DNA from: Pontibacter sp. HSC-36F09 | GTDB lineage: Bacteria; Bacteroidota; Bacteroidia; Cytophagales; Hymenobacteraceae | Reading direction: 5' to 3' | Assembly (NCBI RefSeq): GCF_024171605.1 | Contig: NZ_JALKAA010000002.1 | Location: 1-64,000, forward strand | Length of the DNA stretch: 64,000 bases | In this document: positions 1 through 64,000 of the stretch, one piece after another | Layout: each line of letters starts with the position of its first letter | How positions within the stretch are numbered: the first letter of the stretch is position 1 | Notes under the pieces: model-generated | Databases searched by the model: none | What the model saw: only the letters and a program-made list of their open reading frames with translations | What the model was told of the DNA's origin: nothing | Translations under genes and position numbers: made by a program

Positions 1-90
1 AGCACCTCTTCCCATCCCGAACAGAGAAGTTAAGCCCGGCTGCGCCGATGGTACTGGGGTCACACCCGGGAGAGTAGGTGGCCGCCAACC
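1..90 (+). rRNA. rrf: 5S ribosomal RNA, 3' part
   Basis: The window opens inside a 5S rRNA. The stretch CCGAACAGAGAAGTTAAGCC (19-38) is the conserved 5S core, and GGGAGAGTAGGTGGCCGCC (68-86) is the usual closing part that pairs with the missing 5' end. The 5' end lies outside the window. A perfect terminator hairpin follows at 101-134. The 3' end near 90 is estimated. The gene is presumably the last one of a 16S-23S-5S operon lying to the left. Confidence 0.93.
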
Positions 91-100
91 CCAACAACAG

Positions 101-134
101 ACAGCCCCTGCCTCTGCAAAGAGGCAGGGGCTGT
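101..134 (+). terminator. rRNA operon terminator hairpin
   Basis: A perfect 14-bp GC-rich stem (ACAGCCCCTGCCTC with its complement) closes a 6-nt loop just after the 5S rRNA. There is no long T run after it, so termination may depend on the stem itself. It would end the rRNA operon transcript. Confidence 0.8.
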
Positions 135-616
135 CGCCGTTTACACCAATACAGCACGAGGGGACAAGGAGCAAAGACCAGTAGGCGCTAGGGCAACAAA
201 AGCAGCAGGCCGGCATAGTCAACCACGTAGCGATGGGAGCAGAAGGAAGACCCAGCCGTGGCGTGCGGCGTTATTTCCCATGGGTATATATCAATTTTCC
301 TTTTCAGGTGTCTGTACAAGTTCTACTGTTCACACCGTGGAGAAGCTTCGGAATATGGATTTATAAGCCTTTGTACTTCTTATATAGCCGAAGTACTAGA
401 TCAGCGAAGGGTATCTCTCGCCCACCCAAACTCTTAATCTAAGAAGTCAATCCTAGTATGCTGTAATTATTATTATAAGTTGTAATGCTACTGTCACAGA
501 CTCATCTCTTACTTAAGGATATCCTCATGACCAAAACAAGAGCAGTATCTTCTATGCTGATGTGGATTCGAAATTAAAGCACGTTTATTATATAACGACT
601 TCTGTCAATATACCTG
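135..616. other. gene-poor spacer after the rRNA operon
   Basis: About 480 bases with no convincing gene. The only open frame, a 69-codon one at 233-442 on the plus strand, has no family resemblance and poor codon use. The second half (about 440-600) is AT-rich. One copy of TATACCTG lies at 609-616, next to the terminator. I see no tRNA, repeat or pseudogene here. Confidence 0.6.
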
Positions 617-655
617 AACAAAGAAGGCTGCCTAAAATGGGCAGCCTTCTTTGTT
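617..655. terminator. terminator hairpin downstream of the M16 gene
   Basis: A perfect 16-bp stem, AACAAAGAAGGCTGCC (617-632) against 640-655, with a 7-nt loop. Both sides are AT-rich, so it can work in either direction. It lies 35 bases past the stop of the minus-strand M16 homologue and most likely ends the porU-porV-M16 transcript. Confidence 0.75.
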
Positions 656-689
656 TGGATAGCATACATTGAAAATGATTAGGTCAGCA

Positions 690-1970
690 TCAGTCTGGCC
701 TTTTACCCGCAATGGCAGTCTTTAAGCTCTCCAGCCCTAGGTACTGCTTTGCGAGATCCCGTAGTTCTTCAGCCGTAACACCCCGAATGGTACTGATGTA
801 ATTGTTATAGTGTTCATAAGGTAGTTTATGTAACACAATGCGTTTATACCTGTCACCCTGTTCGAAGATAGTTGCTATGTCATTTAGAAATTTGCCCAGC
901 ATGTAACTCTTTACAGTTTGCAATTCTTCTTCCGGGACCAACTCTTCCTGTAACTGCTTTATCTCTTTCTGGATCTCTGCGATCGTTTTATCAGTCACTT
1001 GGTAGTTTACATCCGTACCGATGAAAAAAAGACTATCCTGCTCTTTCGGCGATATGGCCGAATAGATGCCATAGGTATAGCCTTTGTCCTCCCGGATATT
1101 GCGCATTAGCCTGGAACCAAAGTATCCGCCCAGTAGCTCATTTAACACGACCAGTTTATGGTAGTCCTCGTGTCCAATCAATGGGAACTGCCGGCCCAGC
1201 CGTATGGAGGATTGCAGGCTTTCTGGCATCAGCACAAAATCTTCTTGTCTGGCGATATTGCCACTCGGAACTGAAGGCTCACTTGGCGCTCCTGTTAATT
1301 GTAGCGTCGCAATTTCTTTTTCCAGAAATTTTTCCAATTCTTCGTCAATGGCGCCACAAGCAAAAACCTCCAGCTGGTCTGTGCTATACCTGCTCTTGTA
1401 GAAGTTTGCCAGTTCATCCTTTGCTATAGTATCCAGCGCATTCTCATCGAGACCGAATACATAAGGATGGGTTTCGCCATAAACAAGTTTTGTGAAGCTG
1501 TGTGTGGCCAGGTAATTATTCTTTTGGCGCTGTACCTTCAGGTTTTGCTTATTGCGTTTGCGTAGAAGCTCAAATTCCTCTGCCGGGAAAACCGGGTTCT
1601 GCAATACATCAAGCACCAAAGGTAATAGCTCTGGTACGTATTTGCTGAGGCAGTAGAGTGTAAACTCCGAGCGATCATAGCCATGGTTGTTCTCAAAGGA
1701 AGCCCCGTAGTATGCTACTTTTTCAGCGATTTGCTTAGCTGTGTAATTCTTGCTGCCTTCAAATAGCATCTTACCGGTCAGGTCAGCCAGGCCGGCACGG
1801 TCTTCATACCACTTGCCCGCCTTAAAAACAAAATCCAGCCTGATCACAGGCTGGGTTTCGCTTTTTATAAAATGCAGTCTGGCTCCGTTGCTTAAGTGAC
1901 TTACTTCAGCTATTTGTAGCGTGACTGCTTCTATTTCATGTATTTCTGGTGCTTTTGTTCTATCAAGCAT
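690..1970 (-). CDS. M16 family metallopeptidase homologue lacking the zinc site
   Basis: A 426-residue protein with the two-domain M16B (insulinase-like) layout. The zinc motif HxxEH of active members is replaced: the aligned segment (residues 60-72) reads GLADLTGKMLFEG, with no histidines and no catalytic Glu. The C-terminal half keeps the substrate-binding R/Y pair (R293, Y298 or Y300, in NIREDKGYTYG). That pattern is known for the non-catalytic subunit of M16B heterodimers, such as alpha-MPP, which needs an active partner. No active M16 gene lies in this window. There is no signal peptide, so a cytoplasmic site is likely. It follows porV by 14 bases and is probably co-transcribed with porU-porV. 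The family is clear; the lack of catalysis is inferred from the missing ligands. Confidence 0.85.
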   Translation of the reverse strand: MLDRTKAPEIHEIEAVTLQIAEVSHLSNGARLHFIKSETQPVIRLDFVFKAGKWYEDRAGLADLTGKMLFEGSKNYTAKQIAEKVAYYGASFENNHGYDRSEFTLYCLSKYVPELLPLVLDVLQNPVFPAEEFELLRKRNKQNLKVQRQKNNYLATHSFTKLVYGETHPYVFGLDENALDTIAKDELANFYKSRYSTDQLEVFACGAIDEELEKFLEKEIATLQLTGAPSEPSVPSGNIARQEDFVLMPESLQSSIRLGRQFPLIGHEDYHKLVVLNELLGGYFGSRLMRNIREDKGYTYGIYSAISPKEQDSLFFIGTDVNYQVTDKTIAEIQKEIKQLQEELVPEEELQTVKSYMLGKFLNDIATIFEQGDRYKRIVLHKLPYEHYNNYISTIRGVTAEELRDLAKQYLGLESLKTAIAGKRPD

Positions 1971-1984
1971 TCTGTAATTAGTTT

Positions 1985-3109
1985 TTAATCTAAGTTTAGC
2001 GACAAACTGAAACGGATGGTTTCAGCCAGGGGGTTACCCCTTTCGCTCGGAATCAGGTAGGCCGCGTCTATTCCAAATTTCTGGTAGCGCAATCCTACAC
2101 CTGTTGAGATATACTTTCTGTTTCCTTTCTCCGGATTTTCATAAAAATAACCAAGGCGCGCAGCGAACAGGTTGTTGTACCAGTACTCTATACCTCCGGA
2201 GAAATTGATCTCCTGCATCTCTTCACTAAAGCCGCCCGGTGCATCACCGAAGGAGGTAAAGATACCACTGATAACTGTCTGTGAGCTGTCAGCACCTGGC
2301 GATGGTACCAGCAGTTTGTTAGCATCCAGCACCAGGGTAAGGGAGTTGTACTGATCAAGGTTATACGTAATCGCTGTACCTAATTTCAGGTTAGTAGGCA
2401 GAAAATCTTTCTGGTCACCATTGGTATAGGCAATCTTGCCACCGATGTTAGAGATGTTCGCACCCAAACCCAAGTTCAGCGTCTGGGTAATATCGCGGTT
2501 GTAGTACACACCCACGTCCACAGCAGCTGTGTTGCCTGGCTTCGATTCGAAAGGAGAGGCACCGCCACCTATGGTCACGTTACCGGCCAGGTTGGAGCGG
2601 ATAAAGCGGGCGCCTATACCTAAGCTGAAATACTCGCTCAAGGCTTGTCCGTAGGCAACCGACAGGGCATACTCCTTAGGAGAAAACTCCGTGATGTCAT
2701 TGCCATTGGCGTCGATGAATTGTATATCACCAAGGTCAAAGTATAGTAGCGAAGCGGAAATAGCTGACGTCTCAGAAAGCTTTTTGTATCCTGAGAGGTA
2801 GCTGAGCGACATATCGTCTACAATGTTGCGCAACCAGGGAGAATAAGAAAAACTTACGCTCATGTCATTCTGCACAAAGCCTAATTTGGCTGGGTTCCAG
2901 TGTGGTGCGTTCGCATCCGGGCTAAGGGCAACACCTGCATCACCCAAACCGGCAGACCGTGCATCAGGCGCTACTGTCAGGATCGGAACGGCAGTGGTTA
3001 CAGTGCGTGAATCCTGTCCAATGGTAGATGTTTGTGCTGATGCAAAGTGCACTGAGAAGAATGCAGCCACAAATGCAGTGGCTTTTACAAGTAAATTTTT
3101 CTTATACAT
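1985..3109 (-). CDS. porV: T9SS outer-membrane protein PorV (LptO)
   Basis: A 374-residue beta-barrel protein of the PorV family (related to FadL). A signal peptide covers about residues 1-25, with a cleavage site ending ASA. The N-terminal mature part holds the typical PorV stretch (TAVPILTVAPDARSAGLGDA, then DANAPHWNPAKL). PorV binds T9SS cargo by its C-terminal domain after it leaves the SprA channel and hands it to the sortase PorU at the cell surface. The gene sits directly downstream of porU on the same strand (49-base gap), an arrangement common in Bacteroidota, so the two partners are probably made from one transcript. Length and motifs are normal for the family. Confidence 0.95.
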   Translation of the reverse strand: MYKKNLLVKATAFVAAFFSVHFASAQTSTIGQDSRTVTTAVPILTVAPDARSAGLGDAGVALSPDANAPHWNPAKLGFVQNDMSVSFSYSPWLRNIVDDMSLSYLSGYKKLSETSAISASLLYFDLGDIQFIDANGNDITEFSPKEYALSVAYGQALSEYFSLGIGARFIRSNLAGNVTIGGGASPFESKPGNTAAVDVGVYYNRDITQTLNLGLGANISNIGGKIAYTNGDQKDFLPTNLKLGTAITYNLDQYNSLTLVLDANKLLVPSPGADSSQTVISGIFTSFGDAPGGFSEEMQEINFSGGIEYWYNNLFAARLGYFYENPEKGNRKYISTGVGLRYQKFGIDAAYLIPSERGNPLAETIRFSLSLNLD

Positions 3110-3158
3110 ATAGAGGGTGTTGATGCAAAATCAAATATAGAAATATTATAGGATTTTA

Positions 3159-6100
3159 CTAATTCAAGAGCACAAGTTTCTCAAAACTTGTAGCCGTTGC
3201 TCCATCATACTGAGAACGTACAATGATTCGGTAAACGTATACGCCGCGGGCTAATGTACTGTTAAATTCGTCTTTTCCGTTCCAGGTTATCTCAGACAAG
3301 TGCGACTTACTGGTATTGCTTGTGCCTTGCAGCGTCTTCACCAATTGTCCTGATACGGTAAATATCTGTATATGGATATCTAAGTTTTCGCCTGCTCTGT
3401 TATGGTCGAAATGAAACGTCGTGTTTGTTGAAAAGGGGTTCGGGTAATTCAGCAGCTGCGTGATGGTCAGCTTTTCGTTGTTGGACACGATAAACTCCAG
3501 CCGCTCTTCAGCTGAATTGTTGTGCGTGTCCCAAGCCTTGAGCGACAAAGTATGCCGACCTTCCGGTAGATCTTTAAACGGATAACGAATAGTGCCGGAC
3601 TGGTAACTGTCGCGGTCTGAGGTATAGTAATCGTTCAGCACTATGGCGTGTTCAGTGCCTTTATCCAGTATAGTGAGCATCTCGTGGCCTGATCCTATAC
3701 CTGCTGTGTTCAGCCCGCTTACGTCGAATAGCCTGGCCAGCAATAACGGATTCTGGCTTGTGGTACTACCAGATACAAATGACTCGTCATCCATGAACAG
3801 CTTGACCACAGGAGGCATGTTGTCCATGGCTATACCTGTGGCAGTGCCTCCTAGCACAATGGTTGTGTCGGCTCCCATGGCGTCGTGTGCCGCACTGCTG
3901 GCGTACAGGCTGATCTTGCCAGCCCCGTAGCGATGATCGATGTCTTTGGGAACAACAAAGCTTAGCTCAAAAGCGCCGGATTTTACGGAGGCTTGCCCAT
4001 TATACACCATGTTCTCGCGCAGCTGGACAGGTATAGGTTGCTTGCCGCCGGGTATAGCCGGCTCGCCTGTGCGCTCTGGGGTATTGTCGCCGAGGGTACG
4101 GCGGGTAGCTGGTTTCTCGAAAATGGTGATGTGCAAAGTGCCTTCAAAATCTGTGGCAGTGCTTCCGTCTGCATTGGTTACCACACCCTTCATATTTACC
4201 CTGCCCAGCGCTCCGAGGGTATCGGAGGAAGCTTGTCGGCCATTAATTTGGGTGATGCGGGTTTGTAAATGCGGATAGGCCAGTTGCTGTGAGGGATCAG
4301 CCAGGAGCGTAAAATTCCGGTTATTCACACCTCTTGAGCCACCTGTCTCTGTCAGGCTACTGTTTTTGGTGAGTCGCACGACATCTCCCAGTCGGGGCAT
4401 CCGACCGTTAATCGGGTGGAGGGCTGCTTTGAAGAAATTGCGGTTGAGCACCCGGTTATCGTTTGAGAAAGCGGGACGTGTAGTGGTTAGCAGGCCTATG
4501 GCCCCGGCCTGCGGATTCAACAGCGCGAGTTCAGCGCCAGAAGCACGTCTTGGGTCGTCGTAGCGGCCAAATTCGCAAGTAGCGGTCAGCAGAAAGGTCA
4601 ACCGGTCTTTGTTACGCCAATTGTTTATCTGAGGTGCTGTCAGAATCTGTTCCCAGGCCCAACTGACTTCGTTGCCATGCCCGGTGTAGTTGACGATCAG
4701 TGATCCCTGCTCCACCGCTTTGTCAACTGCAGCGACGGCTGCAGGAGCCTGTTGCCTGTTGCCAACGGTTTGTTGCGGGTGTAGGTCCAGGTATACCTTG
4801 TTGGGGTTGTAGTTGATGTGCTCACGCTCCAGGTAGCTGCTCAGGAACTCGGCGTCGTTCAGGTGCTCGTTATAGTCACCGTCGTCGGCCACAAAAGTCA
4901 CCTGGCTGCGCCACTTCCCGAAGTGCCCCGGGCTATCGTAAGCGATGATCTTGTCGACCATGGTAGCGGCTTCTGCTGGTGTCTTGACAGGCAACCGGCC
5001 TATGCCAATGTCGAGCAGGTGGTCGCCTGTGCTGTTCTCGGCCCATTCGCCTTCCTCCGCATCCAGAAAGCCGTAGTAGTCTTCAGAAGAATAGCTGCTG
5101 ATGGGGTGCAGCGATTGCCGGGACTGGTACACGGACACAAAATTCGTGTTGCTAGGCAGTCGGTTTTTGTAATCATAAGACGCATCGCCAAAGAGCAATA
5201 GGTAGATCACATCGTCGCCCTGCTTGCTGCTGCGGTTGTAGACCATGCGCATGTAGTCACGTATGGCCGTCACATCCTGAGCGCCTGAAGAAAACTCGTT
5301 GTATACCTGCGTGGTGGTGACGACTGCTACCTGCAGGTGGCTGTGCTGCTGACGGTGCGCTGCCAGTCGGGCGGCCTCCTGCAGAAAACGGGGATGGGTC
5401 AGGATAACCAGGTCGAGGCGGCCGTCGAGGTTGTGGCTGTGCAGATCCTGGTTGGCTACCTTGCCAAAGGCTTTGGGTTTGAGGCCGGTGTTGTTCTTAA
5501 AAGCCACAAACTCCCGTAGCACTTCAGTTGGAGCACTAAAAAGCAGATCTGCGCCTGAGGTGGTGGTTTGCTGCACAATAGGTCGCAGCGGGTCCGTCAC
5601 GTCCCATACCTGTGTGGTGGCAGCCGTGCCTGCTAAACGAAAAGTACTCACCGGATTGGCCATACTGGCGATAGACCGAAAGCTTGTCTGGTCGCCGTAG
5701 AGCCTGAGCTGACGTTCGTAGTTGACTGTCAGGTAATTCAGGAAACCAAGGGCTGTGGCGTTGCTGCCTGTGCTGAAGCTGATGCCTACCTTTAATTCTT
5801 TCGGTTGCCCAAGTTGCTGCTGGTTTAAGGTATAGGTGCTGATGCTGTTGATTCCTTCCGGATGATAAGGAAAAGTGCCACGCCCGCTAATCGTTTGTGT
5901 GCCCAGTGTTTGGTCATTGAGGCGCAAGGTATAGGAACTCTCCGCCGAGGAGTTGGCCATCAGGAAAGCCGTGAGTTGAACTTCTGAGCCCGGCACCAGG
6001 TCCGATACAGGCAGGCTAATTTCGCGGGAGGTCGTAAAAGCGCTGAAATCTTCGCCATACCATTCCCGGCCGGAGTACACCATGTTCTTCAGGTCACGCT

Positions 6101-6752
6101 CATGGTAGAGCCGCTCATTGTAGCTGTTGATAGTTTGGCCTGAACCGCTTGCCTGGCCGCTATCGCTTACCCGCAGGCCTTTGCCTGCCCCGACGCGAAT
6201 AAAGTAATAAGCGGTATCCGAGTAGATGTTGTGGCTGTGCCGAAAAGCTGGGTTATCTCCCGTGTGCTGCCAGGTATGAGGCCCCTGCGCATAAAACAAC
6301 GCATAATCTGCCTCGTCGAAGCGCCCGTCGGTTTCACCTGCCACCAAGATGGCATTTTCCGCGAGATCTTCAGGGCGAGGTACATTGTTTGGTTGCGGGA
6401 GCATGCCACCTCCGTTCCCGAACAGCTGTAGCGTGCGCGGATCAAGCTGTTGGGTATTGATGCCTAGCGACTGCAGTAGCGCCTTGTCGATGCGGTGTAT
6501 ACCTGACCCGGTTACACCGATCTTATACCAGTTGCCTGTGCTGAGCACCGACGAAGTGGCAAATTTGCTTTGAGTATTTTCTGTGCTCTGGGTAGAGTGA
6601 GATGCTTGCGCTGCACTTTGCCTTTGCTGTGTGGCTGTTATACCTCCCTGTGCCCTTGCATGAGGGGCTAGCAGGTTGCAGCCAATTAGCAGATAGGTAT
6701 ACAGCAGAGGAAAAATCCGCATGGCAGGCGCAGGTAAATGAAAGGATAACAC
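3159..6752 (-). CDS. porU: type IX secretion sortase PorU
   Basis: A 1197-residue C25 (gingipain-type) cysteine peptidase. The catalytic His is H692 (VNYTGHGNEVSW) and the catalytic Cys is C726 (LTATCEFGRYDD). A signal segment is at residues 1-34. The N-terminal half is a beta-rich pro/Ig-like region. The C-terminus (from about residue 1110, LLNYPNPFSTNTTFHF, ending YRIIVRSQ...FEKLVLLN) is a T9SS type-A-like domain. PorU cuts sorting domains from T9SS cargo and links the cargo to surface lipopolysaccharide. It acts on the outer face of the outer membrane with PorV, encoded next to it. As in known PorU proteins, the terminal domain is probably retained rather than removed. Length and active site are normal. 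Confidence 0.95.
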   Translation of the reverse strand: MLSFHLPAPAMRIFPLLYTYLLIGCNLLAPHARAQGGITATQQRQSAAQASHSTQSTENTQSKFATSSVLSTGNWYKIGVTGSGIHRIDKALLQSLGINTQQLDPRTLQLFGNGGGMLPQPNNVPRPEDLAENAILVAGETDGRFDEADYALFYAQGPHTWQHTGDNPAFRHSHNIYSDTAYYFIRVGAGKGLRVSDSGQASGSGQTINSYNERLYHERDLKNMVYSGREWYGEDFSAFTTSREISLPVSDLVPGSEVQLTAFLMANSSAESSYTLRLNDQTLGTQTISGRGTFPYHPEGINSISTYTLNQQQLGQPKELKVGISFSTGSNATALGFLNYLTVNYERQLRLYGDQTSFRSIASMANPVSTFRLAGTAATTQVWDVTDPLRPIVQQTTTSGADLLFSAPTEVLREFVAFKNNTGLKPKAFGKVANQDLHSHNLDGRLDLVILTHPRFLQEAARLAAHRQQHSHLQVAVVTTTQVYNEFSSGAQDVTAIRDYMRMVYNRSSKQGDDVIYLLLFGDASYDYKNRLPSNTNFVSVYQSRQSLHPISSYSSEDYYGFLDAEEGEWAENSTGDHLLDIGIGRLPVKTPAEAATMVDKIIAYDSPGHFGKWRSQVTFVADDGDYNEHLNDAEFLSSYLEREHINYNPNKVYLDLHPQQTVGNRQQAPAAVAAVDKAVEQGSLIVNYTGHGNEVSWAWEQILTAPQINNWRNKDRLTFLLTATCEFGRYDDPRRASGAELALLNPQAGAIGLLTTTRPAFSNDNRVLNRNFFKAALHPINGRMPRLGDVVRLTKNSSLTETGGSRGVNNRNFTLLADPSQQLAYPHLQTRITQINGRQASSDTLGALGRVNMKGVVTNADGSTATDFEGTLHITIFEKPATRRTLGDNTPERTGEPAIPGGKQPIPVQLRENMVYNGQASVKSGAFELSFVVPKDIDHRYGAGKISLYASSAAHDAMGADTTIVLGGTATGIAMDNMPPVVKLFMDDESFVSGSTTSQNPLLLARLFDVSGLNTAGIGSGHEMLTILDKGTEHAIVLNDYYTSDRDSYQSGTIRYPFKDLPEGRHTLSLKAWDTHNNSAEERLEFIVSNNEKLTITQLLNYPNPFSTNTTFHFDHNRAGENLDIHIQIFTVSGQLVKTLQGTSNTSKSHLSEITWNGKDEFNSTLARGVYVYRIIVRSQYDGATATSFEKLVLLN

Positions 6753-6910
6753 GCTTTCTAAATTTACAGAAGATTATCCTTTCAGCTAAATAATTCGGCG
6801 ATAATTGCAGTTACGGAGCGGGCGGGGATTTGGCTGTCAGTTGTTGCAAGGCGTATACCTTAGCCCTGCTATACCTGCTTTTGCTTTAAGTTAATCCTGC
6901 AGTATACCCT

Positions 6911-7633
6911 CTACTCCAGCGGAGAATTTGAAGGGACAGGCGTTTTTTTGAAGATCGACAAGACAACGTAAAGCACGATGATCAGCGGTATGGCGGCGAA
7001 TTTTGCGAGCGCTAACAAAATAACGGAGATACCCAGGAAAATGAAGCGGATAGAGTTGTCTTTCCAGGTCAGGTTCTTGAATTTGAGCGCAAACAAGGGC
7101 AGTTCCGCCACCAGCAGGTATGAGAAAATGACCGTTACCGCCAGCAGAAAATAAGGGTTCAGGATGATGTTGTCGTACAGATTGCCGGAGGTGGCCAGTA
7201 TAAGCGGCAGCGAACCGATGAACATGGAGCAGGCCGGCGTCGGCACACCGATAAAGGACTCAGCTTGGCGCGTATCAATGTTGAATTTGGCCAGGCGCAG
7301 TGCCGAGAAGATCGTGATCAGGAAACCAAAGAAAGGTAAAATATCAGCTGGTATACCTAGCACAGAAGCTTCGGCCTGCGATAACAGCCCAAACATAATA
7401 GCGCCCGGTGCGGCTCCAAACGAAACCATGTCTGCCAGCGAGTCGAGTTGCTTTCCAATCTCGGAGTAAGCATTCAGCACACGGGCTATCATACCGTCCA
7501 TAAAATCGAAAATAGCTGCTATACCTATAAGGTAGGCGGCATATTCAAGCCGGAAGTTAAAGGCAAAATATAGCGCCAGGCAACCGCAAAACAAATTGAT
7601 GCACGTGATGGCGTTAGGTATGTGTTTTTTCAT
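6911..7633 (-). CDS. pssA: CDP-diacylglycerol--serine O-phosphatidyltransferase
   Basis: A 240-residue membrane enzyme that makes phosphatidylserine from CDP-diacylglycerol and L-serine, the first step towards phosphatidylethanolamine. It has the complete CDP-alcohol phosphotransferase signature: D46 G47, A50 R51, G60, D64 and D68 in the spacing DG-x2-AR-x8-G-x3-D-x3-D. Several hydrophobic segments follow, as expected for an integral membrane protein. It lies 8 bases downstream of the metallo-hydrolase gene and is probably in the same transcript. The 158-base gap to porU contains two TATACCT copies and a TATACCC but no other feature that I recognise. Confidence 0.92.
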   Translation of the reverse strand: MKKHIPNAITCINLFCGCLALYFAFNFRLEYAAYLIGIAAIFDFMDGMIARVLNAYSEIGKQLDSLADMVSFGAAPGAIMFGLLSQAEASVLGIPADILPFFGFLITIFSALRLAKFNIDTRQAESFIGVPTPACSMFIGSLPLILATSGNLYDNIILNPYFLLAVTVIFSYLLVAELPLFALKFKNLTWKDNSIRFIFLGISVILLALAKFAAIPLIIVLYVVLSIFKKTPVPSNSPLE

Positions 7634-7641
7634 CCGGAGGG

Positions 7642-8280
7642 CTAGCGCAGAAATGGGTTATACTTTTTTTCGTACGCAATGGTGGTTTCAGGTCCGTGAC
7701 CCGGGTATACCACGGTGTCATCCGGCAGCGTAAATAATTTGGTTCTGATGCTGTTGATCAGAGTGTCGAAGTCGCCGCCAGGCAAGTCGGTGCGGCCAAT
7801 GCTGCCCTTAAAGAGCACATCGCCTCCGATGCATACCTTGTCAGCCGCGCTGTAGAACACCACATGGCCGGGTGCGTGTCCGGGGGCAAATAGAATCTGA
7901 AGCTCGGAGTTGCCAAACGTAATGGTGTCGCCTTCCTTCAGGTAATTGGTAGAGGCTTCTATCCCGCTGTACATTTGAAAGCCATAATTCGGGGCGTATA
8001 CCGGTACTGAGCGCAGCGTCTGCAGTTCATCTTCGTGTATCTCCAGCTCCACCTTGTAGGTATCAGCCACAAACCTGTTGCCCAGCACATGGTCGATGTG
8101 GCAATGGGTGTTGAGCAGGCGTACTACTTTCAGATCGTTTGCTTCGATGTAGCGCTTTAGTTCTTGCTGTTCGGTTAGCTCATAGCAACCAGGGTCTACC
8201 ACCACGCACTCCTTGGTGTCGTCGTGCAGCAGGTATGTGTTTTCCTGGAAGGGGTTAAATGTAAGGCAGGTAACGTTCAT
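7642..8280 (-). CDS. MBL-fold metallo-hydrolase, glyoxalase-II-like
   Basis: A 212-residue metallo-beta-lactamase-fold hydrolase. The zinc motif is H59-C-H61-I-D63-H64, followed by GHAPGHVVFY and a C-terminal PGHGPETT, the pattern of small glyoxalase II-like proteins (YcbL type). It probably cleaves a thioester such as a hydroxyacyl-thiol, but the substrate is not known. The frame stays open 111 bases further upstream, which would overlap the divergent oxidoreductase gene. I place the start at 8280 because the family begins with MNVTCLTFNPF and GAGAAG precedes that ATG. The 81-base gap to the divergent gene must hold both promoters. Confidence 0.88.
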   Translation of the reverse strand: MNVTCLTFNPFQENTYLLHDDTKECVVVDPGCYELTEQQELKRYIEANDLKVVRLLNTHCHIDHVLGNRFVADTYKVELEIHEDELQTLRSVPVYAPNYGFQMYSGIEASTNYLKEGDTITFGNSELQILFAPGHAPGHVVFYSAADKVCIGGDVLFKGSIGRTDLPGGDFDTLINSIRTKLFTLPDDTVVYPGHGPETTIAYEKKYNPFLR

Positions 8281-8361
8281 GTTCTTCTCGTTCACAGGGC
8301 GCGGGCCCACAAATTCGGCTTCTAAGTTACGAACTTCAGGCGTAAGTCGTAAATTGCCTGT

Positions 8362-9453
8362 ATGAATTATGACTTCGTAGTCGTGGGGCATGGCATTGCC
8401 GGCGCCACACTGGCCTATACCTTACGCAAACAGGGCCAGCAGGTGCTGGTGATCGACGAACCCAAAGCCAACTCCGCCTCCCGTGTAGCGGCCGGACTCG
8501 TAAACCCGGTGGCGGGCAAGCGTTTCGCCAAGTCCTGGCTCGTGGATACGCTGCTTCCTTATGCCGACAGCTTTTACGACGAACTGGAGGCTCGATTCGA
8601 ACAGCAGCTTTTCATACATAAACCGATCTACAAAGTATTCTCTACCATAGAGGAGCAGAACAACTGGATGGCCAAAAGCGCCGAAGGCAACTGGAGCGAG
8701 TACATCGGCGCCACCTATACCCAAAGCACCGGACAGGATGCTTCTATACAGGACCCATTCGGCGGCATCATGATCAGGAAAGGCGGTTACCTGCGCATTG
8801 CCGATACACTGGACCTGTTGCTGCAAGCCTTGGAACAGGATAATGCGCTGCTACCGGAGCGTTTTGAGATAGAACAATTGCAACTGACGGAGCAAGGTAT
8901 AGCTTACAAAAACATAACAGCAAGGCATCTGGTTTTCTGTGAAGGCTGGCAGGCTGTCAACAATCCGTACTTTAGCTGGTTGCCGCTGCAGCCTACCAAA
9001 GGCGAGGTGCTGAAAGTGCAAACACAGGATTTTAACCCGGAGTGCATCTATAATAAAGCCGTTTACGTTGTTCCGGTAGGAGAGGGCCGCTTTAAGATTG
9101 GGGCCACCTACAACTGGCGCCAACCCGACGAGCTTCCAACCTCCGAAGGCAAGGATGAGTTAAGCGAGCGCTTTGAGCAGATTACCACACAAACTTACCA
9201 GGTGAGCAAGCACTGGGCCGGTATAAGGCCTGCCGTGCGCGACCGCCGTCCGCTTGTTGGGCGGCATCCGGAGTATACACAACTGAGCGTGTTCAACGGG
9301 ATGGGGTCTAAAGGCGTGCTGATGGCGCCATACCTGGCTGATGTGTTTGCCAAAGCATTGATTGGAGGGGGAGAAATACTGCCGGACGTACACATTTCGA
9401 GATATTATTCGTTATATTACGACTACATAAAACACCATAACCCTGAACTCTAA
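8362..9453 (+). CDS. FAD-dependent oxidoreductase, DAO family
   Basis: A 363-residue flavoprotein. It opens with the dinucleotide-binding GxGxxG (G9, G11, G14 in VVVGHGIAGATL), followed by the acidic end of strand 2 (VIDE) and then ASRVAAGLVNPVAGKRF. The C-terminus has GIRPAVRDRRPLVGRH and FNGMGSKGVLMAP, typical of the D-amino-acid/glycine oxidase (DadA/ThiO-like) superfamily. It would oxidise an amine or amino acid; the substrate cannot be told. It is soluble with no signal peptide. It is divergent from the MBL hydrolase and 4 bases ahead of the next plus-strand gene, so those two are likely co-transcribed. Confidence 0.87.
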   Translation: MNYDFVVVGHGIAGATLAYTLRKQGQQVLVIDEPKANSASRVAAGLVNPVAGKRFAKSWLVDTLLPYADSFYDELEARFEQQLFIHKPIYKVFSTIEEQNNWMAKSAEGNWSEYIGATYTQSTGQDASIQDPFGGIMIRKGGYLRIADTLDLLLQALEQDNALLPERFEIEQLQLTEQGIAYKNITARHLVFCEGWQAVNNPYFSWLPLQPTKGEVLKVQTQDFNPECIYNKAVYVVPVGEGRFKIGATYNWRQPDELPTSEGKDELSERFEQITTQTYQVSKHWAGIRPAVRDRRPLVGRHPEYTQLSVFNGMGSKGVLMAPYLADVFAKALIGGGEILPDVHISRYYSLYYDYIKHHNPEL

Positions 9454-9457
9454 GCGC

Positions 9458-12400
9458 ATGCGTTTTCCTATAAGGTTATTGTTACTGTTCCTGTGCTGCG
9501 CTGCGGTAGGCGAAGTGGCTATGGCCCAGCCTAATGTGCAGACTTTTGGCAGGAGCCGAATTCAGTATAAGAACTTCGATTGGAAGCTTTACAGCACCCA
9601 GAACTTTAACATATACTTCTACGAAGGCGGTGACCAGTCAGCCCGTAACGCAGCCGAGCATGCCGAGCGCGAACTCAAGCGCATCACCAGTTTTATTGGC
9701 TATTATCCTTACTCCAAGATCACGCTCATCGTCTACAACTCGATGACGGACCTGAAGCAAAGCAACATCGGTATGCAGCGCGATCAGTTCCAGACCGGTG
9801 GCGAAACGCTCTTCCTCAAAAACAAGCTGGAACTGGCCTACGACGGTACCCAAACCGACTTCAAGCGTGACCTGAGCTATCAGCTTACCGAGCTTCTGTT
9901 GAACGATATGATGTATGGCGGCAGCCTGAAAGAAGCTCTGCAGAGCAGCTACCTGCTGCGCCTGCCCGATTGGTTTATCAGCGGCGTGGCAGCCTATACC
10001 GCCGAGGGCTGGAGCCTGCGCATGGACAATTATGTGCGCGATATGCTGATGGTGAACAGCAAGGCCCGCATGGAAGACGTGCTGGCCCGTGACCAGCAAC
10101 TGGGCGGTCAGGCCATCTGGAACTATATTGCGGAGCGCTACGGCTATACCTCCATCCAGAACATCCTGAACCTGACCCGCATCACCCGCGATACGGAGGT
10201 GGGCATCACGAGTAGCCTCAACATTCCCTACAAGCGTTTTCTGCAGGATTGCCACAACTACTACATGCAGATCAACACCCGCGGCGAGAATCCGCTGGTA
10301 AGTCTGCCTGCCGAGAACAAAGTTTTCAAGAAGAACAAAAAAGACATCCATTATACCCAGCCTGTGCTGAACCCGGCCGGTACGCTGATGGCCTATGCCG
10401 AGAACGAAAACGGGAGCTACCAGATCATCGTGAAAGAAGTAGGCAGCAACCGCAGCCGCGTGGTATGGAAGAGCGGCTATAGAACTGTAGACCAGCGCAT
10501 CGACTACAAACTGCCGGTTCTGGCATGGCGTACCAATACCCAGCTTGGTTTTGTGGAGGCAAGACGTGGCCAGATGGTGCTGCGGCAAATCAACTCGACA
10601 CGTCGCCGTTCCCGCTTTCCAATTTTTGACGACATCCGCACGACGGCTGTTACCCTCAGCCAGTTCTCGCAGGTACGCGATATCAGTTATTCTGAAGACG
10701 GCAATACCCTGCTGATAAGCGCCGTGCGCGATGGGCAGACGGACCTATACCTGCTCTCCAGCGGAGGTCGTATGCAACAGCAACTCACCAATGATATTTA
10801 CGACGACATTCAACCGGTTTTCCTGAAAGGAGGCAGTAACAACATCGCTTTCAGTTCCAACCGCTTTGTCGACACGACAGGCCAAACGGCTACCGGCACT
10901 TTCTCGGGTGTGGTGAACAACTACGACATCTTCCTGATGCCACGTGACGGTGGCAGTGCCCGCCAGATCACTTTTTCGATTGCTAGCGAGTTACGCCCGC
11001 GTGCCACAGCAGACGGCAACCTGGTATACCTGAGCGAAGAGACCGGGGTGCGCAGTCTGTACCAGTACAACATCGCCACAGGCTCCCGCCGTCCCTTAAC
11101 CAACTTCCTGCAGGACATCGAAAGCTACGACCTTGGGGGCGATGCAAATGCCCTGGTGCTGACGGCCACTGACGATGCCCGCAGCTTTGTGTACGCTTTC
11201 CCGACATTCAGCCCAACCACCCAGGAGGCACTGCCAAAAACATCCCGCCAGATTATACTGGAAACCCGTGCCCGGACCTCTGCCTCCACCGCCGCCACCA
11301 CTCGTAAGATCGTGGAAGGGGCCACACCAAGGAAAGCTCAGCGACAGGGAGAGGTGGACATTGAGAATTATAAGTTTGAGAGTGACGCCAAAGAACAGGA
11401 GCAAGCCGAAACACAGGCCAAAACCCAAGCCGCAGCGCCACAGCGTGCCCGCACAACCGATGGCGGTGTGCCCATTGCTGGCCCTGTCGACTATGACTTG
11501 CGCTTCAGTGTGCAGGAGGTGATCACGTCGGTATACGCTGATCCGCAATTGGGCTTCGGTATAGTGGGTGGTGTCAACATGAGCGATCTGTTCGAGAATC
11601 ACCATATCCGGGGGAACGCCTTTGTGCGCACCGACCTGGAAACCAGCCGCATGTTCGCTGAGTACATGAACCTGAAAAACCGCTTCGATATCGGATTGCA
11701 GTACCGACGCGATGTGATCGTGGGCCAGGCACCGGAGTTTCCGGGCTCTGTGGTGCGCTTCGGTAAACACGAGTTCTCCCCAACACTGGTATACCCGCTT
11801 AGCTACAGTACCAGCATCCGCATGCAGCCCCGGTTCGTGAACACACGCTTCACCTATATCAATAGCTTCGTTACACCAGACAGGGTTGATTACTTCGGTG
11901 GCGGCAGTGTGGAATTGGTGTACGACAACTCCGTGGTGCGCGGCGTCAACATGCTGGAAGGCACCCGCATGAAAGCAGGCATCATGAGCCTGAAAAACTT
12001 TGAGCACAGCTCGGAGAACTTCAGCAAGTTTTACTTGGATGTACGCCGCTACCAGAAAATACACCGCCAGATCATATTGGCGGGCCGCATCAACTATGGC
12101 GCCTTCTTCGGCAACGCACCCAAAAACTTCCTGATCGGAGGTATGGACAACTGGCTTTTTGCATCGGAGGACGACGGTACAGCGACCCGTGAGGATGTGG
12201 TGGTAAGCACACCTGCCGACCTCTTTTACCTCGATTACACCACCCCGCTGCGCGGCTTCAATTTCAACGCACGTCGTGGGTCTAAGGTGCTGCTGGCCAA
12301 TCTGGAGCTGCGTGTGCCTATTGTGCAGTACCTCTACGATGGGCCAATCCCGTCGGGCTTTTTCCGCAACCTGCAGTTTACAGCCTTCGGTGACGCCGGA

Positions 12401-12661
12401 TCGGCCTACAACGGTACCAACCCCTTCACAGGTAACAACTCCATCAACACCCGCGTGATCGGCGGCCGCATTGACCAGACAAACACCAGTCCGTTCGAGA
12501 TCACGGTGATCAACTACCGCAACCCATTCCTGTTGGGCTATGGTGTGGGAGCCCGCACCACTTTGTTCGGCGTTTATGGCAAGGTCGACATGGCCTGGAG
12601 TGAGGAAGATGATTCGCGGCGAGGGCCTAAATTTTACATCACCTTAGGATACGACTTCTAG
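9458..12661 (+). CDS. large envelope protein: degenerate peptidase-like domain, TolB-like propeller, beta barrel
   Basis: A 1067-residue exported protein with a signal peptide at about residues 1-23 (ends VAMA). Residues 45-270 resemble a peptidase-MA-like domain (FNIYFYEGG, KITLIVYNSM), but where the zinc helix HExxH would be expected the sequence reads RDLSYQLTELL, so it is probably not catalytic. Residues 280-600 contain TolB/WD40-like repeats (LLISAVRDGQTDLYLLSSGG, IAFSSNRFVD). A charged Q/A-rich linker is at about 620-680. The rest (about 690-1067) is a barrel of the Omp85/surface-antigen kind (GFNFNARRGSKVLLANLELR, ending in F). It is probably an outer-membrane protein with a periplasmic part; its function is unknown. 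The gene starts 4 bases after the oxidoreductase stop. Confidence 0.75.
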   Translation: MRFPIRLLLLFLCCAAVGEVAMAQPNVQTFGRSRIQYKNFDWKLYSTQNFNIYFYEGGDQSARNAAEHAERELKRITSFIGYYPYSKITLIVYNSMTDLKQSNIGMQRDQFQTGGETLFLKNKLELAYDGTQTDFKRDLSYQLTELLLNDMMYGGSLKEALQSSYLLRLPDWFISGVAAYTAEGWSLRMDNYVRDMLMVNSKARMEDVLARDQQLGGQAIWNYIAERYGYTSIQNILNLTRITRDTEVGITSSLNIPYKRFLQDCHNYYMQINTRGENPLVSLPAENKVFKKNKKDIHYTQPVLNPAGTLMAYAENENGSYQIIVKEVGSNRSRVVWKSGYRTVDQRIDYKLPVLAWRTNTQLGFVEARRGQMVLRQINSTRRRSRFPIFDDIRTTAVTLSQFSQVRDISYSEDGNTLLISAVRDGQTDLYLLSSGGRMQQQLTNDIYDDIQPVFLKGGSNNIAFSSNRFVDTTGQTATGTFSGVVNNYDIFLMPRDGGSARQITFSIASELRPRATADGNLVYLSEETGVRSLYQYNIATGSRRPLTNFLQDIESYDLGGDANALVLTATDDARSFVYAFPTFSPTTQEALPKTSRQIILETRARTSASTAATTRKIVEGATPRKAQRQGEVDIENYKFESDAKEQEQAETQAKTQAAAPQRARTTDGGVPIAGPVDYDLRFSVQEVITSVYADPQLGFGIVGGVNMSDLFENHHIRGNAFVRTDLETSRMFAEYMNLKNRFDIGLQYRRDVIVGQAPEFPGSVVRFGKHEFSPTLVYPLSYSTSIRMQPRFVNTRFTYINSFVTPDRVDYFGGGSVELVYDNSVVRGVNMLEGTRMKAGIMSLKNFEHSSENFSKFYLDVRRYQKIHRQIILAGRINYGAFFGNAPKNFLIGGMDNWLFASEDDGTATREDVVVSTPADLFYLDYTTPLRGFNFNARRGSKVLLANLELRVPIVQYLYDGPIPSGFFRNLQFTAFGDAGSAYNGTNPFTGNNSINTRVIGGRIDQTNTSPFEITVINYRNPFLLGYGVGARTTLFGVYGKVDMAWSEEDDSRRGPKFYITLGYDF

Positions 12662-12669
12662 GTAGGGGC

Positions 12670-13821
12670 ATGAACCGGAAAACCAAACGATTTGGTATTG
12701 GCTTTATTCTGGTGCTCGGGCTGGCGGCCGCCTGGCTGCACATGGCTGACAAAAACTATGTGTACAAGGCGCTATACCATAACTTCGCTGATATTGACGA
12801 CAACCTGATTTTTCATCAGCGTAAGATAGAGGCAGCCGAAACGCCACAGCCCTGGCCGCTTGCCACCAACTATAATCAGCTTTCCCCTCCAAAAGAGCTA
12901 CAGCAGCTCCACGAACAATTGGAGTCTGTCGCCTTCGTGGTCGTGCAACGCGACTCGCTGCTGTATGAGCAGTACTGGGATGGCTATTCGGAAGAGTCGC
13001 TGAGCAATTCCTTCTCGGTGGCGAAGAGCATTGTGAGCATCCTGGTAGGTATAGCTCTGCAGGAAGGGGCGATCCAAAGTATAGACCAGCCGGTAGGGTA
13101 CTTTTTGCCCGAGTTCAAAGAAGGAGCCAAGGCAAAAGTCACAATCCGGCACTTGCTCTGGATGAGCTCCGGCTTGAACTGGGATGAATCGTATGCTAAC
13201 CCGCTTTCCGTTACCACAGAAGCCTACTATGGATCTGACCTGAAGAAAGTAGTCCGAAGGCTGGAAGCGGTGGAGGAGCCGGGGCGGAAGTTCTCTTATA
13301 AAAGCGGGGATACCCAGGTACTGGGATTCGTGCTGGAAGCAGCCACCGGGCAGAACCTGGCGGACTATGCCGAGGAAAAACTGTGGCGTCCGCTGGGAGC
13401 CGAGCAAAAAGCCGAGTGGAGCATCGACCACCCGCTTGGCAACGAGAAAGCCTACTGCTGCTTCTTCTCCAATGCCCGCGATTTCGCCCGTATCGGCCAG
13501 CTATACCTGCAAAATGGCGTCTGGCAGGGCGATACCCTGGTTTCGCCGGAGTACGTGCAAGCCTCCATTACCCCAAGCGGCCTGACCGATGCCAACACCG
13601 GAAAACCGACTACGCACTATGGCTACCAGTGGTGGCTGTTGCCGGATTACAAAGGTCAATTTGTATTTTACGCGCGCGGCATATTGGGCCAGTATATTAT
13701 TGTCATACCTGAGAAAGAACTCGTGATCGTGCGGCTCGGCAAAAAGCGGGGTGAGCGCCAGGACAGCCATCCTTCGGAGGTCATGGCCATGATTGATGCT
13801 GTAAACCAGATGGTGCCCTAG
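12670..13821 (+). CDS. class C beta-lactamase-like serine hydrolase
   Basis: A 383-residue member of the beta-lactamase/6-aminohexanoate-dimer hydrolase group. The nucleophile motif is S116-V-A-K119 and the second motif is Y210-K-S212 (FSYKSGD). A single hydrophobic segment at residues 8-24 anchors or exports it. Such proteins are mostly esterases, peptidases or cell-wall enzymes, and there is no sign that it gives drug resistance. It starts 8 bases after the propeller/barrel gene, so it is probably the last gene of that three-gene transcript. The lengths between motifs are normal. Confidence 0.88.
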   Translation: MNRKTKRFGIGFILVLGLAAAWLHMADKNYVYKALYHNFADIDDNLIFHQRKIEAAETPQPWPLATNYNQLSPPKELQQLHEQLESVAFVVVQRDSLLYEQYWDGYSEESLSNSFSVAKSIVSILVGIALQEGAIQSIDQPVGYFLPEFKEGAKAKVTIRHLLWMSSGLNWDESYANPLSVTTEAYYGSDLKKVVRRLEAVEEPGRKFSYKSGDTQVLGFVLEAATGQNLADYAEEKLWRPLGAEQKAEWSIDHPLGNEKAYCCFFSNARDFARIGQLYLQNGVWQGDTLVSPEYVQASITPSGLTDANTGKPTTHYGYQWWLLPDYKGQFVFYARGILGQYIIVIPEKELVIVRLGKKRGERQDSHPSEVMAMIDAVNQMVP

Positions 13822-13978
13822 CTAAAATGACTTGCTCTAAGCAAGGTCCTTCAACTAATATTTTCCCTACAGTAGTGGAGGCGCCATTACGTTGCCAGTT
13901 TTAAGCTTTTGGCTTTCCGGCTGCGTATAAGTGAGGAATTATACCTAATTTGCCGGAACATCATACTTAAAAGTGCTT

Positions 13979-14860
13979 ATGTTGCAGTCCATGACAGGCT
14001 ATGGCAGTGCCCGCCTCGATACTGACCAGTATTCCCTCCACGTCGAAATCAGATCGCTCAATTCTAAGAGTATGGACCTGACCGTGCGTCTGCCACGCTT
14101 CCTCTCGGAGCATGAGTACGAGATACGCACCATGCTAACAAAAGCGCTTGTGCGCGGCAAAGTGAGCATCTGTGTTGACTATACCAAAAACAAAGCGCAG
14201 CGAGCCAAGAGCAATATCAACAAAGACCTGCTGAAGGCTTATTACGAAGAGCTGAATACTGCCGCTGACATGGTGGGAGGCTCTAAAAACGATCTTTTCC
14301 GGTTGGCCCTGCACATGCCGGATGTGCTGCAGCAGGACCAGGGCGAAGATGAGGATGGCGAAGCTGATTGGGATACCGTACAGCCACTGGTAGAGCAGGC
14401 GATCGAGAGCATCAACGTATTTCGGGCGGACGAAGGGAAGGCCCTTACCACTGAGATCATGTCCTACATCGATCGCATCCGGATACTGCTGTCTGAGGTG
14501 GAGAAGCAGGACCCGGTGCGCATGGAGCATATCCGCAACCGCATCAAAAATCACATCATTGAAGTGTCAACCTCCGAGCATTACGATCAGAACCGTTATG
14601 AGCAGGAGATGATCTACTATATGGAGAAGCTCGACATTGCGGAGGAAAAGGTTCGCCTGATCAATCACTTGCACTACTTCACCGAAACGGTATACCTGCC
14701 AGAGCCAACGGGCAAGAAGCTGGGATTCATTTCGCAGGAAATTGGCCGAGAAATAAACACGATCGGCTCTAAAGCCAACGATTCGGCCATACAGCATCAT
14801 GTGGTGGAAATGAAAGAGGAACTGGAGAAGATAAAAGAACAGGTCAACAACATTCTGTAG
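13979..14860 (+). CDS. YicC/YloC family endoribonuclease
   Basis: A 293-residue protein that matches YicC from end to end: MLQSMTGYGSA at the N-terminus, the repeated VEIRSLNSKSMDLTVRLP, and a C-terminal half with EVSTSEHYDQNRYEQE and GKKLGFISQEIGREINTIGS. The YicC family is reported to act as an RNA endonuclease in E. coli and B. subtilis. The frame is open from a GTG at 13973, but the ATG at 13979 fits the family start (MIRSMTGFG-like) and is preferred. It stands alone on the plus strand, 157 bases after the serine hydrolase, and is closed by a strong terminator. Confidence 0.92.
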   Translation: MLQSMTGYGSARLDTDQYSLHVEIRSLNSKSMDLTVRLPRFLSEHEYEIRTMLTKALVRGKVSICVDYTKNKAQRAKSNINKDLLKAYYEELNTAADMVGGSKNDLFRLALHMPDVLQQDQGEDEDGEADWDTVQPLVEQAIESINVFRADEGKALTTEIMSYIDRIRILLSEVEKQDPVRMEHIRNRIKNHIIEVSTSEHYDQNRYEQEMIYYMEKLDIAEEKVRLINHLHYFTETVYLPEPTGKKLGFISQEIGREINTIGSKANDSAIQHHVVEMKEELEKIKEQVNNIL

Positions 14861-14884
14861 CAACACCAGCTACAGCGCTTACCT

Positions 14885-14917
14885 AAAGCAGCTACCCACA
14901 GGTAGCTGCTTTTTTTT
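14885..14917 (+). terminator. terminator of the YicC-family gene
   Basis: A 12-bp stem, AAAGCAGCTACC (14885-14896) with its complement at 14901-14912, a 4-nt loop, and a T run to 14917. It is a classic intrinsic terminator 25 bases after the stop codon. Confidence 0.9.
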
Positions 14918-15228
14918 GTGACCATACGTTGGAATGTAGCCTTTTGGGATCGATGTTTTAACACATATGGAAGAAGAGAAAAGTGCATGAATTTTTTTTA
15001 ATTTTTTTAATTTTTTTTCAGCTGCGGGTGCTCGATGTTATTGCAACCCAGTTTCATAAGCATACTTAAATTCTTATATAAATTATATTTAATGTTTGTT
15101 ATGTTCGAAACCTTTTTTCGAGCTCATAAACACTGTTAAAACGCTGGTTTTCAGTAATTTCTGGGTGTTGTTTAGTGGGTTTCTTTCTTATATATTTCGT
15201 CCATGTTTAACTATAAAAATATATTTTA
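14918..15228. other. AT-rich spacer with phased T tracts before the metalloprotease
   Basis: A spacer of 311 bases without a gene. At 14990-15018 three units AATTTTTTTT, AATTTTTTT and AATTTTTTTT follow each other with a 10-, 9- and 10-base repeat, close to one helical turn. Such phased tracts are known to bend DNA. The remainder is AT-rich and ends in the promoter proposed for the downstream gene. Confidence 0.6.
15167..15198 (+). promoter_or_regulatory. predicted promoter of the M57-like metalloprotease gene
   Basis: GTTG at 15167-15170 can serve as the -33 element. After a 20-base spacer, TATATTTC (15191-15198) differs from the Bacteroidota -7 consensus TAnnTTTG in one base. Transcription would start near 15205, leaving a leader of about 24 bases. 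Confidence 0.45.
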
Positions 15229-16032
15229 ATGAAAACAACACGTTTACTTTCGCTCCTGGCCCTCGCGGTCATGTTTGGTTTCTCCTCTTGCCAGAAAGAA
15301 GAAGCCGATGTAACAGCCAACGAGATTTCACCCCTTGCTATGGCTAAAATTTCAGAGATGGGTTTCAACACAGACAATGTGCAGCGCACTGAAGGTGGCT
15401 ACATTGTGGAAGGTGACATCTTCTTCTCTGAGAGCGACCTGCAAACCTCTCCTGAAACCACTGCCCTGCGCGTGGGTGAGGAGGAGCAGTACCGCACCAA
15501 CAACCTGGTAAGCGTGGGCACCAGCCGCACCATCAACGTGGCCATCACCACCAGCCTGCCTTCTTCCTATGTAACGGCGCTGGACGAGGCCATCCGCCGC
15601 TTCAACGCCGAGAACCTGCGTCTCAAGTTCCGCCGCGTGTCATCAGGGTACAACATCCTGGTTTCGAAGGCACCGACTGGCTCTTCTTACCTGGCCTCTG
15701 CCGGCTTCCCGTCTGGTGGTAACCCGTACAACTCTGTGAAGGTAAACTCAGCCTATCTTGGCACGAATCCGGGCACGAACTACCTGGCCACCATTCTGGC
15801 GCACGAAATCGGTCACACCATCGGCTTCCGCCATACCGACTACATGAACAGAGCCTACAGCTGCGGTGGTTCGTACTACAACGAGGGTGCCTCTAGTGTA
15901 GGTGCTGTGCACATCCCGGGCACGCCAACAGGTGCTGATCCTAACTCCTGGATGCTGGCCTGCATCGGCACGGGCGTGAACCGCTACTTTAACTCAAACG
16001 ACAGAACAGCCTTAAGATACCTGTACCAGTAG
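15229..16032 (+). CDS. M57-like zinc metalloprotease, lipoprotein
   Basis: A 267-residue protein with a lipoprotein signal peptide (lipobox FSSC, acylated Cys at residue 21). It carries the complete metzincin-type zinc motif H192-E193-I-G-H196-T-I-G199-F-R-H202, so the catalytic Glu and three His ligands are present. The family is M57-like (dual-action HEIGH metallopeptidase). There is no T9SS sorting domain, so it should reach the outer membrane as a lipoprotein. It probably degrades proteins outside or at the surface of the cell; the substrate is unknown. It stands alone between an AT-rich promoter region and its own terminator. Confidence 0.88.
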   Translation: MKTTRLLSLLALAVMFGFSSCQKEEADVTANEISPLAMAKISEMGFNTDNVQRTEGGYIVEGDIFFSESDLQTSPETTALRVGEEEQYRTNNLVSVGTSRTINVAITTSLPSSYVTALDEAIRRFNAENLRLKFRRVSSGYNILVSKAPTGSSYLASAGFPSGGNPYNSVKVNSAYLGTNPGTNYLATILAHEIGHTIGFRHTDYMNRAYSCGGSYYNEGASSVGAVHIPGTPTGADPNSWMLACIGTGVNRYFNSNDRTALRYLYQ

Positions 16033-16053
16033 TCGGGTTCTAAATGCTAACAG

Positions 16054-16091
16054 AAAGGCATAGTCCCTCGAGAGGGGCTGTGCCTTTTTTT
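16054..16091 (+). terminator. terminator of the M57-like gene
   Basis: A near-perfect 16-bp stem (16054-16069 with 16072-16087, G-T and similar mismatches inside) is followed by a T run to 16091. It lies 21 bases after the stop codon. Confidence 0.8.
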
Positions 16092-16107
16092 GTGCTCCTG
16101 ATTGAGC

Positions 16108-16183
16108 AGGTATAGGTATATCTGCTACGCCTGCTATAGTGGCAGATAGGTATAGGTATAGGTATAGGTATAGGTATAGGTAT
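16108..16183. repeat. hexanucleotide tandem repeats AGGTAT (2 copies, then 6 copies)
   Basis: Two perfect AGGTAT units stand at 16108-16119, and six more perfect units at 16148-16183. They lie in the 211-base spacer where the metalloprotease (plus) and subtilase (minus) genes converge, after the terminator. The unit is the core of the motif dispersed over the whole window. A second array with the same number of units is at 61072-61107, also between converging genes. This is a simple repeat that can vary in length by slippage. Confidence 0.95.
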
Positions 16184-16243
16184 GCGGCTCGGGAAGAAGA
16201 GACAGGTGGTCCTATACTTGACATAGAATGGGTAGATGTGGCT

Positions 16244-18886
16244 TTACTGCACCAGCATTTTACTCGACAGGACCGTGCCTTTTTCAGTAGTCAACCGGAG
16301 GATATAAAGCCCGGGCTGGAGCCTTGTGGTCTGCAGTTCCTTGAGCATGCCTGTTTCCTGCGATTCCCGCACAAGCCGGCCTAGGTGGTCTATTACCTGC
16401 ACTTGTACAGTCTCGCTTTCTACAGCTACAAATACAGTTTCGCCAGCCGCTACCGGGTTAGGGTATACCTGCACAAAATTTTGCGGGGTATGAATTACGA
16501 TCTCTTCCTGGCTGTAGATCGTTTTACCATCCACAGTGGTCGCGCTCGCACGGTATACATTTCGACCAGGTGTGGGTTTTTCGTCCAGAAGTTTGTATTG
16601 CAAGTTGGTCGAAGGAATGCTGGTTTGCACTGCCTTAAAGTTACCTTTCTCCAGGCGCTCAAGTCGGATGTTTGCCAACAAGTACGTGGTGCTGAGGCCC
16701 AGAGAAAATTGGGCTTTGTCAGGGGTAACCAACTGGTGCGCCTGGAAGCTGCTTATGTAGCAGGGGGATGATTCAGAAGCTGTAGCGATGCTTCGACTGT
16801 AGGCTGCCTGGGTGCCCTGAATGAAAGGAGCCACTGCCAGGTAACTGCCTTGCAGCATGCTTCTATTGATAATGGCAAGTGTATCAGATGTCTTCAAAAG
16901 TGGCTCCAAGTGAGTCGCACCTAGCTGGAATAATTGGTACTCCTGCGCATTGGGCTGTCTGGACCAGTGCACCATCACCTGCTCCCCGCAGTTGAAACCG
17001 ATTCGCAGATCCAAAGGTCGGGCCAGGATAAAGTCTTCTGTTTGCAAAGCTATACCTTCACGAAGCAGGCGCAGTTGCGCCCGAGCCGCCGTATCAGGCG
17101 TTTGCCAAGTATAGCTGCCCTGACTCATGTCTATACCTTCAGCGATGGAATACCAGGTATCGGATCCGTGCAGGCGGTACTGCAGGTCGGCAGCTCCAGC
17201 AACTGTGGCAGGTTGCCAAGCAAGCCGGTTGGGCTGGCCAGCTATGAGTGTAGAGGCAGCGACAGGGTATAGCCACTCTGTGCCCTGCTCCAGTTCATAC
17301 ACCAGACTAAAATCTTGTACCCCCTGCGGTACATGGAAACCGGATATCTGCAAGGTATAGGTGCCGGCTGCCGGCGCTTTAACTGTGATCTGTTCTACGT
17401 TGTTCAGGCGGTCCACGCTGCGGCGGGCGGGCTGTTGCAGGGAATCGGGGTGTGGGTATGTGCTCAGCACCCAAGGCTGCCAACTCTTATCGGAAGTTGT
17501 ATGGTGTAATACCAAATCCAGGTCGTTAACAAGCGCTTTTTCTGTGTTGGGTTCCGCTTCCGGGTCATGCCACACTAGCGTCGCCTTCAGACGCCGTACT
17601 CCTTTGGGCACAGTCAGTTGAAAAGTGCGCGTTTGGCCTACTGCCACCGCATCCAGTTTGAAACGCTGCGTTTGTATGCTTTGAAGTGCCCCGAGGGCAT
17701 CGGCGTTGCCAAAGCCTGAGGCGAAATCAGGACCAGGGTTCCCCGCATCCTCTGCACTGTTGATCAAGGCGGCTTTTACCAGCGAAGCCGGCGGCAGACT
17801 GCCATGCTGTGCTTTGTAAAGCTGCTGTACCAGCAAGGCTATACCTGAAACCACTGCCGCTGACTCCGAAGTGCCTGCTGCGCCATGCGCTACCAATTCG
17901 GGCTTGATACGGCCGTCATAAGCGGGGCCTCTCGAGCTGCGTATACCTACCTGCCCATCCGGATCCAGTGCCCCAACGGTCAGTGTGTTCTTGGAAGTCT
18001 TGAATTGGCCTGTCAGGTTGGCTATACCTGGCAGGTTGGCATAAGTACCGCTTGTCTCGGCTTGGTCGCCACTGTTGCCAGACGAAAACACATGAAGCAG
18101 TTCCGGATGCTGGTAGCTTTGCTGGTCGTAGGCCTGTGCTTCCAGCCCGTAATAGTTCTCCACACCCACGCCATACGAGTGGTTCTGCACGCTTATACCC
18201 TGGCTCAAAAGGGTTTCGCTGTCGTCAGGGAACAGTTCTTCAAAGCTGGAATGAGCGATATGGGAATGCTGCGTCACACCTTTGCCGTTTGGGCCCGTAT
18301 TGCCAGCGCCTGCTATCAGGGTGGCCATGGTGGTAGCGTGCGAACTGTGGTTTCCCGCCATGGACTGCGGATCCACAACGCGGCCCTGCAGGTCGATATC
18401 GGTTGGGTCAAAGGCAGCTTCTTTCACTGACACCGCCATACCTTGTCCGGCTATATCCCGAAAGGCCCCATGTGCCGCATAAATATTGTTCACCACGAAA
18501 TCAGTGTCTTTCAGCTCCAGTTCCTCCACGGCACGGCGGTTAGGCTTGTCCACATAAAGCACTTCAGGCGAAGCGGCCAGTTGTAACAGTTGCGCTGGTT
18601 TAATGCCGGTTATCAGCAGGGTATTGCCTTGTGCGCCGGACTCTTTTACAGTGGCATGTAGTTGCTGCTGTTGCAGCCAAGTATAGAACGCTTTTTTGCT
18701 GGATACCTGTATTCGGTACGAGGCAGCAGGAGCGGCCTGATGGAGTTGCTGCAGGTGAGGTGCGAGCTTGTGGGCTATTTGCCTCGGAAGCAGGGCTTGT
18801 TGTGCCTGCAACTGGAGCGGGAGCAGCGCCAGCAGGTAAAGTACAGGTATGCAAAGTGTTTGTTTCAGTTGGTAGCGTGGTGGCAT
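16244..18886 (-). CDS. T9SS-sorted subtilisin-like (S8) serine peptidase, Asp replaced by Glu
   Basis: An 880-residue secreted protein with a signal peptide at about residues 1-29. The S8 domain spans about 140-400. The nucleophile is S340 (GTSESAA), the His is H183 (HATTMATL) and the oxyanion Asn lies in SSGNSGD. The position of the catalytic Asp is a Glu: VSVKEAAFDPTDIDLQGR lines up with the usual V-x-V-x-D-T-G-x-D-P-T-H-P-D-L, giving E156. Beta domains follow from about residue 410. The last 75 residues (VQVYPNPVAAGETVFV to LSSKMLVQ) form a T9SS type-A sorting domain, so PorU/PorV in this window could process it. It is probably an exopeptidase for nutrients or surface remodelling. Activity with Glu is uncertain. 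Confidence 0.88.
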   Translation of the reverse strand: MPPRYQLKQTLCIPVLYLLALLPLQLQAQQALLPRQIAHKLAPHLQQLHQAAPAASYRIQVSSKKAFYTWLQQQQLHATVKESGAQGNTLLITGIKPAQLLQLAASPEVLYVDKPNRRAVEELELKDTDFVVNNIYAAHGAFRDIAGQGMAVSVKEAAFDPTDIDLQGRVVDPQSMAGNHSSHATTMATLIAGAGNTGPNGKGVTQHSHIAHSSFEELFPDDSETLLSQGISVQNHSYGVGVENYYGLEAQAYDQQSYQHPELLHVFSSGNSGDQAETSGTYANLPGIANLTGQFKTSKNTLTVGALDPDGQVGIRSSRGPAYDGRIKPELVAHGAAGTSESAAVVSGIALLVQQLYKAQHGSLPPASLVKAALINSAEDAGNPGPDFASGFGNADALGALQSIQTQRFKLDAVAVGQTRTFQLTVPKGVRRLKATLVWHDPEAEPNTEKALVNDLDLVLHHTTSDKSWQPWVLSTYPHPDSLQQPARRSVDRLNNVEQITVKAPAAGTYTLQISGFHVPQGVQDFSLVYELEQGTEWLYPVAASTLIAGQPNRLAWQPATVAGAADLQYRLHGSDTWYSIAEGIDMSQGSYTWQTPDTAARAQLRLLREGIALQTEDFILARPLDLRIGFNCGEQVMVHWSRQPNAQEYQLFQLGATHLEPLLKTSDTLAIINRSMLQGSYLAVAPFIQGTQAAYSRSIATASESSPCYISSFQAHQLVTPDKAQFSLGLSTTYLLANIRLERLEKGNFKAVQTSIPSTNLQYKLLDEKPTPGRNVYRASATTVDGKTIYSQEEIVIHTPQNFVQVYPNPVAAGETVFVAVESETVQVQVIDHLGRLVRESQETGMLKELQTTRLQPGLYILRLTTEKGTVLSSKMLVQ

Positions 18887-19051
18887 AGAGCGGACGTAAG
18901 TGTAAAGCTCAGTTTCTAACTTAATAGAATAGCACTAAAGCTACTCAATCGCTACCATATAGGCAATAGCTAATAAAGCCTGATCTGCTGAAAATCAAGC
19001 CTATACCTGTGTTTGAACAAGAAGATTTATTGGAGAGATAGCCTGCTTGCG

Positions 19052-19426
19052 CTACAATTGGTAGATCCACTTAAAGAGCAGGATGCCAATTATACAGCCG
19101 ATCGTGTTGCTTAGCACATCTACAATATCGCCCTGGCGGCCAGGTACAAAAAAGTGCTGCAACAGTTCGATCGCGATGCCAAACATAGAGCTCACGAAAA
19201 AAGCCGTGCGTATAGCAAAGAGTTGCACACGCATGTAGGTATACTGCTTTTTGAGGCCCACCACCATCAGGTACGTAAGCACGGCAAACATAAAAGCGTG
19301 GGCAAACGAATCAAAAGAGAAAATCTCCCAGATGGAGAGGGAGGGCATAGAAGAGGAGGGCAGCAGCGTCAAAACCATGATCACTGCTGCCCAAATGATG
19401 GTAAAGAAATTATACCGAAGGATCAA
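19052..19426 (-). CDS. VanZ-like membrane protein
   Basis: A 124-residue protein with four predicted membrane helices (about residues 8-22, 40-58, 70-90 and 102-120) and the VanZ-like pattern (LTLLPSSSMP, DSFAHAFMFAVLTYL, IELLQHFFVPGRQGDIVDVL). The family takes its name from a teicoplanin-resistance protein, but most members have no known function. The gene follows gcvH by 22 bases and ends the maeB-ruvA-sprA-gcvH series. A vanZ-like gene near sprA-gcvH is a recurring arrangement in Bacteroidota as far as I know. There is no evidence for a resistance role here. Confidence 0.82.
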   Translation of the reverse strand: MILRYNFFTIIWAAVIMVLTLLPSSSMPSLSIWEIFSFDSFAHAFMFAVLTYLMVVGLKKQYTYMRVQLFAIRTAFFVSSMFGIAIELLQHFFVPGRQGDIVDVLSNTIGCIIGILLFKWIYQL

Positions 19427-19448
19427 ACCTGCTTCTATACTTGCAAAA

Positions 19449-19829
19449 TTACTGACCTATTACTTCGCGGTAGCCTTCAGCCGTCAACAGGCCTTCGATT
19501 TCGCTTTTGTCGCCGATAGACATTTTGATGATCCAGCCGTCTCCGTAAGGATCAGAGTTTACCAGTTCTGGGCTGCCGTCCAACTTCTCGTTGAACTCCT
19601 GCACGGTGCCGCTCAGTGGGCTGAACAGGTCAGACACAGTCTTCACTGCCTCTACCGTACCAAACACATCGTTCTGGCTGATTTCTTTGTCCACCGTGTC
19701 GATGTCAACATACACGATGTCACCCAGCTCGCTCTGAGCGAAGTCGGTGATGCCAATGTAGGCTACGTCGCCTTCTACGCGAACCCACTCGTGGTCTTTG
19801 GTATACTTTAGGTTGTCAGGTAAATTCAT
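19449..19829 (-). CDS. gcvH: glycine cleavage system H protein
   Basis: A 126-residue lipoyl carrier that moves the aminomethyl group between the P, T and L proteins in glycine breakdown. The lipoylated lysine is K63 in [12 protein letters not shown], and [12 protein letters not shown] and YGDGWIIKM are conserved. Length and sequence are typical. The P, T and L genes are not in the window. It sits 59 bases downstream of sprA. A TATTTTTG -7-like box lies at 19864-19857 on the minus strand without a clear -33 element, so it may also have its own promoter. Confidence 0.96.
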
Positions 19830-19888
19830 ATCTATTGCTTTGGGTTAAATGATGTCCAAAAATACGCTCTTTTTCGCAATGCTAAAAA

Positions 19889-22800
19889 TTATTGCAGACT
19901 AACTCGTAGCTGTACTCCACCTTCCGACACACTGTTACGGAACGAAGTGGATATTTTAGGGTCGGATACGGTGCGCAGCAGGTAGAACTGTATGTTCACG
20001 CGCTGGCTCAGCACATAGTCCACGGTTGGGCGCAGCTGCAACTGGCGGGTACCGTTGGTGATCTGGTTCTGGCTAATCTCGTTCCCCTGCTCGTCCTGCG
20101 TAATGGCCCGCTGCACGGTCTGGTTGTCACGCACCGACATGTCCATCCGCACGGTCAGCTCGTTCTCCAGCGTGCGCCGCTCCCCGCCTATCTTGAAAGG
20201 TATACGGAAGTTGGTAGTGGCATATCCGAAGCCGAAGGTATAATCCTTCACGTTGGTTTCAGTTACCTGAGCATTGGTCAGGTTGAGCGACAGGTTACGT
20301 TCTATTCTATACCCTATGCGGCCGGTCAGGTTGGTATTCGTCCGGAAGTTCACACCCAGCAGTTCGAGTCGCTCCTGTACCGTGAGTTGGTTCAGGATGT
20401 AGTATGGAATCAGCTGCCCAAACTCGTTGGTGCGCGTCGGGTAGTCGCCCGGGTTATTCTCATAGGCCAGCGAGGTCGTGAAGCTCGTCACGTTGTAGGT
20501 CGAGTTATAGGAGTGCGTGAGGTTTACCTGGCTGAACCAGCGTTTAAAGAATTCGAGCTGCGACAGGCCATTGTAGTCGATGCGCCAGTTAGGTATAGGC
20601 ATCCGCTTGACCGGGTTACCGCCCTTGGCCTTGAAGCCACTGGCATCGCGCCCTTGGTAGGCGTACAGGAACGACTGCAGGAGCACGTCCTGCGAGTTCA
20701 AGGTATAGCCTGAGTCGCTGGCTGCCGCATTGGCGTTGGTGAGGCGGTCACGTATCTCGTAACGGTTGCGGATAAAGTTATCGAACGCGGCAGAGGTTCC
20801 GTCTGCTGTAGGCTCGAAAATAGTGCCCAGCGCAAAGAAGGACGTGCTGAACGAACCGGTGTTGATCGGGTTCTGTCGCTCATTAACGGTGCCGATATTT
20901 CCGAAGTCATCAAACTGCTTGCGGTAGAATACCTCTTCGATCTCCGACATGTTGCGGCGCGCATCAAGCTGCAGGTTGAAATTACGGAACGGCTCCATGT
21001 TAGCTCTGGCCGTGAAAGTCTCGGTATTGATACCACTAAATGGCGTGTTCAGGTACTGGCTGCTGTCGGTATACCAACCGTTGGTGAAGGCGCGGTTATA
21101 GAGCTCGTCCAGGTCGTACTGGCGGCCCAGTACAAACGGAAGTCCCGGGGCATCGAAGCCATCATCGAAGCCAAACATGTGGGTGCGCGGCAGGTAGCCC
21201 GGCATCATGGTGCCCTGGTTCTGGAGGTATGTGAAGTTCACAGAGCGGGTCATCATCAGGAAGCGGGCCAATCCCTTGGCAAGTTTCATCTCAGAACGCT
21301 TCTGTACCACGCTATCGCTTGGCGCTGGCACCGGTGGCCCTGCTTGCGGCTGCGTCGGGCTGTTCACCTCTTTCAGGAACTTCACCTTGTTGTAAAGCTT
21401 CACCATGTCAAAGCGGCCATTCACGCTAAACTCGGTGTTGTTCTCAGCGGTGTTACCCAATTGGAAAGCCGCATCCTGGTTCAGGGCAGTAGAACCCGCC
21501 GTCCAGATGTAGGTAACAGCATAGCGTGTTTCGGCGCCTAGCCAGTCGGTGAGCGGGAATTTATCAAACGGCACCTTGTAATTGGCGGCTACCAGCTGAT
21601 TGAAGTGCGTGTTACGCCCCAGATTGCGCAGGTTGTTCCAGATCACTTTGTTCTTATACCTGAGAGAGTCCACGTCGCGGTTGATGCGGTAATCCGGTTC
21701 GTCCACCACGGCGCGGTTGGTGGCCGTGTAGTCCAGCGAGAGGCTTTTGCTGATGTCCCACTTGAGGTCGTAGATGCGGTTGAAGAAGAAGTACTTCTGG
21801 AACGTAGGTTCTATACCTCGGGAAGTGATCAGACCGGAACCCGGATCACGGCGCTGCAGGAAAGTTTCGTTATACCTGCGGTCGAGGTCGGCGCGGAAAG
21901 CAAAACGGCTTGGCAGCGGCGTAAAGTTCAGGTCTTTGATCAGGCGCATGTACGGCGACTTGAATTTTTCGCTTTTGGCAAAGAACTCGTAGTTGCGCGG
22001 CGTGTTTGTATAGGTATAGGCCACTGCCCCGGTATAGGTGCGGGTAAAGTCGCGGTCGGTTTCGATGTTGGTGAACAGGCGCTCGGCATAGGAGTACGAA
22101 AACGACAGGTTTTCCACGTCGTACGGGCGCACCTTGGCCTCCGGATTGGTCCTTTCTTTTCGCACGTTCAGCAGGCTCACACTCTTTCGGGTCTCGCGGG
22201 TACTCACTTCCTGCCTGTACTCCCGTTGCGCTTCGTTGGTCTCATACCTTGTCAGCGACTGCTCTAGGGGCACGTCCTTGTCGAGTGGGTCAAACTGCGG
22301 GGCGCTGTTCATGGTGCCGTACTGCACCGATACCGGCACTTTTATACCTAGCTTTTCGGGTAGGAACTTATCGGCTACAATGTTGGCGCTTACATCAAAT
22401 ATGGCTGTGTTTTCGCGGGCACGCTGGGCGATCTTCTGCTGCAGGGCACCGAAACCGATGGTGGTGTAGCTGCCTGTTGCCGTGATGTTGGCAAAGTCGG
22501 CCAGTTTGGTGTTGAGGCGGGCATTGGCGGCCCAGCCGGAGTTGTTTCTGAAGTCTGTCACGCGCAGTTCGTTCACCCAAACGCAAACCGATTGCGGACG
22601 GGCATCTTCGCCGGGCACGGTAGGGTTGCGCAAACCGATCATTACACTTTGAACCTCACTGAAATCCGGGTTACCCACCACGCGGATCATCTTGCCACCC
22701 TCGAGCATTACTTCCCACGGACGGCGGTTGTCCCAGCCTCCTGCGGTTCGGTTTCGCTCCACTTTGGCGTTCACAAAATCCTCCAGGGCAACGTCCACTT

Positions 22801-25800
22801 CATTCTCGGCCAGCCAGATACCTTCGCGGCTAGTCGTTCCGGCAGGTGTCAGTTTAAGCGGCACCACGTATTCGTAGTAGTTTTGGGTATAGTCCGTACC
22901 AATACGCACAAAGGCCTGCACATCATTATCGCGGGTGTTCGGGTCGCGGGTCTGGGCATGCAGAAACAGCTTAAGGCGCTTGTAGATCAGCATGTCGATG
23001 GACAGGTTCTTATAAACTGCCTTGGAGAAAGAATCTTTCAGATCCTCGACACACAACTGCATCGCCTGCTCGTTCTGGCGGCGGTTGTTGGTGGCAGCGT
23101 AGTCGCGCAGGCGCTCTATACCTGGAGGCATTACGTAAGGGATGATCGTTTCGTCCTGTACTGTTTCGCTGTTCTCTTCTATGTTCACGGTGGAAACGGT
23201 AAACGAGCGGGCATCATCGGTACAGTTCAGGCAAGGGTTGCCATCCGTGATTGGCTGCAGGAAAGTACGCCACTGGTTGGCCACAAACTGGAACTGCACA
23301 AAACGGAGCACCACCGGATCGGCAAACTCAGTCATGTACATACGCATGAATCGGATCGACTTGAAGCCGCTTATGCCGCCCACATTGCCCGTTGGCTGGC
23401 GCACCGGCACCCGGAACTGGTACCAGGTAACGTTTTCGCCGGTTTTGGTATCCACGATCTTGTCTACGATGTAGTTCTCGCCTACGCTCATACCGCCCGG
23501 CTGCAGTTTGATCTTGTACTCGTAGTACTGCTCCAGATCGCTGATCACGTTGTCGCGGTTCAGGTCTTCTTTGTCAGGGAAGGCGTAGTTAGAAAAGCGA
23601 CTCTGCTCCGGCGAGTTGCCTTCCATACCGTTGAAGCGCTTGTAGCGCTCCAGGATGCCGGCATTCTGCTGGTCATAGGCCTCATCGAGGTGGTGCAGAA
23701 AGTTGTCAGCCGAAGGGTCGGAGAGGACGGTCTGAGGTGCTCCGCCAGGTATACGGCTCAGGAAATCGCGCTGGAAAAACTCACGCTCAGCGTTGTCGCC
23801 TAAACCATCCAGACCGATGTCCTGAAAACCGCGGGCGCCCGGTACGGCCGAGAAGGCATCGGTCAGGAACTGCTGCGTGGTCACGCGGCCCCATTCGGTG
23901 GTTTGCATGTTTTGGTTATCGGTAGCGGAGGTCGGCAAGCCGTTTTCAAAAGAGTAGCGGTTGTCTTTCAGGATATCCTCCGACACGTTACCCAGGTTGA
24001 TCACCAGTTCACCACCATCGTTGCTCGCTATCGGGTTGCCGTTCGCGTCTTTGCGTCCATTTGGTCCGGTCAGGAAAGGGTCCATCAGCCAGAACTCCAC
24101 ATACTCAACGTTGGCATTGTCAAAGTCCGTGTCGAAAGTAATCTCCCGGCTGATACCGCCCCAGTTCTTGCGCGGATCGTTCTGTAGTCTGCCCTGTCCA
24201 TCCAACTCTGGGTTGTAGTTGTACTGTCCGCGCTCCTGTGGGTAGTAGGCCACATCGAAGGTATACTCGTAGGCGTTGGCTATCTCACGATCGCGGCCCG
24301 GGAACACCTCATACCGTTGCACAGGGCGTACATAGTGGTTCTTGAGTTCCTCGTCGCCGATGTTGCTAGGGCGCAGGCCTTCACTGTCGCGGTAGAAGAT
24401 CTGGTCGATGGTATACCAGGCTACGCGGGCGCGGTTGTAGGCATACCCCAGGCCTTGTCCCTGCGCCAGTGGGGCAGGAGTGGCCGCCAACCGCCAGGTG
24501 GTGTTGTTAAAACCACCCAGACTGAATGGCGTTTCGGCACCTTCAAAGTCATCCAGGTATGAGGTACCGTCCTCGTTTACCGGTGACTCAGTGGCAGATG
24601 GCACCAGATGTGCAAACTCACCGCTGAACGTTACGCTCGACGGTACTTTGGTCTGAATGAACGGAATCATGTCCGTCATCTTCGTCAGGAAGCGCGACTC
24701 CCGGTTGAAGTTCACGTCCAGACCGTATACTGTGTTGTTGGTCGGTTCGTCACCTATGCTCACGCGGTTAATGTAAGGCCTTTCGTTGAGGTGCAATACT
24801 GTGCCGCCCAGGTTCAGGTCGTTGTTCACACGGTAGTCGAAGCGGGCGCCCAGCAGGGTGCGGGGCTGAATGTTGAGCAATTCGGCCTTTTCGTAGGTAA
24901 CGCGCAGGTCGCTGGCTGAAGCGATATAACTCGGGTTCAGAATCTTGATGCGGCCCAAGTCATAGAATACCTGGTAGTCGGTGCCTTCCTCAAGGCGTGT
25001 GCCACCGGAGTATACCGCCACAGAGCCCTCGGCGATGCGGAAGCCCGGGAGCATGATCTCGTCCGTGGAGCTGGCCTGGAAGCGTCCTTTAAGGTAGAAC
25101 TTCGCCTTTAGTGTGTTCTGCTGCGCGTCCGTCTGGGTTTGTTCGTAGAGTTCCTGGAACACATAGCGCTCAACCAAGTCCTGCCGTCCTTCAAACTTGC
25201 TTGCCAGGTATGAGCCGAACGGTTCTACTACCGGGAAGAAGATGCGCCCTGTTTCAGGATCAATCGTTATACCTTCCAGAAAGTCGAAGTTGCCGTCGCG
25301 GGGTTTGTCGTTGTTCGTGTTGACATTGTCGAGGTTGAGCACCTCAATCAGGGGGATGTTCTGGATCGGGCTCGGCTCTTTTAAGCTGGTGATATCTACG
25401 CCCGTTTCGTCGTCTTTGTAAACGATCTGCAGCTGGAAGTTCTGACGGTTTACCTGCGTCGCGTCCAGGCTGTAGACGTTCTTCATCATCAGGTCCCAGG
25501 TCGGGTACTCCAGCGCCGGGTTCGTCGCCTTCAACAGCTTCATGTGGATCACCTGGTCGTCGCGCAGGTTCTGGTAGTCCTCCATCAACTCGCCCACTTT
25601 GTAGGTTTGGCCGTTGTAGGTATACTCAAAAGCGACGCCCAGCACCTGGTCAGGCAGCAGGGCGGTGGTGAGGGAGATGTAACCTAACTGCGGGTTGAAC
25701 TTATACTCGCGTGGGTCCAGGCGTCGGGCGCGCACATGCTCAAAGTCAATGGCTTTCTGCAAACCAAGGCTGTTCAGGTATGAGTCCACCTGGTCGTTGT

Positions 25801-27076
25801 TGCGGGCCTGCGGGTTGGTGTTGATCAGGCTATACAGCGCGTTGGCGTTGTTGGCGGCCGGAGCCAGCGGATTGCGCTCAAACTGGTTTCTAAATGGATC
25901 GGATTCGCCTAAGTCCATGTAAGCGACCATGTTGCGCAGGTTCTCAGTGCTGCGGTTGTTGTTGGTTACGTATAGCTCCAGTCGGCGGATTACGATGCCA
26001 GAGTTCACCAGCGGCAGGTTCTGCAGGGTTTTGTCGTAGCGGCCCCGGAAGAACTGCGACAGGAAGAAGTGGCGGTCGCGGTCATAGCTGTCAGCTCGTA
26101 TCTCAAAAGGCTTGTTCTGTGCACCATTCTGAATTACTACTTCATCATTACGGCCACGCACGTTGGCTGCAATCGTAGTAACGCCCAGGCGGCCGAACTG
26201 CAACTGCGTTTTTAAACCGAACAGGTTCTGCGCGCCCGTAATCAAAGAGTTGTTAAGCGGCAAACTCACATTACCAGCCTCTATCTTGCGGATAATCTCC
26301 TCCTCAAAACCAGTATAGTCCAGCTTCATGTTGTTCTCGAACTCGAAGTTGGCGTTGTTGTCCCAGTTGAAGTTAAGGCGCATTTTCTCGCCGATCTTAC
26401 CCACCAGGTTGAGCGAAATGTTCTGATCGAAATCAAAGTCGCCGGTGCGCTGCTGACGGAGCGGTATAGAAGGGTTTTCGTTGCGGTTAAAGCGGGCTCC
26501 GAACTTCAGGTTGACGTTACCGTTTGGCTGAATGTCCACGAAATTGCCGCCGAACACGCGGTCAAACACCGGGCTGATATAGATTTTCGGTACCAGGCGA
26601 CGGCCACTCACTACGCTCTCACCGTCCAGGCCGGCTGACTTGGTGCGCCAGTAGTCGCGGATGGCCTGTTGGCGCTGGTAGCGGGAGTATTCCTCCCACG
26701 ACATGGTAGAGGGCAGGCGGTAGTCCAGCTCACCCATGCGCTCGTTTATGTTGTACTGCCGCAGGCTGTCGTCCAGCTGTATTTCGAGCTCAATGTTAGA
26801 AGGCTGACCAAGCAACAGGGGAGAAGAACTAGGGCGGGTGCCGAGCGGGCTTCCGAGGCGGTCGCTCGGCGTAAAGGTCGGGCGGCGGCTCGGGATGTAG
26901 GGTTGCAGGCGGGCGGAGTCCTGCGGAATGGTATCCTGGACGTAAAAATCTGAAAAAATAAGGGTGCTATACCTGTTGTGAGAGCGCAATGCCGCAGCCT
27001 GCGACCACCATGCCAACATAGTGATAGCAGCAACCGTTGCAAACAGCAGGCTGTTTTTTTTACTTTTCCAGATCAA
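19889..27076 (-). CDS. sprA: T9SS translocon channel SprA (Sov)
   Basis: A 2395-residue protein, one of the largest in Bacteroidota, with an N-terminal export segment at about residues 8-28. It matches SprA along its length (LRQYNINERMGELDYRLPS, ISPVFDRVFGGNFVDIQPNG, EVARFEYTYN-like barrel strands and a terminal strand ending VSLQ). SprA forms the very large outer-membrane beta barrel through which T9SS cargo passes, and it is also needed for gliding in Flavobacterium. It works with PorV and PorU, encoded 13-20 kb away. It starts 15 bases after ruvA, so it is probably in an operon with maeB and ruvA. The frame is intact and full length. Confidence 0.95.
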   Translation of the reverse strand: MIWKSKKNSLLFATVAAITMLAWWSQAAALRSHNRYSTLIFSDFYVQDTIPQDSARLQPYIPSRRPTFTPSDRLGSPLGTRPSSSPLLLGQPSNIELEIQLDDSLRQYNINERMGELDYRLPSTMSWEEYSRYQRQQAIRDYWRTKSAGLDGESVVSGRRLVPKIYISPVFDRVFGGNFVDIQPNGNVNLKFGARFNRNENPSIPLRQQRTGDFDFDQNISLNLVGKIGEKMRLNFNWDNNANFEFENNMKLDYTGFEEEIIRKIEAGNVSLPLNNSLITGAQNLFGLKTQLQFGRLGVTTIAANVRGRNDEVVIQNGAQNKPFEIRADSYDRDRHFFLSQFFRGRYDKTLQNLPLVNSGIVIRRLELYVTNNNRSTENLRNMVAYMDLGESDPFRNQFERNPLAPAANNANALYSLINTNPQARNNDQVDSYLNSLGLQKAIDFEHVRARRLDPREYKFNPQLGYISLTTALLPDQVLGVAFEYTYNGQTYKVGELMEDYQNLRDDQVIHMKLLKATNPALEYPTWDLMMKNVYSLDATQVNRQNFQLQIVYKDDETGVDITSLKEPSPIQNIPLIEVLNLDNVNTNNDKPRDGNFDFLEGITIDPETGRIFFPVVEPFGSYLASKFEGRQDLVERYVFQELYEQTQTDAQQNTLKAKFYLKGRFQASSTDEIMLPGFRIAEGSVAVYSGGTRLEEGTDYQVFYDLGRIKILNPSYIASASDLRVTYEKAELLNIQPRTLLGARFDYRVNNDLNLGGTVLHLNERPYINRVSIGDEPTNNTVYGLDVNFNRESRFLTKMTDMIPFIQTKVPSSVTFSGEFAHLVPSATESPVNEDGTSYLDDFEGAETPFSLGGFNNTTWRLAATPAPLAQGQGLGYAYNRARVAWYTIDQIFYRDSEGLRPSNIGDEELKNHYVRPVQRYEVFPGRDREIANAYEYTFDVAYYPQERGQYNYNPELDGQGRLQNDPRKNWGGISREITFDTDFDNANVEYVEFWLMDPFLTGPNGRKDANGNPIASNDGGELVINLGNVSEDILKDNRYSFENGLPTSATDNQNMQTTEWGRVTTQQFLTDAFSAVPGARGFQDIGLDGLGDNAEREFFQRDFLSRIPGGAPQTVLSDPSADNFLHHLDEAYDQQNAGILERYKRFNGMEGNSPEQSRFSNYAFPDKEDLNRDNVISDLEQYYEYKIKLQPGGMSVGENYIVDKIVDTKTGENVTWYQFRVPVRQPTGNVGGISGFKSIRFMRMYMTEFADPVVLRFVQFQFVANQWRTFLQPITDGNPCLNCTDDARSFTVSTVNIEENSETVQDETIIPYVMPPGIERLRDYAATNNRRQNEQAMQLCVEDLKDSFSKAVYKNLSIDMLIYKRLKLFLHAQTRDPNTRDNDVQAFVRIGTDYTQNYYEYVVPLKLTPAGTTSREGIWLAENEVDVALEDFVNAKVERNRTAGGWDNRRPWEVMLEGGKMIRVVGNPDFSEVQSVMIGLRNPTVPGEDARPQSVCVWVNELRVTDFRNNSGWAANARLNTKLADFANITATGSYTTIGFGALQQKIAQRARENTAIFDVSANIVADKFLPEKLGIKVPVSVQYGTMNSAPQFDPLDKDVPLEQSLTRYETNEAQREYRQEVSTRETRKSVSLLNVRKERTNPEAKVRPYDVENLSFSYSYAERLFTNIETDRDFTRTYTGAVAYTYTNTPRNYEFFAKSEKFKSPYMRLIKDLNFTPLPSRFAFRADLDRRYNETFLQRRDPGSGLITSRGIEPTFQKYFFFNRIYDLKWDISKSLSLDYTATNRAVVDEPDYRINRDVDSLRYKNKVIWNNLRNLGRNTHFNQLVAANYKVPFDKFPLTDWLGAETRYAVTYIWTAGSTALNQDAAFQLGNTAENNTEFSVNGRFDMVKLYNKVKFLKEVNSPTQPQAGPPVPAPSDSVVQKRSEMKLAKGLARFLMMTRSVNFTYLQNQGTMMPGYLPRTHMFGFDDGFDAPGLPFVLGRQYDLDELYNRAFTNGWYTDSSQYLNTPFSGINTETFTARANMEPFRNFNLQLDARRNMSEIEEVFYRKQFDDFGNIGTVNERQNPINTGSFSTSFFALGTIFEPTADGTSAAFDNFIRNRYEIRDRLTNANAAASDSGYTLNSQDVLLQSFLYAYQGRDASGFKAKGGNPVKRMPIPNWRIDYNGLSQLEFFKRWFSQVNLTHSYNSTYNVTSFTTSLAYENNPGDYPTRTNEFGQLIPYYILNQLTVQERLELLGVNFRTNTNLTGRIGYRIERNLSLNLTNAQVTETNVKDYTFGFGYATTNFRIPFKIGGERRTLENELTVRMDMSVRDNQTVQRAITQDEQGNEISQNQITNGTRQLQLRPTVDYVLSQRVNIQFYLLRTVSDPKISTSFRNSVSEGGVQLRVSLQ

Positions 27077-27091
27077 GTTGGGCTCTACCGA

Positions 27092-27685
27092 TTAAGAAGA
27101 CTTCAAGGCAAATTTTATTAGTTCCTCTACGCTCAGGCTTCTGTCTTCCCGCTTAATGATTGCATCAAGCGTTTTCTCTGCCACGTTCTTAGCAAAGCCT
27201 AGTGTAACTAATGCTGATAACGCTTCTGCACGTGACGTATTGTGTGCAGAAACGGGAACTGCTGTGCTACCAGCCAGCATGGTTTCTTTCTTTATTTTAT
27301 CTTTTAATTCCAATATAATACGCTGCGCGGTTTTAGCCCCGATTCCCTTCACATGCTGTATGGTACGCACGTCTTCCCGCACAATGGCCTGCTGCACCTC
27401 ATCCACCGAAAGCGACGACAAAATCATCAGCCCCGTATTCGGTCCCACACCTGAAATCGAGATCAGGAGCAGGAAAGTCTCCTTCTCAGCGGCTGTCGTA
27501 AACCCATACAAGGTATGGGCATCTTCTTTGATGTGCAGGTAGGTGTGCAGCTTGCAGCGCTCCCCCTCAGGCAGTGACGAGTACGTGTTCAGGGAAATTT
27601 TGATCTGATAACCTATGCCATTGACATCGACAATGACATAGGTTGGATCTTTCAGAGCTAGCTTACCGTCAATGTATGCGATCAT
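27092..27685 (-). CDS. ruvA: Holliday junction branch migration protein RuvA
   Basis: A 197-residue protein of normal length. It has the N-terminal OB fold (MIAYIDGKLALKDPTYVIVDVNGIGYQI), the two HhH motifs in the middle (ISGVGPNTGLMILSSLS and VKGIGAKTAQRIILELKDKI) and the C-terminal three-helix domain that touches RuvB (ALSALVTLGF to SVEELIKFALK). RuvA tetramers bind Holliday junctions and load RuvB. ruvB and ruvC are not in the window. The start codon directly touches the stop codon of maeB (no gap), which points to translational coupling. Confidence 0.96.
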   Translation of the reverse strand: MIAYIDGKLALKDPTYVIVDVNGIGYQIKISLNTYSSLPEGERCKLHTYLHIKEDAHTLYGFTTAAEKETFLLLISISGVGPNTGLMILSSLSVDEVQQAIVREDVRTIQHVKGIGAKTAQRIILELKDKIKKETMLAGSTAVPVSAHNTSRAEALSALVTLGFAKNVAEKTLDAIIKREDRSLSVEELIKFALKSS

Positions 27686-29959
27686 CTATATATGTTTATT
27701 ATTATAGTTTTGAGCATCTACGACAGCAATGGACACCATGTTAACAATCTCACGGATAGAACTGCCCAATTGCAGAATGTGCACCGGTTTGCGCATACCC
27801 ATCAGTACCGGTCCAATTGCCTCAGCACCACCTATTTCCTGCAACAATTTGTAGGCGATGTTACCCGATGTAAGGGTCGGGAAAATAAGTGTGTTCGCGC
27901 CTTTTTCAGCCAACTGGCTGAAAGGATAGTGCTCACGCAGCAGGTTTTTGTTCATGGCCGTGTTCGCCTGCAACTCGCCATCTATCAGCAGGTCCGGATA
28001 GCGCTGCTTCGCCTTACGCACCGCCTCAGCGCCCTTGTTAGGTATATCGCCCTGCACGGAGCCAAAGTTAGAATACGACAGCACAGCCATACGCGGTTCC
28101 GTATCGAAGAAACGAACGGCACGGGCAGTCAGGCCAATGATGTCCACCAGTTCGTCGGCGGTTGGGTTGACGTTCACAGTGGTATCGGCGAAGAAGTACG
28201 GCTCCTTTTTGTTGAGGATGATGTACATACCTGCCACTTTGTTGATGCCATCTTCCACCCCAATGATCTGCAAGGACGGTAAAATGGTTTTGGAATAGTC
28301 GCGGGTAAGGCCTGAGATAAGCGCATCTGCTTCGCCTGTCTCGAGCATCATAGCACCGAAGTAGTTGCGGTCACGCATCTGGCGGCGGCTGTCGAATAGG
28401 GTAAGGCCTTTGCGCTGTCGTTTCTTATAAAGCAGTTGGGCAAACTCTTCCCGCTTGGCATCTTCCTCGTACGGGTCGATGATCACACAATCGTGCAGGT
28501 CGAGGTTGGTTTCCTCTATGATCGCGGCAATTCGGGCTCTGTTACCCAGCAGGATCGGGTTCGCGATGAGCTGCTCTTTCACGATTTGGGCCGCTTTCAG
28601 AATCTTATAGTGGTCCGCTTCTGCGAAGACTACCGTTTTAGGATCTTTCTTGGCCTGGTTGGTGATACGGGTCATCAGTTTCTGGTCGATGCCGATGCGC
28701 TCCTGCAGTTCAATCTCGTATGCCTCCCAGTTGGTGATAGGGTGCTTGGCCACGCCGCTGTCCATGGCTGCTCTGGCTACTGCCGGCGATACTGTGGTGA
28801 TCAGGCGCGGATCAAGTGGCTTTGGTATCAGGTAGGTACGGCCGAATGAGATAGTGTTGTCTCCGTAGGCTTTGTGCACCAGTTCCGGAACGGGCTCTTT
28901 CGCCAGATCAGCCAGGGCGCGCACAGCAGCCAGCTTCATGGCTTCGTTGATTTCAGTGGCGCGTACATCCAAGGCGCCTCTGAAAATGTAAGGGAAACCC
29001 AGTACGTTGTTCACCTGGTTCGGATGGTCAGAACGACCGGTTGCCATGATCAGGTCATCCCGGGTATCCATGGCTAAATCATAGTCAATCTCCGGGTCTG
29101 GGTTGGCCAGCGCGAAAATGATCGGGTTAGGAGCCATCAGTTTCACCAGCTCTGGTGCCAGTACGTTACCAGCTGAAAGTCCGATGAACACGTCAGCGCC
29201 TTCCATGGCCTCCCGCAGTGTGTTGATCTTACGGAGGGTTACGAACTGCGCTCTGTAGATGTCGAGGTCGTTGCGCTCCGGACGGATGATGCCATCCTTG
29301 TCGAACATGACGATGTTATCCAGCTTGGCGCCCAGAGCTACGTATAGCTTAGTACAAGCAATGGCAGCTGCGCCCGCGCCATTTATCACAATCTGGATTT
29401 CTCCTATTTTTTTCCCCGCCAGTTCCAGTGCGTTGAGTAGGGCAGCTGAAGAGATAATGGCCGTGCCGTGCTGGTCGTCGTGCATGAGCGGAATGTTCAT
29501 CTGCTCCTTCAGGGCGTTCTCTATCTTGAAGCTCTCAGGAGCTTTGATGTCTTCCAGGTTGATGCCGCCGAAGGTAGGCTCCAGCGACTTCACAATGCGG
29601 ATAAACTCTTCGGGGTCGGTGCAGTCGATTTCAATATCGAACACGTCTATACCTGCGAACTTCTTGAAAAGAACGCCTTTGCCTTCCATTACTGGTTTTG
29701 ATGCATCCGGCCCAATGTTGCCAAGTCCAAGTACGGCAGTTCCGTTAGATATTACCCCTACCAGGTTTCCCTTGGCGGTATATTTATAAACATTCTCTTT
29801 GTCAGCAGCTATTTCTTTGCAGGGCTCAGCTACTCCAGGAGAGTAAGCCAGGGCCAGGTCATGCTGTGTACTCAGCATTTTAGTCGGCACTACTTCTATT
29901 TTGCCGGGTTGCCCCTGCATGTGGTAGTTGAGTGCGTCCTCTTTGTTTACTTTGATCAT
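27686..29959 (-). CDS. maeB: NADP-dependent malic enzyme, MaeB type
   Basis: A 757-residue fusion with the usual MaeB layout. Residues 1-430 are the malic enzyme ([41 protein letters not shown], an NADP-binding [15 protein letters not shown]). Residues 440-757 are a phosphotransacetylase-like domain, which in E. coli MaeB is regulatory rather than catalytic. The enzyme decarboxylates malate to pyruvate with formation of NADPH. It opens the maeB-ruvA-sprA series on the minus strand. A TATCTTTG box lies upstream (30087-30080 on the minus strand), but no good -33 element goes with it. Confidence 0.95.
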
Positions 29960-30188
29960 GGTATGCGTTATTGGTGTTGTCTCGTGTTAGTTGTTCCCTT
30001 GCGTTGTGTGGCTCCTGCGCCGGGCAGAAGCTTAAAGCCAAGTTGATAAGATTTTATGGTTTATCAAAGCCGTAATCGACAAAGATACACCCTGAACAAT
30101 CTTCATCTAGCAGAATATTGTTTTTTTATCAGGCTGCTCAGGTTATGCTGTTATCTAATGGCTCGTATGGCAATAAGCTGATAAAACA

Positions 30189-30236
30189 GGAAGGGTATAA
30201 ACGACGAAACACCCTTCCGTGAGAAGAGTGTTTCGT
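30189..30236 (-). terminator. two mutually exclusive hairpins after the transglycosylase gene
   Basis: A 9-bp stem ACGAAACAC (30204-30212) with GTGTTTCGT (30228-30236) has a 15-nt loop. It overlaps a 7-bp stem GGAAGGG (30189-30195) with CCCTTCC (30212-30218). Both cannot form at once. The position just past the stop of the minus-strand gene suggests a terminator, but the T run is weak. The remainder of the 296-base spacer to maeB holds no gene. Confidence 0.45.
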
Positions 30237-30255
30237 TCGATCTATACCTGTTAAC

Positions 30256-31764
30256 CTAGCTAAGGATGAGTTGCTGTCCCGGTTTAATGGCGCTGTTTTT
30301 GAGTTTGTTCAGCTTCTTTATTTTTTCGACCGTTACGCCTTCGTGACGTTGAGAGATCGTCCAGAGCGTGTCGCCTGGTTGCACATGGTAAACGCGCTCG
30401 GGTTGGGTTTTGCCTGGAGCAGGCTTAGCTTTGGCCGGCGTGCTGGCTGCCTTCTGAGTGCTGTTTCCTGCAGATGCTAGCAAAACCGGAGCTGCTTCCG
30501 GAGCGGGCTGCCATACCAGTAGTTTATCCTGCACTCTGATAGAGGAACCGTCCAGCTTATTCCATTCCTTCAGATTCTCTAGCGTGACGCCGTGCTTGCG
30601 GGCAATCGTATACAAGTTATCTCCGCGCTGCACAATGTAGGTTTTTTGCACCAGGCTGTCTTTAGGAGTTTCCTTGGCAGAGGCAGCGGCTAGCATAACG
30701 GGTGCTTCGGCTGGTACAGTGTGTTTTGCAGGAGGAGGTGTTGGTGCAGCGGCGAGCAGAATGCAGCTCTGCTCAGCAGCCAGCAGTTTGGCAGCTTGGG
30801 CCGGGATGCGCAATTTATAATTACGGGTCGTAGCAGGAAGCTTCGGTTTTTTAATCTCCGGGTTCAGGGCCAACAGCGCCAGCGTATCCACGTGTAACTC
30901 AGTTGCCAGTTTCTCCAGATCCAGTGCCTGGTTCACAGTCAGGTGGGTGTAGTCAGCTGCGTAAAGGATAGAGTCAGAGAAAATGTTGTGCTCCGGGGCA
31001 TACTTCATAGCATAGATCACTGCCGTCATAGATGGTATATAGTTGCGGGTTTCTCTTGGAAGGTATGGGTAAATTTCCCAGAACGTCTTTTTGCCACCGC
31101 CCGCTCTTCTGATCGCTTTGTTCACGTTGCCCTGACCACAGTTGTAGGCAGCCATGGCCAACTCCCAGTCGCCGTACGTGCGGTATAGTCGGCTCAGGAA
31201 GCGCATCGCCGCATCCGTAGATTTCTCTATGTCCATCCGCTCGTCGATGTACTGGTCCTGAGTCAGACCATACTCTTTGCCAGTAGACTTGATAAACTGC
31301 CAGGGACCAACCGCGCCTGCCCAGGAGGCCGCTTTCGGGTTCAGGCCAGACTCTACAATGGAAAGGTATTTGATGTCCTGCGGCATGTTATACTTCTTCA
31401 GGTACTTCTCGTAGATCGGGAAATACACATTTTCGCGGGAGATCATGGTGCGCGTATACTTTCTGTTACGGACAGTAAAGTAGTCGATGTGATTGCGCAC
31501 AAATTTATTGAATACCAAAGGGATATCAGCCTCAATACAGCTCAGCCTGTCCTGGATCACCTCGTCGGGCTCATAGGGGATATACTCCACGAGCAGCGCC
31601 AGTTCCTCATCTGAAAGGAAGGTAGTGTCTGCCTGTGGTTTCTTTAAGGAATCTTCCTCTATGAGTCTTTCGAACCTGATCGTATAGTCAGAAGCCTGGG
31701 CATGGATCGCCCACATACTTCCAACCAGTGCTGCAAGTACTGTAAAGAGTCTAAACTGTGTCAT
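30256..31764 (-). CDS. MltD-like lytic transglycosylase with two LysM domains
   Basis: A 502-residue exported protein with a signal peptide at about residues 1-24. The SLT (family 1) domain covers about 110-260, with the catalytic Glu in YLSIVESGLNPKA and the conserved GAVGPWQFI and AAYNCGQGNV. Two LysM repeats bind peptidoglycan, one at about 375-420 (VQRGDNLYTIARKHG) and one at about 457-502 (VQPGDTLWTISQRHE). It cleaves the glycan strands of murein with formation of 1,6-anhydro ends. A Pro/Ala-rich linker joins the parts. It starts 6 bases after gatA and is last in the tatA-tatA-gatA series. Confidence 0.92.
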   Translation of the reverse strand: MTQFRLFTVLAALVGSMWAIHAQASDYTIRFERLIEEDSLKKPQADTTFLSDEELALLVEYIPYEPDEVIQDRLSCIEADIPLVFNKFVRNHIDYFTVRNRKYTRTMISRENVYFPIYEKYLKKYNMPQDIKYLSIVESGLNPKAASWAGAVGPWQFIKSTGKEYGLTQDQYIDERMDIEKSTDAAMRFLSRLYRTYGDWELAMAAYNCGQGNVNKAIRRAGGGKKTFWEIYPYLPRETRNYIPSMTAVIYAMKYAPEHNIFSDSILYAADYTHLTVNQALDLEKLATELHVDTLALLALNPEIKKPKLPATTRNYKLRIPAQAAKLLAAEQSCILLAAAPTPPPAKHTVPAEAPVMLAAASAKETPKDSLVQKTYIVQRGDNLYTIARKHGVTLENLKEWNKLDGSSIRVQDKLLVWQPAPEAAPVLLASAGNSTQKAASTPAKAKPAPGKTQPERVYHVQPGDTLWTISQRHEGVTVEKIKKLNKLKNSAIKPGQQLILS

Positions 31765-31770
31765 TATAAT

Positions 31771-33207
31771 TTATGCTTCAACGGTTAGCTTGTCCAGTAT
31801 GTAATTTGAGAAAGCCAGCAGTTGCGGCTCCTCAAATGAGCGGGTCATTAACTGCAACCCGATGGAAAGGCCGTTCGCATCGCGACCTGCCGGAATAGAA
31901 ATGGCAGGAACACCAGCAAGCGAGGCCTGAACCGTAAAGATGTCAGCTAAATACATAGCCAACGGATTCGCCGTATTCTCCTCTAACCTGAAGGCCGTAG
32001 TAGGAGCAGTAGGCAATATAAGAAAATCATAATGTTGCAGCAACTCATCCGTCTTATCTTTTATGAGACGGCGTACGCGTTGCGCCTTGGTATAGTAGGC
32101 GTCGTAGTAGTCGGCGCTCAGCACAAAAGTGCCCAGCATAATGCGGCGCTGCACCTCCGGACCAAAGCCCTCGGCTCGCGTTTTTTTGTAAAGGGAGGTA
32201 AGGTCGGTGGCATTCTCGCTGCGATAGCCATACTTCACCCCGTCAAAGCGACCCAGGTTAGAGCTGGCCTCCGCTGTGGTGAGGATGTAGTAAGTCGGCA
32301 CCATGAAGTCCAGGTATGGAAACTCCACGGCTTCTACCTGGTGGCCTGCCTCCTGTAACATGTCTTTTACACCCAGAAGGGTTTCTTTCACCTCGGCATC
32401 CAGACCCTCACTTTCGAAGCAGTCGCGGATATAACCAATCTTGTATTTCTTGTCTGTCTGCAGCATCTGGCTGTAAGCAGGCACTGGGCGGTGGCTTACC
32501 GTGCTGTCATACTCGTCGCTGCCAGCCATTACTTCCAGCAGTAGGGCCGCGTCTTCCACACTTTTTGAAATAATGCCGATCTGGTCAAAAGAAGAAGCAT
32601 AGGCGATCAGGCCGTAGCGGGAAATGCGCGAATAAGTAGGCTTAAGACCCACCACACCACAAAAAGAAGCGGGCTGGCGAACAGAGCCTCCGGTGTCAGA
32701 CCCAATAGAAGCCAGGCAAAGGTCTGCCTGCACGGCCACGGCGGATCCTCCGGACGAGCCACCTGGTACGCGGGTCGTATCGTCGGCGTTGAGCACGGGA
32801 CCGAAGGAAGAGTTTTCGTTAGAAGCTCCCATCGCAAACTCGTCACAGTTCTGGCGACCGATGATAATCGCATCTTCAGCAAGCAGGCGCTGCACTGCCG
32901 TAGCGGTATAAAGCGACTTAAAACCGTCCAGGATCTGACTGGATGCCTGCAGGCTATGGCCTTCGTAAGCCAGCACGTCTTTAAGGCCGATCACCATACC
33001 TGCGAGTTTGCCGGCATGGCCTGAGGCGAGCTTCTTGTCTACGGCGTCGGCCTGGACAAATGCTTCTTCCTCGAATATCTCCAGGAAGGCGTTTAGCTCA
33101 GGCTTCTGCTTTATATTATGAAGGTAGTGCTCTACCAGCTGTCTGCACGACAGTTGCCCGTTGGCAATATCGCTGCGAATGTCACGAAGTGAGTGGTATG
33201 ATTTCAA
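31771..33207 (-). CDS. gatA: Asp-tRNA(Asn)/Glu-tRNA(Gln) amidotransferase subunit A
   Basis: A 478-residue amidase-signature enzyme. The catalytic triad fits GatA: K76 (IGLKDVLA), cis-Ser S151 (PGGSSGGSA) and S175 (SDTGGSVRQPA). It releases ammonia from glutamine, which GatB uses to amidate mischarged Glu-tRNA(Gln) or Asp-tRNA(Asn). The length and the C-terminal part (IPAGRDANGLSIGLQLM) speak for GatA rather than another amidase. gatB and gatC are not adjacent, which is usual in this phylum. The start is 1 base after the stop of the second tatA gene. Confidence 0.94.
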   Translation of the reverse strand: MKSYHSLRDIRSDIANGQLSCRQLVEHYLHNIKQKPELNAFLEIFEEEAFVQADAVDKKLASGHAGKLAGMVIGLKDVLAYEGHSLQASSQILDGFKSLYTATAVQRLLAEDAIIIGRQNCDEFAMGASNENSSFGPVLNADDTTRVPGGSSGGSAVAVQADLCLASIGSDTGGSVRQPASFCGVVGLKPTYSRISRYGLIAYASSFDQIGIISKSVEDAALLLEVMAGSDEYDSTVSHRPVPAYSQMLQTDKKYKIGYIRDCFESEGLDAEVKETLLGVKDMLQEAGHQVEAVEFPYLDFMVPTYYILTTAEASSNLGRFDGVKYGYRSENATDLTSLYKKTRAEGFGPEVQRRIMLGTFVLSADYYDAYYTKAQRVRRLIKDKTDELLQHYDFLILPTAPTTAFRLEENTANPLAMYLADIFTVQASLAGVPAISIPAGRDANGLSIGLQLMTRSFEEPQLLAFSNYILDKLTVEA

Positions 33208-33208
33208 A

Positions 33209-33421
33209 CTAGTCAGGCTTTTTTATGTCCTTAATGGAGCGTTCAAGCTCGTCCTGGATTTCTTTTTTTGCATCGTTAAAGCTACGCAGACCGCGACCAG
33301 CAGAACGTGCCAGGCCTGGGAGCTTGTCTGTGCCAAAAAGGAGAAGTACTGCGGTTAGTACAACAAGTAATTCTCCTCCCCCTATGTCTCCCAGGAAGAG
33401 GAGGATTGTACTAAGAATCAT
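33209..33421 (-). CDS. twin-arginine translocase subunit TatA/E, copy 2
   Basis: A 70-residue protein with one N-terminal membrane helix (GELLVVLTAVLLLFG), the hinge FGTDKLPGLARSAG and a short amphipathic helix with a charged tail. The Tat pore is formed by TatA around TatC. It is the second of two related tatA-type genes (20 bases apart) and is linked to gatA by a 1-base gap. The hinge has TDKLP in place of the common AKKLP/AKRIP, so the two copies are not identical in role. tatC is not in the window. Confidence 0.88.
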   Translation of the reverse strand: MILSTILLFLGDIGGGELLVVLTAVLLLFGTDKLPGLARSAGRGLRSFNDAKKEIQDELERSIKDIKKPD

Positions 33422-33441
33422 AAAATATTATTCTGAAAAGA

Positions 33442-33657
33442 TTACTTCGTAGTGTTGGGATCGTCTTTAACAGAGCTTTCGATATCAGACTTGATCTCTT
33501 TGGTGGCGTCTTTGAACTCACGGATGCCGCGACCCAGTCCTTTGGCGAGCTCAGGTATACGCTTGGCGCCGAACAGTAAGAGAATAGCGAACAAGATCAG
33601 GACTACCTCTGTGCCTCCTAAACCTCCGATAAATGCAAAAATGTTGGTAATTACCAT
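33442..33657 (-). CDS. tatA: twin-arginine translocase subunit TatA/E, copy 1
   Basis: A 71-residue protein with the full TatA pattern: a helix ([17 protein letters not shown]), then [23 protein letters not shown] and an acidic tail. It closely matches standard TatA. It is first in the run tatA-tatA-gatA-transglycosylase. A TATTTTTG box at 33694-33687 (minus strand) fits the -7 consensus and would start RNA near 33680, but no clear -33 element goes with it. The pair probably arose by duplication. Confidence 0.92.
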
Positions 33658-34242
33658 GGTCTTAAAGTTTTAAGAATGAATAGCTGCAAAAATAAAGCTT
33701 ATATTTTAATTTAACCCACATTTGGAAACATTAGTTTAGCCCCAGCTAATTATCTAGGGAAATCACCTTGAGGCAGCTGTAGGGCATGGTACGTGAATGT
33801 CTTTTCAAGATACGATGCAAGCAAGGTGCAACCTCATATGTCAATAGGCGTATAGAGGGTCAAATAAATTTGATATCTTGCTGCGGGCGAGATATTCTAG
33901 CTATTATTTGTGCCTGTCTTTTTCCCAAAATGAAAAAAACATTTCCGGCAGAGGGAAATTCTATACAATAGGCGTAAAAATTTCTGCTGATAATCAAATA
34001 GTTAATGGTGTTGGTGTTTTTGGCAAGCTACTTGTAATAGGCCATATACAACGGAATTACACTACATCGCCTGACAGAGGGATAGAACTAAGAATAAAAA
34101 TAAATATTAAGTTTTTTTAATCTTCTGTTTGCAAGTGTAATTTAAAGGTTGTAAATTAATCCATAGAAATTTAACACAGCCCCTTTGGTGGGGAGAAAGT
34201 GTCTAAATATAATTTTAAGTTTGTTTTCATAGCTTGGAAAGG

Positions 34243-34267
34243 CACCCTGCTTTGTAGGGTGTTTTTT
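34243..34267 (+). terminator. orphan plus-strand intrinsic terminator
   Basis: The 8-bp stem CACCCTGC (34243-34250) with GTAGGGTG (34254-34261, one G-T pair) is followed by six T. No plus-strand gene lies upstream within the spacer, so the transcript that it ends is unknown. Confidence 0.6.
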
Positions 34268-34314
34268 CTTTTATAGAGGTATAGAAAACCAAACTCTTAT
34301 CGAAATACAAGCTA

Positions 34315-34360
34315 AAAAGGCACGGCCGGGCATCTTCAAAGATGCCCGGCCGTGCCTTTT
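34315..34360. terminator. strong bidirectional terminator after the EnvC-like gene
   Basis: A perfect 20-bp stem (34315-34334 with 34341-34360), very GC-rich, with A's on one side and T's on the other, so it works on both strands. It ends the minus-strand envelope cluster. A CAGGTATA copy lies directly next to it at 34366-34373. Confidence 0.9.
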
Positions 34361-34383
34361 ATTTACCAGGTATAACAGGAGGT

Positions 34384-35619
34384 CTACTTTGGCCTGATCC
34401 AGCTTTCCGGGTTTAGGTTGGTATTGTTTTTCCAGAGCTGGAACTGCAGTTCGGTCGTGCCGTTGGCGTCGGTGTACACTGTCCCGATCACATCTTTATG
34501 CTTTACGTCCTGTCCCTCTTTCACATTAACAGTGCGCAGCTTTGCATATACTGCAAAGTATTCGCCATGCTGCACCATTACAATATTATTCATGCCCGGT
34601 ACGCTGGCCACCGTGAGTACCTTGCCTTCGAATATGGCGCGCGCAGGCTCTCCCTGACCGGTCTGAATATCAATTCCTCTGTTTTCTACTACCACACCTT
34701 TTAGTACCGGGTGATTGTGGCGGCCAAACTTCTGCGAGATAAACCCACGGTCCACGGGCCAGGCCAGTCGTCCGCGGTTGCCTGCAAATGAGGAGGAGAT
34801 AAGGGCGGCTTCCGGAGTGAGCGTGATCTTGCTGGAGCTTCCGCTGGTGGCGCGTCCTTCTTCTCGAGCGGCACGGGCGGCACGGGCGATCTCCTCTTTC
34901 ACAATATCGGCAATCAGATTATCCAGCTTTCTAACGGCCTGCTGGCGTTGTGCCACTTCTTTTTTGAGTTGCTCTTCCTGCTTGCTGAGCTTTTGGATCA
35001 TGCCATCCTGCTGGGTGCGCAGCGACAATAGGTTTTTGTTCTCCACCACCTGTTTGTTAAGCAGACCGCGCTTCTCTTCCCGCTGTGACTCCAGCGTGCG
35101 CAGCTGTCCTGTGAGGGCCACCTGTACCTTGTTGATTTGTTCGACCTGTTTCTTGCGGGCCTCGGAGTACTGTTGCAGGTAACGCAGGCGGCGCACCATC
35201 TGGTTGAAAGAGTCAGCGGCAAACACGAACATGAGCTTGTTGTAGCTGTTAGCAGTCTTGGAGGCAGCGTATACCATGGTGGCGTACTCGGCTTTCAGGC
35301 TTTCCAGGTCGGATTGCAGTTCACCTACTATACCTTCAGTTTCCTTCAGGCCTGTCTCCAGCAATTTTATTTCGCGTGATATGGTGCTGATAACGCCTTT
35401 CTGTACCGTAATTTTTTCCTGAATGGCGTTGAGCTGGCCAATAGAAGCTTCTTTCTGCACCTTGGTCTGCTGCAGAATGCGGTTTGCTTCTTTAATACGG
35501 TTTAGGTTTTCCTTTTTCTCTTTCTCGAGCTGCGCCTTCGATTTTTGTTTCTGGGCTTGGGTAGCCAACGGCAACAACAGGATAATCAGGAAAAAGGCTG
35601 ATTTGTAAAGGGCCTTCAT
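34384..35619 (-). CDS. EnvC-like murein hydrolase activator with degenerate LytM domain
   Basis: A 411-residue exported protein with a signal peptide at about residues 1-22, a long coiled coil (about 25-250) and a C-terminal LytM/M23 domain (about 290-408). The zinc residues of active M23 peptidases are lost: H-x3-D is NRGID and the closing H-x-H is LQFQL. The same losses are known in EnvC, which activates amidases instead of cutting murein itself. It probably controls septal peptidoglycan splitting. It lies 83 bases after the DUF4292 gene and ends the envelope cluster. The choice of activator over enzyme follows from the missing ligands. Confidence 0.88.
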   Translation of the reverse strand: MKALYKSAFFLIILLLPLATQAQKQKSKAQLEKEKKENLNRIKEANRILQQTKVQKEASIGQLNAIQEKITVQKGVISTISREIKLLETGLKETEGIVGELQSDLESLKAEYATMVYAASKTANSYNKLMFVFAADSFNQMVRRLRYLQQYSEARKKQVEQINKVQVALTGQLRTLESQREEKRGLLNKQVVENKNLLSLRTQQDGMIQKLSKQEEQLKKEVAQRQQAVRKLDNLIADIVKEEIARAARAAREEGRATSGSSSKITLTPEAALISSSFAGNRGRLAWPVDRGFISQKFGRHNHPVLKGVVVENRGIDIQTGQGEPARAIFEGKVLTVASVPGMNNIVMVQHGEYFAVYAKLRTVNVKEGQDVKHKDVIGTVYTDANGTTELQFQLWKNNTNLNPESWIRPK

Positions 35620-35702
35620 CAGAAATAGGGGTATACTACACTTAGCCTACAAATATGGCAAAACTATATTGCCCGTACCAGAACCCCGCCTATTTTATTA
35701 GG

Positions 35703-36446
35703 CTAAAGGCGCTTGTAACCAGAAGGAACACTGAAGGGAAACTCCAGGACATCCTCGGAAACGGTAACTTTGGTGTGGCTTAAGTTAAAGTCGGAAACCT
35801 GGCCTGATTGCAGAATCTGAGCCAGCATGTTGTAGGCAAAGGGCACTTCGCCCAATGGTTGGAAACTCTCATACTGCACCACAATGCTATTGCCCGATTG
35901 CTGGTCTTTGACGTTGAGCTGTTGCAGTTTCAGGTTTTCGGAGCTAATGAAATAGTCAAAAAGCAGGTTTTCGCGCAGCTGCTGCACGTGCTGCATCTGG
36001 CCCTGGGTAGTCGCTTTTTCAGAACCGTTGGCCTGGTAGTTGCCCAGCAGAATGGCCTGTACTACCTGAAAGTCAAGCGCTACGTTAAAGCGCTTGCTCA
36101 CAAAGGCGTAGTCGGTGGCGGCGTACTCGCGCTGAATGCGGTTCATCATGTACACCGAGTCGGGCGTGAGCTTGATGCGGGCTGCCTCTATACCTAAGCC
36201 TGGCAGCACAGAGATCCAGATCACGCTGTCCTTCTGCATGCGTAGCGCATAGCCCGACGAGGTGCTCTGGCCTTTGTCATCAAACTTAAGCTGGCCGCGG
36301 GCGTTCAGGTAGGTGAATTCCAGGTTTTGGACAGTGACGTTGCCCACCGTTTCGGTGGCGGCAGAGGCGGCAGAAGGAATCGTTTCTTTTTTGCAGGCGG
36401 AAAACAGGAGTATACCCAGCAGGTATAGCAGGAGCTGTTTATTCAT
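35703..36446 (-). CDS. DUF4292 lipoprotein
   Basis: A 247-residue lipoprotein (lipobox FSAC, acylated Cys at residue 18). The body (VQNLEFTYLNARGQLKF, LRMQKDSVIWISVLPGLGIE, AARIKLTPDSVYMMNRI) fits DUF4292, a family widespread in Bacteroidota. I recall its fold as similar to LolA/LolB-type lipid carriers, which would suggest a role in moving lipids or lipoproteins through the periplasm, but this is not visible here. The start overlaps the end of the TPR gene by 8 bases, a sign of translational coupling. An AGGTATAG copy lies inside the signal-peptide codons (36420-36427). Confidence 0.85.
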   Translation of the reverse strand: MNKQLLLYLLGILLFSACKKETIPSAASAATETVGNVTVQNLEFTYLNARGQLKFDDKGQSTSSGYALRMQKDSVIWISVLPGLGIEAARIKLTPDSVYMMNRIQREYAATDYAFVSKRFNVALDFQVVQAILLGNYQANGSEKATTQGQMQHVQQLRENLLFDYFISSENLKLQQLNVKDQQSGNSIVVQYESFQPLGEVPFAYNMLAQILQSGQVSDFNLSHTKVTVSEDVLEFPFSVPSGYKRL

Positions 36447-38211
36447 AGAGTTTCTTTTCTTTTATCTTTCTGTCAAGGAAGGCGGATGCCTCTCCTTTGA
36501 GTTTGGCTTTTTCCCACTGCCTCACCGCCTCGTCTTTTTTGCCTAGCTTGAACAGCACATCGCCGTAATGCTCTACAATAGTCGCATCCTCAGAAACAGC
36601 AATAGCCTGCTCCAGGTATTTCAGCGCGCCCTCGTAATCTTCCATCTTGTACAGCACCCAGGCATAGGTATCCAGGTAGGTGGGGTTGGCAGGATGTTGC
36701 TCTACCAGCCGGCCGGCCATGGCTTTGGCTTTGGGTAGTTGCTCGCCTCTCAGCGATAAAAAGTAACTGTAGTTGTTGAGTACGTGCTCATTGTTAGGGT
36801 CCTGCGTAAGCACGGCCTCGTATGCCTCGTCTGATTTTTTATACTCTTTGATGGAGTTGTAGGCATCTCCTAACTGGGCGTTGAACTGGGTGACTAACTC
36901 AGGCTCGCTCGCCGAAAGGCGCTTGCCATGCTCCAGCGACTTGGCAGCCTTGGCAAAGTTCTTTTCGATCAAATGCCCGGTGCCATTGTAGAACCAGAAA
37001 ACGGCCTGGTTCGGGAACAGCTCCAACGCCTGCTCAGAGTGCTTCACCAAATCGCCCGATTCGCCCAGTTCCGCGTCGAGCAGCACGATCTGCTGCCAGA
37101 TCTTAAAATGCGAGTCGTCGAGTTTGACAGCCTTGATGTAGTTGCCCCGTGCTGCCTCTTTTTTACCAGTGATGGTTTGCAGGTCGCCGGCTACCGCGTA
37201 GGCTTTCGCCTCCTCGGGGTGCGATGCGATCGTGAGGTCGGCCAGCTCAAGGGCTATACCTTCTATGGCCGGGTTGGGCAGCTGCCGGATGAAGTCAACC
37301 AGGATGCGCACTTTGGTGTCAATGTCGAGGTCGGTGCTAGCGAATGCAATTTTCACCTGGTTTTCAGATTCCTTCAGGTTGCCTTTCTGGCGGTGCAGGT
37401 CCGAGAGCATCAGGTGCGCAAACGGGTTGTTCGGCTCGATGCGCAGGGCGCGGTTGATCGTTTCGATGGCAATGTCCGGCTTTTGGCTGGCATTGTAGAG
37501 CTCGGCCTGGGCCAACAGGTAGCGAATCTCCGTAGGGTTAGCCGCAATCAGCTTTTCGCCTTCCGCAAGGGCCTTTCCGATGTTCTTCTGGCGCAGGTAT
37601 ATCTGCTGGCGGTTCATGGAAAGCTGCTCCAGGGCACCGTATTTTTTCTCGATGCGGTCATAGGTCTTCAGCGCATCGTCATACTTGGACTGTGCCAGGT
37701 ATAGCTCCGCCAGATTGAACAGGTACTGCTCCTGGTCAGGCACGTTGCGCATCAGGTCGTTGTAGGCCTGAGCCGCCTCGGTGTACTGCTTCTGTTCGGC
37801 GTGCAGCTGCGCAAGCAGCAGGTAATAGTAGGGGTTTTTGGAGTCGTTGGCGACGGCGGCCTGTGCAAATGTTACACCCGCTTTTGGGTTTTCCATCAGC
37901 ATGTAGGTCTCGGCCAGCTTGTAGTTGAGCGCCGCATTAGTGGGGGTAACGGCGTATGCTTTCTGGAACTGGCTAAGCGCCTGCTTATAGTCCTCTAGCA
38001 TAAAGTATTTCATGCCCTCCAGAAACAATGCCTCGCTCAGCAGCTTTTCCTGCTCGCTGGGTTCGGGCTGCGGCACAGGTATGGCTACCTGCTCCGTCTC
38101 GGCCTTCTCCTTGCCCTTTCTCTTTTTTTTCTTAGACTGGGCCTGGCTTTCGCCGGTCGCGACCAGTGCAAGGCAGCAAGTAGCGAGCACAATGTTTCTG
38201 AATCGGGTCAT
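36439..38211 (-). CDS. tetratricopeptide repeat protein
   Basis: A 590-residue exported protein with a signal peptide at about residues 1-24, a basic linker (SKKKKRKGKEKAE) and then TPR units up to the C-terminus. Examples are LLSEALFLEGMKYFMLEDYK, ALNYKLAETYMLMENPKAG and PTYLDTYAWVLYKMEDYEGA. TPR proteins serve as scaffolds. Its coupling to the DUF4292 lipoprotein (8-base overlap) and its place in the envelope cluster suggest a periplasmic assembly role. The partner is unknown. It lies 12 bases after the nucleotidyltransferase gene. Confidence 0.88.
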   Translation of the reverse strand: MTRFRNIVLATCCLALVATGESQAQSKKKKRKGKEKAETEQVAIPVPQPEPSEQEKLLSEALFLEGMKYFMLEDYKQALSQFQKAYAVTPTNAALNYKLAETYMLMENPKAGVTFAQAAVANDSKNPYYYLLLAQLHAEQKQYTEAAQAYNDLMRNVPDQEQYLFNLAELYLAQSKYDDALKTYDRIEKKYGALEQLSMNRQQIYLRQKNIGKALAEGEKLIAANPTEIRYLLAQAELYNASQKPDIAIETINRALRIEPNNPFAHLMLSDLHRQKGNLKESENQVKIAFASTDLDIDTKVRILVDFIRQLPNPAIEGIALELADLTIASHPEEAKAYAVAGDLQTITGKKEAARGNYIKAVKLDDSHFKIWQQIVLLDAELGESGDLVKHSEQALELFPNQAVFWFYNGTGHLIEKNFAKAAKSLEHGKRLSASEPELVTQFNAQLGDAYNSIKEYKKSDEAYEAVLTQDPNNEHVLNNYSYFLSLRGEQLPKAKAMAGRLVEQHPANPTYLDTYAWVLYKMEDYEGALKYLEQAIAVSEDATIVEHYGDVLFKLGKKDEAVRQWEKAKLKGEASAFLDRKIKEKKLYE

Positions 38212-38223
38212 AAAATAGGTATG

Positions 38224-39231
38224 CTAATCTTTGAGCGTGTTGTAGTCGCCAAGGCTCAGGTCTGACTGGCGGCCTTCATAGGAAACAAAATTACCTACCA
38301 TTGAGTTTGCTATGTTCCCGTTTTTGATGGTCGACTCCTTCTGAACGATGGAATTGTTCAAAATAGACGCCAGTACGCTGGTGTTGTCTCCAATAGAAAC
38401 GTGCGGCCCTACCACTGAATTGTGGATCACGGCATTCTCTCCGATATACACGGGCGGGATGATGACAGAGTTCTGGATATCGGCCGACGCCGCTACCAGG
38501 TCCTTCTCATCCTTGATATATTCTAAATAGCGTTGATTTGTGTAAACGGTTGCGTCTTTATTGCCACAATCGAGCCATTCTGAGATAACGGCAGGAATAA
38601 ATTTCGTGCCTTTGTTTTTCATGTTCTCCAGCGCATTCGTCAGCTGGTACTCGCCCTTGTCTTTGATGTCGTTGTCGAGCAGGTACTGCAACTCATTGCG
38701 CAGGTACACACCGTCCTTAAAGTAGTAGATACCGATGATGGCCATGTCTGACACGAACTCCTGCGGCTTCTCCACAAAGTCAGTGATCTCGCCGTTGTCG
38801 CCCAGCTTCACCACGCCAAACGGACGTGGGTCTTCCACGCGCTGCACCCAGATGGTGCCGTCGGCGTTGGTATCGAGCTTGAAGTCGGCTTTGAAAAGCG
38901 TGTCGGCAAAGGCTACGACTACCTTACCCTCCAGTGAATCCTGCGCACACATGATGGCGTGTGCCGTGCCCAGGGCTTCTTCCTGGTAAAAAATGCGGCC
39001 CCTGGCACCAACCGACTCAGCGATTGCTTTCAGGTCGCGCTCTACAGCCTCACCGAAGTGGCCGATAATGAAAGCCACTTCCTCAATGGGCTCATGGCAT
39101 ACTTTTGCAATGTCTTCTACCAGGCGCTGCACGATCGGCTTGCCTGCAATAGGTATAAGTGGTTTAGGAACTGTAAGAGTGTGCGGGCGCATACGCTTGC
39201 CCATACCTGCCATAGGTACAATAATCCTCAT
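38224..39231 (-). CDS. sugar-1-phosphate nucleotidyltransferase, RmlA-like
   Basis: A 335-residue enzyme with the signature MAGMGKRMRPHTLTVPKPLI at the N-terminus. The catalytic domain runs to about residue 235. A left-handed beta helix follows (VIIPPVYIGENAVIHNSVVG, SIGDNTSVLASILNNSIV). It makes an NDP-sugar from a sugar phosphate; the actual sugar cannot be told. The frame stays open for 17 more codons upstream, but the family start is MRIIVPMAGMG, so I place the start at 39231. It stands between dut and the TPR gene, in the cluster with a flippase, which fits surface polysaccharide synthesis. Confidence 0.88.
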   Translation of the reverse strand: MRIIVPMAGMGKRMRPHTLTVPKPLIPIAGKPIVQRLVEDIAKVCHEPIEEVAFIIGHFGEAVERDLKAIAESVGARGRIFYQEEALGTAHAIMCAQDSLEGKVVVAFADTLFKADFKLDTNADGTIWVQRVEDPRPFGVVKLGDNGEITDFVEKPQEFVSDMAIIGIYYFKDGVYLRNELQYLLDNDIKDKGEYQLTNALENMKNKGTKFIPAVISEWLDCGNKDATVYTNQRYLEYIKDEKDLVAASADIQNSVIIPPVYIGENAVIHNSVVGPHVSIGDNTSVLASILNNSIVQKESTIKNGNIANSMVGNFVSYEGRQSDLSLGDYNTLKD

Positions 39232-39385
39232 AGCTGTTAGTTTATGGATTGAAAAATGTAGCCGGACGTGCTGCCCGGCCACTATTGGTTTTGATTAATA
39301 CTGTATTTTGAATGTTTGGTTTTAGCCCTCACCAAAAAGCAGGAAAAGGCTGGTTATACCTTGTGTTGATGGCTACGCTGCTGAC

Positions 39386-39835
39386 CTACTTCGTACCCGT
39401 GCTGCCGTAACCGCCAGCGCCGCGCTCGGTGTCTGTCAGCACTTCGGCTTCCGCCCACGCTACACGCTTGTAGCGCGCTACCACCATTTGGGCCACACGT
39501 TCGCCGTCCTCTACCACAAAGTCCTGATCAGACAAATTCACAAGCAGTACCTTGATCTCGCCACGGTAGTCGGCGTCGATGGTGCCGGGGCTGTTCACGA
39601 TAGAGATGCCATGCTTGTAGGCCAGTCCGGAGCGGGGTCTGATCTGCGCCTCGTGCCCTTCAGGCAGTTCAATGAAAAGGCCGGTAGGTATAAGGGCGCG
39701 CTGCAGCGGCTTAAGGGTAACGGGTGCTTCCAGGTTAGCGCGCAGGTCCATACCTGCCGAGTGCTCCGTCTGGTAAGCCGGCAGCGCATGCTTGGATTGG
39801 TTAATGACTTTAACCGGTAAGTTCGTTGTGTTCAT
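39386..39835 (-). CDS. dut: dUTP diphosphatase
   Basis: A 149-residue enzyme with all five dUTPase motifs: [42 protein letters not shown] and [10 protein letters not shown]. It splits dUTP to dUMP, which keeps uracil out of DNA and feeds dTMP synthesis. It works as a trimer. It lies 16 bases after the flippase gene and 154 bases ahead of the nucleotidyltransferase. That neighbourhood is not functionally obvious but recurs in Cytophagales as far as I know. The protein is complete. Confidence 0.96.
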
Positions 39836-39851
39836 CTATTAAAGATAAAGA

Positions 39852-41345
39852 TTATTTTTTAGATAGAAAGTAGGACCGCTCCCTGAACCAAACCACTGCC
39901 AGAAAAACGCCGCATATTGCCAAATGGTATGCGTGGCGCAGCCAGAAATCTTCGATAGGCACCAGGAAGGCAGCCGCCACCAGTCCCGTAGCGAGTACGA
40001 TATACCCTAAAATGGTTTTGACAGGGTAGGGGATCGGGTAGTGCACATTGCCCAGCAGGTAAGTGGCCAGCGCCATACCGATGTAGCAAAGGAGCGTGGC
40101 TATGGCCGAGCCCATGTAGCCCAGTACAGGTATAAGCAGCAGGTTGAAAGCAATCGTAACCGCTGCTCCCCCGAAAGCGATGTAGGTGCCAAAATGCGTT
40201 TTATCTGTCAGCTTGAACCAAACAGTGAGGTTGTAGTAAATGCCCAGGAACAGGTTGGCGAGCAGCAGTACCGGCACTACCATCAAACCGTCATGGTATT
40301 CCGGTCCGATCAGTAGAGCGAAATCTTCGAGGTTAGTCGAGATAAACAGGTAGATGAAAGCACAGGCGATCACAAACCATTTCATGACCAGAGCGAAGGC
40401 CTGCGGCGATTCTTTCTCCTGTGCCTGCGAGAAAAAGAACGGCTCGGCGGCATAGCGGAAAGCCTGTATGGTGAGCGTCATGAAAATGGCGAGTTTGTAG
40501 CAGGCGCTGTATATACCTACGGCCGCCATGTTGCTGGTGCCCGGATAGAAACCTTCGGGCAGATAACGCTCCAAAAGTATCCGGTCTATCACTTCGTTGA
40601 CCATGCCGGCCAGCCCCATGAACAGGAGCGGCCATGCGTATTGCAGCATCGGCTTGAGTTGCTCCACATCCAGCCTGAAGCGGAAAATGCGCAGCTCCTT
40701 CCACAGCATGGGCAGCAGCAGTGCATTGGCCACCAGGTTAATCAAAAAAATATAACCAACTCCAAAATCTGGATTGTACAGGTATGCGGCTAGCGGTTGC
40801 AGACTCGTGAGGTACTGTCCTTCGTAAATGTGCCGCAGCAGGACCAGGAAAAAAAGATTGGCCCCCACTGTCAGCAGGATGTTGGCCAGCTTAATGGAGG
40901 CGAATTTGATGGCTTTGTTCTGATGCCGAAGCCAGGCAAATGGTATAGCCACCAGCGCATCGATTGCCAGCACAAGCGCCAGCCAGACGATGTACTCCCG
41001 GTGTTCAGGGTAGCCGATGTAGTCTGCAATTTGCTGCGAAAAGAGCAGCAGTATACCTGTGAGAATCGTGCTGCTAACCAGAATGGCGCTCAGCACCCGG
41101 TTGTAAACCGTTTTCGGTTCTTGCTCAGGTTTGTTGGCAAAGCGGAAAAAAGCCGTCTCCATTCCGTAGGTATACACGACGTTGAAGAAAGCCACAAAAG
41201 CATATAGGTAGGAGACCACCCCATACTCCTCTGGCAGAAACACACGGGTATAGACCGGCACGAGCAGGTAGTTGAGGGCGCGGCCCACGATGCTGCTCAG
41301 TCCGTAGGCAGCTGTTTGCCCGACCAGTTTTTTGGCGATGCTCAT
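39852..41345 (-). CDS. oligosaccharide flippase family protein (MOP superfamily)
   Basis: A 497-residue polytopic membrane protein with about 14 predicted helices, of the Wzx-like polysaccharide transporter group. It starts KLVGQTAAYGLSSIVGRALNYLLVPVYTRVF, a pattern common at the N-terminus of such flippases (given here as a description of residues 5-35). It probably moves lipid-linked sugars over the inner membrane. It is first in the envelope cluster. No glycosyltransferases are adjacent, so the cargo is unknown. The end is basic (FRERSYFLSKK), as expected on the cytoplasmic side. Confidence 0.87.
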   Translation of the reverse strand: MSIAKKLVGQTAAYGLSSIVGRALNYLLVPVYTRVFLPEEYGVVSYLYAFVAFFNVVYTYGMETAFFRFANKPEQEPKTVYNRVLSAILVSSTILTGILLLFSQQIADYIGYPEHREYIVWLALVLAIDALVAIPFAWLRHQNKAIKFASIKLANILLTVGANLFFLVLLRHIYEGQYLTSLQPLAAYLYNPDFGVGYIFLINLVANALLLPMLWKELRIFRFRLDVEQLKPMLQYAWPLLFMGLAGMVNEVIDRILLERYLPEGFYPGTSNMAAVGIYSACYKLAIFMTLTIQAFRYAAEPFFFSQAQEKESPQAFALVMKWFVIACAFIYLFISTNLEDFALLIGPEYHDGLMVVPVLLLANLFLGIYYNLTVWFKLTDKTHFGTYIAFGGAAVTIAFNLLLIPVLGYMGSAIATLLCYIGMALATYLLGNVHYPIPYPVKTILGYIVLATGLVAAAFLVPIEDFWLRHAYHLAICGVFLAVVWFRERSYFLSKK

Positions 41346-41393
41346 GCGTTTGTTTTAGGGCAGGGAGGTATAGGTATCAGCTGAAAAAGACAG

Positions 41394-41434
41394 AACGCGC
41401 TATACCTGCCATTTATTGATAGGTATAGCGCGTT
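41394..41434 (-). terminator. terminator of the enoyl-CoA hydratase gene, built from an inverted motif pair
   Basis: A perfect 14-bp stem: AACGCGCTATACCT (41394-41407) with AGGTATAGCGCGTT (41421-41434) and a 13-nt loop. On the minus strand a short T run follows (CTTTTTC). The inner half of both arms is the dispersed motif in opposite orientations. Confidence 0.75.
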
Positions 41435-41449
41435 GCTGCAGGTATAAGA

Positions 41450-42232
41450 TTAAGCGCCTTTGAATACAGGCTTGCGCTTCTCCAGGAATGCATTGGTGCC
41501 CTCAATAAAGTCTTGCGAGGAGCAGCAGCGGGCAAACGAGTTGGCCTCTGTCTGGTAGCCATTCTCGTCTTTGTCGTACACGGCGTTCACACAGTCGATT
41601 ACCAGGCCAATGGCAAGTGGGGCCTTAGACACGATCTTGTTCATAATCTCCATACACTTTGGCATCAGTTCTACAGCAGGCACTACGTGGTTTACCAAAC
41701 CAAGTGCCTTGGCTTCGTTCGCGCCAATCATGTCGGCGGTCATCATCAGTTCCATCGCTTTGCCCTTACCGATCAGCTGTGTCAGGCGCTGCGTGCCACC
41801 GTAGCCCGGTATAAGGCCCAGGTTTACTTCCGGCTGACCAAAACGGGCACCTTCGCTGGCAACGCGCATGTGGCAGGCCATAGCTAGTTCGCAGCCTCCG
41901 CCTAGGGCAAAGCCATTCACGGCAGCGATCACGGGCTTGGTGCAACGTTCGATCATGCTGAAAACCTCCTGACCGCGCTCCGCAAAACTGCGGGCGTTTA
42001 CGTCGCTAAGTTCTGAGATCTCCGAAATGTCAGCACCTGCTACAAAAGCTTTTTCTCCGGCACCGGTAAAGATGGCTCCCTTCACAGCAGAATCGTCATA
42101 GACTTGCTGGATGGCAGCCTTGATCTCCCTGATGGTTTCGATGTTGAGGGCATTTAGCTTATCTGCACGATTAATGGTGATGATAAGAACGCCATTCTCG
42201 AGGTTGAGCAGCAGGTTTTCGTATAGAGACAT
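41450..42232 (-). CDS. enoyl-CoA hydratase/isomerase family protein
   Basis: A 260-residue crotonase. Both catalytic glutamates of the hydratase type are present: E115 (GGGCELAMAC) and E135 (FGQPEVNLG). The oxyanion hole lies in AFVAGADISE and GFALGGG. It adds water to trans-2-enoyl-CoA in beta-oxidation or a related path. It stands alone on the minus strand with its own terminator. The promoter upstream (42267-42298) encloses a perfect 14-bp palindrome, so it is likely to be under a dedicated regulator. Confidence 0.93.
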   Translation of the reverse strand: MSLYENLLLNLENGVLIITINRADKLNALNIETIREIKAAIQQVYDDSAVKGAIFTGAGEKAFVAGADISEISELSDVNARSFAERGQEVFSMIERCTKPVIAAVNGFALGGGCELAMACHMRVASEGARFGQPEVNLGLIPGYGGTQRLTQLIGKGKAMELMMTADMIGANEAKALGLVNHVVPAVELMPKCMEIMNKIVSKAPLAIGLVIDCVNAVYDKDENGYQTEANSFARCCSSQDFIEGTNAFLEKRKPVFKGA

Positions 42233-42266
42233 AGTTTAATACGGTATGGTATTTAGATAACAGCAG

Positions 42267-42298
42267 CAAATATAGTAGTGATTTAGCTAAATCCCTAA
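42267..42298 (-). promoter_or_regulatory. predicted promoter and operator palindrome of the enoyl-CoA hydratase gene
   Basis: On the minus strand, TTTA (42298-42295) and TATATTTG (42274-42267) are separated by 20 bases, close to the Bacteroidota consensus. The spacer contains the perfect 14-bp palindrome GATTTAGCTAAATC (42280-42293). A dimeric regulator bound there would block sigma factor access. The identity of the regulator is unknown. Confidence 0.55.
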
Positions 42299-42379
42299 AG
42301 TGCAATCCGGTAATGGCTCAGTTCTAATGGCCCTTCCCTAAAGATTCACATCAGCATCGTCCCTCTGGTCTGGATTTGT

Positions 42380-42387
42380 TATATTTG
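42380..42387 (+). promoter_or_regulatory. predicted -7 element of the DUF3078 gene
   Basis: TATATTTG fits the consensus TAnnTTTG fully and would start RNA near 42394, leaving a 37-base leader. No TTTG-like -33 element is seen at the expected distance. Confidence 0.35.
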
Positions 42388-42430
42388 TGCAATTTGTAAA
42401 TACAGTACGCTCACCTTATACCTTATTCTC

Positions 42431-43411
42431 ATGCTTAAGGCTTTATTGCGCTTTCTTTTCCTGTTTCTTATCTCTTCATATTTTAGCTTAGCCACTGCCT
42501 CTGCCCAGGACATCCCGGCCCCTGTCCAAAACCCTCCGGCCGATACGGCGGCAGTGCCGAACATCTGGGACTTCGGCGGTACCGGCACGATCAACTTCAG
42601 TCAGGTGAGCCTGAGCAATTGGGCAGCCGGGGGGGAGAGTTCGCTCTCAGCCCTGGGTATATTGAATATCTACGGCAACTACAAAAAGGGCAAAAACACC
42701 TGGAACAATACCCTGGATCTAACCTATGGCACTGTGAAACTGCAGGAGCAGCGCCTCCGCAAAAGCGACGATCGCCTGGAGCTGAACCTGAAGTATGGGC
42801 GCCAGGCTTCGAGCAAATGGTTTTATACGGCGCAGCTCAATACCCGCACCCAGATCAGCCCGACCTATACCCCCGAGCGCGACTCGGTGGTCTCTAACTT
42901 CATGGCGCCCGCTTTTGTGTTGGCCTCCATCGGTATGGACTACAAACCCAATCCCAAGCTGTCGGTTTTCATTTCACCTTTTACCGGCAAATTCACGGCT
43001 GTGCTCAACCAGCGCATGGCGGACTACGGGGCTTTTGGGGTGGAGCCCGCTCGGAGTGACCTGGAAGGCAATCTTATACCTGGCACCGGGGAGCGACTGC
43101 GCGAAGAGTTCGGGGGCTTTGTGAATGTGCGCTTCCGGAATGAGATATTCAAAAATGTGACCCTCCAATCCAAAGCCGATCTGTTTTCCAATTACCTGCA
43201 CAATGCCAAGAACATTGATGTGAGTTGGGAGAACCTGGTAAACTTTAAGGTGAATAAGTTTTTGTCGGCCAGTCTCTTTGTGCACATGATCTATGATGAT
43301 GATATTTTGATCGATATTGACCGCAGCGGTGATGGTACAATGGATGGGAAAGGACCTCGTTTGCAGCTGAAAGAAACCATGGGAATAGGGTTATCTTACA
43401 AATTCGAATAG
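42431..43411 (+). CDS. DUF3078 outer-membrane protein
   Basis: A 326-residue exported protein with a signal peptide at about residues 1-25 (ends ASA). It has the features of DUF3078: the early GTINFSQVSLSNWAAGGESS, then strands such as WNNTLDLTYG, LELNLKYGRQ and FYTAQLNTRTQ, and a terminal LKETMGIGLSYKFE with the closing aromatic residue of an outer-membrane barrel. The function of the family is unknown. It stands alone, divergent from the enoyl-CoA hydratase gene. Confidence 0.85.
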   Translation: MLKALLRFLFLFLISSYFSLATASAQDIPAPVQNPPADTAAVPNIWDFGGTGTINFSQVSLSNWAAGGESSLSALGILNIYGNYKKGKNTWNNTLDLTYGTVKLQEQRLRKSDDRLELNLKYGRQASSKWFYTAQLNTRTQISPTYTPERDSVVSNFMAPAFVLASIGMDYKPNPKLSVFISPFTGKFTAVLNQRMADYGAFGVEPARSDLEGNLIPGTGERLREEFGGFVNVRFRNEIFKNVTLQSKADLFSNYLHNAKNIDVSWENLVNFKVNKFLSASLFVHMIYDDDILIDIDRSGDGTMDGKGPRLQLKETMGIGLSYKFE

Positions 43412-43504
43412 TAAACTTTTAATTACCACTTCTTGTTATTCACTAAAAATGTATACTTTAGCGCATAATGTACGTTGTATAGATACATTATCAAAAGTGG
43501 ATTT

Positions 43505-43849
43505 ATGAAAAAAATCATATCGTTACTATTCTCTCTGTCTTTCCTCCTGTTTGTGTCCGATGCGATGGCACAAACTTCCAGTTCTTCGAGCACTTCGCTG
43601 AACTCCGGGAAAGACGAATACTGGGGTACTGCCCGGGTGCAGGAAAAGGGTACTACCGCTGATGCCGTCGGCGCACGCGCTTCAGGTATGGACGCACGTT
43701 GGAATGCTTATGAAAATTCGAACCGTACCCGCTTTACCAAAGACCGCATCAAAGGCAGCAAGCGCATGGAAGCCATTCTGAAAAAAGAGAAAGAAATGCA
43801 CCGCAAGCACAAGCGCGACAAGCGTCGTCTTGCCCGGTATTCATTGTAA
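43505..43849 (+). CDS. small exported basic protein, unknown function
   Basis: A 114-residue protein with a clear signal peptide (MKKIISLLFSLSFLLFVSD, ends AMA). The mature part opens with a Ser/Thr-rich stretch and ends in a strongly basic tail (KKEKEMHRKHKRDKRRLAR). The frame is open 10 codons further upstream, but MKKI is the natural signal-peptide start. I recognise no family. The basic tail could bind nucleic acid, lipopolysaccharide or another acidic polymer. It lies 93 bases after the DUF3078 gene and ahead of a strong terminator, so the two may share a transcript. Confidence 0.75.
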   Translation: MKKIISLLFSLSFLLFVSDAMAQTSSSSSTSLNSGKDEYWGTARVQEKGTTADAVGARASGMDARWNAYENSNRTRFTKDRIKGSKRMEAILKKEKEMHRKHKRDKRRLARYSL

Positions 43850-43870
43850 TAGAACACCCCGAATGCATTT

Positions 43871-43908
43871 AAAAGCCCCGCCTGATTATTCAGGCGGGGC
43901 TTTTTTTT
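43871..43908 (+). terminator. terminator after the small exported protein gene
   Basis: A perfect 14-bp stem AAAAGCCCCGCCTG (43871-43884) with its complement at 43891-43904, a 6-nt loop and a T run to 43908. It stands 21 bases after the stop codon. Confidence 0.93.
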
Positions 43909-44468
43909 GATCCTGTATAGTATAAGCGAGGCGCGCAACATATATGGCTTGTTTTTGCTATACATTAAGACAGGATTTGAGGTATAGCCTTACCACTAAA
44001 GAAGGGTAAAGGTGAGACTTGATTTAGAAGCTGGCAAAGCTCTTTCAAAGTATAGCTACACTATTTCAGCAGGTATACCTTGCGATTGGTCAGTGCGTTT
44101 TATTTTCCTATGCCTGATTCGGATTGATCAATCTGATTCGGTATAGGGTCTCCAGACCCGCGTAATCTATATTTTGATTTATGGGTATGTGGACAATCTC
44201 GTAGAGCGTTTCCTTAAGTTTATAGGATTTGGATAAGGGCCTCGACAAAGCTTCGGGGCATGGATGTACCGAAGAGCATCTACTTATGTTGACAGAATTA
44301 GTAGATGGGGTTTCATTACCTCAAACGTGCTCTTAATTAAGTAGGATAGCTCTGCTGTATTCAGATATAGCCTTTCTCAGGTAAAGCAAGTGGTCAGGTA
44401 TAGTTATCCTTTTTCAGGTATAGCCAGTGCCCGCTACTTCAAGATGGTTTTGCTGACTGCCCAAAAAC
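43909..44468. other. gene-free spacer rich in the AGGTATA motif
   Basis: About 560 bases without a gene. It contains AGGTATAG at 43980, AGGTATACCT at 44070, GGTATAGG near 44142, and two copies in tandem direction at 44394 and 44417 (CAGGTATAG each, 23 bases apart). There is a palindrome GATTGATCAATC (44122-44133) and a stem ATCTACT/AGTAGAT near 44280-44309. I see no tRNA or known RNA in it. Confidence 0.6.
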
Positions 44469-44498
44469 AGAAGGCTCCCGCTTTCGCAGGAGCCTTCT
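44469..44498 (-). terminator. terminator of the rimP-nusA-infB operon
   Basis: A stem AGAAGGCTCC (44469-44478) with GGAGCCTTCT (44489-44498), extended by GC pairs in the inner part. It lies 23 bases past the infB stop. The minus-strand T run is short. Confidence 0.75.
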
Positions 44499-44521
44499 TT
44501 ATGATTCATGATGCAGCTGTA

Positions 44522-47500
44522 TTACAGCGTACGCTTCACTTCTTTTTCTACGTAAGCTTCGATTACGTCACCGATCTCGATCTCGTTGTATCCTTTCAGG
44601 CTGATACCGCATTCGTAACCCTGGCGTACTTCAGACACATCGTCCTTAAAGCGCTTGAGTGCCAGAATCTCGCCGTCGTGTACCACAATACCGTCACGTA
44701 CCAGACGTACTCTGGAGTTACGCTGAATAGAGCCGTCTGTGATCATACAACCTGCAATCGTACCAACCTTCGTGATGCGGAATACATCGCGAACTTCGGC
44801 GTTGCCCGTAATCTCCTCTTTCATGGTAGGAGCAAGCATGCCTTCCATCGCGTCTTTCACTTCGTTGATCGCATCGTAGATGATAGAGTACAGACGAACG
44901 TCAATCTGTTCCTGCTCTGCCAGTCTGCGGGCGTTCTGTGAAGGACGTACCTGGAAACCGATGATGATCGCATCAGAAGCGGAAGCCAATAACACGTCAG
45001 ATTCTGAGATAGCGCCTACGCCTTTGCTGATGATGTTCACCTGCACCTCGGCAGTAGACAGTTTCAACAGGGAGTCAGCAAGTGCCTCTACGGAACCGTC
45101 CACGTCACCCTTCACAATTACGTTAAGCTCCTTGAACGTACCAATGGCCAGACGACGACCGATTTCATCCAGGGTGATGTGCTTGCGGGTACGCAGGCTT
45201 TGCTCACGCTGCACCTGTGCCCGGTTGGTAGCGATTTCACGTGCCTCGCGCTCCGATTCCATCACCTGGAACTTGTCACCGGCCTGTGGTGCACCGTCCA
45301 GACCCAGCAGCTGTACCGGGGTGGATGGGCCTGCCTCTTTCATCTTGCGGCCGCGGTGGTCGGTCATAGCTTTCACTCTACCGTAGTGGGAGCCTGCCAG
45401 TACCACATCACCTACTTTCAGCGTACCAGTCTGCACCAGCACCGTTGCTACGTAGCCACGGCCTTTGTCAAGCGATGCTTCGATAACCGTACCCACGGCA
45501 TTTCTGTCTGGGTTAGCTTTAAGCTCCAGGAGCTCAGCCTCCAGCAATACTTTCTCCAGCAGGTCAGGTATACCCTGTCCTGTTTTCGCTGAGATTTCCT
45601 GCGACTGGTATTTGCCGCCCCATTCCTCTACCAGGATGTTCATCTGAGCGAGCTCTTCACGAACCTTATCTGGGTTAGCGGCTGGTTTGTCTATCTTGTT
45701 AAGTGCAATGATGATAGGAGAACCGGCTGCCTGTGCGTGATTGATGGCCTCCTTTGTCTGTGGCATCACCGAGTCATCGGCCGCCACCACGATAATAACA
45801 ACGTCCGTTATTTTGGCACCACGGGCACGCATGGCCGTAAAGGCTTCGTGACCCGGCGTATCCAGGAAGGTAACGGTACGTCCGCTCTCTGTCTGCACCT
45901 TGTAGGCGCCGATGTGCTGCGTGATACCGCCGGCCTCGCCAGCTGTTACGTTGGCATTACGGATATAGTCAAGGAGGGAAGTTTTACCGTGGTCAACGTG
46001 ACCCATAATGGTCACAATCGGGGCACGATCCAACAGATCCTCTTCGTTTTCTTCTAGCGCTTCTTCCAGCGCCTGCTCATCTTCTGATGTGATGAACTCC
46101 ACTGCATAACCAAACTCGTCTGCAATGATGGTGATGGCTTCGGCGTCAAGGCGTTGGTTGATGGATACGAACATACCCAGCTGCATACATACCTTGATGA
46201 CATCGTTCACGCTCACGTTCATCAGCGCTGCCAGGTCATTAGCTGACACGAATTCTGTTACACGCAGGGTCTTCGACTCTGCCTGCTCCATCAGGCGACG
46301 CTCTTCTGTCGCATCCGCAATAGCAGAGCGCTTCTCACGACGGTATTTGGCGCGGTTACCACCGCCTCCTTTGCCGCCGCTCAGCTTCGCAAGCGTCGCT
46401 TTGATCTGCTCCTGGATTTCCTTATCCGTTACTTCTGCTTTTTCTACACGTGGTCCCGGAGCATTGCGTGGTCCACGGCCGCCTGGGCCTCCAGGTCCGC
46501 CACCGCCAGGACGTTGTCCCGGACGATTGCCCTGATAGCCTCCGCCGCCGCCACCCGTATGCTGGATAGGGCGAGCCTGTGGATTGGAAACACTTTGTCC
46601 CTGGTTCTGGTTGCCACCCTGTTCCGGGCCGGCCACAATAATGCGCTTGCGCTTTTTCTTCTTACCGGCCTTCTTGTCATCAGAAGACGCTACCGGCTTA
46701 GTACCTTTTCTACGGGAGCTGTCTGGCAATTCAATCTTGCCCAGCACCGTAAGGCCTTTCAGCTGGTCGGCTTTTGCTGTAATTGTTTCTATTTGTTCTG
46801 GTCCTTTTTCTTCAGGAGTAGCAGGTGCCGGCTTTTCCGGTGCCTGTGGTGCCGCCGCTTGCGCAGGAGCTGGTGTTCTTTCAACTGGTTTTTCAGCTGG
46901 TTTCTGTTCCGCAGCAGGGGCAGGAGGCATTGCCGGTTGCTGTGGAGTTTCAACTTTTGGAGCTTCCACCTTAGGAGTTTCAGCTTTAGGCACTTCCGCG
47001 GCAGGTGTTTCCTGCACAGGCGCTGCCGGTTTCTCCACAGGCTTCTCTACCTGAGGTGCAGGGGCTGGGGCTGCCTGTTCCGGCGCTTTCGCTTCCGGGG
47101 CTTTCGGCTGTTCAACTGCAGGTGCCTTCGGCTCTTCCGCTTTAGGGGTGGCTGGCTTAGGTATAGGACGGCCTTTAGCGTCAAGCTCTATTTTGCCAAG
47201 CACTTTTATACCTGGAAGCTTTGCTTCAACAGGCGCCGGTGCTGGCTCCGCTTTTGGCTTCGCCTCCGGGGCTTCGTTTTTCGGCTGCTGCGCGTTCTTG
47301 ATCAGGATCTCCTGCTCAGGCTCCGATGTTTTCTTTGGCTCGTGATGAGGCTCCGATTCCACTATCTGGTTGCTTTGTGGTTTCTTGCCAATGTTCAGTT
47401 CTTCCGCTTCAATCTTGTCTTGCATGGAAGAGGCGAACTCTTTAGCCAGCATACCGAACTGCTCTGCCGTGATTTTGGTGGTGGGTTTGTTTTCCACGTC

Positions 47501-47596
47501 AAAGCCTTTAGCAGAGAGGTAATCCACAATGGTAGCTGTACCAATGTTTAAAGTAGTTGCAACCTGTTTGAGCCTCCTGATTTTGTCTTCTGCCAT
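44522..47596 (-). CDS. infB: translation initiation factor IF-2
   Basis: A 1024-residue GTPase that brings initiator tRNA to the 30S subunit. Residues 1-60 form the first IF2_N unit. A long Pro/Ala/Lys/Glu-rich linker (about 90-290) and a Gly-rich patch (about 345-385) follow, then a second IF2_N unit near 450-500. The G domain starts near residue 531 with GHVDHGKTS, then DTPGHEAF and NKID. Domains II to IV reach the end. The low-complexity linker is usual for Bacteroidota IF-2. It is last in rimP-nusA-infB, 117 bases after nusA, a spacer that holds an AGGTATAG copy. Confidence 0.97.
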
Positions 47597-47713
47597 GTTC
47601 TGATATGCTGTCTTTATTATTCTGTTAATATACTATAGTTGCCTTGCAAGGTATAGAACTACGCCCCGTCCCGAATATTTTTCAAAATTACAGTAACGGA
47701 GCGCAACTCACAA

Positions 47714-48967
47714 CTATTGATTGTCTTCTTCTTCCAACTCTTCGCGTAGGATGGAGAGCACGCTGTCGATCGTCTCTTCTTCCAGTTCTGTTCTGCGAAG
47801 CAGGTCTTCCTTCGAAATGGCCAGTACGCTCTTGGCCGTGTCCAGGCCGATGCGACGCAGTTCTGCAATCACCCAGTCCTCGATCTCGTCCGTGAATTCC
47901 TCCAGGCTGATGTCCTCTTCGTACACTTCCGACTCACGGAACACGTCGATCTCCATGTCTACCAGCTTGCTGGCCAGCTTGATGTTCTGGCCGCCTTTAC
48001 CGATCGCAAGCGATACCTGGTCCGGCTTCAGAAACACGGATACACGACCGTTCTCGTTGTCTATCTTCATGCTGGTGATCTTAGCAGGGCTAAGCGCGCG
48101 CTGAATGTAGAGTTCCAGGTTATCGGTGTAGTTGATCACGTCGATGTTCTCGTTCTCCAGCTCGCGCACGATGCTGTGGATACGGGAACCCTTCATGCCC
48201 ACGCAGGCACCTACCGGGTCAATACGGTCGTCAAACGATTCTACGGCTACTTTGGCTCGCTCGCCGGGCTCACGCACAATTTTTTTGATGGCGATCAGTC
48301 CGTCGTAAATCTCCGGCACCTCGTTCTCGAACAGACGCTCCAGGAATGCAGGAGATGTACGGGAAAGAATGATCTTCGGATTACCGTTCACGATCTCAAC
48401 GCGCTGTACCACGGCACGCACTACATCACCTTTGCGGTAACGGTCTTTCGGGATCTGCTCGCCTTTCGGGATCAGCAGTTCGTTTTCTTCCTGGTCGAGC
48501 AGCAGTACTTCGCGGTTCCATACCTGGTATACCTCACCAGAGATAATCTCGCCAACAAGATCTTTATACTTCTGGAACAGGAGTTCTTTCTCCATGTCCT
48601 TGATGCGCTGGATGAGCGTCTGGCGGGCGGTCAGTACGGCACGGCGACCGAAGTCCTCGAGCTGTATTTCTTCCGACACTTCCTCTCCCACTTCAAAGTC
48701 AGGCTCTATTTTCTGCGCCTCCGATAAGGCGATCTTATCATGATCCCAGATGTCCTCCGAGTTGTCGTCCACGATTTCGCGGTTGCGCCAGATCTCCAGG
48801 TCACCCTTCTCCACGTTCAGGATGATGTCAAAGTTCTCGTCGGTGCCCCACTTCTTGCGGATCATGGTACGGAATACATCCTCCAGGATGCGCATCATCG
48901 TCGGGCGGTCTATGTTCTTGAATTTCGCGAATTCAGCGAACGACTCGATCAGGACTGAACTGTTCAT
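47714..48967 (-). CDS. nusA: transcription termination/antitermination factor NusA
   Basis: A 417-residue protein with the NusA layout: an N-terminal polymerase-binding domain (about 1-130), S1 (about 135-205), then KH1 and KH2 (about 230-345; PVGACVGMKGSRIHSIVREL and LAIGKGGQNIKLASKL). A C-terminal acidic helical part follows. It binds RNA polymerase and hairpins in RNA, promoting pausing. It is the middle gene of rimP-nusA-infB, 7 bases after rimP. In E. coli the same operon is controlled by NusA itself, which makes the hairpin in the rimP leader here of interest. Confidence 0.97.
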   Translation of the reverse strand: MNSSVLIESFAEFAKFKNIDRPTMMRILEDVFRTMIRKKWGTDENFDIILNVEKGDLEIWRNREIVDDNSEDIWDHDKIALSEAQKIEPDFEVGEEVSEEIQLEDFGRRAVLTARQTLIQRIKDMEKELLFQKYKDLVGEIISGEVYQVWNREVLLLDQEENELLIPKGEQIPKDRYRKGDVVRAVVQRVEIVNGNPKIILSRTSPAFLERLFENEVPEIYDGLIAIKKIVREPGERAKVAVESFDDRIDPVGACVGMKGSRIHSIVRELENENIDVINYTDNLELYIQRALSPAKITSMKIDNENGRVSVFLKPDQVSLAIGKGGQNIKLASKLVDMEIDVFRESEVYEEDISLEEFTDEIEDWVIAELRRIGLDTAKSVLAISKEDLLRRTELEEETIDSVLSILREELEEEDNQ

Positions 48968-48974
48968 TATCTTA

Positions 48975-49448
48975 TCATTTAAATGAGATTACAACATTTG
49001 CTTTTACAATTTCCCCGAAGGGTATTTGCACAGGCTCATACGTTGCCTTTTTGCCTTTTTGTTTGATTTCTTCTGTCAGGTTTATACCTGTTTCTGTTAC
49101 TTCTTCCAGCTTGCCGGTTTTTTCGGTGCCATCCTGCATTTTCAGCTTCAGGTTGCGGCCGATGTTTCGCTTATACTGCTGCGGCTGCGTGAGCGGAAAA
49201 TCCACCCCCGGTGAGCTTACCTCCAACACATAAGACACCTCCTCGCCATACTCCTCTGCGATCTTCGCATTAACGCGGCGGCTGATGCTGGCGCACTGGT
49301 CTATCGTGATGCCCTGCTCGCCGTCAGCCAGCACGGTTATCTTGGGGCGCACCGCCGAATCAGACACCGCCACATCTACGATGAACAGGTCGTTTTCCGG
49401 TAGGCTGGCTTCCACCATTGCGCGAATACTTTGTGCCGTTATTGCCAT
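48975..49448 (-). CDS. rimP: ribosome maturation factor RimP
   Basis: A 157-residue protein with the two-domain RimP (YhbC/DUF150) fold: EASLPENDLFIVDVAVSDSA at the start, ISRRVNAKIAEEYGEEVSYVLEVSSPGVDFPL in the middle (residues about 52-83) and the small SH3-like domain at the end. It helps assemble the 30S subunit. It opens the conserved operon rimP-nusA-infB. A good promoter lies at 49512-49542 and the leader contains a terminator-like hairpin. Confidence 0.95.
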   Translation of the reverse strand: MAITAQSIRAMVEASLPENDLFIVDVAVSDSAVRPKITVLADGEQGITIDQCASISRRVNAKIAEEYGEEVSYVLEVSSPGVDFPLTQPQQYKRNIGRNLKLKMQDGTEKTGKLEEVTETGINLTEEIKQKGKKATYEPVQIPFGEIVKANVVISFK

Positions 49449-49470
49449 ATTAAATTAAAGAAAATAAAGA

Positions 49471-49489
49471 AGGGGACCTTGCGTCCCCT
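49471..49489 (-). promoter_or_regulatory. terminator-like hairpin in the rimP leader
   Basis: AGGGGAC (49471-49477) pairs with GTCCCCT (49483-49489), with a 5-nt loop. On the minus strand the stem is followed by a T-rich run (TTCTTTATTTTCTTT), and rimP starts 22 bases later. Since the predicted promoter lies upstream of it, the hairpin is within the leader RNA and may act as an attenuator. Confidence 0.5.
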
Positions 49490-49511
49490 CATCTCCTTGG
49501 AAATAATGTCA

Positions 49512-49542
49512 CAAATTTACTATAAAAACATTATATAAACAA
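49512..49542 (-). promoter_or_regulatory. predicted promoter of rimP-nusA-infB
   Basis: On the minus strand, TTG (49542-49540) and TAAATTTG (49519-49512) lie 20 bases apart, which fits the Bacteroidota consensus. RNA would start near 49505 with a leader of about 57 bases. Confidence 0.6.
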
Positions 49543-49758
49543 CAATATGTGTGGAAGTGCGCTGTAAATTATCTGGTTTCTGGAGATTTCGGACGGTATT
49601 TGAGCCCCTATAGCAGACTACCGAATGGGCTTCGGGTCAGTAACATGAACCGGCGCGAGAGAAGTTCTGCTTTTTAAAAACGGTACTGCCGCCGCATCTG
49701 AATATATTCTGAAGCGAGGCTTGATATTCCTACATGCATAATTTGTAAGTTTGCCACC
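49543..49758. other. remaining spacer between rimP and the EEP gene
   Basis: The whole gap between the divergent genes is 310 bases (49449-49758). Beyond the promoter and hairpin of rimP, the remainder shows no gene, repeat or known RNA. It must contain the promoter of the plus-strand gene, but I see no full consensus. Confidence 0.5.
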
Positions 49759-50889
49759 GTGGCAGGTACATTCAAACGCATACGCCGGAAAATCTGGCTG
49801 ATCCTTAACATTCTGGTAGTGCTCTGGCTGCTGCTCGGGGTGCTGAGCATGCGCGTGCCTCCCTACGAATTCTGGCCTGCGGGCTTCATGGCTTTCTCGC
49901 TTCCCGGTGCGCTGGTACTCAACTTCCTGTTTTTCATTTACTGGCTGCTGAAGCGCTCATGGTATGTGTTTCTACCGCTCGCTGTGATCGGCCTTGGTTG
50001 GAACCACTATGGCCGGCTGGTGTCTATATCATGGGACAAAGAGGTGCCTGCTGACGCTAAAACCCTCGAAGTACTTAGTTTCAACGTGCATATCTTTAAC
50101 GCTTACGAACAGATTGTGGAAGGCGTACCGCGTGTGTCGGAAGAGATGGTGGATTGGGTAGCAACGCACCCTGCCGATGTGTTCTGTTTGCAGGAGTTTT
50201 ACAGCCGGGTGAACTCTACTGAGTTTAACAACTTTAACCGGATCGGGAAAAGGTATAACCGGTATGTGTTTGCTTCTACTTACCAAGGCGATCGCGTGAA
50301 AGCCGATCTAGGTATAGCCATCTTCTCGAAGTATCCGATCATCAGAGGGAACACCATTCGTTTCCCGAATACGCCTGAGCGCAGCGCCAACCGGGCCGCC
50401 TGGGTAGATATCAATGTGAAAGGAGATACTGTCCGGATCTACGCAGTTCACCTGCAGTCGATGAGCATCAGAGCAGCAGATATCGAGAATACTTACTCGG
50501 CAATAGGTGACGAAGTGAGCTTCAAGAAAGAAAGTCGCAATCTGGCCCGTCGTTTGCGCATGGGTTTCCGGGCAAGGGCGCTGCAGGTACAGCAACTTTT
50601 GGATCATGTGAAAACCTCGCCCTATCCGGTTATCGTTTCGGGCGACTTCAACGACATTCCGTTTAGCTATACCTACAGCCAGTTGGTAAGCGAGTTGAAC
50701 AACTCGTTTGAGAAAGCCGGCAATGGAGTGGGGGCCACTTACAACGGTCCGCTGCCCTTTCTGCGTATTGATAATCAGTTCTACAGCGACGGCCTGGAGG
50801 CCTACGATTTTAAAACGCATTACGAAATGCCGCTTTCTGACCACTTCCCGATCTCGGCCACCTATGTCATCAAGCCGAAGGAGGAGTAA
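49759..50889 (+). CDS. endonuclease/exonuclease/phosphatase family membrane protein
   Basis: A 376-residue protein with three hydrophobic N-terminal segments (about residues 12-28, 38-60 and 66-82) and a C-terminal EEP domain (about 95-370). Motifs of the fold are visible: LSFNVHIFN, FCLQEFYSR (metal-binding Glu), YAVHLQSM, VSGDFNDIP and LSDHFPI. It would hydrolyse a phosphodiester or phosphomonoester on the outer side of the inner membrane; the substrate is unknown. The start is a GTG, as no ATG lies early enough to keep the first membrane segment. It is not obviously linked to its neighbours. Confidence 0.85.
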   Translation: MAGTFKRIRRKIWLILNILVVLWLLLGVLSMRVPPYEFWPAGFMAFSLPGALVLNFLFFIYWLLKRSWYVFLPLAVIGLGWNHYGRLVSISWDKEVPADAKTLEVLSFNVHIFNAYEQIVEGVPRVSEEMVDWVATHPADVFCLQEFYSRVNSTEFNNFNRIGKRYNRYVFASTYQGDRVKADLGIAIFSKYPIIRGNTIRFPNTPERSANRAAWVDINVKGDTVRIYAVHLQSMSIRAADIENTYSAIGDEVSFKKESRNLARRLRMGFRARALQVQQLLDHVKTSPYPVIVSGDFNDIPFSYTYSQLVSELNNSFEKAGNGVGATYNGPLPFLRIDNQFYSDGLEAYDFKTHYEMPLSDHFPISATYVIKPKEE

Positions 50890-51006
50890 GGCACTGACGG
50901 TATATTTTCTTAATTTTGAACTTTGGTTTGCCAGCGAGGTTAACCGGAAAGATCAAGTATAAACAGAAGGCATGCCCTGTTCGCATGCACTTCCTATACC
51001 GATACC

Positions 51007-52500
51007 ATGCAACACAAACTCAACCTGTATAACACGCTCACGCGCAAAAAAGAACTGTTCGAACCGCTGCACGCGCCCTTCGTGGGAATGTATGTCTGCG
51101 GGCCGACAGTGTACGGCGAACCCCATCTGGGCCATGCCCGCAGTGCCGTTACCTTCGACGTGCTGTACCGCTACCTCAAATACCTGGGCTACAAAGTACG
51201 CTACGTGCGCAACATCACCGACGTAGGTCACCTGGAGAACGACGCCGACGAAGGCGAAGACAAGATCCAGAAAAGAGCCAAACTGGAGCACCTCGAGCCG
51301 ATGGAAGTGGTGCAGCATTATACCAACGTGTACCAGCAGGACATGGCGACGCTCAACGCGAAGTCGCCGGATATTGAGCCGCGTGCCTCGGGCCACATCA
51401 TTGAGCAGATCCAGATGATACAGGAGATACTGGAGAACGGCATGGCCTATGAGGTTAACGGATCGGTCTATTTTGACGTGCCAGCCTACCACAAAGATCA
51501 CAATTACGGCAAGCTTTCCGGTCGCATCATCGAAGACCTGCTGAGCAATACCCGCGACACCGAGGGGCAGGGCGAAAAGCGCTCGCCGCTGGACTTTGCG
51601 CTTTGGAAAAAAGCATCGCCGCAGCACATCATGCGCTGGCCTTCGCCCTGGAGCGACGGCTTTCCGGGCTGGCACCTCGAGTGCTCGGCCATGAGCCGCA
51701 AGTACCTGGGCGAAACCTTCGATATACATGGTGGTGGACTAGACCTGATGTTCCCGCACCACGAATGCGAGATTGCGCAGAGCCAGGCCAGCCACAGCCA
51801 CTCCGACGCGGCCCGCTACTGGGTGCACAACAACATGATCACGGTGAACGGCCAGAAAATGGGCAAGTCGCTGGGCAACTTCATCAATCTGAGCGAGCTC
51901 TTCAGCGGCAACCACCAGATGCTGGAGCAGGCCTACAGCCCGATGACCATCCGCTTCTTTATTCTGCAGGCGCACTACCGCAGCACCCTCGACTTTAGCA
52001 ATGAGGCACTACAGGCCGCCCAGAAAGGGTACAGAAAGCTGATGAACGGTATGCGTGTACTTGAAAAGTTAAGTTATCCGGAAGAAGGTGTAGGCACACC
52101 GGATGAGAAGCTGAACGATGAGCTGCTGAAACTGACCGAAGATTGCTTCCGTGGACTGAACGACGACCTGAACACGGCCCGCGCGATCGCCTCGCTATTC
52201 AACCTCCTCAAAAAGATCAACAGCCTATACCTGGGTCAGCTGCAGATCGGGGCACTGACGCGCGGCACTTTCGATACCATTCGCACGACCTATACCGAAC
52301 TGGTAACCGATGTGCTGGGTCTGAAGGATGAACCGACTGCTGACATGGAAGAAATGCTGGAGCTGGTGCTTGGCTTTTACAAAGAAGCGAAAGAGAACAA
52401 GGCGTATGACAAGGTAGATGCCATCCGTGCTGAACTGAAAAAGCAGGGCATCGTGATCAAAGACCTGAAAACCGGAATTGACTGGGCTTATGAAGAATAA
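51007..52500 (+). CDS. cysS: cysteinyl-tRNA synthetase
   Basis: A 497-residue class I tRNA synthetase. The HIGH motif is H40-L-G-H43 and the KMSKS motif is K284-M-G-K-S288. Zinc ligands include C31 (YVCGPTVYG), the Cys of HLECSAM and residues in [10 protein letters not shown]. It charges tRNA(Cys). Length and order of motifs are normal. A TAATTTTG -7-like box lies at 50911-50918 without a good -33 element. It overlaps or nearly touches the M28 peptidase gene, so the two are coupled. Confidence 0.97.
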
Positions 52501-53506
52501 TATGAAGCTACTGGCCATGCTGCTGTTTGGAGCGATGGGGCTTAACGGCTGCGACTCTTCCGAAAACGGAAACAGTAGCGAGCGTGTGGCAACCACCGAA
52601 GTGGAGGAGGCTGCCGCTGTGCAAGCGCCTGAATTTAATGCGGACTCTGCTTATTTCTTTGTGGATCGGCAGGTGGCTTTCGGGCCGCGAGTACCGAACA
52701 CGGCCGAGCACTACAAAACAGGAGAGTGGCTTATCGAGACGCTGCGTGGCTACGGTGCTGAGGTACAGGTGCAGGCTTTTCAGGCAAAGGCTTTTGATGG
52801 CACTATGCTGAACCTGCGCAACATCATCGGCACCATCAACCCGAATGCAACCAAACGGGTACTGCTGGCCGCTCACTGGGACACACGTCCCTTTGCCGAC
52901 AAAGACGACAAGGACCAGAACAAACCCATTGACGGCGCCAACGACGGTGCCAGCGGTGTTGGTGTGCTGCTTGAGATTGCCCGTACCATTCAGGCTGCAG
53001 AGCAAAAACCAGGTATAGGCGTCGATATCATTTTCTTTGATGGGGAAGATTACGGACGCCCGGATAACAGCGATCATCCTTACATGCAGGACGACTGGTG
53101 TCTGGGTTCGCAGTACTGGAGCAAGAACAAGCATACGCCGAATTACAAAGCGAACTACGGCATCCTGCTCGACATGGTAGGCGCCGAGAATGCCAAGTTT
53201 GCCCGCGAAGGCACCTCCATGCAGTACGCCCGCAACATCGTGGACAAGGTATGGCGCGCCGGCAATCGCATTGGTTACTCCGACTATTTTAAGTATGTGA
53301 ATGCTCCGGCCATTACCGACGATCACTATTACGTGAACACAGTGGGCGGTATACGCATGATCGACATCATCGAGTACAACATGGCGAACCAGGACGACTA
53401 CTTCGGCCATTACCATCACCGCCATGCCGATACGATGGACATTATCAGCAAAAACACCTTAAAGGCAGTGGGCCAGACCGTGCTGCACGTGCTGTACAAC
53501 GAGTAA
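52490..53506 (+). CDS. M28 family metallopeptidase lipoprotein (glutaminyl cyclase-like)
   Basis: A 338-residue lipoprotein (lipobox LNGC, Cys at residue 21). The two-zinc M28 site is visible: [27 protein letters not shown] and [11 protein letters not shown], with further ligands near HHRHADTMD. The pattern WDTRPFAD plus FFDGED is shared by aminopeptidases and by zinc-dependent glutaminyl-peptide cyclotransferases, so it could do either. The start at 52490 overlaps the cysS stop by 11 bases; an alternative ATG at 52502 would avoid the overlap and still give a lipoprotein signal. The cysS-M28 pair ends in a perfect terminator. Confidence 0.86.
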
Positions 53507-53527
53507 GGCTATACCTGACTGACAAAT

Positions 53528-53555
53528 AAAAAGGCGCTCCATGGAGCGCCTTTTT
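53528..53555. terminator. perfect palindromic terminator shared by converging genes
   Basis: A perfect 28-base palindrome (14 bp per arm, AAAAAGGCGCTCCA and its complement) stands between the M28 gene and the converging lipoprotein gene, and it includes part of the stop codon of the latter. A's and T's on the sides allow action in both directions. Confidence 0.92.
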
Positions 53556-54213
53556 ATTTTTTGATAACAGAGGGCAGCACGTTGTCTTCCGTCATCTTCT
53601 GCACAGTGAGTTCAGCAAACTTGCTTGCTGCCTTGCGCAAGCTGGTAGGGCTGTGTGACTTGGACTGGGCTGACCAAACCAGCCGGTCAGTATTGGCATC
53701 GTAGAGGTTAGTTTCGAGGTAGTATACCTTGTCTTCGGTGTAGTATCCGGGGTCGTAGAGTGTAGGGTACCAGTAGGTATAATAGCCCCTGAAACTGCCA
53801 TACCACATAAACCGCGTCATGGGGCGGTACCCCATGTTTCCAGGCACGTAACGGGTTTCAGTTTGCTCGTCTACCAGGGCAGCGGTGAGGATGGCGTCAT
53901 GGCCGTTTTCTTTAATGCGCTCGATGAGCAGGTTGACATCGGGTTGGGTTTTAGCTGTGGCTGAGGGCGGAAACAGGTCCATGCTGCGGGTCGCCTGAAT
54001 GCCACGCATCTGCAATTGGTCTACCAGGTCATTCTCTACTTCCTGCCGGGCCAGCACATTATCGGTGAGGGCTGCCACAACTACCCGCCGGTAATTCTGG
54101 GCTTCGATCTCCGGGCTTTTCCAGGAGCCCAGAATCTTTGTGGAAGAAGAGCAGGCGGCTATACCTGCCAATAGCAACAGAAGCCAGGCGTATGTAAGAC
54201 GTTTATGTATCAT
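53554..54213 (-). CDS. lipoprotein of unknown function, DUF4136-like
   Basis: A 219-residue lipoprotein (lipobox IAAC, Cys at residue 21). The body has SWKSPEIEAQNYRRVVVAAL and NLLIERIKENGHDAILTAALVDEQ, then a Tyr/Gly-rich patch (FRGYYTYWYPTLYDPGYY) and a terminal YDANTDRLVWSAQSKSHSP. The last part is typical of the DUF4136 kind of envelope lipoproteins, although I am not sure of the family. No function is known. The stop codon sits inside the terminator palindrome shared with the converging M28 gene. Confidence 0.65.
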   Translation of the reverse strand: MIHKRLTYAWLLLLLAGIAACSSSTKILGSWKSPEIEAQNYRRVVVAALTDNVLARQEVENDLVDQLQMRGIQATRSMDLFPPSATAKTQPDVNLLIERIKENGHDAILTAALVDEQTETRYVPGNMGYRPMTRFMWYGSFRGYYTYWYPTLYDPGYYTEDKVYYLETNLYDANTDRLVWSAQSKSHSPTSLRKAASKFAELTVQKMTEDNVLPSVIKK

Positions 54214-54418
54214 GTCATGGCGCTAACGTTCTTATAGCTAATGCTTTGTATAACGAGTATAGGGTTGTTTTAGATTTAAGATAACAAGGTATAACCCTGC
54301 CCTATACAAGCAGATGGCGAGATGATGTTATTTAGTGCCAGGTATAGAGCAACATTTTAGCGAGGTATGCGGTATGTTGGGGCAGTATACCCGTGCTGGT
54401 CATCAGAAGGCATGATAA

Positions 54419-54450
54419 TTTCTGAAGTATACAAAAGCGTTATATATTTG
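54419..54450 (+). promoter_or_regulatory. predicted promoter of the aldolase gene
   Basis: TTTC (54419-54422) and TATATTTG (54443-54450) are 20 bases apart. The -7 element is a full consensus match and the -33 element has one mismatch. RNA would start near 54457, leaving a 36-base leader. Just upstream, GTATAGGG (54257-54264) and CCCTATAC (54300-54307) form an inverted repeat. Confidence 0.6.
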
Positions 54451-54492
54451 TCCTGCAATTCAATACGTCCTTTTATTAAAACCATTAAAAAA

Positions 54493-55551
54493 ATGTCGTA
54501 CGATAACATCGTTTCCTTACTAGGCTCTGAAGCGGAGAGCCTGCTTCAGTATGAAAGCAAAACAATTTCCAAGGACCTGATCCATGCACCGGGACCTGAC
54601 TTTGTAGACCGTGTGTTCTCACTGTCTAACCGTAACCCGCAGGTTTTGCGCAGCCTGCAACAGCTCTTCAACACAGGTCGTCTGGCGGGTACCGGTTACC
54701 TTTCCATCCTGCCCGTGGACCAGGGCATCGAGCACACAGCGGGTGCTTCTTTTGCTCCAAACCCGATTTATTTCGATCCGGAGAACATCATCAGGCTGGC
54801 GATCGAAGGTGGCTGCAACGCCGTGGCAACTACCTTTGGTAACCTGGCGATGATGTCCAGAAAGTACGCGCACAAGATTCCGTTTGTGGTAAAGATCAAT
54901 CACAATGAGCTGATGACCTACCCGAACAAATATGACCAGATCATGTTCGGCTCCGTGGACGAGGCCTGGAGCCTGGGCGCTACGGCCGTAGGCGCTACCA
55001 TTTACTTCGGTTCTGAGGAGTCTTCCCGCCAGATCATTGAGGTGGCAGAGGCGTTTGAGAGAGCCCACCAGCTAGGTATGGCCACCATTCTGTGGTGCTA
55101 TACCCGCAACAATGCCTTCAAGAAAGACGGCGTAGACTACCACGTAGCAGCTGACCTTACTGCACAGGCCAACCACTTGGGTGTGACAATCCAGGCGGAC
55201 ATCATCAAACAGAAACTGCCTGAGAACAACGGTGGCTTCAAGGCGATCGGTTTTGGCAAGACGCACGAGAAAATGTACTCTGAGCTTTCTTCTGACAACC
55301 CGATTGACCTGGCCCGCTACCAGGTGGCCAACTGCTACATGGGCCGCGCCGGTCTGATCAACTCCGGTGGTGAGTCGAAGGGCGAGTCGGATCTGGCGGA
55401 TGCCGTACGCACAGCCGTTATTAACAAGCGTGCAGGCGGTATGGGCTTGATCTCTGGTCGCAAGGCGTTCCAGAAAGACATGAAAGTTGGTGTGGAGTTG
55501 CTGAACGCGATTCAGGACGTATACCTGGCCAACGACATTACACTTGCGTAA
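54493..55551 (+). CDS. fbaB: class I fructose-bisphosphate aldolase, archaeal/DhnA type
   Basis: A 352-residue enzyme of the DhnA/FbaB group, which splits fructose 1,6-bisphosphate to glyceraldehyde 3-phosphate and dihydroxyacetone phosphate with a Schiff-base lysine. Conserved parts are [48 protein letters not shown] and the C-terminal [16 protein letters not shown]. The frame is open 42 codons further upstream, but that part is not conserved and contains the promoter, so I place the start at [11 protein letters not shown]. It stands alone on the plus strand. Confidence 0.92.
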
Positions 55552-55587
55552 TCTGTAGCAGAACTGCTGATTATTAACTAATTTTAC

Positions 55588-55632
55588 AGCCTGCTTTGGA
55601 AAAGCTCCTTTGTGAGTATTCCGGAGCAGGCT
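55588..55632 (+). terminator. hairpin after the aldolase gene, overlapping the accD promoter
   Basis: AGCCTGCT (55588-55595) pairs with AGCAGGCT (55625-55632), extended by GGAA/TTCC and two wobble pairs. It could end the aldolase transcript but lacks a T run. The right arm runs into the -7 element of accD, so the same bases take part in both. Confidence 0.45.
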
Positions 55633-55639
55633 ATATTTG
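55609..55639 (+). promoter_or_regulatory. predicted promoter of accD
   Basis: TTTG (55609-55612), a 19-base spacer and TATATTTG (55632-55639) match the Bacteroidota consensus in full. RNA would start near 55646, with a leader of about 73 bases. Confidence 0.7.
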
Positions 55640-55718
55640 TGCCCGAATCTGCCCGATTTGGAAAGAGGAGTGTGGCGGAACAACCATTTAATGTGCAGCA
55701 TGCACGCCCGATACGATT

Positions 55719-56621
55719 ATGATGCCTTGGTTTAAACGAGTAGAAAAAGGAATTAACACGCCGACAGAGGAGAAGAAGGAAACCCCGGACGGTTTGTGGT
55801 ATAAGTGCCCGGAATGCAAAACGGTGACCAGCATGACCGAGCACCGCAAAAACCTGAAGACCTGCGTGAAGTGCAACTACCACGACCGTATTGGCTCCAA
55901 GGAGTATTTTGCCATCCTGTTCGACGACAACAAGTTCACGGAGATGGACGAGGACATGAGTTCGGGTGACCCTCTGAATTTCGTAGACTCCAAGCCATAC
56001 CCGCAGCGTACAGTTGAAACCGAGCGCAAGACCGGTTTGAAAGACGCCGTGCGCACTGCCTATGGCAAGTCCGGAGGCCGGGATATTACCATCGCCTGCA
56101 TGGACTTTGCTTATATCGGTGGCTCTATGGGCTCTGTGGTAGGGGAAAAGATTGCCCGCGCCATCGACCATGCCCGCAAAACGCGCACGCCTTTCATGAT
56201 GATCTCAAAATCAGGTGGCGCCCGCATGATGGAGGCCGGATTCTCGCTGATGCAAATGGCCAAAACCTCTGCCAAGCTAGCGCTTCTCTCAGAAGAAAAA
56301 CTGCCTTATATCTCTTTACTCACCGATCCGACCACAGGTGGTGTGACCGCATCATACGCCATGCTTGGTGATTTCAACATTGCCGAACCGGGCTCTCTGA
56401 TCGGTTTTGCCGGACCGCGTGTGATCAAAGAAACGATAGGCAAGGACCTGCCGAAGGGCTTCCAGAGTGCAGAGTTTGTGCTGGAGCACGGCTTCCTGGA
56501 CTTTATCGTGGACCGCAAAGAACTGAAGCAGCGCCTCGTTGACCTGTTGGGTATGATCATGCCAGCCGCAGAAGAAAGCAACGGCACTGCTAAGATCCAA
56601 AAAGCTGCCAAGTCATCATAA
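55719..56621 (+). CDS. accD: acetyl-CoA carboxylase carboxyltransferase subunit beta
   Basis: A 300-residue protein with the N-terminal zinc finger (C30, C33, C49, C52) typical of AccD, followed by the crotonase-like core ([68 protein letters not shown]). With AccA it moves the carboxyl group from biotin to acetyl-CoA, giving malonyl-CoA for fatty acid synthesis. Two ATGs stand side by side (55719 and 55722), and either may be used. accA is not in the window. It has its own promoter and terminator. Confidence 0.96.
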
Positions 56622-56648
56622 GCAGATTGTATTAATATCTCAGACTAA

Positions 56649-56679
56649 AAGAGCCTGTTAGTGTCGCTGACAGGCTCTT
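56649..56679 (+). terminator. terminator of accD
   Basis: A 13-bp stem, AAGAGCCTGTTAG (56649-56661) with 56667-56679 (one G-T pair), and a 5-nt loop. The T run is short (TTC). Confidence 0.75.
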
Positions 56680-56754
56680 CTGCTAGCACTCAAACATGAC
56701 AAAATATAAGCTGGAGAAGGGGAAACAAACCTTTTTGGCTCATGAAAGTAATAG

Positions 56755-56787
56755 TTTGGGTAAAGCACAATATTGTGCCTAAGTTTG
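56755..56787 (+). promoter_or_regulatory. predicted promoter with operator palindrome, OmpA-like lipoprotein gene 1
   Basis: TTTG (56755-56758), a 21-base spacer and TAAGTTTG (56780-56787) match the Bacteroidota promoter consensus in full. The spacer contains the perfect 14-bp palindrome GCACAATATTGTGC (56765-56778), ending 1 base before the -7 element. This is a likely binding site for a dimeric repressor. RNA would start near 56794, leaving a leader of about 94 bases. Confidence 0.65.
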
Positions 56788-56887
56788 GCATTAGTATTGC
56801 GAAAGCACGAAAGCGATGCAATGCGCAAATGTATTAACCAATACGACTATCAATCAAAAACCATTTTTTCAAATTTATCAAAAGACT

Positions 56888-57649
56888 ATGAAATTAGTAA
56901 AACTATCGTTGACATCGATGCTGGCTGTTACCATGCTGTTCACTTCGTGCCAGACTACAGCTCCTACCACTTCTGGAACAGGCGATACGTCAACCACAAC
57001 GGGTAACAGAACTGATACCAGCACGACTGGCCAGGAAAAGACAGGTATGAATAAAACCACCAAAGGCGGTATCATCGGAGCGGGCTCCGGCGCTGTAGTA
57101 GGTGGTATCATCGGTAACCGCATGGGTAACACAGCAGCAGGCGCTATTATTGGTGCAGCAGTGGGTGGTGCTACAGGTGCTGTGATCGGTCGCCGTATGG
57201 ACAAGCAGGCTGAAGAACTGGAGAAGAGCATGGAAAATGCCAAGATCGAACGTGTAGGCGAGGCTATCCGCATCAACTTCGACTCAGGTATCCTGTTTGC
57301 CGTGAACTCTGCTGAACTGAGCGCCAAAGCCAAAAAAGACATTGACGGCCTGGTAGCGACACTGCAGAAATACGAAGGCACGAATATCATCATCGAAGGC
57401 CACACTGACAACACCGGTAGCCGTGAGCTGAACCAAGGGCTGTCAGAGCGTCGTGCGCAGTCTGTTGCCAACTATGCCCGCACCCAAGGTGTAGATGCAT
57501 CGCGCATGCAGGCAAAAGGCTATGCGTTTGACCAGCCAATTGCTGATAACACAACAGCCGAAGGCCGTTCGCAGAACCGCCGTGTGGAGGTTATTATCAT
57601 TGCAAGCGAGGAGCTGAAGAAGGCTGCTGAAAACGGTGAGATAAAGTAA
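56888..57649 (+). CDS. OmpA family lipoprotein with glycine zipper, copy 1
   Basis: A 253-residue lipoprotein (lipobox FTSC, Cys at residue 21). A Thr/Ser-rich linker (about 22-55) is followed by a glycine zipper (about 60-105; GGIIGAGSGAVVGGIIGNRMG and so on), which could enter a membrane. The OmpA C-terminal domain (about 130-245) binds peptidoglycan: NIIIEGHTDNTGS, LSERRAQSVANY, NRRVEVIII. It ties the outer membrane to murein. The frame is open 24 codons upstream, but only MKLVKL gives a signal peptide. It is the first of two tandem paralogues and has a promoter with a palindrome. Confidence 0.9.
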   Translation: MKLVKLSLTSMLAVTMLFTSCQTTAPTTSGTGDTSTTTGNRTDTSTTGQEKTGMNKTTKGGIIGAGSGAVVGGIIGNRMGNTAAGAIIGAAVGGATGAVIGRRMDKQAEELEKSMENAKIERVGEAIRINFDSGILFAVNSAELSAKAKKDIDGLVATLQKYEGTNIIIEGHTDNTGSRELNQGLSERRAQSVANYARTQGVDASRMQAKGYAFDQPIADNTTAEGRSQNRRVEVIIIASEELKKAAENGEIK

Positions 57650-57654
57650 GGAAT

Positions 57655-57705
57655 CAGGTATAGCACCTGTACTTGAGCGCCTGTCAGCTATACCTGACAG
57701 GCGCT
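57655..57705 (+). terminator. terminator of OmpA-like gene 1, with inverted motif pair
   Basis: A perfect 12-bp stem AGCGCCTGTCAG (57676-57687) with 57694-57705, a loop CTATAC and a T run to 57710. The 9-mer CAGGTATAG (57655-57663) and its exact complement CTATACCTG (57688-57696) form an inverted pair around and inside it, so an alternative stem is possible. Confidence 0.88.
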
Positions 57706-57710
57706 TTTTT

Positions 57711-57960
57711 GTGCAGCAGATAACTCCTTTAGCAGGCTCCTAAAGCCATTTATATAGTGTTTTTGAATATTCTTCTGTTGGTTTACGTATATACTTTGCC
57801 TAATGCAAGTTACCAATAGTGTGCTGCTAACATATTAACTAGTAGGAGGTTAGTCGCATTGGGTAGTATAACTGCTATATGTAAATACAACATTTTAATG
57901 CATTTGGAGTATTAAGGGCGTAATCTGACAACTATAATTGAAAATTAAAAAACGAAGACA
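57711..57960. other. spacer between the two OmpA-like genes
   Basis: The gap of 311 bases (57650-57960) holds the terminator at its start and then about 250 AT-rich bases without a gene. A TATACTTTG near 57790 with TTTG at 57762-57765 is a weak promoter candidate, because the spacing is longer than the consensus. Confidence 0.4.
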
Positions 57961-58626
57961 ATGAAACATATCAGAATTTATTTGGCAGTACTTGCCGTAT
58001 TCGGTTTATTATTTACTTCCTGTAATGCCAGCCGCACGGCCAAAGGCGGTGCCATTGGTGCCGGTAGTGGTGCCGTAGTGGGTGGTGTAATCGGTAAAGT
58101 GGCTGGTAACACAGCAGCAGGTGCCATTATTGGTGCGGCAGTGGGTGGTACGGCCGGCGCCCTGATCGGCCGCCACATGGACAAGCAGGCAGAAGAGCTG
58201 CGCCGTGACCTTGAAAACGCAAAAGTAGAGCGTGTAGGGGAGGGTATCAAAATTACCTTTGACTCAGGCATCCTGTTCGACGTGAACTCTGCTGAACTGC
58301 GTTCGAATGCGCAAACGGACATCCAGCAACTGGCCACTACGCTGAAAAAGTACGAAGACACGAACATCATCATCGAAGGCCACACCGACAACACGGGTAG
58401 CCGCGATCTTAACCAGCGTCTGTCGGAGCGCCGCGCTGAGTCGGTGGCGAGCTATACTACCCAGCAGGGCGTTTCGCGTAGCCGTATCACAACGCAGGGT
58501 TGGGCTTTTGACCACCCGGTAGGCGATAACTCCACAGCAGCTGGCCGTCAGGCTAACCGTCGTGTTGAGATCGCGATTTTTGCAAACGAAAAAATGAAGA
58601 AAGCCGCAGAGCGCGGTGATTTATAA
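57961..58626 (+). CDS. OmpA family lipoprotein with glycine zipper, copy 2
   Basis: A 221-residue lipoprotein (lipobox FTSC, Cys at residue 21), a close paralogue of the gene before it but without the Thr/Ser linker. The glycine zipper (about 27-75) and the OmpA domain (about 100-215; NIIIEGHTDNTGSRDLNQRL, NRRVEIAIFA) line up almost residue by residue. It probably also holds the outer membrane to peptidoglycan. No good promoter is seen close to it. The two genes arose by tandem duplication, yet they have separate terminators, so separate control is likely. Confidence 0.9.
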   Translation: MKHIRIYLAVLAVFGLLFTSCNASRTAKGGAIGAGSGAVVGGVIGKVAGNTAAGAIIGAAVGGTAGALIGRHMDKQAEELRRDLENAKVERVGEGIKITFDSGILFDVNSAELRSNAQTDIQQLATTLKKYEDTNIIIEGHTDNTGSRDLNQRLSERRAESVASYTTQQGVSRSRITTQGWAFDHPVGDNSTAAGRQANRRVEIAIFANEKMKKAAERGDL

Positions 58627-58644
58627 GCATTAATCAGACTAATG

Positions 58645-58685
58645 AAAAGCCAGCTATACCGCTACAGGTATAGCTGGCTTTTTTT
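58645..58685. terminator. terminator built from an inverted motif pair, between converging genes
   Basis: A perfect 16-bp stem (58645-58660 with 58667-58682), a 6-nt loop and a T run to 58685. The inner part of the stem is CTATACC against GGTATAG, the dispersed motif. It serves the OmpA-like gene (plus) and possibly the DUF2238 gene (minus). Confidence 0.9.
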
Positions 58686-58691
58686 GTAGCG

Positions 58692-59354
58692 CTAACTTTT
58701 AGAAGTAGCAGGTTGCTTGCGGAGACGCAGTACGATGGCAAGCCCGATGGCGATGACGGCTCCCAGGAAAGCGAGCGCCATGTCTTTCTGCGCGTCCCAG
58801 ATATCACCTTGCATGCCCAGGTAGGCCATGCCTTGCTCATCGCCATCATACACAAGGTCGGCCACTACCCATTCTACGATTTCGTACACCGCGCTCAGCG
58901 ACAGTACAAGTGATAGTGTGAGCACAATGCTCAAAAACACGCTCAAACTGAAGCCACGCCTCGCCACCTCATACAGCGGGTAGGTGAGCATGAGTCCGAA
59001 ACCGAAGTGCACCAGGCGGTCGTAGTTGTTGCGCTGAAAATTGAATGGCTCTTTCATCCACTCGCCAAAGGGGTTGTCGGCATACTGGTAGTGGCTACCG
59101 TACACGTGCAGCATCATGAACAGGAAAATTAGGGTATAGCTGGTGTCGGTGAAGCGGAAGATGTTGTAAAAAGCTGCCAGTATGATCAGCACAGAGAGCG
59201 AGAGCGAGTTTTCGAGCAGCCAGTTGAGCAGATCGGGTGTGGTGAAACCCGTGTATGCCAGGAAACTCACAAAAATGGCAGTATAGGCAATGTGCAGCGG
59301 CCTGCGCAGGAAAGGCAACTTATTCTCGGAGCGGAAAGTCATTGTAAACGTCAT
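58692..59354 (-). CDS. DUF2238 (YjdF-type) membrane protein
   Basis: A 220-residue protein with six predicted membrane helices. It has the DUF2238 marks HVYGSHYQYADNPFGEW, NYDRLVHFGFGLMLTYP, AVYEIVEW and the acidic GMQGDIWDAQKDM. The function of the family is not known. Its conserved His, Asp and Glu residues near the membrane could bind a metal or carry protons, but this is a guess. A second ATG lies 4 codons inside. It converges on the OmpA-like pair. Confidence 0.85.
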   Translation of the reverse strand: MTFTMTFRSENKLPFLRRPLHIAYTAIFVSFLAYTGFTTPDLLNWLLENSLSLSVLIILAAFYNIFRFTDTSYTLIFLFMMLHVYGSHYQYADNPFGEWMKEPFNFQRNNYDRLVHFGFGLMLTYPLYEVARRGFSLSVFLSIVLTLSLVLSLSAVYEIVEWVVADLVYDGDEQGMAYLGMQGDIWDAQKDMALAFLGAVIAIGLAIVLRLRKQPATSKS

Positions 59355-59443
59355 GTGCCAACGGGTTTAATGCGGAACTGCAACATTAACCTTCATTTGA
59401 TACACATGTTTTGACTAATTGGATACAAGCCCTCAGAAAATCC

Positions 59444-60136
59444 TCAGGCCATCAGGTCTTTTTGATAGAACACCAGTCTGATCGGGTTGTCCTCCGGGTT
59501 CTGGGTCGGGTCGCAGTGGTAGCCGAACATCTCTACGCCATTCATGTAGGGGAGCAGCTTTTTGTAGAAGGTATGGCCTGTGTTTTCGGGGTTGAAGGTG
59601 ATGTCGTGGTACACGCAGGTCGGCAGCGAAGGCATGCGGCTCAGCCTGTCGAATAGGACGTCGGGCTTGCCCAGATCGCCGGAGTATACAATGCGGTTAT
59701 CCTCTTCTTCGAAAATGTAGGCATACGTCTGCAGCCCCTCTGAGTGCATGCCGTAGGTGTCGACGGCCTTTATACCTTCAAAATGCTCGAGCGGCATGAA
59801 CTCTACGTACTTGTCCGGGTCCTTCACCTGTATTTTCAGGAATTCGTATACCTGCGCTTTAAACTGATCGGTTGGGTATAGGATAATGGGCTTTGGGGCC
59901 TTGTCTACCACATGCTTGTGCAGCAGCAGATTGGCCAGGCTACCGCAATGGTCGTTATGCAAATGTGTGAGCAGGATATGGTCTACCCGATGCAACAGGT
60001 TTTTGTGTACCAGCGTCTGGTAGACCGTAAAACCGCAATCGAGCAGGACACACTTTCCCCGTACCGTCACCAAAGCGGCAGAGTTCATGTAATCGATGTC
60101 AAAGGCCCCTCCTGTTCCTAGGAATTTGATTTGCAT
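59444..60136 (-). CDS. MBL-fold metallo-hydrolase, RNase Z-like
   Basis: A 230-residue metallo-beta-lactamase-fold protein. The zinc motif is H58-L-H60-N-D62-H63, with FLGTGGAFDIDYMNSA at the start and YSGDLGKPDVLF later, as in the RNase Z/Lactamase_B_2 group. The exact substrate is unknown: RNase Z itself has an exosite arm that I do not see. The frame is open 36 codons further upstream, but the conserved part starts with MQIKFLGTGG, so 60136 is the start. The spacer to the divergent endonuclease gene holds two palindromic sites. Confidence 0.85.
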   Translation of the reverse strand: MQIKFLGTGGAFDIDYMNSAALVTVRGKCVLLDCGFTVYQTLVHKNLLHRVDHILLTHLHNDHCGSLANLLLHKHVVDKAPKPIILYPTDQFKAQVYEFLKIQVKDPDKYVEFMPLEHFEGIKAVDTYGMHSEGLQTYAYIFEEEDNRIVYSGDLGKPDVLFDRLSRMPSLPTCVYHDITFNPENTGHTFYKKLLPYMNGVEMFGYHCDPTQNPEDNPIRLVFYQKDLMA

Positions 60137-60193
60137 AGAATGAAAGTTAGTGCCGTTTTTGGCTGGGACTAAAGGTATAGCGGGAGTTGAAAT

Positions 60194-60240
60194 AAATTGT
60201 TGTAGTATAATACAATTTTTCCAGATAAATGTTCGAACAT
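60194..60240. promoter_or_regulatory. palindromic sites between the MBL hydrolase and endonuclease III genes
   Basis: AAATTGT (60194-60200) and ACAATTT (60212-60218) form an inverted repeat with an 11-base centre. ATGTTCGAACAT (60229-60240) is a perfect 12-bp palindrome. The spacer separates divergent genes, so either could be an operator. The GTTCGAAC core recalls some LexA boxes but does not match a described one. Confidence 0.4.
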
Positions 60241-60325
60241 GCACGCTGGCCCTTTACAGCTGATTTTGACGGTAACGCCATCAGCACAAAGCCGTTAATT
60301 AAGAACTGGCTAACCCACGAGTGCT

Positions 60326-61033
60326 ATGGAAGGATATGAACTACCCGCTGAGGAGAAAATAATGATTACTCACGAGCTGCTGAATCAGGAGTACAAGCCC
60401 CTGACGCTTGATCCACGCCGCAGTCACATGCACGAGCTTATCTCGACGATGCTCTCACACCGCACTAATCACAAAGACGAAGAGAAGGCTTTCTATACCA
60501 TGATGGAGCGCTTCGGAGACTGGGAAGGGGTGATGAATGCCCCTTTTGACGATTTGGCCGATGCCATCAGCACGACGCGCTACCCGGGGCAAAAGGTACC
60601 GCAGATTCAGGAGACCTTGCGCATCATCAAAGAGGAGCGGGGAGAGTTTAGCATCGATTTCCTGGAGGAAATGCCGGTGGAGGAGGCGCTGGCCTGGCTG
60701 ACGCGACTGCCGGGAGTAGGGCTCAAAACGGCCACGCTTGTGTTACTGTTCAACTTCAAAAAGCCGGTGCTACCCGTCGACACGCACGTGTTCCGGGTGA
60801 GCCAGCGGGTGGGGCTGATCGGAGCCAAGGTCACAGCCAATAAAGCCCACGACATCCTGCTCGACATGCTGCCCAAAGATGCCCAGGTGCTTTTCAACTT
60901 CCACAAGCACCTGCTCAAGCACGGACAGCAGATCTGTACCTGGTCCTACCCGAGGTGTGAGAAGTGCGTGCTGAACGGAATCTGCAATTACTACAACCAG
61001 GTCCGGGCGAAGGGGATTGATAAGGCCGCCTGA
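60326..61033 (+). CDS. endonuclease III-like DNA glycosylase
   Basis: A 235-residue HhH-GPD glycosylase. The hairpin LPGVGLKTATLVL carries the catalytic K134, and the catalytic Asp is D152 (VDTHVFRVSQ). Four cysteines C204, C211, C214 and C220 (C-x6-C-x2-C-x5-C) hold the 4Fe-4S cluster as in Nth. It would remove oxidised pyrimidines and cut the abasic site. The N-terminal 40 residues differ from E. coli Nth, and it could be one of two Nth-like proteins in the genome, so I leave out the symbol. A second start is possible at residue 13. Confidence 0.88.
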   Translation: MEGYELPAEEKIMITHELLNQEYKPLTLDPRRSHMHELISTMLSHRTNHKDEEKAFYTMMERFGDWEGVMNAPFDDLADAISTTRYPGQKVPQIQETLRIIKEERGEFSIDFLEEMPVEEALAWLTRLPGVGLKTATLVLLFNFKKPVLPVDTHVFRVSQRVGLIGAKVTANKAHDILLDMLPKDAQVLFNFHKHLLKHGQQICTWSYPRCEKCVLNGICNYYNQVRAKGIDKAA

Positions 61034-61071
61034 GGAAACCCATGCCTTGTAACGAGTCTTTAACAAGAGGC

Positions 61072-61107
61072 AGGTATAGGTATAGGTATAGGTATAGGTA
61101 TAGGTAT
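61072..61107. repeat. hexanucleotide tandem repeat (AGGTAT)6
   Basis: Six perfect AGGTAT units, preceded by C and followed by AG, lie between the converging endonuclease III-like (plus) and serine hydrolase (minus) genes. The number of units equals that of the array at 16148-16183. No separate terminator is seen in this 94-base spacer. Confidence 0.95.
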
Positions 61108-61127
61108 AGCGGCAATACCTTTCAGCT

Positions 61128-62423
61128 TTAGTTATCCACCTCACTCAGCGCAGGCCGGGTATCGTGTTCGTCACGTTTTTCATACTGTACCTGAAACGCA
61201 GACAGGTTGGGTTTGAACTTGCGTTCCCTCTTCAGTTCGTGCTGGTAAATGATCTGCCCCAAGTGGAAGAGGAAAGGGTAGCCAACGGTGTCGTAGTCGT
61301 ACTTCCCGTCATTCAGCACGTCGTCGCTGTTCACATACACCGTAGCTGTGAGCATGTACTCCACTTGGTTTTCAAAATCAGCCACGTACGACACATCCGT
61401 CAGGAATCCATAGGACCAACCCACTTTGTTGAACACCCGCACATGCTCCGGCATGCGGTGCGTTTTGTCCCGGAAGAAGAACTTTACATAGCTGTCATAA
61501 AAAAGCGAGGTGTCATACTTGGGGTAAGAAGTCTCGGATGGGTACTGCGACAGGTAGCGGTAAAGGAAATTATAATCATCTTTGGTGAGGTTGAAGCGTT
61601 GCTTCTTGGGTACTGAGGCCGGAAACATCACCGACTGCAGTAGCTGCTGCAGATCCTCCAGGGGCAGCTTGTTGTGCTCCGTAAAATCAAAAGGTCCCTG
61701 TACCAGGGTGTCGCGGCTGTCGTAATGGGCCTTTCCAAGTTTTATGACCTGGCTGAAGTCAATGGAATCGGTGTTGTACAGCGGCGGTTGGGAGTACCTG
61801 GTGCTGCCATCTTCATTCAGAAAGCGGACGGGGTTTGAGTGGCGGTTTTGCTCTGTCGTAAAGCCCATGAACTGCCGCACGATGCGGGAATCTTTGTAGC
61901 CTTTACTTTGTAGGCTTCGGTTGATCTCCTGTTGCCCTACCAGCTGGTACAAGCGGTTATAAGGGTCGTTCTCGCTGATCAGCAGGGCCCGCTTGATGAA
62001 ATGCGCGACGGAGGGCAGGCCAGTTGCCGAAGTAGCGTCTGTGTAAAGCGATGTCTGCCCCGCCTGGCTGCTGTCAAACACAACAGGCGTGTGTTTGTCT
62101 ATACCTTTCTTCCGGAGCGTGTTGAGCTTCTCCAAGGCCATAAAAGCCAGGGGTAGCTTGACTGTAGAGGCCGGGTTGAAGTAAAGATCCGGGTCGTGAT
62201 TAAAATAGTAGTTTTTGAAAGAAGGCTTATTATTCTTATCGCGGTTGATCTTGGTATAGATGATCTGCACGCGGTATTTCTCAGGGTCGCGGAGCAGCAC
62301 ATTTACACTGTCGTTGCCAGCTTTTATCAAAAGCTCCCGCAGAAATTCATCAGTTCTTTTTTGAGCCATGGAAGGTTGGAAGATGCAGAGCATCAAAGCT
62401 AAAAGAAGTATACGTTTGGTCAT
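61128..62423 (-). CDS. class A beta-lactamase-like serine hydrolase
   Basis: A 431-residue exported protein with a signal peptide at about residues 1-20 (ends SMA). The motifs of the penicillin-binding fold are present in class A order: S86-T-V-K89 (NPASTVKLPLAF), S150-E-N152 (LISENDPYN) and K-V-G near residue 343 (FNKVGWSYGF) in place of K-T-G. The protein is much longer than the class A beta-lactamases (about 290), and the Omega-loop Glu cannot be placed. So it is probably a periplasmic hydrolase of peptides or esters rather than a drug-resistance enzyme. It stands alone. Confidence 0.83.
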   Translation of the reverse strand: MTKRILLLALMLCIFQPSMAQKRTDEFLRELLIKAGNDSVNVLLRDPEKYRVQIIYTKINRDKNNKPSFKNYYFNHDPDLYFNPASTVKLPLAFMALEKLNTLRKKGIDKHTPVVFDSSQAGQTSLYTDATSATGLPSVAHFIKRALLISENDPYNRLYQLVGQQEINRSLQSKGYKDSRIVRQFMGFTTEQNRHSNPVRFLNEDGSTRYSQPPLYNTDSIDFSQVIKLGKAHYDSRDTLVQGPFDFTEHNKLPLEDLQQLLQSVMFPASVPKKQRFNLTKDDYNFLYRYLSQYPSETSYPKYDTSLFYDSYVKFFFRDKTHRMPEHVRVFNKVGWSYGFLTDVSYVADFENQVEYMLTATVYVNSDDVLNDGKYDYDTVGYPFLFHLGQIIYQHELKRERKFKPNLSAFQVQYEKRDEHDTRPALSEVDN

Positions 62424-62464
62424 ATAATGCCTGGATGTTTCTCAAATTGTGTGATAGGTTCTCT

Positions 62465-62647
62465 CCCCGAACAGGTAAGGTCGTTTCATTCTAAGAAAAC
62501 ACGCTCAAATTTACTGTCATTCTGTTAAGGAACCTGGTTAAAATAGAGGGCTCCTTCCCCCGGGAGGCTAAGCCCATACTATTTGCTACCAGGATCCTTC
62601 CAGGATGACAAAAAAAGTAGAACGAAACGTCCCTGCCCGAACAGGGG
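62465..62647. repeat. imperfect 183-bp inverted-repeat element (MITE/REP-like)
   Basis: The inner part (62515-62610) begins TGTCATTCTGTTAAGGAAC and ends with the near complement: read backwards it begins TGTCATCCTGGAAGGATC. The similarity goes on through CTGGT, AAATAG and GGGCT to the centre. Outer arms also correspond: AAGGTCGTTTCATTCTA on the left against AGGGACGTTTCGTTCTA on the right (reverse strand). The whole would fold into one long hairpin. It contains no open frame, and no target duplication is evident. It fills most of the 339-base spacer 62424-62762. Confidence 0.65.
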
Positions 62648-62762
62648 CAATGTTTTACAGGTTTAAAGAACAGCGCTAAACTAGCTATCAGCTGGTTTCA
62701 AGCCAAAGTTTTTCAACAGCCAGGTATAGAATTCAGCACGCCTTTTGAGAGATCTCATACCG

Positions 62763-63278
62763 TTACAAGTGAAGTTTCATCATGATATCGGTCTGCTCGT
62801 CATCTCCTAGCATGAAAACGTGCTTGTCAAACTCGACAAAGCCATTTTTCTTATAAAAATTGATCGCTCTTGGGTTTTCCTCCCAAACGCCCAGCCAGAC
62901 GTACTCAGCCTTCATTTGACGCGCCATTTGAATCGCATGATCATAAAGCAATTGACCCACACGTTTCCCGTGATATTCTTTTAGCACATAGATACGCTCT
63001 ATTTCAAGGCCTTTGTCGTCTTTCAGTTCCGTCTGTGCCGGGCCGGAATTCACTTTCAGGTAACCAATTACTTTAGCATCCATTGTCGCGAAATAGAATG
63101 CGGAGTTTGGGTCACTGAGTTCGGCCGTCAGTTTCTCAACAGCTAACTCTTCTTCCAGGTACTTTTTCATATCCTCCGCCGTATTCTTGGCTGAGAAGGT
63201 CTCAGAAAAAGTCTGCCTGCTGATTTGTTGCAGTGGAGCAATGTCGCTGAGGGTGACTGTTTTTATTTCACAATTCAT
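62763..63278 (-). CDS. GNAT family N-acetyltransferase
   Basis: A 171-residue acetyltransferase. The acetyl-CoA-binding motif lies in IERIYVLKEYHGKRVGQLLYDHAI (residues about 88-111; Q/R-x-x-G-x-G/A replaced by HGKRVGQ) and motif B in WLGVWEENPRAINFYKKNGF. It transfers an acetyl group to an amine; the substrate is unknown. The frame is open 15 codons upstream, but the usual start for this group fits MNCEIKTVTLSDIAPL. It lies just past the hairpin element. Confidence 0.87.
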   Translation of the reverse strand: MNCEIKTVTLSDIAPLQQISRQTFSETFSAKNTAEDMKKYLEEELAVEKLTAELSDPNSAFYFATMDAKVIGYLKVNSGPAQTELKDDKGLEIERIYVLKEYHGKRVGQLLYDHAIQMARQMKAEYVWLGVWEENPRAINFYKKNGFVEFDKHVFMLGDDEQTDIMMKLHL

Positions 63279-63400
63279 CACTTCTTGTTTGAGACATAGG
63301 AAGTTGGAAACGAGTAATGCCAATAGAGGGAAATAGCTGATCGGGTAGCGAATGGGGCGGTGCTGTAAAATTTGTTCCTACAGGTATAGCCGCGTGCTCC

Positions 63401-63730
63401 TCAACTTCTCGGGGCATAATAAATAATGCAGACGCCTAACAGGGCGATCAAGGCGCCGATAATGTCATATTTGTCGGGTGAGTAGTCGTCGAATTTCATT
63501 GACCACAGCAAGGACATAACAATGAAAACTCCGCCGTAGGTAGCGTATACCCGAGCGAAGTTCTGCGTCTGCAAAGTAGCCACTACGCCGTATAGCGCAA
63601 GGATTATACCGCCTGCTACACCATACCAAACGGGTTTGTCTTCTTTCAGCCAGAGCCAGATCAGGTAACCGCCGCCTATCTCGCAGAGACCTGCCAAAAT
63701 AAAAATCGGAATTGATTTTAGAAAAGTCAT
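63401..63730 (-). CDS. YnfA family (UPF0060) small membrane protein
   Basis: A 109-residue protein with four membrane helices. It has the family marks ILAGLCEIGGGYLIWLWLKE, ARVYATYGGVFIVMSLLWS and DIIGALIALLGVCII. YnfA is related to small multidrug transporters, and a transport role has been reported in enterobacteria, but the natural substrate is unknown. It lies 60 bases from the partial acetyltransferase gene to the right and may be in the same transcript. Complete. Confidence 0.9.
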   Translation of the reverse strand: MTFLKSIPIFILAGLCEIGGGYLIWLWLKEDKPVWYGVAGGIILALYGVVATLQTQNFARVYATYGGVFIVMSLLWSMKFDDYSPDKYDIIGALIALLGVCIIYYAPRS

Positions 63731-63790
63731 CTCAAGTTGGGTTATGCTTAAAAACTACTGCTTGTGTTTCTTGTCGTTTCCGGAGCCAGG

Positions 63791-64000
63791 CTAGCTATTG
63801 CGGCCAACTGGTTTTACCCCAAAGTATTTCCACAGGTATACCTCGTACTCAGTTGCGTCTTTAAACGCAGTTTCCCTGGTAAGGTCACCTTCTTTTATCT
63901 TGAGTTTGTTCTCGGTGAGGGTGATGCGGCCTTGTTCGGTGGGCAGCGTGATCATGCTGCGCTGCCTGAAGTGGGATCCGGGATCGGTCTGGTGAAAGTG
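63791..64000 (-). CDS. nat: arylamine N-acetyltransferase, C-terminal part (cut by the window)
   Basis: The minus strand is open from the right edge to a TAG at 63793-63791, giving the last 69 residues of a protein. They read ...DPGSHFRQRSMITLPTEQGR, then ITLTENKLKIKEG, and end EYEVYLWKYFGVKPVGRNS. This is the usual C-terminus of arylamine N-acetyltransferases (the SHF...TEQGR-ITL block and the closing helix with YFG). The catalytic Cys-His-Asp region lies outside. Codon use is like that of the neighbours. The family call rests on this part alone. Confidence 0.75.
   Translation of the reverse strand, partial: HFHQTDPGSHFRQRSMITLPTEQGRITLTENKLKIKEGDLTRETAFKDATEYEVYLWKYFGVKPVGRNS

Follow-up and report, generated by a model that had tools for sequence, protein, structure and literature searches.

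The hairpin and its genomic setting

The window, a stretch of 64,000 nucleotides of Pontibacter sp. HSC-36F09 (contig NZ_JALKAA010000002.1), encodes on its minus strand an enoyl-CoA hydratase/isomerase (41450-42232; PF00378, E 1.4e-67; 97% identity to its P. amylolyticus match) and, downstream in the same direction, a flippase-like polysaccharide-export protein (39852-41345, minus strand; PF13440 and PF01943). A hairpin lies between the two genes (41394-41434). Its stem is a perfect helix of 14 bp, in which 41394-41407 pairs with 41421-41434 across a loop of 13 nt (41408-41420, minus strand). On the minus strand, which is the coding strand of the adjoining hydratase gene, the hairpin is 3' of the stop codon. 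Read 5' to 3' on this strand, the 5' arm (41421-41434) is AACGCGCTATACCT and the 3' arm (41394-41407) is AGGTATAGCGCGTT. Each arm contains one copy of an 8-mer motif, read on the plus strand as CTATACCT at 41400-41407 and as AGGTATAG at 41421-41428, and AACGCG and CGCGTT form the outermost part of the stem. The initial annotation had reported motif copies in both arms of a hairpin past the enoyl-CoA hydratase gene, and these coordinates confirm it. The same intergenic region holds a third copy of AGGTATAG (41366-41373, plus strand) and, on direct reading, a near-motif, AGGTATAA, that adjoins the stop codon (41440-41447, plus strand).

The minus-strand RNA is predicted to fold with -29.7 kcal/mol (z -5.8), and none of 200 shuffled sequences was equally stable. 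A tract of five T follows on the same strand (41384-41388), five bases beyond the stem. The terminator scanner found no canonical terminator at 41300-41500, because of the 13-nt loop and the five bases that separate the stem from the T tract. Judged by the features of intrinsic terminators, the hairpin thus has a strong stem and an invariant T tract, together with a loop of 13 nt and a T tract offset by five bases.

Among the named sequences, those closest to the window come from Pontibacter species. We compared 11 loci of the clade whose genomes are rich in AGGTATAG (the window and L005-L014), and found the hairpin in ten of them, the exception being P. roseus (L012). In the alignment of these ten loci the loop varied in sequence and length, but the T tract (10/10 loci) and all stem columns except one (27 of 28) were invariant. 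All 14 columns of the 3' arm were invariant, as were 13 of the 14 columns of the 5' arm, where the outermost base differs in L010. This alignment gives no covariation support for the stem, because no stem pair varies with compensation. By eye, the hairpin was not seen in 16 other Pontibacter loci, where the spacer amounts to a few tens of bases. In all five Rufibacter loci (L030-L034) the corresponding position downstream of the hydratase gene holds, by eye, a long hairpin unrelated to this one. Its arms are of the GCCTACTCCCG / CGGGAGTAGG type, and it is perhaps a repeated element of Rufibacter's own.

The hairpin is genuine and of an ordinary kind. Its position 3' of the stop codon, the near-invariant stem and the invariant T tract make a role as a non-canonical terminator, or as another 3'-end element, plausible. 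The proposal that it is a terminator stands to this extent: the structure is real, lies past the stop codon and is conserved, but the scanner does not class it as canonical.

Abundance and distribution of the motif

The motif is much more remarkable than the hairpin. We counted 5,222 copies of AGGTATAG in the 4.43 Mb genome; its reversed form, used as control, occurred 102 times. The window alone has 72 copies (1.02 expected), and in 1.2 Mb the motif reached 57 times its expectation. The near-motif AGGTATAA was about 14-fold over expectation in the same 1.2 Mb. One-mismatch neighbours of AGGTATAG reveal a strict GTA centre, with tolerance for G at position 7 (6x) and for A or C at position 8 (14x).

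The gene boundaries in the following counts are simple longest-ORF calls, not annotation. In 1.2 Mb the motif occurred at 0.97 copies per kb in coding and 2.83 per kb in intergenic DNA. Intergenic regions between convergent genes (3'-3') were the densest (5.4 per kb, against 1.8 per kb between divergent, 5'-5', genes), an order that was repeated in G010, in G030 and in a pooled sample of AAGTATAA, another word described below, and that was weak in G001. Nevertheless, two thirds of the copies on contig C1 of this genome (G000) are coding (1,006 of 1,494). Within genes, CTATACCT was commoner than AGGTATAG (628 vs 414). One orientation is likewise commoner in genes for known uptake sequences, according to the available text of PMC2346458, but the asymmetry could also follow from the TAG stop that arises in one frame. 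We found no significant bias between gene halves for either orientation (202/212 for AGGTATAG; 332/296 for CTATACCT, which was somewhat higher in the first three tenths of genes).

The motif is also preferentially kept. Across a 13-kb locus in 11 species, it was retained in 736 of 1,159 ordered comparisons, about twice the 0.333 of flanking 8-mers. Of two ad hoc control words at this locus, GCTGGCCA was retained above its flanks (0.52 vs 0.32) and CAGCAGGC below them (0.24 vs 0.47). Because one control word was thus kept as well, being a favoured word may explain part of the conservation signal, and we regard the retention of the motif as supportive, not as proof. Beyond this locus, alignments of G000 covered 2.8 kb in contig C8 of G010 (400 kb), 1.9 kb in G030 and 50.5 kb in G001 at 75% identity. 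Two of the contigs sampled in this work, intended as 20 kb, were shorter (1,041 and 5,423 bases).

Copies are spread over the chromosome with a mean spacing of 0.92 kb over 1.2 Mb (clusters of less than 60 bases counted as one). Such a density, with a strict core, is what one might see if the motif were bound by an abundant protein that organises or repairs the chromosome (nucleoid, segregation, recombination hotspot) and were selected for chromosome-wide spread, and the clade-specific spellings described below would fit a protein and a site that co-evolve. The spacing is over-dispersed rather than even (variance/mean 1.15-1.42), and the largest cluster of motif-free gaps above 5 kb (G000 C1:536000-574500, C1 536-574 kb) comprises ribosomal-protein, RNA-polymerase and translation-factor genes, as named from peptide starts; both observations count against this explanation. 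Chi and KOPS sites are strand-biased. Here, the two strands carried 759 forward and 735 reverse copies over 1.2 Mb, with 100-kb bins ranging from 48/79 to 82/45 and no consistent bias, which argues against a strand-biased site of the Chi or KOPS kind. Overall, we consider a chromosome-organising role unlikely.

The same gap cluster rules out that motif-free stretches are foreign islands only. Another motif-free stretch contains COX1 and NrfD family genes, and one low-GC stretch has a phage-type integrase. In the window, a protein of 2,395 residues with SprA_N domains (motility/secretion) is encoded on the minus strand at 19889-27076; this gene is motif-poor, as is the stretch after it. Overlapping motif copies make up two hexamer microsatellites, (AGGTAT)n, at 16148-16179 and 61072-61109, and a longer one lies at G000 C1:39941-40026. 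The window opens within a 5S rRNA gene (1-90), truncated by the window start.

We also observed a dispersed, mosaic intergenic repeat at G000 C1:221101-221800 (L096:1101-1800). Its matches numbered 45 in 1.264 Mb of G000 (counting the query), against 29 in 400 kb of G010 and 4 in 200 kb of G030; with a 6-kb query containing it, G010 gave 69 matches, G003 53 and G030 58. The copy at C1:221421-221652 carries direct AGGTATAG pairs, in opposite orientations, near both of its ends. Compared with Rfam, the repeat matched no family above the gathering score.

Close pairs of the motif and terminators

Haemophilus uptake sequences form terminator pairs, and the initial annotation took the inverted copies in the stem as support for reading the motif as an uptake sequence. 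The pairs found genome-wide do not bear this out. At distances of 0-30 nt there are 152 inverted pairs (62 of the CTATACCT..AGGTATAG type and 90 of the AGGTATAG..CTATACCT type), against 353 direct close pairs, hexamer arrays included. Uniform placement would give 47.7 pairs of each inverted type (p 0.026 for the 62; 3e-8 for the 90). Once the intergenic bias is allowed for, 60.6 are expected per type, and only AGGTATAG..CTATACCT remains in excess (p 0.0002, against 0.45 for CTATACCT..AGGTATAG). The pair of the window (41400-41428) is of the other type. Close inverted pairs as a class thus need little special explanation.

To compare the classes of pairs we used 1.264 Mb (C1 1-1,200,000 and the window; 168 kb intergenic and about 1.09 Mb coding), considering neighbouring sites only and keeping arrays apart. 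Direct pairs again outnumbered inverted ones (82 vs 43; binomial p 0.0006), with a further 47 overlapping pairs within hexamer arrays. The inverted pairs were 25 intergenic, 14 coding and 4 mixed, and the direct pairs 40 intergenic, 31 coding and 11 mixed (Fisher p 0.54). Inverted pairs are commoner between genes than inside them, so the refuting condition set by the initial annotation does not hold, but this result does not discriminate because direct pairs share the preference. The excess of direct pairs and the equal intergenic preference rule out inverted pairing as the organising form of the motif.

At least three extra outer stem pairs were present in 8 of the 25 intergenic inverted pairs and in 1 of the 14 coding ones, a difference that is not significant (Fisher p 0.12). 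The 8 of 25 are nonetheless far above the 1-in-64 chance per pair, which indicates that a subset, the window's pair included, are real hairpins. These eight long-stemmed intergenic pairs have different flanks, which rules out a single mobile hairpin element copied around the genome.

The hairpin at 41394-41434 had been presented as the first of three. Two others in the window fit this description, although which pair was meant is uncertain. One is a terminator-like hairpin with a T run (57675-57706, plus strand), where CTATACCT (57688-57695) occupies the loop and the start of one arm, not both arms; the RNA of 57656-57730 is predicted to fold with -33.5 kcal/mol (z -5.4). The other is a terminator-like hairpin between convergent genes (58644-58683, plus strand; z -5.5 on the plus and -6.0 on the minus strand). 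It is the only one of the two with a form of the motif in both arms, namely the 7-mers CTATACC and GGTATAG, and contains the full 8-mer once (AGGTATAG at 58666-58673).

As a class, terminators are not built from the motif. Among 134 terminator-like hairpins from 762 gene-downstream regions, 14 overlapped the motif, which was present in both arms of 3. The hairpins overlapped it less often than did random windows drawn from these regions (489 of 2,680, 18.2%; p 0.018). The motif is sometimes caught in terminators but is not their building material, since so few hairpins overlap it, fewer than random windows do. These results bear as well on an RNA-level account, in which the motif would serve termination or processing and selection would favour its inverted pairs. 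The high density in 3'-3' intergenic DNA and the long stems of some inverted pairs speak for it, but the large share of coding copies, their presence in both orientations, the majority of direct pairs and the scarcity of motif-bearing hairpins refute it as a general account, and we regard it as the least probable of the explanations considered, with hardly any chance of being correct. The hairpin itself carries little weight, and it cautions against taking motif copies in terminator stems as evidence for an uptake function.

Clade-specific dialects in Pontibacter

The motif is one of several words that are abundant in the genus. We counted AGGTATAG in 37 Pontibacter genomes, and the words AAGTATAA and AACTATAG in these and 13 further ones. 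AGGTATAG reached 2,823-5,222 copies in nine of the 37, AAGTATAA 2,125-7,030 copies in 23 of the 50, and AACTATAG 2,002-8,208 copies in seven of the 50. None of the nine AGGTATAG-rich genomes had more than 453 copies of AAGTATAA or more than 99 of AACTATAG. Culturable species with the AGGTATAG dialect include P. lucknowensis and P. indicus, and P. burrus has the AACTATAG dialect. Three genomes (G026, G032 and G065) had both AAGTATAA and AACTATAG at the high level. Of the 37 genomes with counts for every word, eight had none of the three at 2,000 copies or more, which indicates that the mark is dispensable. Among the 13 genomes with counts of AAGTATAA and AACTATAG only, G059, G063, G064, G067, G068 and G069 were rich in neither.

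Judged from the tree of a 2.3-kb locus, these dialects follow phylogeny. All 11 AGGTATAG rows group together (SH-aLRT 100). A second clade consists of four AACTATAG rows (99), and the sister of this clade is a locus with both AAGTATAA and AACTATAG. L017, which also passes for both of these words, is placed away from the AACTATAG clade, and the tree needs seven changes. The scattered placement of AAGTATAA on this midpoint-rooted tree makes it look like the ancestral word.

The three words have much in common. Each has a near-strict TAT core, where substitutes reach at most 5.4 times expectation, against 23-103 times for the full words. Tolerance at the 3' end is common to all dialect samples, with G accepted at position 7 (6-10x) and T the least tolerated base at position 8. 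In samples of all dialects the intergenic density was 3-4 times the coding density. The common core and the common tolerance at positions 7 and 8 suggest that one homologous reader, with a shifted 5' specificity, may stand behind the dialects.

The sites themselves are mostly at different positions in different dialects, and coding sites arise without indels (by eye, 13 rows). A few are shared. One Leu-Tyr-Leu site is spelled AGGTATAG in the rows of that dialect and AAGTATAA in those of the other, and some AACTATAG sites also occur in single rows of the AAGTATAA dialect. For six of 12 conserved AACTATAG coding sites, the amino-acid string was absent from every row belonging to another dialect.

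Other words were enriched in individual genomes. In a 60-kb sample of G036, a GGGTATAA-like word occurred 20 times, against 1.6 expected; the enrichment of this genome (L179, L180, L122) in GGTATAAA/GGGTATAA makes it a possible fourth dialect. In G069 (L175, L176), TATATATA occurred 42 times in 40 kb, against 4.4 expected. In the AAGTATAA-dialect genome G013, L112 contains words consistent with arrays of a pentamer, (CTATA)n.

Methyltransferases and uptake machinery

Words at such densities need not be related to uptake. HIP1 and the alternate HIPs of cyanobacteria occur about once per kb, alternates replace one another in some lineages, and the core is stricter than the ends; for these words, methylation coupled to mismatch repair has been proposed (PMC4390886, available text). 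An 8-mer made or kept in this way, with no role in uptake, would match the density that we observed, the strict core flanked by more variable ends, and the change of word from lineage to lineage. Part of the data goes further in this direction: in a 200-kb sample of G030, the palindrome AACTATAGTT encloses AACTATAG at 120 of 311 strand hits, and none of the nine AGGTATAG-rich genomes lacks both of two methyltransferase families, PF01555 and PF00145. HIPs, however, are palindromic and have cognate methyltransferases, whereas two of the three words described here, AGGTATAG and AAGTATAA, are non-palindromic. In the 50 genomes, neither of the two families tracks a dialect. PF01555 was found in 31 genomes and is absent from the AGGTATAG genomes G003 and G011; PF00145 was found in 23 and is absent from the AGGTATAG genomes G000, G009, G010, G015 and G028; and five AAGTATAA-rich genomes (G014, G021, G022, G035 and G061) have neither. 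We regard a HIP-like origin as unlikely.

The machinery of known uptake sequences was not seen, as the profile of the pilus/secretion ATPase (PF00437) had no full-length match in the 50 Pontibacter genomes. All 50 gave short, P-loop-sized matches only (38-66 of 370 positions), three of them just over the cut-off, with some 60 positions matched. Every one of the 14 control genomes matched the profile, 13 of them over the cut-off. ComEC was found in all 50 genomes, in 48 of them without internal stop. Since it also matched 10 of the 14 control genomes, its presence is weak evidence.

Comparison with known uptake sequences and repeats

The DNA uptake sequences (DUS) of Neisseriaceae are longer than the 8-mer. 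In other respects the two are alike: as described in the available text of PMC3630211, DUS occur in thousands of copies, have clade-specific spellings round an invariant core (CTG there, TAT here), prefer permissive and intergenic sites and are found in part in terminator stems. They differ in that Pontibacter has no detectable pilus-type ATPase and more direct than inverted close pairs. The uptake sequences (USS) of Pasteurellaceae also have clade-specific spellings, in two types, but there the specificity of uptake has been tested (PMC1626085, available text). Pasteurellaceae uptake motifs are biased to gene ends, according to the available part of PMC2346458, whereas we saw no clear gene-end bias.

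These parallels in dialects, copy number, intergenic bias and core are what would recommend the view of the initial annotation, a canonical DNA uptake sequence read by a minor pilin of a type IV pilus, with inverted pairs as terminators as in Neisseria. Against it stand the PF00437 result, the rarity of inverted relative to direct pairs, terminators that are not made of the motif, and the lack of a significant gene-half bias. In this canonical form the proposal appears very improbable. Apart from this form, the motif does behave like uptake sequences: it has many copies, a strict core, a preference for intergenic DNA and dialects that differ between clades. What the data do not support is the inverted arrangement as evidence for uptake, and the pilus ATPase was not seen.

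A member of the same phylum points to another possible route. In Riemerella, transformation needs ComEC, DprA, ComF and RecA, as well as proteins of unknown function (PMC8459023, available text). We infer from the genes given there as essential that they include no pilus gene known to us. With ComEC essential in Riemerella and present in all the Pontibacter genomes, a pilus-independent route of uptake is conceivable. The term "uptake sequence" does not occur in the available text of the two Riemerella papers (PMC8459023, PMC8383284).

Short repeated words have been described in Bacteroidetes. The direct repeats of TAACTGA in Beggiatoaceae, cyanobacteria and five Bacteroidetes resemble ours as a short word in direct repeats, partly in this group, but they form few-copy sets near start codons rather than thousands of single copies, and the available text (PMC4679880) does not mention dialects, nor does it name Pontibacter, Hymenobacter or Cytophaga. 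Among the matches listed, judged by title and the start of the abstract and with the subscription literature mostly outside reach, none was an earlier account of such words in Pontibacter or Bacteroidetes. We found no literature linking Pontibacter with "uptake sequence".

A candidate system of DNA self-recognition

The explanation that we favour, to which we give a probability of about one half, joins a weak 3'-end hairpin, whose arms contain copies of a ubiquitous 8-mer, with a clade-specific mark that would be recognised by a protein and would likely serve self-recognition without a type IV pilus. This hairpin, which occupies the intergenic space in all the AGGTATAG-dialect loci examined except that of P. 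roseus, probably acts as a weak 3'-end element or terminator of the enoyl-CoA hydratase mRNA. The two motif copies in its arms are explained by the ubiquity of the 8-mer, above all between genes. The 8-mer itself is most likely a DNA mark recognised by a protein, spread by substitution and kept at permissive sites. Such a mark would have one spelling per clade (AGGTATAG, AAGTATAA or AACTATAG), and its most likely use would be DNA self-recognition resembling that of uptake-sequence dialects, with a reader other than the type IV pilus.

The discovery is the motif: a set of clade-specific iterated words that behave like dialects and, as far as we searched, are new in the genus. We tentatively propose, as a bolder possibility that we ourselves hold to be doubtful, that Pontibacter species distinguish their own DNA by clade-specific watermarks for uptake or recombination (AGGTATAG, AAGTATAA, AACTATAG and perhaps a fourth that is GGGTATAA-like), through a receptor with no relationship to type IV pili. 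Iterated words with dialects are otherwise familiar to us from the pilus-competent Neisseriaceae and Pasteurellaceae and, in a different form, from cyanobacteria. The genus-wide dialects, the lack of a detectable pilus ATPase and the genomes with two spellings make Pontibacter tractable for studying the spread of such words, their reader and the change from one dialect to another. If the proposal is true, this would be the first system of uptake-sequence dialects in Bacteroidota known to us, and the two-spelling genomes would show dialect switching caught midway.
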